Positions 1 to 32,802 of a stretch of DNA of 32,802 bases are shown piece by piece. The notes below the pieces were generated by a model. That model worked only from the letters and a program-made list of their open reading frames with translations. It searched no databases and was not told where the DNA came from. The position numbers and the translations under genes were made by a program. Every line of letters starts with the position of its first letter. Within the stretch, counting starts at the first letter, position 1. Source of the stretch: Lachnospiraceae bacterium (GTDB lineage Bacteria; Bacillota; Clostridia; Lachnospirales; Lachnospiraceae); the NCBI GenBank assembly GCA_016282435.1, contig JAEEKN010000153.1:1-32802 (forward strand), read 5' to 3'.

Positions 1-496
1 ATACAGAACCTGTTGCAGAAACGTTTGAGCAGTATACACAGCCCGTAGCAGAAGAGATTCCTGAGGTTCCCACAGAGCCGGAGCCTGTAGCAGATGAATA
101 TGTAGAGCAGCCCATGGAGTTTGAACCGTATGTGACTCCGGGACTTGAGGCTGAACCAAGTGCAGAGGCTACTGAGGAATATGTGGAGCCAGTGGTTGAC
201 GAGTATGTAGAACCCGTAACAGAGGCCGCAGAGCAGTACACGGAGCCCGCAGTTGACGAGTATGTAGAGCCCGCAGTTGACGAGTTTACAGAACCTGCAG
301 TTGATGAGTATGTAGAGCCTGTGACTGAGACAACTGAGGAATATACAGAGCCCGCAGCTGAGGCTGTTGAGGAATATACAGAACCTGTTGCAGAAACGTT
401 TGAGCAGTATACACAGCCCGTAGCAGAAGAGATTCCTGAGGTTCCCACAGAGCCGGAGCCTGTAGCAGATGAATATGTAGAGCAGCCCATGGAGTT
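1..496 (+). repeat. In-frame direct repeat: nt 1-121 identical to 376-496 (375-bp period) inside a degenerate EYVEP/QYTEP repeat region
   Basis: Direct comparison: atacagaacctgttgcagaaacg...cagcccatggagtt is present in both places without mismatch. Confidence 0.95.
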
Positions 497-2873
497 AGGG
501 CCGTATGTAACTCCGGGAATAGAGGCTGAGCAGGAAGTACCTGTTACAGAAGAATACACAGAGCCCGTCGCTGAGACAGTCGAACAGTACACGGAGCCTG
601 AACCGGTAGCAGAACCCGAACCCGAGCCTGCACCTACAGTAATGCCGTGGACACAGAAACCTGTGAGAACCGAAGAACCTAAAGATACGGGAATTCCGAT
701 GACTCCACAGGAGCTGTTCGGAGACAATTACTCCGACATCAGGGGCATAGGATACGGCGACGGAATGGCATACACCGCATTCTGCAAGTCGGAAAATAAG
801 AAAGTTGTAATCAAGAAAATCCACAGTCAGATTGAAAACCTGGCTAATATTTCAGATATTATCAACAGGATGAAGAGGGTACACCATCCTGCACTGCCTC
901 AGGTTATAGATTATATCCAGGCAGATGGAAATATTTACTCTGTCATGGAATATATAGAGGGTAAGTCACTTTACAGATATATCAGTGAAGGCAAGACATT
1001 CTCGGAGAAACAGCTTGCTACATGGGCTACCGAGATCAGCTCGGCACTTATTTATCTGCACAAGTACGAGCCCAGGGTAATCCATGCGGATATCAAGCCG
1101 TCAAATATCATCATAGACCAGAACAACAAAGCTATACTTACTGACTATAACCCTGAAACGGTCGATCAGTACGGAGCTCATGTTATAGGTTATTCAGACG
1201 GATATGCTCCGCCCGAGCAGTATGAATTCAGATCTGCCAATACCTATGGTGCGGTAAACTATGATGAAAAATATAAAAATACAGTTGCAACCGGAGCAGA
1301 TGGAATATATAATGTACAGGAAGGTACAACATGTGAAGCGGCTTCACGTGCGTTTGCCGTAGTAGATGAGCGTTCCGATATTTATAATTTCGGTGCTACA
1401 TTCTATTTTGCAGTATCCGGCAAGAGACCTGAATCCTCTACGGGAGATGTAACTGCCGTAAATAAGGCGGGCAAGGTAAAATCGGGATTTGCAGCCATCA
1501 TTGGCAAATGTATGGAAAAAGATCCCAAGAAGAGATACCAGACCGCTGAGGAATTGAATTCCGCATTAAAGAGTTATCAGAGACGCCCTCTACTTATTGT
1601 TGCAGCATTTGTATTGATCGCAGTACTGGCATTTGTACTCTTTGTTTTGCCGGCACTCACCAAAAAGTCGAAGAAGCCTATAACAGCACCCGACGGTTCG
1701 ACATCGATGCCCGCACCTTCTGTGGAAGTAACAAGTGAACCCGAGAACACCGCGGTTCCTACTGAGGATGTGACTGTAACAGCAGAAGCAACTCCTACAG
1801 TGGCAGTTCCTACAGCTGATGAGACACCTACCGATGAGCCTCAGCCTACGGATGAAGATGTTACACCTACGGATGAGATAACACCTACAGATGATGTTAC
1901 TCCTACTGAAGAGATAACACCTACAGAAGAAGTAACACCTACCGAAGTGGCTACGCCTACCGAGACACCTACACCTTCACCGGAGGCTACATTAACACCT
2001 ACGCTCACGCCTGAAGCTACAGTGACTCCTTCGGCTACACCTACTCCTGCTCCTACGCCTACGACAGCTCCTACAGCAACACCGAAGCCCACGAAGGCAC
2101 CCAAGGCTACAGCAACACCAAAGCCTACGGAAGCAGAGCTTACACCTACTCCTTCGATCAGTAAGGTGACCTATTATTCGAACCTGATCGGATTTGAGCT
2201 GGATGACGGTACACTTAAGAATTACAACCTTTCAAAGAGTACAGAGTTTGCAGGCTTGAAAGCCGGTAAGGTTAAATATGTATACTTTGGCGGTTATCCG
2301 AGTTCACTGGTAAGTTCGGAAACAACCATCAAGAATCTTAACAGCGTAACATTTGACAGTAAGACCTCAGTAGCGGACTACGGCGGAACAAAGTACATGA
2401 AGGTTGATTTCATGCAGGGAAGTACACAGACTGCTACATTGTATTACAGATATGCACCTATAAAGTGGGATGTTCTGTTCTCTTCAAAGAATGAACTTGT
2501 TCTGATCTCGGATCAGGTAATAGATTTCTATGATTATGACGGACTCTCAAGCTGGTTAAAGTCTGTATTTAAGCCTGCCGCTTTCAGCGGAACAGAAAGA
2601 AAGATCATTAGTGTTGATGCTCACATTCTTTCTGTAGACGATGTATCAAAGTATTCGTCAAAACTCGTAATGAAGACTACGACCACCGATTATGCAACAA
2701 TGAGAAAGAACTTCGGTAAGAACATGTATGATACTTATGCTACCGCAATGTGGTGGCTGAAGGGTTCCGGAAGCTATGCATATGTCGATGGAAGCGGATC
2801 AATGTCAAAGAGCGGACTTGATTCTTCGTCGAGACAGGGTGTAAGACCCGTAATAACCATAAAATTGCAGTGA
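1..2873 (+). CDS. Receptor-like Ser/Thr protein kinase (5' partial): acidic (E/Q)Y(V/T)EP repeat N-terminus, kinase domain, single TM, Thr/Pro-rich linker, C-terminal DUF6273-like domain
   Basis: Frame is open from nt 3 to stop at 2873, so the listed ATG at 114 is internal. Motifs: VVIKK, HADIKPSN, DYN, GYAPPEQY; TM LLIVAAFVLIAVLAFVLFVL; TPTDE/TPTEE repeats; C-term PIKWDVLF...LISDQ...MWWLKGSG...GVRPVITI. Confidence 0.88.
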   Translation, partial: TEPVAETFEQYTQPVAEEIPEVPTEPEPVADEYVEQPMEFEPYVTPGLEAEPSAEATEEYVEPVVDEYVEPVTEAAEQYTEPAVDEYVEPAVDEFTEPAVDEYVEPVTETTEEYTEPAAEAVEEYTEPVAETFEQYTQPVAEEIPEVPTEPEPVADEYVEQPMELGPYVTPGIEAEQEVPVTEEYTEPVAETVEQYTEPEPVAEPEPEPAPTVMPWTQKPVRTEEPKDTGIPMTPQELFGDNYSDIRGIGYGDGMAYTAFCKSENKKVVIKKIHSQIENLANISDIINRMKRVHHPALPQVIDYIQADGNIYSVMEYIEGKSLYRYISEGKTFSEKQLATWATEISSALIYLHKYEPRVIHADIKPSNIIIDQNNKAILTDYNPETVDQYGAHVIGYSDGYAPPEQYEFRSANTYGAVNYDEKYKNTVATGADGIYNVQEGTTCEAASRAFAVVDERSDIYNFGATFYFAVSGKRPESSTGDVTAVNKAGKVKSGFAAIIGKCMEKDPKKRYQTAEELNSALKSYQRRPLLIVAAFVLIAVLAFVLFVLPALTKKSKKPITAPDGSTSMPAPSVEVTSEPENTAVPTEDVTVTAEATPTVAVPTADETPTDEPQPTDEDVTPTDEITPTDDVTPTEEITPTEEVTPTEVATPTETPTPSPEATLTPTLTPEATVTPSATPTPAPTPTTAPTATPKPTKAPKATATPKPTEAELTPTPSISKVTYYSNLIGFELDDGTLKNYNLSKSTEFAGLKAGKVKYVYFGGYPSSLVSSETTIKNLNSVTFDSKTSVADYGGTKYMKVDFMQGSTQTATLYYRYAPIKWDVLFSSKNELVLISDQVIDFYDYDGLSSWLKSVFKPAAFSGTERKIISVDAHILSVDDVSKYSSKLVMKTTTTDYATMRKNFGKNMYDTYATAMWWLKGSGSYAYVDGSGSMSKSGLDSSSRQGVRPVITIKLQ

Positions 2874-2885
2874 TAATTAAAAAAA

Positions 2886-2912
2886 GCCCTGCAGAGAAAA
2901 TGTCTGCAGGGC
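2886..2912 (+). other. Perfect 10-bp inverted repeat (gccctgcaga-7nt-tctgcagggc) between the kinase gene and metK
   Basis: Read directly; A-run 5' but no T-run 3' on + strand. Confidence 0.85.
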
Positions 2913-2939
2913 GTAAGTTATGTAAAAGAGGAGGGAAAT

Positions 2940-4166
2940 ATGGATAAGTTTTTATTTACATCTGAATCGGTAACAGAAGGTCATCCTGACAAAGTCTGCG
3001 ATCAGATCAGCGATGCAATCCTGGATGCGCTTTTAGAGCAGGATCCATACAGCCGTGTAGCATGTGAGACATGTTGTACTACCGGACTTGTTCTGGTAAT
3101 GGGCGAGGTTACTACAAACGGTTATGTGGATATACAGAAAATAGTAAGAAATACAGTCAGAGATATCGGTTACAGCAGGGCAAAATACGGATTTGATGCC
3201 GATACCTGCGGTGTAATAGTTGCACTTGATGAACAGTCCAAGGATATAGCCATGGGTGTTAACAAGGCACTTGAGACCAAGGATAATTTCGGAAAAACTG
3301 TAGAGGAAGAAGAAAAAATAAACGAGAGCTACGGAGAGGCCGATCCCGACAATGTAGGAGCGGGAGATCAGGGTATGATGTTCGGTTATGCAACAAATGA
3401 AACTCCCGAACTTATGCCTTACGCTATTTCGATGGCTCACAAGCTCACGAAAAAGCTTTCAGAAGTCAGAAAGAACGGAACTCTTTCCTATCTTCGTCCT
3501 GATGGAAAATCACAGGTTACAGTGGAATATGGTGAGGACGGAAAGCCCCTGAGACTCGAAGCCATAGTAGTATCCACACAGCATGATCCTGAGGTGACTC
3601 AGGAAAAAATCCATGAGGATATCAGAAAATACGTTATAGATGCTGTGATCCCCGCAGATATGATAGACGGAGATACCAAGATATATATCAATCCTACCGG
3701 AAGATTCGTTATTGGTGGACCTTCAGGAGATTCGGGACTTACAGGAAGAAAGATAATAGTCGATACCTATGGTGGATCCGCACCTCACGGCGGCGGAGCT
3801 TTTTCCGGCAAGGATCCCACAAAGGTGGACCGTTCGGCCAGTTATGCCGCTCGTTATGTGGCAAAGAACATAGTAGCTGCCGGACTGGCTGATAAATGCC
3901 AGATACAGATTTCATATGCTATCGGCGTGGCTCGTCCCACATCCATAAATATTGATACATTTGGAACAGGTAAGCTCTCGGATTCCAAGATACTTGAAAT
4001 TGTCAGGGAGAATTTTGATCTTCGTCCCGCAGGTATTATAAAGATGCTCGATCTCAGACGTCCAATATACAAGCAGACCGCCAGCTATGGTCATTTCGGA
4101 AGAAACGATCTGGATCTTCCTTGGGAGAAGACCGATAAGGCAGAAATTCTTAAAAAGTATTTATAA
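2940..4166 (+). CDS. metK: S-adenosylmethionine synthetase
   Basis: [66 protein letters not shown] gaggaggg. Confidence 0.97.
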
Positions 4167-4189
4167 AAGAAATATAGAGGTTAAGTAAA

Positions 4190-5629
4190 ATGGCAGATGA
4201 AAAAAAGCAGGTAGAAGCGATCACTTCCATGCAGGAGGATTTCGCTCAGTGGTATACTGATATAGTACTTAAAGCAGAACTGGTTGATTACTCAAGTATT
4301 AAGGGATGCCTGGTAATAAAGCCCGCGGGATATGCTATATGGGAACTTATCCAGAAGCAGCTTGATGAAAGATTCAAGGAAACAGGGGTAGAGAATGTAT
4401 ATATGCCCATGTTTATCCCGGAATCCCTTTTGGAGAAAGAAAAGGATCATGTGGAAGGTTTTGCTCCGGAAGTAGCATGGGTGACCCAGGGAGGTTTGGA
4501 GCCTCTTCAGGAGAAGCTGTGTGTAAGACCTACATCGGAAACACTTTTCTGCGACCTCTATTCAAATATTATTCATTCATACAGGGATCTTCCCAAGGTT
4601 TATAACCAGTGGTGCAGTGTAGTCAGATGGGAGAAGACCACACGTCCCTTCCTTCGTTCGAGAGAATTCCTGTGGCAGGAGGGACATACTGCGCACGCTA
4701 CCGCAGAAGAAGCAGAAGCCAGAACAGAGCAGATGCTGAATCTTTATGCACAGTTCTGTGAGGAAGTACTCGCTATCCCTATGGTAAAGGGAAGAAAGAC
4801 CGATAAGGAGAAGTTTGCCGGTGCGGAAGCTACCTATACCATAGAGGCGCTTATGCATGACGGTAAAGCGCTCCAGTCCGGTACCAGCCATAATTTTGGA
4901 GACGGATTTGCAAGAGCATTTAATATCCAGTATACGGATAAGGACAATAAGCTCTCTTATGTATATCAGACTTCGTGGGGCATGACAACCCGTCTTATCG
5001 GTGCGGTTATCATGGTTCACGGTGATGATTCGGGACTTAAGCTTCCTCCCAGGGTAGCACCTGTACAGACAGTGATAATACCCATCATGCAGAACAAGCC
5101 CGGTGTACTGGATAAAGCAAATGAACTGGCAGGTGCCTTAAAGGCAAAGGGCATCAGAGTAAAGGTAGATGATACCGACAAACGTCCCGGATTTAAATTC
5201 TCCGAGCAGGAGATGAGAGGCTTCCCGACACGTATCGAGATAGGCCCGAAGGACATCGAAGCCGGTACATGTGTACTTGTACGAAGAGATACCGGAGAAA
5301 AACTCACTATAGCATTATCAGAGATTGAGAACAAGCTTCCCGAGATACTTGATCTCATTCAGGCAAATATGCTTGAAACTGCCAGAAAGCATCGTGACGC
5401 ACACACCTATTCAGCTACTACATATGAAGAGTTTGTTGATACTATAAATAACAAGCCCGGTTTTGTTAAAGCTATGTGGTGCGGTGATGTTGAATGCGAG
5501 AACAAGATAAAGGAAGATACCACTGCTACATCGAGATGTATGCCCTTTGCGCAGGAGAGAATCTCAGAGACTTGTGTATGTTGCGGAAGACCTGCTAAGG
5601 CTCTTGTATACTGGGGCAAGGCATATTGA
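4190..5629 (+). CDS. proS: Prolyl-tRNA synthetase, archaeal/eukaryote-like form with C-terminal Cys-rich domain
   Basis: [62 protein letters not shown]; ends CGDVEC...[18 protein letters not shown]; 479 aa with no editing insertion. Confidence 0.96.
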
Positions 5630-5647
5630 TTAAAAGAGGACTATATA

Positions 5648-5836
5648 ATGATAGATTTTGATGAGGAAGTTACAAAATTCCAGCCCTCTATGGAAATAGA
5701 GAAGGTTGAGGATACTGTCAGTGATGAGAAACTGAGGGATATCTCGGATGTACTTCTCGGCCTGACCAGAAATATTCAGAACATGCAGGAAGTCCAGATA
5801 GAACGAAAGTTACGTGAAACTCAAAGTAACTATTAA
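5648..5836 (+). CDS. Small acidic protein of unknown function (62 aa)
   Basis: Compact ORF between proS and the TPR gene, spaced for co-transcription. Confidence 0.65.
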   Translation: MIDFDEEVTKFQPSMEIEKVEDTVSDEKLRDISDVLLGLTRNIQNMQEVQIERKLRETQSNY

Positions 5837-5861
5837 TATACAGATGATCAGGTAGGAAAAT

Positions 5862-7274
5862 ATGATTTGTCCAAATTGCAAAAATTCTGTAGCCTTTAAC
5901 AGAAGAATCTGTGACTCCTGCGGGATGGACCTTGAACCTGCCAGAAAGATAGTAGAGCGTTCAAATATTCTATACAACAGAGGCCTGAAAATGGCTCAGG
6001 TGAGGAATTTCTCAGGTGCAATACCAATCCTTGAGAGAAGTCTTACGTTATATAAACATAACAGTGACGCACGAAATCTTCTCGGACTTATATATTTTGA
6101 GATAGGAGATATTGTAGAAGCATTGTCTTCGTGGCTTATAAGCAGACATCTTGACCCTGAAGACAATGAAGCTGATTATTTCCTGGAAAAGGTTCAAAGG
6201 GATACTGCAGAGCTCGATTCTATGAATCTGGCTATAAAAAAATATAACATAGCATTAAAAGAAGCAAAACAGCATAACTTTGATCTGGCAATTATACAGC
6301 TCAAAAAAGCTATAAGTGTTAATCCGAAGTTCTTAAAAGCGTACCAGTTGCTGACTCTCATATATATGAATGTCGGCGAAACAGGAAAAGCCCAGAGGCT
6401 GATAAATACGGGACTTCGTATAGATATAGGAAATACAACTCTTTTACGGTACAGACAGGAGATAACGGGAGCCGTTGTACCCGGTAGTGGCGAGGGTTAT
6501 TCCGTATCGTCGGATGAAGCTAAAGATAAACCAATAGCAGCAAAGTTTTCATATAAGGAAGACAAGCCGAGCCTGTTCCCTTTCATAAATCTTGTAATCG
6601 GTGTTATCATAGGTATCATATGTGCACAATGGCTTATCGTACCTACCGTAAAGAAGAATATGAAGGAAGAGTACGAGAGCAACAAAATAGATTACAGTGC
6701 TGAACTTGCCAATAAATCGGCTACCATCAGCCAGCTGACGAAAACAGTCACGGATCTGGAAAAAAAGATTGCAGAACTCGAAAGCGGTATAGTCAGCTCG
6801 CGCGGAACCGGTACGGTAAATGTTAAAAACGAAAGCTATACCATGTTTTTTGAAGCCTGGGAAAACTATTCAGAGCTAAAGGACAGGGAATATACCGATG
6901 ATGAAATAGTAACTTTGGGCTTTAAGCTTTGGAAGATAAACAGTGAGGATATCACCGACGGTCATGCCGAAACGCTTCTGGCAGATATGAGAAATGATAT
7001 ATACCCTAAGGCGGCGAAAAAAGTATATGCCCGTGCCAAGGATATCTATGAGAATGAGATGTATGAGGAGGCTGTAGACTGGATGTCAGCCGCAGCGGCT
7101 ATGGATCCCGAGAACGGAAATCCTTTGTATTATCTCGGAAAATCATATCAGGCTCTGGACAGGTATAAGGAAGCACTTGATGCTTATAACAAAACATTAG
7201 AGGTAGATCCTAACTCAACCCTAAAAGAAATGATTGAAGAAAGAATATCAGAATGCAAAAAAAAGCTGTCGTAA
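5862..7274 (+). CDS. Zinc-ribbon / TPR membrane protein (cytoplasmic TPRs, TM, coiled coil, distal TPRs)
   Basis: CPNCKNSV...CDSCGMDL; TPR-like helices; TM PFINLVIGVIIGIICAQWLIV; C-term YYLGKSYQALDRYKEALDAYNKTLEVDP. Confidence 0.85.
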   Translation: MICPNCKNSVAFNRRICDSCGMDLEPARKIVERSNILYNRGLKMAQVRNFSGAIPILERSLTLYKHNSDARNLLGLIYFEIGDIVEALSSWLISRHLDPEDNEADYFLEKVQRDTAELDSMNLAIKKYNIALKEAKQHNFDLAIIQLKKAISVNPKFLKAYQLLTLIYMNVGETGKAQRLINTGLRIDIGNTTLLRYRQEITGAVVPGSGEGYSVSSDEAKDKPIAAKFSYKEDKPSLFPFINLVIGVIIGIICAQWLIVPTVKKNMKEEYESNKIDYSAELANKSATISQLTKTVTDLEKKIAELESGIVSSRGTGTVNVKNESYTMFFEAWENYSELKDREYTDDEIVTLGFKLWKINSEDITDGHAETLLADMRNDIYPKAAKKVYARAKDIYENEMYEEAVDWMSAAAAMDPENGNPLYYLGKSYQALDRYKEALDAYNKTLEVDPNSTLKEMIEERISECKKKLS

Positions 7275-7287
7275 CGACAGCTTTTTT
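7259..7287. terminator. Bidirectional intrinsic terminator between convergent genes
   Basis: aaaaaagctgtcg-TAA-cgacagctttttt: 13-bp stem, 3-nt loop, A-run and T-run on the two sides. Confidence 0.9.
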
Positions 7288-7297
7288 GCTTGGAGTA

Positions 7298-10200
7298 TTA
7301 CATCTCACTGCTCCACAGACGAACCTGATTCCTACCGCCTTTTTTAGCAGCGTACAAAGCTTTGTCTGCGTGCTCTATGAGTTCCACACGTTCCATTCTG
7401 GGATTCCAGATGGAGACGCCTATACTTATGGTGATCGATACCAGTGTAACCTTGCTTCCTTCGTTAAAGGGAACGGAAGTGGTCTCAACGGACTGACGTA
7501 TCTTTTCGGCAACGGATACAGCAAATTCCGAATTGTTGGAATCAAGCAGGATAACAAATTCCTCACCGCCGTAACGGCATGCGGTACCTTTGTTGCCGGT
7601 GACCTTCTTCATGATGCTGGCCACCTGTTTTAATACTTCGTCTCCAAACTGATGTCCGTAGGTATCGTTACATTTTTTGAAGAAATCAACGTCAAGCATA
7701 AGTGCCGACAGCTTTGCTTTTTCGGAATCGCTGGTCTTGTCTATGATGAGGTTGTCAAGATAGGAACGACCGTAAAGCTGTGTGAGTCCGTCGGTGATAG
7801 CCCTGTGGTACAGACGGGCGTTCTCGATGGGCGCACCTGACTGGTTGGCGATGAATCCGATGGTTTCCATATATTCGTTGGAGAAAATACCTCTCACGAG
7901 ACGTGAGTCAAGGTATATGACTCCGTAAAGCTTGCCTCTGACGAACATAGGCATGGCCATAACCGACTTTATACCGTAACGCACCATCTGAGAATAATTC
8001 TTTCTGAATTCATCGGACTGGACGTCATTTATGACTACGGGCTGGTTAGTGAGTTCTACATCCTCCAGTATCCAGTCGTACGAATAGCTGTCGAAATTAC
8101 CTGTGTTGAAAATAGATGCTACATAGAGCTTCTTGTCGCCGGTCTCGGGATAGAGGAACAGAATACCTCTTTCAGCCCCTGTCAGTTCGACCGCATCCTG
8201 CAGAATCTTGTTCTGAAGTTCTTCAATCTCAAGGGTTGATGTGAGACGTTCGCCCATTCTGAGGAGGGTGTTAACCTTACGGTCAACGTTCATACGGTTC
8301 TGTTTTGACGAAATATCTGCCATGAGAGAGTTGGATATAAAATTATCCGCGTATCTCGAAGTGATCAGCTCTTCGCATTTCTTTACATATACCGAAGCGG
8401 AAATATGTGAGAAATTCATGTAAGCATCGAAAATGTTATATCTCGATTCCTCGTTCCTGTGCTGGTCGAGGAGGAATAATCCGTATTCGTAGTGGATCTG
8501 CGCGTTCTCAAACGTATTCTGTGTTTCGGATGCGATGAGGATTCCTTCACGGAAATACTCATCAGCTTTTTTGGGCTTGTTGGTCATGACGCAGTATTTT
8601 GCGCAGGCTCTGTAAGCTGAAGTTCTGAAACACGGATAAGGTTTCGAGTCGGAAAGTGACTGACTGCACAGTGTCTTTAAATATGATTCCTGACGTATTC
8701 GAAGTTCCTGAAGCTCACTGTTACGGCTCATCTGGAATGTACTGACTTTGGCTATAGCCAGGTGTGATGTAACAGAGAGCAGAGGTATCTCAACGAATCT
8801 GACGGTATCTATATAGTTCTGCGCAATGTTCAGGTTCTTCTCGGCAGTTTCAAACTTACCCTCTTCGAGCTTCAGTATACCTGTCATCAGCCTGTAGAAA
8901 CACTGTGCGAACTGAATGGGAAGTTCATCGTTTAGGCCCGATGCAGATTCAGCGGCAGCTTCTGCCAGACTGAAATTACCTTTGCATGCAAGACATCCCA
9001 CCATGATGGATGAGGATATGAGGAGGTTGAATTTATCACTGAGTTTGCGGGACAGGGCGATGGATGTTTCGCAGATTTCCCTGCCTTCGTCAAATCTTCC
9101 GGACATAAAGTACGCAAGACTCAGATAAATGTATATATTGTTGATCTCCCACATATCACCGATCTCGCGGAAAAGATCAAGTGCTTCATGGTAGTATTTT
9201 ATGGCTTTGTCGTGGTCACTGTCGATGGTGGCAAACAGACCGCTGATAAATAAACTTCTGGCGTATCCGAAACGGTCACCTATCGACTTTCTTAATGTGA
9301 GCGTCATGGACTGGGCAAGCTTTGCTTTTTTCTTTTCGGTGTTCAGCTCGTAATATATTACCAGTGCGGACGCACCGAAACCAAGCTCGGGTGAATTGCC
9401 GAACTTCTTGTTTGCAAAAGTATACAGGCGTAGCAATGTATAATTGAAGCCGGTCTTGTTGGTATATGCGTATACCCATATAAGTGTTTCGAGGATGGAT
9501 ACGATGATCTTGTCCTCTTCGTTGATATCGGTATTGCGGCGAGTAGCATCTTCAGCTGTTGAAAAACGGTTTTTGGTCAGATCCGATCCTGTGGAAAACT
9601 TGACGTTTGCCTTTAAGGAGTGGAGCATGACGTTCATCTCGGTCTCGGATGTAGGGAACTTGAAGTTCAGAGCCTTAAGCGCTGACATGAGGCTCATGAT
9701 ACAGTCCCTGAAATTACCCTGACGGAAATGACCTATACCTATGTTCCTGTATAGCTTTGCTTTTTCCAGGCTGTTCTCTATAAGAGGAAGAAGCTCGCTG
9801 GCAATGTTTAAGGCATCCTGGAAATGTCCTGTGGTAAGATTCAGGTTGATCAGGGACTTCTTTACGGAAATCCATGATTCCAGGTTGGTATTACTGCGGT
9901 TGCCCATAAGCTCCAGGGCTTTACGATAGTAGTTTATAGCTTCCTCGTTAGCGTTCGTGGATTCAGCCAGGTGTGCTGCATCCAGACAGTAACGGCGTAC
10001 GCCCCTGTCGTTGTCTGCCATAAGGAAATGGTATACAAGTCTGTACAGATGGGATGAAGTCTCGCCCACATACTTGGCTTCGATACCTTTGGCTATCCAG
10101 TAATGGAGTTCCTTTTCACGTGTCGGATCTATCATAGCCAGAAATACTTCGTGGATCTGCTTGTGTGCAAAGGATACCAGTGTCTTTCTGGCGGATGCAT

Positions 10201-12175
10201 AATTTAGAAACTGCATGGATACGGCATGGTCTATCCAGGGCAGCATATCGTTGAGTTTGACATCTGTGATGTAGGATAACAGATCCAGTGAAAATTCGTA
10301 TCCGATGATGGCAGCTATTTCCAAAAGGTTTACGGCGTCTTCATCGAGCAGGCGCATTTTATTCCTGATAATGCTGATAACCTCGGCTTCCGAGTTGACT
10401 GTACGAAGCTTATCCCAGTCATGTTCGATGGTTCTGTTCGAGACAGTGATCACACCATCCTCCAACATGGAGCGGAGAACGTTAATGGTGTAATAAGGGT
10501 TACCGTCTGTCTTTTCTATCATGTATGTGGTGAGTACGCTGCATTCCTGACGGGGAAGCCCGAGGATATCTGCCAAGTACTCGCACATTCTGGTTTCGTT
10601 AAAAGGTTTTAAGGGCAGATCGAAGAAGCCTTCACAGGTCTTGAGTCTGGAAATGACGGAAGCAAGCAAAGGATTCTCTTCGGCGGATTCATAATCACGC
10701 ATGGTGACGATGATGGCAACCTTGTGTGATGCTACACGTTCGGCCATCTCGCAGATAAGCGAAAGTGATGATGAATCAGCAAACTGCAGATCGTCAAATA
10801 TGATACAATAAGGCTTGTCATCCCTAAGGAGTGACAGCATGAAGGTTGAAAGCAGCATGAAAGAACGCTGCTGTTCCTTGTATTCGTCGAGCGCAGGCAG
10901 GGATATGGCCTCTGTGAGCACCGAGCTCATGACGGGGCTTATTCGGGTGACGGTATCTGTCAGACCGCCAATAAGCTGTGACAATCTGTTTTTCTCGGTG
11001 ATCTGATGCTTACGTTCGTATGTACTGTATATGGAAGCAAATTCTCCGAGCAGCTGCTGGAATGCGGAATAGGGCGTCATCCTGTACTGTGATTTGAAGG
11101 AACTCCTTAAGACTACAGTTCCGTGTGATGTAAGATCAGCGTACAGGTTGTTCATCAGGTCTGACTTACCGCTTCCTACACCTCCGTGTACCAGAATAAA
11201 ATTACCTTTGGATTCGAAGGAATCCTCACATTTTTCTTTTATCTGAGTCAGTTCGTTCAGACGGCTGTACATCTTTGCCTTGCGGTTAAAGCCGTGAAGA
11301 ATATCGTTATCGGTGATAGGGTTCCCCAGTTCTGTATTGGACAGAAAACGGTCGATATCACTGATAAGCTCATTGGCGGTGGAATAGCGGAGATCGGGAT
11401 CCTTGCTGATGAGCTTGTTGATGATATTTGAAACATCCACGGGAATGGACGGGTTGATATCTTCCGGGGGTTTTACGCTGACTGCGATATGCTTGTAAAC
11501 CATGTTGTCCATGGTGTCCGAATGAAAGGGCAGGCATCCCGTCACCATGTGGTACAGGATGATACCGAGAGCGTAAAGGTCTGAACGCTGATCCACAGGT
11601 CTGTCGAGGACACCGGTGGTCTCGGGAGCCAGGAAGCCGAAACTGTAATCTATGTCAGTATTGGCAAAGCTGGAGTATTCGATGATATATGCCAGGGCAA
11701 AGTCCATGATCTTTACAAGAATCTGACCGTCCTGCTCGAGTATGAGTATACTCGGTGTGCGCAGCGCCCTGTGTATAACGTTAAAGCTCAGAGCGTATCT
11801 TAGCCCCGTAGCTATCTGCTGGGTGATGTTCAGAGCTGTTTTTAAATCGAGAGTTTTATTCTGCTCTATGTATTTGTTGAGCAGAATACCGTCGAAGTAT
11901 TCAAAAACGATGCAGATCGTATCGTCGTACTCACCGGCATCATAAACGCGCAACAGTGAGGAATGCTCAAAGTTGCGTATAACCTTCATCTCGTTCAGGA
12001 ACCTCATGCGTTCGCTCTCAAGTTTGGTGATGGCATGAGGGTTCATCATCTGGATGAGGACATATTCACTTGTATGTAGATGTTCCCCGAGATATACAGT
12101 CACAAAATTGGTTTTTGCAAGTTGTTGTATGACTCTGTATTTATCGAAAAGAACGGTTTTTTCAAGTAACTCCAT
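7298..12175 (-). CDS. Multidomain signalling protein: protein-kinase-like (predicted pseudokinase) - AAA-type ATPase - TPR - GAF - GGDEF diguanylate cyclase
   Basis: Kinase-like fold retained (FLAPET, DQRSDLYALGIILYHMVTG); Walker A GGVGSGKS, Walker B CIIFDDLQ; TPR stretch; GAF-like ERGILFLYPETG...MPMFVRGKLYGVIYLDS; GGDEF TDGLTQLYGRSYLD...MLDVDFFKKCNDTYGHQFGD...CRYGGEEFVILL. Confidence 0.92.
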   Translation of the reverse strand: MELLEKTVLFDKYRVIQQLAKTNFVTVYLGEHLHTSEYVLIQMMNPHAITKLESERMRFLNEMKVIRNFEHSSLLRVYDAGEYDDTICIVFEYFDGILLNKYIEQNKTLDLKTALNITQQIATGLRYALSFNVIHRALRTPSILILEQDGQILVKIMDFALAYIIEYSSFANTDIDYSFGFLAPETTGVLDRPVDQRSDLYALGIILYHMVTGCLPFHSDTMDNMVYKHIAVSVKPPEDINPSIPVDVSNIINKLISKDPDLRYSTANELISDIDRFLSNTELGNPITDNDILHGFNRKAKMYSRLNELTQIKEKCEDSFESKGNFILVHGGVGSGKSDLMNNLYADLTSHGTVVLRSSFKSQYRMTPYSAFQQLLGEFASIYSTYERKHQITEKNRLSQLIGGLTDTVTRISPVMSSVLTEAISLPALDEYKEQQRSFMLLSTFMLSLLRDDKPYCIIFDDLQFADSSSLSLICEMAERVASHKVAIIVTMRDYESAEENPLLASVISRLKTCEGFFDLPLKPFNETRMCEYLADILGLPRQECSVLTTYMIEKTDGNPYYTINVLRSMLEDGVITVSNRTIEHDWDKLRTVNSEAEVISIIRNKMRLLDEDAVNLLEIAAIIGYEFSLDLLSYITDVKLNDMLPWIDHAVSMQFLNYASARKTLVSFAHKQIHEVFLAMIDPTREKELHYWIAKGIEAKYVGETSSHLYRLVYHFLMADNDRGVRRYCLDAAHLAESTNANEEAINYYRKALELMGNRSNTNLESWISVKKSLINLNLTTGHFQDALNIASELLPLIENSLEKAKLYRNIGIGHFRQGNFRDCIMSLMSALKALNFKFPTSETEMNVMLHSLKANVKFSTGSDLTKNRFSTAEDATRRNTDINEEDKIIVSILETLIWVYAYTNKTGFNYTLLRLYTFANKKFGNSPELGFGASALVIYYELNTEKKKAKLAQSMTLTLRKSIGDRFGYARSLFISGLFATIDSDHDKAIKYYHEALDLFREIGDMWEINNIYIYLSLAYFMSGRFDEGREICETSIALSRKLSDKFNLLISSSIMVGCLACKGNFSLAEAAAESASGLNDELPIQFAQCFYRLMTGILKLEEGKFETAEKNLNIAQNYIDTVRFVEIPLLSVTSHLAIAKVSTFQMSRNSELQELRIRQESYLKTLCSQSLSDSKPYPCFRTSAYRACAKYCVMTNKPKKADEYFREGILIASETQNTFENAQIHYEYGLFLLDQHRNEESRYNIFDAYMNFSHISASVYVKKCEELITSRYADNFISNSLMADISSKQNRMNVDRKVNTLLRMGERLTSTLEIEELQNKILQDAVELTGAERGILFLYPETGDKKLYVASIFNTGNFDSYSYDWILEDVELTNQPVVINDVQSDEFRKNYSQMVRYGIKSVMAMPMFVRGKLYGVIYLDSRLVRGIFSNEYMETIGFIANQSGAPIENARLYHRAITDGLTQLYGRSYLDNLIIDKTSDSEKAKLSALMLDVDFFKKCNDTYGHQFGDEVLKQVASIMKKVTGNKGTACRYGGEEFVILLDSNNSEFAVSVAEKIRQSVETTSVPFNEGSKVTLVSITISIGVSIWNPRMERVELIEHADKALYAAKKGGRNQVRLWSSEM

Positions 12176-12259
12176 ACCCGTCTCCGTAATAGTTTTTTAC
12201 CTTCAGAATATATTATAACACATATTTTAAAATATTCATAGTAAAAATTTAGATTTTGC

Positions 12260-12288
12260 TTGACTTTTTTTTCTTCTCGTAGTATATT
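12260..12288 (+). promoter_or_regulatory. Sigma-A-type promoter upstream of tRNA-Pro
   Basis: TTGACT (12260-12265), 17-bp spacer, TATATT (12283-12288), about 20 nt before the tRNA. Confidence 0.75.
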
Positions 12289-12308
12289 TCACATTGTACG
12301 TGTGATTT

Positions 12309-12382
<74 letters not shown>

Positions 12383-12426
12383 TTTATATATTGTTGTTAC
12401 ATTTATCTATTTACTTATCAATATCG

Positions 12427-12452
12427 TCTTCTTTTACAAAAGTAAAAGGAGA
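12427..12452 (+). promoter_or_regulatory. Hairpin that can occlude the SD of the DUF5688 gene
   Basis: tcttcttttac-aaaa-gtaaaaggaga, 11-bp stem with one T.G wobble, containing aaaggag; ATG follows at 12457. Confidence 0.6.
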
Positions 12453-12456
12453 AGAT

Positions 12457-13362
12457 ATGAAATTACATGTATTTATTGAAGAGATCAAAGAAAGAGTGTC
12501 TGAAGTCTTGGGAGAGGATTACGAGGTCTCTCTTAAGAAAGTCTTGAAGAACAATTCAGTTGAATTCGATTGTCTTATTATCACCCACAGATTCGACAAT
12601 GTATCTCCAAGTATTTATCTTAACAGTTTTTATCTGGAATATCTGAACGGCGTTCCCATGGAAACTCTGGTCGACGGTGTTATTGCGACATATAAAAACT
12701 GTCTGGAACAATTTGACAGAAGCAAATGCTCTTTGATTGACACGGAGCATGCCGAGGAACATATAGTTCTGCGGCTTGTTAACTATGCCAGAAATATCAG
12801 GATTCTTGAAGAATGTCCCCATATAAGATGCAAGGATCTGGCTCTTATTTATCATTATATGCTGTCTGATGATAATAGCGACGGATTGGTAAGCGTGAGG
12901 ATTGACTATTCAAATATGGCTTTCTTCAAGCTGACCGAAGAAAAACTAAAGGAAAAAGCCCTGGAAAATACGGAAAGGTTATTTCCACCCGTTTTTGAAA
13001 AAGTAGAGTACCTGATGAAAGAATATTGCAGAAGGATGATGGGAAATGCGTTTACATTTGGGGATGAAAGGTTTGCAGATATGTTCCCGATGTATGTTCT
13101 GACCAGTAAAAGCAGGATGAACGGAGCGGTGTGCATGCTGTATAAAGGAATGCTGGAAAGGATAAAGAAGACCTTGGGTAAAGGGTTCTATATCATTCCC
13201 AGCTCTATAAACGAAATATTGATCCTGCCGGAATCCTACGGTATGAACCAGGAGGATCTGGCGGAGATGGTACAGAGTGTAAATTACGACATTGTTCCGG
13301 AAACGGAAGTCCTCTCAGACAGTGTATATCATTATCCGGATGACGAGTTGCAGTTATTCTGA
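12457..13362 (+). CDS. DUF5688-like protein (start moved from 12313 to 12457)
   Basis: The 12313 start lies inside the tRNA; ATG 12457 is in frame with SD aaaaggagaagat. MKLHVFIEEIKERVSEVLGEDYEV...YNIVPE-type C-terminus resembles DUF5688. Confidence 0.8.
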   Translation: MKLHVFIEEIKERVSEVLGEDYEVSLKKVLKNNSVEFDCLIITHRFDNVSPSIYLNSFYLEYLNGVPMETLVDGVIATYKNCLEQFDRSKCSLIDTEHAEEHIVLRLVNYARNIRILEECPHIRCKDLALIYHYMLSDDNSDGLVSVRIDYSNMAFFKLTEEKLKEKALENTERLFPPVFEKVEYLMKEYCRRMMGNAFTFGDERFADMFPMYVLTSKSRMNGAVCMLYKGMLERIKKTLGKGFYIIPSSINEILILPESYGMNQEDLAEMVQSVNYDIVPETEVLSDSVYHYPDDELQLF

Positions 13363-14142
13363 CGGGGTTCCGGATTCGGATGATTCCGAATCTTCCGTAG
13401 CGGGATCTACGGCGTTTGTCAGTTTATCCCAGAAGTCCTTTACGGTAGGATCGGAAGCTACTGCGTTGTCTATCTCGGTATATATCGAAGCCTGGAGTTC
13501 TTTTAAGTCTTCATCATTATCAAGTTTAGTAAGGATGGCCTGCGTCTCCTCGTCGAAAATACCCGAGAAGATGACGGGCTTTCCATCTTTATAAATGATG
13601 TAGAAGGACTCAAGTGAAGGTATCGGCGTATCTACTGTGGTGATGGTAGTGTAGAAAGTACAGTATACAACCAGATCTATGATACCTCCGCCTTGCTTGG
13701 TGTAGCACTTGAGGTCTGAATAACCCTTTACGTACTCGGTTTGTGCTGTGATGGTCTCAGCGCTGATATATACAGGGTCCGTAACCAGTGTCTTTAATGT
13801 AGCGATATCACCTGCGGCCTTCGCATCAAAATACTGTTCGATGATCTCGTGGACATCCGGATAAATCTCTAAACGAAGGGGATTCGGAGCATCTGAATCG
13901 AGCGTGGGCTTGGCTGATGTATCATTTTCCACATCTGTTTTGGAAGAAGTATCGTCCACGGGAGTGGGAACAGCTTCCTCCGTAGGAACGGGTGTTACAT
14001 CTTCGGGGTCGTCTAAGGTGGGATTTGGAACGTTTTTTATAACTACGGGGTTTTTTATGGGATGACCTGTGGAAAAAGTCAGCATTCCTATGAGCATTAT
14101 CCCCGTAAACATCGTAAAGATAAATCTCTTAACTATGGGCAT
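13354..14142 (-). CDS. Membrane-anchored/secreted protein, Thr/Pro-rich linker plus NTF2-like-looking domain
   Basis: N-term hydrophobic FIFTMFTGIMLIGMLTF; PTPVDD-rich linker; IIEQYFDAKAAGDIATLKTLVTDP; SD caggagg. Confidence 0.75.
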   Translation of the reverse strand: MPIVKRFIFTMFTGIMLIGMLTFSTGHPIKNPVVIKNVPNPTLDDPEDVTPVPTEEAVPTPVDDTSSKTDVENDTSAKPTLDSDAPNPLRLEIYPDVHEIIEQYFDAKAAGDIATLKTLVTDPVYISAETITAQTEYVKGYSDLKCYTKQGGGIIDLVVYCTFYTTITTVDTPIPSLESFYIIYKDGKPVIFSGIFDEETQAILTKLDNDEDLKELQASIYTEIDNAVASDPTVKDFWDKLTNAVDPATEDSESSESGTPSE

Positions 14143-14188
14143 ATATGATAAACCTCCTGAAAAAGCTATTAGACTTTAGACTCAAATA

Positions 14189-14265
14189 GTCAAAGTCACC
14201 TCGAAAACGCCTTCAGCGTTTCCTCGGTAACAAAACGATGCTCTGATATCTTCTATTTTGTTATA
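14189..14265 (-). repeat. Short copy of a structured two-copy repeat (54-bp core 14189-14242; upstream block 14245-14265)
   Basis: Core is the exact reverse complement of 32519-32572; gatatcttctattttgttata is reverse complement of 32418-32438 with 1 mismatch. Confidence 0.95.
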
Positions 14266-14291
14266 ATACCATATATTGAAAATATTATCAA
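14263..14291 (-). promoter_or_regulatory. Sigma-A-type promoter for the 13354-14142 gene
   Basis: On - strand TTGATA, 17 bp, TATTAT; the predicted transcript starts in the short repeat copy. Confidence 0.6.
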
Positions 14292-14409
14292 CTTATAAAA
14301 AAAGCAATAATTGATAATTAATAATTTTGATTTGGGTTGAATATACGGGAGGCATGTGATAGAATCGACGATGGTGTATTAGGGGAGAGTTCCTTTGAGG
14401 AGGTTTTTA

Positions 14410-15663
14410 ATGGGGGAGCTTATAGAAATAAAACAGGAACAGGAGCGGGTTATCCTTGTGGCGGTCGAAGAGAGGGAAGACGTCGATGTTGAAGCTTCAC
14501 TCGATGAACTTGAGGAATTGGCTGAGACTGCGGGAGCGCTGACTGTCGGAAGGCTTATACAGAAAAGAGAAGCTGCTTCACCGGCACTTTATATAGGAAA
14601 AGGTAAAGCGGAAGAACTCAAAGAACTGATTGTTCAAAATGATGCGACGGGCATTATCACAGATGATGAGCTTTCACCGGCACAGATGAAAAATCTCGAA
14701 GATGTTCTTGATATAAAGATCATGGACAGGACCATGCTCATACTTGATATATTTGCGAAGCATGCAAGTACATCCGAAGGTAAGCTTCAGGTAGAGATGG
14801 CCCAGTTAAAATACAGATCTGCCAGACTGGTAGGTATGAGGAAGTCGATGTCCAGAGTCTCCTACGGTATCGGAATGAGAGGACCCGGAGAAAAGAAGCT
14901 GGAAGTTGACAGACGTCTTATCAGGGACAGAATATCAAAACTCAGGGAAGAAATAGAAAACGTAGAAAAAAACAGAAGTACCAATCGCGTAAAGAGACAG
15001 AAGAACGGAAGTGTGGTAGCGGCTATAGTAGGCTATACCAATGCAGGCAAGTCTACACTGCTGAATAAGCTGACAGGCGCAGACATACTGGCCGCAGACA
15101 TGCTGTTTGCAACACTTGATCCTACGGTGAGGATACTTGAACTCAATGACGGACAGGAGATACTGCTCACTGATACGGTAGGGTTTATCAGGAAGCTTCC
15201 GCATCACCTGATCGAGGCTTTCAGATCCACACTTGAGGAAGCAAAGTACGCAGATATTATTATCCATGTAGTGGATGCTTCAAATCCTAAAGCTTTTGAA
15301 CAGATGCAGGTGGTATATGATACTTTACGTCGTCTGGGAGTGGGGGATAAACCGGTCATCACACTGTTTAACAAACAGGACCTTCTGACGGAAAAAGAAG
15401 TGCTCAAGGATCTTAACAGTGACAAGAGCATAGAGATTTCGGCTAAAACCGGCCAGGGTCTCGATGTTTTAAAAGATGAACTGGAAAAGGTATTACTGGA
15501 GAACAAAATTTATTTCGAAAAAGTCATAGATTACTCGAACGCCGGGGTGATACAGATGATAAGAAAAGACGGTACTTTGCTGGAAGAGGAGTATGTGCCG
15601 GAAGGAATATCTGTAAAGGCTTACGTTAGCCGGGAACTTTTCGGAAGAATTAAAGATATTTAA
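14410..15663 (+). CDS. hflX: GTPase HflX
   Basis: GIGMRGPGEKKLEVDRR, AIVGYTNAGKSTLLNKLTGA, LTDTVGFIRKLPHHLIEAFRSTLEEA. SD gaggagg is 6 nt before ATG 14410, preferred over TTG 14395. Confidence 0.96.
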   Translation: MGELIEIKQEQERVILVAVEEREDVDVEASLDELEELAETAGALTVGRLIQKREAASPALYIGKGKAEELKELIVQNDATGIITDDELSPAQMKNLEDVLDIKIMDRTMLILDIFAKHASTSEGKLQVEMAQLKYRSARLVGMRKSMSRVSYGIGMRGPGEKKLEVDRRLIRDRISKLREEIENVEKNRSTNRVKRQKNGSVVAAIVGYTNAGKSTLLNKLTGADILAADMLFATLDPTVRILELNDGQEILLTDTVGFIRKLPHHLIEAFRSTLEEAKYADIIIHVVDASNPKAFEQMQVVYDTLRRLGVGDKPVITLFNKQDLLTEKEVLKDLNSDKSIEISAKTGQGLDVLKDELEKVLLENKIYFEKVIDYSNAGVIQMIRKDGTLLEEEYVPEGISVKAYVSRELFGRIKDI

Positions 15664-15681
15664 GAAACGGGGTATACAAAG

Positions 15682-17565
15682 TTGAAAAAAAGAAGTATTT
15701 TAGGCAAAGTATCACTGATACTGGTAATGTGCCTTCTTTCCTTAAGTCTTACCGCTTGCGGGAAAAAAGACGGAACGGGCGATGACGGAAACACGGAGAA
15801 CGTCACACCTACCGAAGCCGATAAAGGGAAAGACAGTAATGGGGATAACAAAGATCCAAAAGGTAACAAAGGAGACAAAGAACCTGATTGGGATGACTAT
15901 CCGAGAACTACAGTGGCACCCACTCCGGAACTTGTAAAAAGCGAAAGCATCAGTAATCTTGCAAAAGAGCAGAATCCGAAGAAAGAGGATGCAACCGGAG
16001 AAATCAAGGTAGGCCTTACTTTCTATGCGGACGGTTCGTTTGAGTTTGAGCAGGATAACCGTTTTTATACAAATGATGTAGAACTTACCATTACGGCACC
16101 TTCGGGCGCAAAGGTTTATTATACTTTAGACGGTAGGGAGCCTACCCTTGATTCATGGGTATACAGCGAACCTATCAAGTTCCTTACTCTGGGCGGGGAT
16201 TTCCCGGATGCATATACACTTCGTGCATGCATGATAAATCCTGACGGAACACAGTCAAAGATTGCCGCCAGAAGTTTTCTTGTCGGACGAGGGACAGAGG
16301 AGAGATTCTCAAGCCTTGTATTTTTCATAAGCGGAGATCCAGACGATCTGACGGAGTCACCGAACGGTATCATGTACGGTGACAATGCTTTCGAACGCGG
16401 GCATGAGTCCGAGAGAGAAGTTTATATCGAGGCTTTTGAAGCAGACGGAACTCCGATCTTTGCACAGTACGGCGGAGTGAGAGTCTACGGAGGATACTCC
16501 AGAAATTCGACCATAAAGTCCCTTAAGCTTTTTGCGAGAAAGCTGTATGATGAGGATCACAAGAACTTTAAGATAGATGCATTCCAGACTCCAAAGCTTG
16601 GCGAGGATGACGGGGACGTCATCAAGAAGTATGACAAGCTGGTTCTGAGAAATGGAGGAAACGACCTTCAGTTCGGTTTCATCAGAGATGAACTCAGCCA
16701 GACGCTGGTAAAGAAGGCAGGGTTTGATACCTACGAAGCCGTAGTTCCGGTAGTAGTTTATCTGAATGGTTCATATTACGCATTCCACTGGCTTCATGAA
16801 AACTACTGTGACAAGTATTTTAAGGAGCGTTTCGGTGACGGAGACGGTGAGTTCGTCGTTCTGGAAGGTACTGACCAGGAAAAGGATGACGATGACGAGA
16901 TACAGGATATAGTGGATGATTATAATGCCCATTACAACAGATTCATCAATTCGGATCTTAAGAACGATGCAGTATACAATGAGCTGTGCAACTACATAGA
17001 TATCAACAGTTATCTTGACTTCTTTGCATGGAACATTGCCATCAACAACTGGGACTGGCCTAACAACAACTTTAAGTGCTATAAGTATGTGAAGGCCGAG
17101 GGTGAAGCTGCACGTGACGGTGTATTTAACGGAAAGTGGAGATTCCTTCCTCATGATATGGACTATACCTATGGTATTTACGATCAGGCAAAGGCCAAGG
17201 AGAATTACAACACCCTGCGTGTAGTCATGGATGAGAATAATGAACGTTATTCACCTCTCTTTACAAAGCTTATGGAGAGAGCTGACTGCAGGGCTTACTT
17301 TAGAGCAAAGACTCTCGAATTCATCAACGGAGCTTTAAGTGAACAGAGCATAAAGGAAGAGTACGAGAAGCTTCATGAGAGCAGAAGAAAAGAGCTCTTA
17401 AAGTATTACGATTTCCTGGAAATCTTAAACCGCAGAGGTGACTGGACCATCTGGACACGTCCTGAGAACTATGCAAACAACGAAAAGCAGATTTATACTT
17501 TTGCTGAGAAGCGTGCAGGCTATGTATTAAAGTATATGGACGAGCTGCTTCCCGAACTGGAATAA
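15682..17565 (+). CDS. CotH-family (secretory-kinase-like) lipoprotein with N-terminal chitobiase/FN3-associated-type module
   Basis: Lipobox SLTACG; APSGAKVYYTLDGREPTLDS; RVYGGYSRNSTIKSLKLFARKLY, FIRDELSQTL, NNWDWPNNNFKCYKY, GKWRFLPHDMDYTYGIYD. TTG start. Confidence 0.9.
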   Translation: MKKRSILGKVSLILVMCLLSLSLTACGKKDGTGDDGNTENVTPTEADKGKDSNGDNKDPKGNKGDKEPDWDDYPRTTVAPTPELVKSESISNLAKEQNPKKEDATGEIKVGLTFYADGSFEFEQDNRFYTNDVELTITAPSGAKVYYTLDGREPTLDSWVYSEPIKFLTLGGDFPDAYTLRACMINPDGTQSKIAARSFLVGRGTEERFSSLVFFISGDPDDLTESPNGIMYGDNAFERGHESEREVYIEAFEADGTPIFAQYGGVRVYGGYSRNSTIKSLKLFARKLYDEDHKNFKIDAFQTPKLGEDDGDVIKKYDKLVLRNGGNDLQFGFIRDELSQTLVKKAGFDTYEAVVPVVVYLNGSYYAFHWLHENYCDKYFKERFGDGDGEFVVLEGTDQEKDDDDEIQDIVDDYNAHYNRFINSDLKNDAVYNELCNYIDINSYLDFFAWNIAINNWDWPNNNFKCYKYVKAEGEAARDGVFNGKWRFLPHDMDYTYGIYDQAKAKENYNTLRVVMDENNERYSPLFTKLMERADCRAYFRAKTLEFINGALSEQSIKEEYEKLHESRRKELLKYYDFLEILNRRGDWTIWTRPENYANNEKQIYTFAEKRAGYVLKYMDELLPELE

Positions 17566-17574
17566 AAGACAAAT

Positions 17575-17606
17575 GAGCCCCGGTGTGATACCGGGGCTCT
17601 GATTTT
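17575..17606 (+). terminator. Intrinsic terminator after the CotH-family gene
   Basis: gagccccggt-gtgat-accggggctc followed by tgatttttt. Confidence 0.92.
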
Positions 17607-17619
17607 TTATGATCTGACT

Positions 17620-18588
17620 TTAGCGCATAAGCACTGTCAATATACTTAATGATATTAGAAGCTGGATGATACAGAACCTGATCACGGTCTGTGTATCGGA
17701 CCAGCCTTTATTTTTTCTGGCATGATCATGAAGAGGTGTACGGGTATTGGCAAGGATCGTGATCTTCAGGAATCTTTTTAAGAATATTTTTACCAGACCG
17801 ATTCCGCCATCTACCACGAATACGATACATATAGGAAGGAAGAGGATGGGATCGCCGCATTTCATGGCTGCGATGGCCATAAATACACCGATGGTTCTGG
17901 ATCCCGCATCGCCCATCAATATGATGCTCGGAGAGGCGTTGAACCAGAGGTAGGCGGAAAGTGCAGCCAGGAATAATATCTCGTATACCATGAAATCAGG
18001 TTCGGGAGTGAGCAGAAGGAATGTGAACAGGCTTATGGTGGTGAGAGTTGAACACAGTCCGTCGACACCGTCGGTACAGTTGATCACATTTATGGACATC
18101 CAGATAAGTATGGTGGCCAGGATGACATAAACCACATACGGGATTTCGATGGTAATATTCTCCCTGAATATAGCCGACAGGAGTGAAAGGTCTATCGTAG
18201 TTGAGTTATGCGCCGCAAATGTGATAGCTACTCCGACAGAGATCAGAAGATCGAGGATTCCTTTTTTATAATCGCTCCATGGGGTCTTTGATGCATCGTC
18301 CAGAAAACCTGTCATCATGGCAAACAAAAGGAATACAAGATATACAGAGTATTCTACATCGAAGGGTGCGAACAGAAAACTTAAAACGCAGAAGACGGTA
18401 ACAAATATGATGCCGGCTCCTCTGGGCTTTCCTTTTGCTTTTTCTGCATTAACCGCAAATGCACGTCCGATATCTCCGGGAAGTTTGCTTTTCAGTTTTG
18501 CGGTGAGGATAAAAGTTACAAAAAATACAAGTACCGATATACCGGCTACATATATGCCCGGTATTTTGTCAAATAATAGTGTAAGCAT
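17620..18588 (-). CDS. MraY/WecA-family polyprenyl-phosphate glycosylphosphotransferase (MraY-like)
   Basis: GFLDDASK, INCTDGVDGL, ILMGDAGSRTIG, RTPLHDHARKNKGWSDTQTVIRF; polytopic. Internal ATG at 18588 has SD GGAG; listed ATG 18600 has none. Confidence 0.88.
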   Translation of the reverse strand: MLTLLFDKIPGIYVAGISVLVFFVTFILTAKLKSKLPGDIGRAFAVNAEKAKGKPRGAGIIFVTVFCVLSFLFAPFDVEYSVYLVFLLFAMMTGFLDDASKTPWSDYKKGILDLLISVGVAITFAAHNSTTIDLSLLSAIFRENITIEIPYVVYVILATILIWMSINVINCTDGVDGLCSTLTTISLFTFLLLTPEPDFMVYEILFLAALSAYLWFNASPSIILMGDAGSRTIGVFMAIAAMKCGDPILFLPICIVFVVDGGIGLVKIFLKRFLKITILANTRTPLHDHARKNKGWSDTQTVIRFCIIQLLISLSILTVLMR

Positions 18589-18726
18589 ATGAATCTCCAT
18601 TCATGACATTATATGATTTCATTATCCTGTCTATTTTAACTCATTTGAAAAAAAAAGTACATAAGAAAGAAAAAATATTTTTTTGGGGTTGACTTTTAGG
18701 CTGAAATAGCCGATATTAATCATGGA

Positions 18727-18761
18727 GGGGTATGTCTATGCCCCGGATTTGTATGCCCGGG
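18727..18761 (+). promoter_or_regulatory. Overlapping, mutually exclusive hairpins in leader of the 18862 gene
   Basis: ggggtat-gtct-atgcccc (18727-18744) and cccgg...ccggg (18742-18761) share C18742-18744. Confidence 0.4.
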
Positions 18762-18861
18762 AATAAAAGATTCACGGTAAGGTTTTTCCGGTTACTTAAC
18801 GTATGAGACAGAGAAAACAGTGATTATATAGACCTACAGGGTTCTGACAGGAGGCAGGAGT

Positions 18862-21384
18862 ATGGATAAAAAGCGGTTTTTGGGCAAAGCATTGGGAATG
18901 TTGTGTGCTTTTGCTGCTTTTGTATTTTTAACCGGCACCTTGGGTGTAAGGGCAGATAATTCGGTCACCATAGCCGAGATAAATTATCAGGCAAGTTATA
19001 TAAAGGTTCAGCTAAACTCAGGAGATACCGTGCTTCAGATATCCGATGGGAAGCAGAAGAAGTGGGAGACAGTAGTCGCTGAGCCCGAGGGCGGTATAGT
19101 GACTATGGATATTTCATGGATTTCCGTTACAAAGGATTATATCCTCTCATTACGAGGGGATTCCAGCACTACTCCCGTAAAGATCACCATACCAAAGCAG
19201 GACAAGAATTTTAAGGCGACATACTCGCCCCTGGACGGAATAAAGTTTACCGGAGATAACGGTGCGGATATAGAATGGAAGAAAAAAGACGGAGCAACAT
19301 GGAAGAGATATCCCAAGGAAAATCCTGCTTCATTCAATAACAAGATAGAGGGAATGATCAATAAGGGTGCCACGCTCATGTTCAGAACCGTAGGTGTAAA
19401 CGGCAGCGGAACCAACGCCGGAACACGTCCCAGCAAAGAAGTCGGCGTGACTATAAAGGCGAAAACTGCAGCACCCACTGTAAAAATCGACGAATCAAAG
19501 ATGAGCATTCCGTTCAAGAAGAATACAGAATACAGAGTCTGCGATGAAAACGGTAATGTACAGCCCGGTACCAACTGGATCAATCCGGGTGCGGATGAGG
19601 ACAAGGCTTTATCGGAGATAGCTTCAGCGGCTATGGTTAACGAGACTACAGGAGAAGCCGGAAAAGATGTATTTTTCCAGTTTAGATTAGCAAAGACAGC
19701 TACTACTCAGGTATCAAAGATAGCCACTGTAAAGATACCCGGACAGAAGCCGATGACAGATGCCGAGAAGAACGGCATAAAATTAAAATATGACAGTACA
19801 TCTACATTGCAGCTTACGATAGAGTCGGCATCTTCAAAAGAAGTTTTTGAATATTGCATCATAACTCATAAGGATCAGCTTGACGGTAAGACCATAGACG
19901 GATTAAAGAGCCTCACCTGGAATGGGGTAACTGATGGAAAAGCCATCACCATAAACAAGACACAGGCAGACGAGGGAAGCCTGATCTATGTGAGAAAAAA
20001 GGCAAAGGGTAAGCAGGGAGAAGACGGATACGAGCTGCCTTCACCCAGTATCAAGATTGCTGAAGTTAAGTATCCTAAGGAGCTGAGTACACTTTCTACC
20101 GATATCGAGTGGAACCAGATTATAGCAGGTGTCGTAAGACCGAATAATTCGGGTTCAGAGGTGGTATTCAGAGCCTACAGTTCTATAGAAGAACCTGTAA
20201 GTGCTATAAAGTTTATGTCTTATCCCACTCCGAGCGGTAATGGTATAGAACTGGCGTCGACAGAGTTTGAGTCAACGGTAAGAGCTCTCACTGAGGGTGA
20301 AAAGGACAGTTTGAAGTTCACCGAAGAGGAGAAGAAAGATTATAATTATATCGTAGAAACTAAGATAAAGGATACTACGAAGCTTGAAGCTTCCATGGGC
20401 CGTACTGCGAAAGAGTATTACATATATTATAAGCAGGGAACCCAGTCAGAGTATAAGGAAAGCTCGGCAGCAGCGGGTGGATTTGCATTATACATTCATC
20501 CTTCGTCTGTCATAAGCAACCCTACCGAAACTGATGAGATAAATAATACTGAAGCTCAAAAGACAGTAAAGGTAACCGGAGATCAGGGTAAGTATGAGAC
20601 CCAGTTCACCAGAGTATATAACTCAAATAAGTTGTATACCGGATCTAACGATCCGTCAAAGTGCGATCCTCATGTGTTCAGCTTCGTAGTAGAACTCGGT
20701 GTGAATAACACTTTGGTTAGCGAAGAACAGGGTACTGTAACGGATGTGCCCAGAGATATAGAAAAGATAGTATACGACGGCATTACCTATGAAAAGGGTT
20801 CGGCATTTGGACCGGGCAAGGCGTTCGTAGTTAACAAATGGCCTTATAAAGAAAATGAAAAGGATAAACTTAAGCTTATAGTAACCGTTGATACACATCA
20901 GATAGAACAGAACTCTTCGATAATACCCAAGGATGAATTAAAGTCCATGGATATCTATCTGACCGGCGGAGAAGTGATAAAGGATCAGATCAAGCTCGAA
21001 TTTATAAAGACGGCTTATGTAGTGGCAAAAGATGGGGACACCACTCCTTCAAACCAGTCGGAATACATCTTTGATGAGATAGATACCACTTCGTCAACAG
21101 ATGATACTTTTGCTGAAATTTATGTATATGTAAAACCTACACAGACAAGTGAAGAGCTGTCGATCACTTCGGTACAGATGGATGGACATTCGGTATGCAA
21201 AAAGCTGTCGAGAAACGGTAATTATTTTAAGGTGACTCTTTCTAAGACCCTGTTAAATAATGTTATAAAGACAATGGCAGCGGGAGTTACCCAAACAGAA
21301 TATATAAAATTTGTATTTGATAACGGTTTTGAATTAAACGAAGGATACAAGATTGTGATCAATAAGCAGGCCGTTACACCATAA
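18862..21384 (+). CDS. Large secreted protein of unknown function (840 aa), paralogue of the next gene
   Basis: Signal peptide ...FLTGTLGVRA; SD aggaggcagg; N-terminal module aligns with the 21421 protein. Confidence 0.85.
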   Translation: MDKKRFLGKALGMLCAFAAFVFLTGTLGVRADNSVTIAEINYQASYIKVQLNSGDTVLQISDGKQKKWETVVAEPEGGIVTMDISWISVTKDYILSLRGDSSTTPVKITIPKQDKNFKATYSPLDGIKFTGDNGADIEWKKKDGATWKRYPKENPASFNNKIEGMINKGATLMFRTVGVNGSGTNAGTRPSKEVGVTIKAKTAAPTVKIDESKMSIPFKKNTEYRVCDENGNVQPGTNWINPGADEDKALSEIASAAMVNETTGEAGKDVFFQFRLAKTATTQVSKIATVKIPGQKPMTDAEKNGIKLKYDSTSTLQLTIESASSKEVFEYCIITHKDQLDGKTIDGLKSLTWNGVTDGKAITINKTQADEGSLIYVRKKAKGKQGEDGYELPSPSIKIAEVKYPKELSTLSTDIEWNQIIAGVVRPNNSGSEVVFRAYSSIEEPVSAIKFMSYPTPSGNGIELASTEFESTVRALTEGEKDSLKFTEEEKKDYNYIVETKIKDTTKLEASMGRTAKEYYIYYKQGTQSEYKESSAAAGGFALYIHPSSVISNPTETDEINNTEAQKTVKVTGDQGKYETQFTRVYNSNKLYTGSNDPSKCDPHVFSFVVELGVNNTLVSEEQGTVTDVPRDIEKIVYDGITYEKGSAFGPGKAFVVNKWPYKENEKDKLKLIVTVDTHQIEQNSSIIPKDELKSMDIYLTGGEVIKDQIKLEFIKTAYVVAKDGDTTPSNQSEYIFDEIDTTSSTDDTFAEIYVYVKPTQTSEELSITSVQMDGHSVCKKLSRNGNYFKVTLSKTLLNNVIKTMAAGVTQTEYIKFVFDNGFELNEGYKIVINKQAVTP

Positions 21385-21420
21385 TCTTTACTGTAAAAAA
21401 CATAGGAGGGACATAGAGCA

Positions 21421-22707
21421 ATGAAGAATAGAGAGATAAGTAAATTATTCAGATATGTTCTGGTATTGTGTGCAGCTCTTATATCCTGTATGGTTCTTAC
21501 GGGAAACACCGGGATCAAAGCAGCGGACCCTGCGGCTCAACGTGTGTCGATCGGCGATGTTGACTATGACGGCCTGACCTTAAAGTTATATAAGAATGGC
21601 AACAAAATCCTGTACTTCTCGGCAGATGAGAAAAAAACATGGACCGAGGTCGAAGGAGAGAGCGGTAAAGATGATAAAAACCGCGACTACATCGAGATGG
21701 ATTTTTCATGGGTGAACTCGAAAAAAGATATTACAGTATCTTTCAAAGGCGATGTTGAGACTACCGAACTTGATGTAACATTTCCTAAAATGAACACTAC
21801 ATTTAAGCCTGTCTTAAACAAAGGTACCATAGATATCGAATTCTCGGGTGTTGACAATGCCACTGCTTTTATGTGGAGAAAAGCGTCTGATTATAACTGG
21901 ACAACAGTAACTTTGAATAAAAGCGATGCGGCCTATGCGGCATTTTTAAAGAAACTTAACGAATTCCGTTTCAAAGGTTGCAAGATAGTGCTTAGAACCG
22001 CACAGGTGGTAGGAACCGATGCAGATAACATGGGTCAGAGAATGAGCAAAGAAGTCACTGTTTCTATCCCTAAGATGGCAAATGCTCCGACCATCAAGGT
22101 AAATGTCAAGAAGTTGACATTAAATACCAAAGAGTCGCAGGAATACTACGATGAGGCCAAAGGCGAATGGGTACAGTGCCGGAAGAACATGCTGGTATCC
22201 GATATAGCTCCGAAGACCATGTATGCCGGAAGCACTGAAGGTAAAAGTGTCAGCATAAAAATCAGGACTGCAGCTACAGAAAAGAAGGGATATTCAAAGA
22301 CCTTCATACTGATGATACCCGGTCAGACAAAGGCACCCGATTTTACGGACGGCGGTCATGTAAAAGCAGCATTTGATAATACCGACCTGCTTATTACATT
22401 TATGAAAGCATCTGCTACCGCTCCTATAGAATACTGTATAGTAAAAGAAGGAGAGACTTTTGACCAGGCAACCGCAAAATGGAAGACTGTGAAAAAGGCG
22501 GGCAAGGTCGTAAAACTCAATGAGAAAACCGCTCCTGCCGGAAGTAAGATTTATATCAGGTTTGCCGGCACTACTGCTAATGAAAAGAAGAACATTGCAC
22601 TTGCACTTCCTTCTTACTATTCCGAATATACCGTCGGAACATATCCTGTAAAGCAGGAGGAAAAGAAGACCGAGAAAAGCAAGAGTGAAACCACAAAGAA
22701 AAGCTAA
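21421..22707 (+). CDS. Secreted protein of unknown function (428 aa) with Lys-rich C-terminus
   Basis: Signal peptide ...MVLTGNTGIKA; SD aggaggg; tail KQEEKKTEKSKSETTKKS. Confidence 0.85.
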   Translation: MKNREISKLFRYVLVLCAALISCMVLTGNTGIKAADPAAQRVSIGDVDYDGLTLKLYKNGNKILYFSADEKKTWTEVEGESGKDDKNRDYIEMDFSWVNSKKDITVSFKGDVETTELDVTFPKMNTTFKPVLNKGTIDIEFSGVDNATAFMWRKASDYNWTTVTLNKSDAAYAAFLKKLNEFRFKGCKIVLRTAQVVGTDADNMGQRMSKEVTVSIPKMANAPTIKVNVKKLTLNTKESQEYYDEAKGEWVQCRKNMLVSDIAPKTMYAGSTEGKSVSIKIRTAATEKKGYSKTFILMIPGQTKAPDFTDGGHVKAAFDNTDLLITFMKASATAPIEYCIVKEGETFDQATAKWKTVKKAGKVVKLNEKTAPAGSKIYIRFAGTTANEKKNIALALPSYYSEYTVGTYPVKQEEKKTEKSKSETTKKS

Positions 22708-22733
22708 AGTTTCATAAAGACTAAAGATAAAAA

Positions 22734-22769
22734 AATTCCCGGGCCGTGTGGTCCGGGAATTAAGTTTTT
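22734..22769. terminator. Intrinsic terminator between convergent genes
   Basis: aattcccgg-gccgtgtggt-ccgggaatt, A-run 5' and aagttttta 3'. Confidence 0.85.
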
Positions 22770-22773
22770 AAGA

Positions 22774-23049
22774 TTAGTTGAATGCATCCTTTATATCTTC
22801 AGCGGCATCCTCAACAGCTTCCTTAGCGTCATCGAGAGCGTCCTTTGCATCGTCGGGATTGATCTTGATGTACTCGGGGGAGTTCTCATCCTCTTCCTCG
22901 TCATCATCCAAGTCGAAATCGTCGATATCATCATCGAAATCGTCATCCTCGGTATCCTTGCCAACAAACTTCTTGTATGCGCAATAAGCACCGAATCCGG
23001 CAGCAGCAACTCCGGCAACACCTACAACAAACTTTAAAAACTTTTTCAT
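22774..23049 (-). CDS. Small single-pass membrane protein with Asp/Glu-rich tail
   Basis: MKKFLKFVVGVAGVAAAGFGAYCAYKKF then DTEDDDFDDDIDDFDLDDDEEEDE; SD aaaggaga before ATG at 23049. Confidence 0.8.
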   Translation of the reverse strand: MKKFLKFVVGVAGVAAAGFGAYCAYKKFVGKDTEDDDFDDDIDDFDLDDDEEEDENSPEYIKINPDDAKDALDDAKEAVEDAAEDIKDAFN

Positions 23050-23158
23050 TAGTATTCTCCTTTCAAATAACCCCACATTACTTCATGGGAATCTCATCAT
23101 TCTCTATTATATGATGTATTTCGCAAAAAGTAAAGTTAAAAATTTATGAAACAATATT

Positions 23159-25564
23159 TTATTCAACTTTTTTTAATTTTGCAAAAGAAGCCAGCATTTT
23201 CTTGGTACCTGCGGGGAAATCTACCGTCACCTCAAAGTCAGAAGATCCTTTTTCGATGTTTTTTACGGTACCCACACCAAATTTGATGTGTTTTACCTTG
23301 TCGCCCACGGTGTATCCCAGTTCACCTTCGGTAGAAGCTATGGCGTTGATGCCTTTGGAAGGAAGAGAAGCGTAAGGGTTGTCGTTCAGTGTGATATTGT
23401 TTTTCTTGTATCCGGCATCTTTTTCACGGTATGCACGGCTGTGTTCGGATGTCTCTTTGGGTTTGTTTGTCTCCATATTGTTATATCCGGAAAACTTGCT
23501 TACGTTCCGGTTCCTTTCTATAAAATTTTTGAAGCTGGTATTGCCGCTTAATGTATTGGTCCTTCCGATATCACCTTTTTTGGTCAGAAGGTGTCTCGGA
23601 ATCTCCTTGACAAATCGTGAGATTGAATTGAATGCCATGTTACCGTGCATCATTCTAGTGGTGGCGGCACTGAGGTAAAGCCGTTTTCTCGCACGAGTGA
23701 TGCCTACGTAGCAGAGCCTTCGTTCCTCGGCTATTTCTTCTTCGGGGTCATCAGCATTTAGTGACATAGAACCCGGGAATACATTTTCTTCCATGCCGAC
23801 CAGGAAAACATTATCGAATTCCAGGCCTTTTGCCGAATGGATGGTCATGAGTACGACCATGTCGGTATTTTCAGAATAACTGTCGATATCCCCGACAAGC
23901 GCCACATCCTCCAGGAAACCGGAGAGCGAAGACGGTTCATCACCGTTTTCTGATGCTGCTTCATATTCAGCCAGTTTGTTTACAAGTTCGCCGATATTCT
24001 CTTTACGGTCCTCTATTTTTTCGTCGGAATCGTCGTCTTCCAGATACTCGAAATATTCAATATCCTCTATCAGTTCGTTTAACAGGTCGACCAGTGAGGA
24101 AGTATTTTGGAGCTTGTTCTTATAGGCTTCGATGAGACTGACGAATTTGGTGATGCCACCGACCGCACGTCCGACACCGAGGCTTTTCTGAAGGAAGGGA
24201 TCCTCGCTTATTCTTAACAGCACATCGTAGAGACTCTGCTCATTGTCTTCGGCGTAGTTTGACAGCTTTTCTATACTTGTGGCACCGATGCTTCTTTTGG
24301 GTACATTCAGTATTCTTCTTACAGAGATATCGTCGCTGTGAGAGGCTATCACCCTCAGGTATGCCAGCATGTCTTTTATTTCTTTTCTCTGATAGAAATT
24401 GATGCTGCCTATGATCCTGTAGGGAATGTTGCGGAGTACCAGACGCTCTTCAAACATACGGGACTGGGCGTTGGTACGGTAAAGAATTGCAAAATCCTTG
24501 TACTCTGCATTCCCTTCGCGCACTTCCGAATATATGGTGTTTATGATATCGGCAGCTTCGTCCCTGTCACTCGGATAGCATGTGAAGGAGACGGGAGTGC
24601 CCTGCTCGTTGTCTGTCCAGAGGGTTTTGTCCTTGCGGGCTCTGTTGTTATGGATGACTTCGTTGGCTGTGTCGAGTATGGCTTTTGTTGAACGGTAGTT
24701 CTGCTCCAGCCTTATGACTTTGGCGTCGGGGTAGTTTTCTTCAAAATCAAGGATATTCCTGATATTTGCACCTCTGAACTTGTATATGGACTGATCGTCA
24801 TCACCTACGACACACAGGTTATGCTCGATATCCCCGTATTCGTTTGTATGTTCTGCCAGAAGCCTTATAAGCTCAAACTGAGCGGTGTTGGTATCCTGAT
24901 ACTCGTCAACCAGTATGAAACGGAACCTGTTCCTGTAGTATTCCAAAGTCTCGGGAGAAATCCTGAAAAGCTGTACCGTTTTCATTATCAGGTCATCAAA
25001 ATCGAGAGCGTTGTTGGCTTTCAGTCTCTTCTGATATTCATTGTAGGCTTTACCGTACAGGAGATAGTCGTGGTCTCCGCCTGCCCGTTCTATGAACATA
25101 TCGGGATCTATCAATTCGTCTTTTGCGCTTGATATAACATTCAGGAAGGTCTTATCCTTATACTTTTTCGGATCAAGGTTCATTCCTTTTATGATATCCT
25201 TCATCAGGGACTTCTGGTCGTCTCTGTCATATATTATGAAATCACGGTCAAACCCGAGCTTTTCTATAAAACGCCGCAGTATTTTTACGCAGGTGGAATG
25301 GAATGTGCTGGCCCACACGTTTTCGGAACCGGCTCCGACGATGTTGCCTATTCGTTCTTTCATCTCGCCGGCAGCTTTATTTGTGAAAGTTACGGCAAGT
25401 ATCTGGTAAGGGTTTACGCCGCATTCCGATATCAGATAAGCTATACGGTGGGTAAGAACCCTGGTCTTGCCTGAACCGGCGCCTGCCAAGATCAGCAGGG
25501 GACCGTTTACATACTGTACCGCTTCGGCCTGCATATCGTTCAGACCGTCCAATATATTACTCAT
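23159..25564 (-). CDS. pcrA: UvrD/PcrA-family ATP-dependent DNA helicase
   Basis: LNDMQAEAVQYVNGPLLILAGAGSGKTRVLTHRIAYLI, VDEYQDTNTAQFELI, VVGDDDQSIYKFRGA, QNYRST, TIHSAKGLEF, C-term HIKFGVGTVKNIEKG. Confidence 0.96.
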   Translation of the reverse strand: MSNILDGLNDMQAEAVQYVNGPLLILAGAGSGKTRVLTHRIAYLISECGVNPYQILAVTFTNKAAGEMKERIGNIVGAGSENVWASTFHSTCVKILRRFIEKLGFDRDFIIYDRDDQKSLMKDIIKGMNLDPKKYKDKTFLNVISSAKDELIDPDMFIERAGGDHDYLLYGKAYNEYQKRLKANNALDFDDLIMKTVQLFRISPETLEYYRNRFRFILVDEYQDTNTAQFELIRLLAEHTNEYGDIEHNLCVVGDDDQSIYKFRGANIRNILDFEENYPDAKVIRLEQNYRSTKAILDTANEVIHNNRARKDKTLWTDNEQGTPVSFTCYPSDRDEAADIINTIYSEVREGNAEYKDFAILYRTNAQSRMFEERLVLRNIPYRIIGSINFYQRKEIKDMLAYLRVIASHSDDISVRRILNVPKRSIGATSIEKLSNYAEDNEQSLYDVLLRISEDPFLQKSLGVGRAVGGITKFVSLIEAYKNKLQNTSSLVDLLNELIEDIEYFEYLEDDDSDEKIEDRKENIGELVNKLAEYEAASENGDEPSSLSGFLEDVALVGDIDSYSENTDMVVLMTIHSAKGLEFDNVFLVGMEENVFPGSMSLNADDPEEEIAEERRLCYVGITRARKRLYLSAATTRMMHGNMAFNSISRFVKEIPRHLLTKKGDIGRTNTLSGNTSFKNFIERNRNVSKFSGYNNMETNKPKETSEHSRAYREKDAGYKKNNITLNDNPYASLPSKGINAIASTEGELGYTVGDKVKHIKFGVGTVKNIEKGSSDFEVTVDFPAGTKKMLASFAKLKKVE

Positions 25565-25841
25565 ATATTAAGTGTTCTCCTCAAAAACTTAGCACTGTTT
25601 ATTGTAAAAAAGGTTGATAATTGTATATATTCCCGAAAAATAAGTACAAAAAAGGGAGGGACAGTTAAAACGGCTGTCCACTCACCGTACTCATAATACA
25701 CTTTTTTACTGTTTTTGTCAAATTATTTTAAAAAATACTGGAAATTTACGAAAAAGTATGATAAACTATATCTTGTCAGATTCATACCATATGTTATGCG
25801 TGTTGAATCATAAATTAACGTTTCGAAAGGATGTGGAGATT

Positions 25842-26168
25842 ATGTTTAAGTGCAAGGAGTTTACAGACAAGTCCAAGAAGAAGATCGGCGACCTGATCTC
25901 TGAATCAAAGATCGGCGAGATCCTGAAGAAGAAGGAAGATGAGAAGCTTGAGAAGAAAAAGAATAAAGCCATCATCGTTCTCTGCGTTATCGCAGCAGTA
26001 GCAGCAGTAGCTGTTATCGTTTACTTCATCTACAAACTCGTAAAGCCCGATTATCTTAAGGACTATGAGGAAGACGATGATTTTGATGATTTTGAGGACA
26101 TTGACGATCTGGATGATTTCGATGACCTTGATACAGATGAGAAGAAAGAGGAGTCCGCAGAGAGCTGA
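25842..26168 (+). CDS. Small single-pass membrane protein with Asp/Glu-rich tail
   Basis: MFKCKEFTDKSKKKIGDLI...IIVLCVIAAVAAVAVIVYFIYKL...EEDDDFDDFEDIDDLDDFDDLDTDEKKEE; ATG 25842 preceded by ggagat; listed start 25758 is upstream without SD. Confidence 0.8.
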   Translation: MFKCKEFTDKSKKKIGDLISESKIGEILKKKEDEKLEKKKNKAIIVLCVIAAVAAVAVIVYFIYKLVKPDYLKDYEEDDDFDDFEDIDDLDDFDDLDTDEKKEESAES

Positions 26169-26192
26169 TACTCGAAGCGAGAGGTGATATAA

Positions 26193-26915
26193 ATGGCCGG
26201 ATCAGGAGAGAAGAATATTAGTCAGGCTATGACTAAGAGTTTGAAACAGATGCTGCATGAAGATAATGCGTATATGGTTTCTATCTTGAAGAAGATGAAG
26301 TCCACGACGTATGTGCAGCCCGGAGAGGTGCCGAATATCGATCTGTATATGGATCAGGTTACCAAATTTATGGATGAGCATCTTGAGAGCTCGAAGCGAC
26401 GCAGCGATGACAAGCTTCTCACCAAGACCATGATCAACAACTACACCAAGAATAACCTTCTCCCTTCTCCAAACAAGAAGAAGTATACGAAAGACCATAT
26501 GTATACGATGCTTTTCATATACTATCTGAAAAACGTTATGCCGATGGATGATACCCAGAGTGTTCTTCAGCCTCTGACCGATATGTTTTTCGGCGAAAAC
26601 GGTTCGATAGATATGGAAGCCATATATAGCGAGATATTCGATATAGAATATGGTCAGTCGTATTCGATCACCAGAGATGTTGTCAGGAAGTACAACAAAT
26701 CAAAGGAAAGCTTCTCGGAAGTCGAGGACGTAAAGGAGAGGGATTTCCTTCAGGCCTTCACTTTTATAGCGATGCTGTGTTTCGATGTATATATGAAGAA
26801 GACCATGATCGAGAAGATCATAGACGATAACTTCTCTATTTCGTCGGGCAAAAACAGTGAATCCTGTGAAAAGGAACAGGAAAGCAAACCCTCTGGTAAA
26901 TCAAAAAAGAAATAA
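26193..26915 (+). CDS. DUF1836-like protein
   Basis: LLTKTMINNYTKNNLLPSPNKKKYTKDHMYTMLFIYYLKNVMPMDDTQ matches the DUF1836 core as remembered; SD gagaggtgat. Confidence 0.8.
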   Translation: MAGSGEKNISQAMTKSLKQMLHEDNAYMVSILKKMKSTTYVQPGEVPNIDLYMDQVTKFMDEHLESSKRRSDDKLLTKTMINNYTKNNLLPSPNKKKYTKDHMYTMLFIYYLKNVMPMDDTQSVLQPLTDMFFGENGSIDMEAIYSEIFDIEYGQSYSITRDVVRKYNKSKESFSEVEDVKERDFLQAFTFIAMLCFDVYMKKTMIEKIIDDNFSISSGKNSESCEKEQESKPSGKSKKK

Positions 26916-26979
26916 GCGGAAACTGTAAAGTTTTTCGTAATATTTACCGATAATATAATTGGTGAATTGTAAGCAAACG

Positions 26980-27018
26980 GGTTTACTGTGCTTTAAAGCA
27001 CCGTAAACCTTTGTTTTT
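26980..27018 (+). terminator. Intrinsic terminator directly upstream of the Ig-like gene SD
   Basis: ggtttac-t-gtgctttaaagcac-c-gtaaacc followed by tttgttttt. Confidence 0.85.
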
Positions 27019-27036
27019 ATATATGAGAGGTATACT

Positions 27037-30000
27037 ATGAGGAAAAGATTAAGTAAAATAATAATATTCCTATCTCTGGCGGTATTAATTTCCGCATCGT
27101 TTGGCATATACAGAGCTACGGCTGCCGATGAGTATACATTTACGTTTTATCTGGGCGGTGACAAGGATGTTGAGAACGGCGGAGTTGTCAACTACTCACA
27201 GCTGAGTAAAAACATAGATGATGTCATCGACGGACTCGAAGACCAGACCATCAGACTTTTCCTCAGAAGTAATAATCCTCTGCCGGAAGGCATCACTGTT
27301 GACTGGGAAGTAGTAGACAGCAAGATTATTACCATAAAAGAAACGGATGCCGCTACCATGAGCTGTACCCTGAATATCATGGGTCCCGGATATTCAGGTC
27401 TGTTTGCGAATATTACCACACCCGATAAAAAGGTGTATTCTGCTTATTGTACTATATATGTACCTCTTGAATGGTCGGATAATGAAGCTACGAGGAACCT
27501 TGTAGCCAACAATATTTTTGCGAAGGATAATGCTGATAAATACGGTCTGATTTTTGCGCACGACGAGGATTCCGACAGCAAGAACAAGGTAAATAACTAT
27601 ACGGTTCAGCTGTATACTCCCGATTCCACCGATCATCCGAACCGTTACCATTACTTAAGAAAACTAAAATATATCACATACAGTTATAAGGAAGACAATC
27701 CGGATACTCCGGATGTCAACGAGTATGCATTACCCAGCGTTCCGAGTGATGTAACAGCAGAGGAACTCGGAAGCTGTGTGGCCGCTATCGAGTGGTTCAG
27801 TTCCAACACTGACGTAGCGGAAGTTGACTCAAAATCAGGTATAGTCACGGCTAAATCCGCCGGATTCACTACGATTACTGCAGCTACCACCACTTCGGAG
27901 AAAAATGACGATCCGAAGTCAGGTTCGATGATATCCTATGATGTAGTCGTAGTTCCCGAAGCCAGCGTCAGTGGCATAGAACCCAATAAACACTGTAGTA
28001 TAGAGGATCCCGAGGCCATAGCCAAAAACATGTCGGCTGTGACACTTATCACCAATGCACGTCTTGCAAATACCCTAGAATGGCGTGTGTTCAGAGGTGA
28101 CGTAATCTCGGCGAATACCGATATCACAAAGGACTTAAAAGACGATATCTCCGTAAGTGATACGGACGGAACGATGACCCTGAACAATCTGAAGGCCGGT
28201 GTATATACGATCACCGCAGTTCAGATAAAAAACAAGGAAAAGGCCACGACCACACCTACATATGATGTTGTGACCACAAATATCAATTTTATTTCCTATC
28301 ATGTTATCGTACCTATACAGTTCCCACCTTCGGATATAATACTGAGCTATTATAACCAGAACATTTACGATTCGTTTGACCTTCTCGCTAACTCGAATCT
28401 GCCACAGGGACTTTTCAGATTTACTTCCAAGGATACGAATATAGCCAAAGTAGGACCGGAGAACGGTATGATCGATGCGACCGGAGAAGGAACCACACAG
28501 GTGACCATCTCCTTGCAGGATCCCGATAAATTTAAAACACTGTACGGTTCCTATTATGATAAAGTAGATAAAGTAAATTATGACCTGAACGTAAAAGAAG
28601 ACAAGATAGTCAATGTCAGCGTTTTTGACGGTATAGCGATAAACTCCTCGAACGCCACCATGACACTGGGTTCCACTCTGCAGCTGTCTCTTACGGCACC
28701 GAGCCCCTATGAGGGTAAGGTTTACTGGGAGACCACCGACAAATCGATAGCATCGGTTGATGATTCGGGTCTGGTTACGGCAAACAAGGTCGGCGAAGCA
28801 GTTATCACCGCCAGAATAGTTGTAGGAAGCGGTGTATCGAAGAGAGCGCAGTGTAAGGTAAAAGTAGTTACCACCATCAATTCCATAAAGCTGGTGGCAA
28901 ATTCAGACGTGGTATCGGTGGATGAAAACCTCACCATCACAGCAGAGATCACGCCCAAGCTGAATGATGTGGCACTCAAGTGGACATCTTCGGATATGAA
29001 GGTAGCTACCATAGTAGATCAGAGTGCGCTTTCCGTAACCATCAAAGGTCTGAAACAGGGTACTACGGTCATCACAGCTGTCAACCCCGATAACGGTGTG
29101 GTCGGAACCATGATGATAAAGGTTACATCCGCCATAGAGAAGATAGAACTGTCTGACACGGAAGTAGTCATATCGAAATCCGCGGGATTTTATCAGCTGT
29201 ACGCAAAATGTACACCGGAACTCCCCGAAAATGAGAAGCTTACCTGGACCAGTACGGATACTAAAGTCATAACCGTAGATCAGAATGGTAAAGTATCCAT
29301 AGTAAAACCCGGTAATGCTATTATAAACGTAGTAACAGAAAACGGTAAGATGGCCACATGTAAGTTCACCATACTTCAGGGTATGGAGGCTATCCAGCTC
29401 GATGAGACAAACCTTGTCATGTATGTCGGTGATACATACAGAATGACATATACGGTAAAGCCTGCCACGACGTCGGACCCGACTCTTAAGTGGACCAGTA
29501 ACGATCCAAAGATTGTTACTGTTGACAACACGGGATTCTTTACCGCGAAGAATACGGGTTCAACCATAGTTACCGTTCAGGCGATGGACGGATCGGGTAT
29601 ATTTACCACGTGTACGGTTACCGTATACAGGAATGCATCGGATATCAAGGTCGATGTTACCTCACTGACTTTGAATGTAGGAGAGTCATATCAGCTGAAT
29701 GCTATCCCGAATCCTGCGGATTCCACGGATACACTTTTGTATGAATCAAGTAATACCAAAGTAGCGACAGTATCTGTTACAGGTAAGATCACTGCAAAGA
29801 GCAAGGGAAGCTGTATCGTGTTTGTCAGAACCGATGCCGGAGCTTCAAACTATGTAAATGTTACTGTCACCCAGCAGGTTACGGGCATAAAGGTCACGCC
29901 TGCCAGTGCCGAGATCTATGTCGGGGAATCCATGGAACTGACCGTGGATATCACGCCGAAAAATGCATCGGACAAAGAGGTGACGTGGGTAAGTAATGAT

Positions 30001-31098
30001 AAATCCGTATGTACGGTAGATGAAAACGGTAAGATCACCGGTGTGTCCGGTGGTTCGACCATAGTAAAATGTACTTCCCTCGACGGTGATTTTATGTCCT
30101 TCTGTTTTGTAAACGTTACGGAAAAAGTAACGCTTATAACAGTGGAGGAAAGCGCAGAGGTCGGCGTAGGAAAAAAATTAAAGCTCAACGCCACAGTATC
30201 GGGGCAGAAGGCCACCAATAAAGATGTAAAATGGGCGAGCAGCAATAAAAAAGTATGTAAGGTATCAAAGAAGGGTGTTATAAAGGGTGTAAAATCAGGT
30301 ACCTGTACCATCCGTGTAAAGGCTGCGGACGGCAGCGGAGTATATGCGGACTGTGAAGTAAGAGTCATAAAAGCTACAGACTCCATATCACTCTCTGCCA
30401 CATATGTGGAGCTGATCCAGGGCAGGAGCATTAAACTAAAGGCTACCACGAATCCGAAGAAGGTAACATATGCTCCGGTATGGAGTACGGACAACGATAA
30501 CGTGGCTATAGTCAGCAAAAAAGGAAAGGTTACGGCACTTAAACCCGGTGACTGTGTCATCAAATGTACCTCGGGAGACAATTCAGAAGTATATGCTGTA
30601 TGTTATGTGCATGTTACGGCACCGGTAAATATTTCGAGCATCAACTTCTCTGAGGAAGCCATGGTAATGGTGGCAGGAGAGCAGCTGTCGGTACAGTATT
30701 CCGTAACGCCTTCGAACTATACAGAATCCTTCAGCTGGGCATCAGATAATCCTGCCATAGCATCTGTGGACCAGAACGGCAAGGTTACAGCCAGAAAGAT
30801 AGGAACGGCGAGAGTAACGGCTCTGTCCAAGTCGGGCAAGAAAGCTACGATAGAGGTATATGTAGTCGGGATCAGCAAGACCAAGATTACGCTTCATCAG
30901 TATGAAAGCACGAAGATCAATCTGCAGCTCGACGGTGTCGGAGCAGGCAAGATAGATGTGAGATGGGATACTGACAACCAGAGTATCGCCGAGATAGCAA
31001 ACGGTAAAGTAACAGGCAAAGCACTCGGTACCACCACCGTATATGCTATAGTAAACGGAAGGTATCTGGCATGTACCGTTAAAGTCATAAAGAATTAG
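27037..31098 (+). CDS. Large secreted protein with about 12 BIG_2-type Ig-like modules
   Basis: Signal peptide IIIFLSLAVLISASFGIYRATA; repeated LxVGxxxxLxxxxxP...WxSxDxxVxxVDxxGxVTxxxxGxxxIxA; no LPXTG. Confidence 0.93.
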   Translation: MRKRLSKIIIFLSLAVLISASFGIYRATAADEYTFTFYLGGDKDVENGGVVNYSQLSKNIDDVIDGLEDQTIRLFLRSNNPLPEGITVDWEVVDSKIITIKETDAATMSCTLNIMGPGYSGLFANITTPDKKVYSAYCTIYVPLEWSDNEATRNLVANNIFAKDNADKYGLIFAHDEDSDSKNKVNNYTVQLYTPDSTDHPNRYHYLRKLKYITYSYKEDNPDTPDVNEYALPSVPSDVTAEELGSCVAAIEWFSSNTDVAEVDSKSGIVTAKSAGFTTITAATTTSEKNDDPKSGSMISYDVVVVPEASVSGIEPNKHCSIEDPEAIAKNMSAVTLITNARLANTLEWRVFRGDVISANTDITKDLKDDISVSDTDGTMTLNNLKAGVYTITAVQIKNKEKATTTPTYDVVTTNINFISYHVIVPIQFPPSDIILSYYNQNIYDSFDLLANSNLPQGLFRFTSKDTNIAKVGPENGMIDATGEGTTQVTISLQDPDKFKTLYGSYYDKVDKVNYDLNVKEDKIVNVSVFDGIAINSSNATMTLGSTLQLSLTAPSPYEGKVYWETTDKSIASVDDSGLVTANKVGEAVITARIVVGSGVSKRAQCKVKVVTTINSIKLVANSDVVSVDENLTITAEITPKLNDVALKWTSSDMKVATIVDQSALSVTIKGLKQGTTVITAVNPDNGVVGTMMIKVTSAIEKIELSDTEVVISKSAGFYQLYAKCTPELPENEKLTWTSTDTKVITVDQNGKVSIVKPGNAIINVVTENGKMATCKFTILQGMEAIQLDETNLVMYVGDTYRMTYTVKPATTSDPTLKWTSNDPKIVTVDNTGFFTAKNTGSTIVTVQAMDGSGIFTTCTVTVYRNASDIKVDVTSLTLNVGESYQLNAIPNPADSTDTLLYESSNTKVATVSVTGKITAKSKGSCIVFVRTDAGASNYVNVTVTQQVTGIKVTPASAEIYVGESMELTVDITPKNASDKEVTWVSNDKSVCTVDENGKITGVSGGSTIVKCTSLDGDFMSFCFVNVTEKVTLITVEESAEVGVGKKLKLNATVSGQKATNKDVKWASSNKKVCKVSKKGVIKGVKSGTCTIRVKAADGSGVYADCEVRVIKATDSISLSATYVELIQGRSIKLKATTNPKKVTYAPVWSTDNDNVAIVSKKGKVTALKPGDCVIKCTSGDNSEVYAVCYVHVTAPVNISSINFSEEAMVMVAGEQLSVQYSVTPSNYTESFSWASDNPAIASVDQNGKVTARKIGTARVTALSKSGKKATIEVYVVGISKTKITLHQYESTKINLQLDGVGAGKIDVRWDTDNQSIAEIANGKVTGKALGTTTVYAIVNGRYLACTVKVIKN

Positions 31099-31154
31099 AC
31101 AGCTTAAGAAGCATCCGGACGATGGATAATTTATTTAGCTGATTAGAAAATTTT

Positions 31155-31195
31155 AGGGGACGGTTCAGTGATGTGAACCGTCCCCTTGTTGTTAT
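31155..31195 (+). terminator. 13-bp-stem hairpin terminator (ggggacggttc palindrome)
   Basis: aggggacggttca-gtgatg-tgaaccgtcccct then tgttgttatttta. Confidence 0.8.
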
Positions 31196-31196
31196 T

Positions 31197-32138
31197 TTAT
31201 TCTGCAAAATACTTGTTATAAAAATCATCTACCAGACTGTCCACATAGTCTTCGTCAAGTTTTCCGAAGCATCTCTCGATGGCGGTCTTCATGGCAGCGG
31301 TTCTGTCGAGATAAAGTATCTCTTCACTGGTACCGTCTTCTCCTGAGAGCCTGCCTTCAGTCATGATGCTTGCATGGCTCTCAATCCATTCATTGAGCTC
31401 TTTGGTGAGCTTCTCCTCATCGGCCGAATTGGAACTGGCTTTTTTTGAACGCTTAAATGAACCAATGCCTACACCTATGCTCGCTATGGAAAGAGCACCG
31501 AGAACACCCAGTGTCATATAGTTCTGATACAGAAGTTCCATGACTCCGAAAAGGTTCAGTAAGGTAAAGACAAGCATTGCGACGCCTACAATGGTGAAGG
31601 TATATCCTGTGGATTTATATTCGTTCGCTTTTTCGGCCTGGGATTCATAGACGCCTGCAGGCTTGTATGCCTGTTGTTTAACAAATGTGGCAAATTGCTG
31701 CTTTAACTCTTCCTCGGATACGCCCGCTGCTTTCAGCTTTTCAAGGTCTTCAAGACTGTTTATCTGTATGGAATTCCTGATTTCTCCGTTTTCGTCAGTG
31801 TCGAGTTCAACTTTTAGCTTATCATCCCTCTCTTTGGGAGCTATGTTTGAACTTTCAACGGAAAGAAATGCCTTGTATTCAACAGTCGCTTTTTTAGCGT
31901 TATCTTCGTCAACAAGTATGGCATATGCTTTATCTTCGGGGATAAATTTCGATTCGGATTCAATCCCCTGGAATTTCAGATAGTCCATGAACTTGGCTAC
32001 AGCGGCTTCGTTCTGTATGTAGCAGAGTTCTACTTTTTCTTTTGTTTCATCAAGAGCGGCTACAAGTTTGGCCTTACAGTCGGCACATACCGTTATTCCC
32101 TCTCGGTATTCTGTTTTACAGTTGGGACACCATGGCAT
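31197..32138 (-). CDS. Zinc-ribbon membrane protein of unknown function
   Basis: MPWCPNCKTEYREGITVCADCKAKL; later hydrophobic segments TGYTFTIVGVAMLVFTLLNLFGVM and YMTLGVLGALSIASIGVGIGSF. Confidence 0.82.
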   Translation of the reverse strand: MPWCPNCKTEYREGITVCADCKAKLVAALDETKEKVELCYIQNEAAVAKFMDYLKFQGIESESKFIPEDKAYAILVDEDNAKKATVEYKAFLSVESSNIAPKERDDKLKVELDTDENGEIRNSIQINSLEDLEKLKAAGVSEEELKQQFATFVKQQAYKPAGVYESQAEKANEYKSTGYTFTIVGVAMLVFTLLNLFGVMELLYQNYMTLGVLGALSIASIGVGIGSFKRSKKASSNSADEEKLTKELNEWIESHASIMTEGRLSGEDGTSEEILYLDRTAAMKTAIERCFGKLDEDYVDSLVDDFYNKYFAE

Positions 32139-32160
32139 GGCGTATAATCCTCGCTTTCTC

Positions 32161-32277
32161 GGTTTTTAGACTTTTTACCTTAACTAATGACGGATTGCTT
32201 CTTTTCGGTGTTTGGGCGGTAAAAAGTCTTAAATCCTTTTCGAGCAAGCTCGAACGGTTTTTAGTCTTTTTACCTTA
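32161..32277 (-). repeat. Repeat trio in leader of the zinc-ribbon gene: direct repeats 32161-32182 and 32256-32277 with an inverted partial copy 32218-32233
   Basis: ggtttttagactttttacctta / ggtttttagtctttttacctta (1 mismatch) and ggtaaaaagtcttaaa; also hairpin ttcgagc-aa-gctcgaa. Confidence 0.9.
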
Positions 32278-32279
32278 GT

Positions 32280-32308
32280 ATCATAATATATTTTACGGGA
32301 TTTTTCAA
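32280..32308 (-). promoter_or_regulatory. Sigma-A-type promoter for the zinc-ribbon gene
   Basis: - strand TTGAAA, 17 bp, TATGAT. Confidence 0.65.
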
Positions 32309-32417
32309 TATAAAAATAAAATTCTATTTGAAATATCGTCTTTTTATGGTAAGATAAATAAAATGCTTTTCCGACCGGGAAGGCAGTATGTAAAGTTACT
32401 GACAAAGTCGTTGCTAA

Positions 32418-32572
32418 TATAACAAAACAGAAGATATCCCCCACCTCTTAGCGTAGCGAAGGTGGGGGGAGATCTTCGTTTCAGGCGGAGTTCAAGCCCC
32501 GACTGAAATGAGATGCGAAGCATCGTTTTGTTACCGAGGAAACGCTGAAGGCGTTTTCGAGGTGACTTTGAC
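32418..32572 (+). repeat. Long copy of the structured two-copy repeat
   Basis: Contains the 54-bp core 32519-32572, upstream block 32418-32438 and an intervening 80-nt segment absent (2 nt) from the 14.2-kb copy; four successive hairpins. Confidence 0.93.
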
Positions 32573-32802
32573 GAAAAATTTAGAAAAAGGATATTATATA
32601 AGAAAACTTGCTTTATCTGACGAGATACTGATGAGTGTGGACAAATCCGCACGTTACATAGGACATGAAGTAAATGCTCTCTGGAAGGACCCGGATACGG
32701 TGGACATACGCTTCTGCATGTGTTTCCTCGATGTGTATGAAGTCGGCATGTCTCACATAGGAATACAGATCTTTTACGAGATGTTTAACAGAAGACCCGA
32801 TA
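32568..32802 (+). CDS. Radical SAM protein N-terminus, TIGR03960-like (3' partial, not in the ORF track)
   Basis: Frame open to window end: TKNLEKGYYIRKLALSDEILMSVDKSARYIGHEVNALWKDPDTVDIRFCMCFLDVYEVGMSHIGIQIFYEMFNRRPD. Candidate TTG start 32568 with SD gaggtga. Confidence 0.8.
   Translation, partial: MTKNLEKGYYIRKLALSDEILMSVDKSARYIGHEVNALWKDPDTVDIRFCMCFLDVYEVGMSHIGIQIFYEMFNRRPD

Follow-up and report, generated by a model that had tools for sequence, protein, structure and literature searches.

A dispersed two-hairpin element of one Lachnospiraceae genus, probably mobile and non-autonomous, whose orientation follows inferred replication direction

The palindrome-associated transposable elements (PATEs) of Haloquadratum have subterminal palindromes and lack terminal inverted repeats and target duplications (PMC3119063). 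Transposition of the insertion sequences IS608 and ISDra2, with the Y1 transposase TnpA, relies on the lagging-strand template, on hairpins and on guide tetranucleotides (PMC6006769). REP and REPIN sequences with their RAYT enzymes are short, palindromic, intergenic and present in high copy number, with the Y1 enzyme encoded in the same genome (PMC6006769, PMC3116915). BOX elements of Streptococcus pneumoniae are modular and intergenic, and their insertions mirror the coding bias, with 60.8% on the leading strand (PMC3049150).

A structured 155-bp element was analyzed in a 32,802-nucleotide stretch of Lachnospiraceae DNA (GenBank assembly GCA_016282435.1, contig JAEEKN010000153.1), hereafter the window. 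Like PATEs, it has palindromes near both termini, no terminal inverted repeats and no target duplication, is too short to code, and occurs in shortened forms and many copies. PATE palindromes match IS605-type transposons, whereas those of the element matched none found in the incomplete genomes available, and it differs further in its bacterial host, its putative TATAA target and its inserted hairpin cassettes. With IS608 and ISDra2 it shares hairpins near the ends, a fixed 5′ target apparently left outside the element, the lack of duplication, an orientation fitting the lagging-strand template, and circle-like junctions. Unlike them, it is non-coding with no Y1 TnpA or TnpB inside, the target TAA forms part of its left stem, and its ends differ from those of the resident tnpA loci. 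It resembles REP and REPIN sequences in being short, palindromic, intergenic and numerous in a genome with a Y1 enzyme, but has no GTAG or GTGG at the hairpin foot, has a fixed 5′ TATAA, lies away from the RAYT gene and keeps one consistent strand. Its modular build, variable inner modules, intergenic position and uncertain partners recall BOX, although its orientation exceeds the gene bias.

Enterobacterial intergenic repeats such as ERIC are imperfect palindromes in transcribed gaps with no known mobiliser, and ERIC is considered to duplicate TA. The element likewise forms imperfect palindromes in transcribed gaps, but its sequence is probably unrelated and no TA duplication was seen.

Structure and forms of the element

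The 54-bp perfect inverted match between 14189-14242 and 32519-32572, reported in the earlier note, was confirmed and is the longest inverted pair of the window. A second match, given there as 32418-32438 against 14245-14265, was also found, with its extent revised to 32412-32438 against 14245-14271 at 89% identity. The long copy (32418-32572, 155 bp) folded at -72.4 kcal/mol (z = -6.4 against shuffles), which reproduced the hairpins previously drawn on paper, and the short copy (14189-14265, 77 bp, minus strand) folded with z = -3.8 against shuffles. Both copies, described before as lying in gene leaders, are located in intergenic gaps between divergent genes, and each is oriented toward the gene downstream of it. 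With Rfam at the gathering threshold, a tRNA at 12309-12382 was the sole match in the whole window and at E ≤ 10 there was no credible match for the element, in line with the earlier view that it belongs to no recognised riboswitch class. The parts of the two copies are as follows.

32418..32422, plus strand: TATAA, putative insertion target directly 5′ of the unit in the long copy (from TATAA-preceded copies, head-to-tail copies and ortholog protein ends)
32423..32572, plus strand: putative mobile unit, long form, 150 nt, CAAAAC...TTTGAC (from the copy alignment, with sharp ends and unrelated flanks)
32420..32533, plus strand: composite left hairpin, in which TAACAAAAC (32420-32428) pairs with GTTTTGTTA (32525-32533) (from the fold; pairs retained and covarying)
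32434..32512, plus strand: cassette of about 79 nt with two hairpins, not in the short form (from the comparison of short and long forms and from covariation in helices 2 and 4)
within 32434..32512, plus strand: cassette hairpins GAAGAT/CCCCCACC...GGTGGGGG/ATCTTC and GTTTCAG...CTGAAAT
32512..32524, plus strand: small hairpin GATGC-GAA-GCATC, core of the left hairpin of the short form (from the fold, pair retention and covariation)
32530..32566, plus strand: right hairpin GTTACC...GGTGAC, whose GTTA is common to the left stem and is a possible guide sequence (from the fold and covariation)
32567..32572, plus strand: right terminus TTTGAC (constant copy end and junction partner in head-to-tail copies)
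14261..14265, minus strand: putative TATAA target of the second copy
14189..14260, minus strand: putative mobile unit, short form, left hairpin slightly degenerate (from the window matches and a covariance-model match of 89 bits)

Elsewhere in the window, 105 nt upstream of the element (32194-32298) were 85% similar to the region upstream of another copy (locus L002) and have the appearance of a terminator-type hairpin repeat. A second contig of the host assembly (G000:C417:9669-9777, locus L080) carries the same element at the same site, with a 3′ flank 97% identical to window positions 32573-32802; where the downstream gene probably starts, L080 has ATG and the window ATA, and the second contig is probably a strain variant within the metagenome-assembled genome (MAG).

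A common form of the element is the short form, about 76 nt with two hairpins, TATAA-CAAAACAGAAGATGCGAAGCATCGTTTTGTTACC..., and the long form of 155 nt corresponds to it with the 79-nt two-hairpin cassette inside the left-hairpin loop. The short form is best read as the basic unit and the cassette as an extra of the long form. The size difference noted earlier between the window copies, a 2-nt against an 80-nt middle, stands. The copy at 14189 did not arise from the long copy by deletion; it belongs, with slight degeneration, to a short form of about 76 bp in its own right. An intermediate form (L188:4655) and right-hairpin-only copies (TATAAC-GAGG...) were also found, and all forms have both ends in common. 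At L035/L088 (C92:6399-) and L081 (C424:308+), an unrelated terminator-like stem stands in place of the left hairpin, joined exactly at GTTTTGTTACC.

The stems are retained across copies, with about 95-96% of cells pairing. Two-sided changes, for which the earlier note had proposed a covariance check, affected 8 of 22 pairs in the short form and 8 of 55 in the long form, a level reached in 0 of 500 shuffles; the cassette hairpins were backed by covariation in helices 2 and 4. Compensatory changes from CG to AU and UA were seen in the C/G pair that includes the first base of the unit. G-T wobbles in the right stem pair on the top strand only, and by computed DNA folding the two strands are equal for the short form, with the top strand better for the long form. 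The covariation is equally predicted by single-stranded DNA transposition that recognises hairpins.

Dispersal, ends and target site

A BLAST search of the host genome with the long form gave 41 matches, at 95-100% identity except for one partial match, and the right end occurred 75 times with up to 3 mismatches against 0 times for a reversed control pattern, which bore out the suspected repeat family. Searching the same genome, a MAG with 83% completeness and 5% contamination, with a covariance model of 41 diverse short copies gave at least 146 matches. Many of the BLAST matches sit at contig ends, evidently because the assembly broke on the repeat. The family breaks assemblies in these MAGs, many contigs ending inside the element, and it puts paired hairpins into many intergenic gaps.

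Across 24 genomes of the genus, the number of copies found with the covariance model ranged from 0 to at least 146. Six other same-genus genomes had at least 10 copies; the count was 89 in G005 and at least 146 in G008 as in the host, with zero in G004, G009, G012, G013, G016, G018, G019, G021 and G022. Among GTDB contigs, the exact core occurred in rumen Lachnospiraceae MAGs only. In samples of 299 and 250 genomes of the family, the element was absent save for two weak single matches in other genera, one of them in G267, where no convincing further copies were found, and searches of viral contigs (IMG/VR), phages and plasmids did not find it. From these matches, the family appears restricted to the genus.

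Aligned copies have sharp ends, CAAAAC...TTTGAC, beyond which the flanks are unrelated. TATAA stands directly left of CAAAAC in 85 of the 109 full copies (78%), with TGTAA and TTTAA next commonest. In head-to-tail copies, at least seven clear junctions of the type TTTGAC-[C/T]AAAA were found from which TATAA is missing; the other head-to-tail cases listed, which are weaker or have single AT-rich flanks, are not among the seven. The simplest reading of these sequences would take CAAAAC...TTTGAC as the unit and TATAA as host sequence. The TAA stop of the upstream gene is the last part of TATAA in 15 of 83 full copies that have a sense upstream gene, and in three comparisons (L150/L197, L183/L203 and L165/L228) orthologs of the protein encoded upstream end at the same residue with and without the element. 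The empty site of L197, TATAACAAAAAC, may be a relic, so the ortholog ends support rather than prove TATAA as host sequence. Two-sided empty sites were sought in same-genus relatives, which are too diverged, and none was clean.

No target duplication was seen in the flanks of 44 full copies of the host genome, and the termini CAAAAC... and ...TTTGAC are not inverted copies of each other. Small size, folding, high copy number and AT-rich flanks would also fit a classical MITE dependent on a DDE transposase, but the lack of both terminal inverted repeat and target duplication, together with the strict strand bias described below, makes this reading extremely improbable. A length of 76-155 nt leaves no room for a transposase gene, and no longer copy with a gene between the ends was present among the fetched loci.

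Orientation relative to genes and replication

Orientation was analyzed for the 109 full copies present in sequence from the host and its relatives, 1.54 Mb in total, with genes called by a simple codon-usage script. Between codirectional genes, 71 copies were sense and 3 antisense. Copies in divergent and convergent gaps followed the majority strand of the surrounding genes by 22 to 4 (4 ties; binomial p = 5e-4, a statistic that, like the others on orientation, assumes independent copies, which neighbouring copies are not), and 16 of 19 such sites agreed with positive GC skew. At distances of 1.5-8 kb, agreement between element and gene was 0.84 (471/558), compared to 0.77 between genes of the same loci. 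Pairs of elements separated by more than 20 kb of the same contig agreed in 29 cases and disagreed in 9; for instance, one orientation was shared by all five copies along 123 kb of G008:C34, by all four of C49 and by three spread along 279 kb of C146. Because the bias persists in gaps where transcription gives no cue, the orientation of the element follows replication, with its direction read from gene strand and GC skew rather than from a mapped origin and terminus. Insertion into the lagging-strand template would make copies point as leading-strand genes do, and the window copies would consequently look like gene leaders; their sense orientation beside start codons would be a by-product of fork direction. 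A replication-coupled mobile element is thus easily mistaken for a leader RNA.

A shared leader RNA was the other reading offered by the earlier note. It was rejected, since the element is common to only 6 of 52 orthologous gene ends between species, a proportion that if anything overestimates conservation at orthologous sites, the regions of the relatives having been picked because they hold elements. Its derivation from the sense bias was dropped, as orientation persists by 22 to 4 in divergent and convergent gaps, and replication direction explains the sense orientation better. In broader terms, an RNA retained for gene control and acting in cis from leaders or intergenic gaps, as an attenuator, a terminator or a processing element, would fit the ratio of 71 to 3, the frequent placement of copies between stop codon and ribosome-binding site, the paired and covarying hairpins, and CGTTTTGTTA after the left hairpin, which recalls a weak terminator. 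Set against the same orthologous gene ends and gap orientations, the unrelated downstream genes, the absence of the element from several same-genus species and the lack of an Rfam match, this explanation is highly unlikely. Regulatory side effects of single copies on their neighbours are possible.

Proposed movement and search for the mobiliser

The element probably belongs among non-autonomous miniature mobile elements and travels as single-stranded DNA, much like the IS200/IS605-derived PATEs. The earlier suggestion of a non-autonomous mobile element, possibly derived from IS200/IS605, holds as far as behavior is concerned: copies are numerous and nearly identical, their ends are sharp, the target is not duplicated, hairpins lie subterminally, the 5′ target is fixed and the orientation fits the lagging strand. 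The proposed descent was not supported, since none of the IS200/IS605 elements found had ends like those of the element.

The proposed mechanism calls for a Y1 (HUH) transposase supplied in trans, which would recognise the top-strand hairpins and excise CAAAAC...TTTGAC as a putative circle with the junction TTTGAC-CAAAAC. The circle would then insert 3′ of TATAA on the lagging-strand template at the fork, without target duplication. As the guide, GTTA between the hairpins would pair in the left stem with TAAC and in the right stem with TGAC; TAAC would consist of three target bases and the first base of the unit, and the terminal TTTGAC also includes TGAC. Such pairing may recall the guide-cleavage pairing of IS200/IS605. 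The TTTGAC-CAAAAC junctions in tandem copies would bear only indirectly on a single-stranded circular intermediate. Counting against the Y1 model are an excess of 5′-truncated copies (35 versus 16 3′-truncated) that it does not explain, the lack of an autonomous copy with these ends, the absence of an IS200-type TnpA match from G008, the lack of a clean two-sided empty site, and the presence of TATAA in 78% of copies but not all.

The truncations and the constant 3′ end would suit a small element copied through RNA by reverse transcription and then entering the lagging strand, as would the sense and lagging-strand orientation; group II introns can enter the lagging strand. This explanation is barely conceivable: the element matched neither a group II intron nor any other family in Rfam, DNA hairpins predict the covariation equally, and later deletions may inflate the truncation counts.

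The host has three Y1 genes with full domains, two for IS200-type TnpA (C100, with TnpB, and C291) and one for a RAYT (C385). No match to the ends of the element was found in 13 IS200-type and 12 RAYT-type Y1 loci of the genus, whose genomes are incomplete; the ends of the resident IS200/IS605 tnpA loci are unrelated to it and no autonomous copy was found. A full-length transposon sharing its ends, which the earlier note had named as grounds against a leader RNA, was likewise absent from the genus Y1 loci. No transposase lies beside the truncated copies, where the flanking genes are housekeeping, and no copies of the element occur within the RAYT loci of about 3 kb.

A resident RAYT (TnpA_REP) could itself be the mobiliser, the element then being REP/REPIN-like with atypical hairpins and not an IS200/IS605 derivative. 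Among ten genus genomes at least 92% complete, the element was present in 5 of 6 RAYT-positive and 0 of 4 RAYT-negative genomes (Fisher p = 0.048; p = 0.03 over all 24 genus genomes), an association that is post hoc and uncorrected for shared ancestry. In G008, 97% complete and with at least 146 copies, the RAYT is the sole Y1 match, with no match for an IS200-type TnpA, and RAYTs likewise use single-stranded DNA (PMC6006769). On the other side, G013 lacks the element although it has a RAYT, and G005, though only 81% complete, shows 89 copies with no Y1 match. The repeat on the flanks of the RAYT genes is another one, GGGGACGGTTCT / AGAACCGTCCCC, and the consensus has no conserved GTAG or GTGG tetranucleotide at a hairpin foot. 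The RAYT is only loosely tied to the element family, and as its mobiliser it is rather unlikely; if it had that role, it would offer a rare chance to test RAYT-driven spread beyond the classical REPs. Equally tentative, and on the whole doubtful, is the fuller proposal that the two-hairpin element owes its mobility to a domesticated RAYT or to a Y1 enzyme not yet recognised, with one shared GTTA guide serving both ends and insertion at the fork, some genomes thereby being loaded with well over 100 transcribed hairpins in one direction.

Several other repeats were observed at the fetched loci. In G014, G010 and G017, the RAYT genes of loci L128, L135 and L136 occupy the same site, between rsmE-like and cysteine-desulfurase-like genes, and are flanked by their own TGACAATGGGGACGGTTCT... 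repeats. Two genus Y1 loci, L119 and L120, have IS605-type left ends with CCCCCACCTC...AGGTGG hairpins that recall the long-form cassette, a weak match (E = 0.17). A palindromic repeat that is also dispersed, CTTCCCC..TGAGGGGAAGG, occurs in the flanks of L006, L009, L011, L012, L024, L044 and L114, with 28 matches in the fetched loci, and a further dispersed repeat, GTCATTCTGAGCGAAGCGAAGAATCTT, occurs in the right flank of L005 and elsewhere, with 20 matches in the fetched loci.
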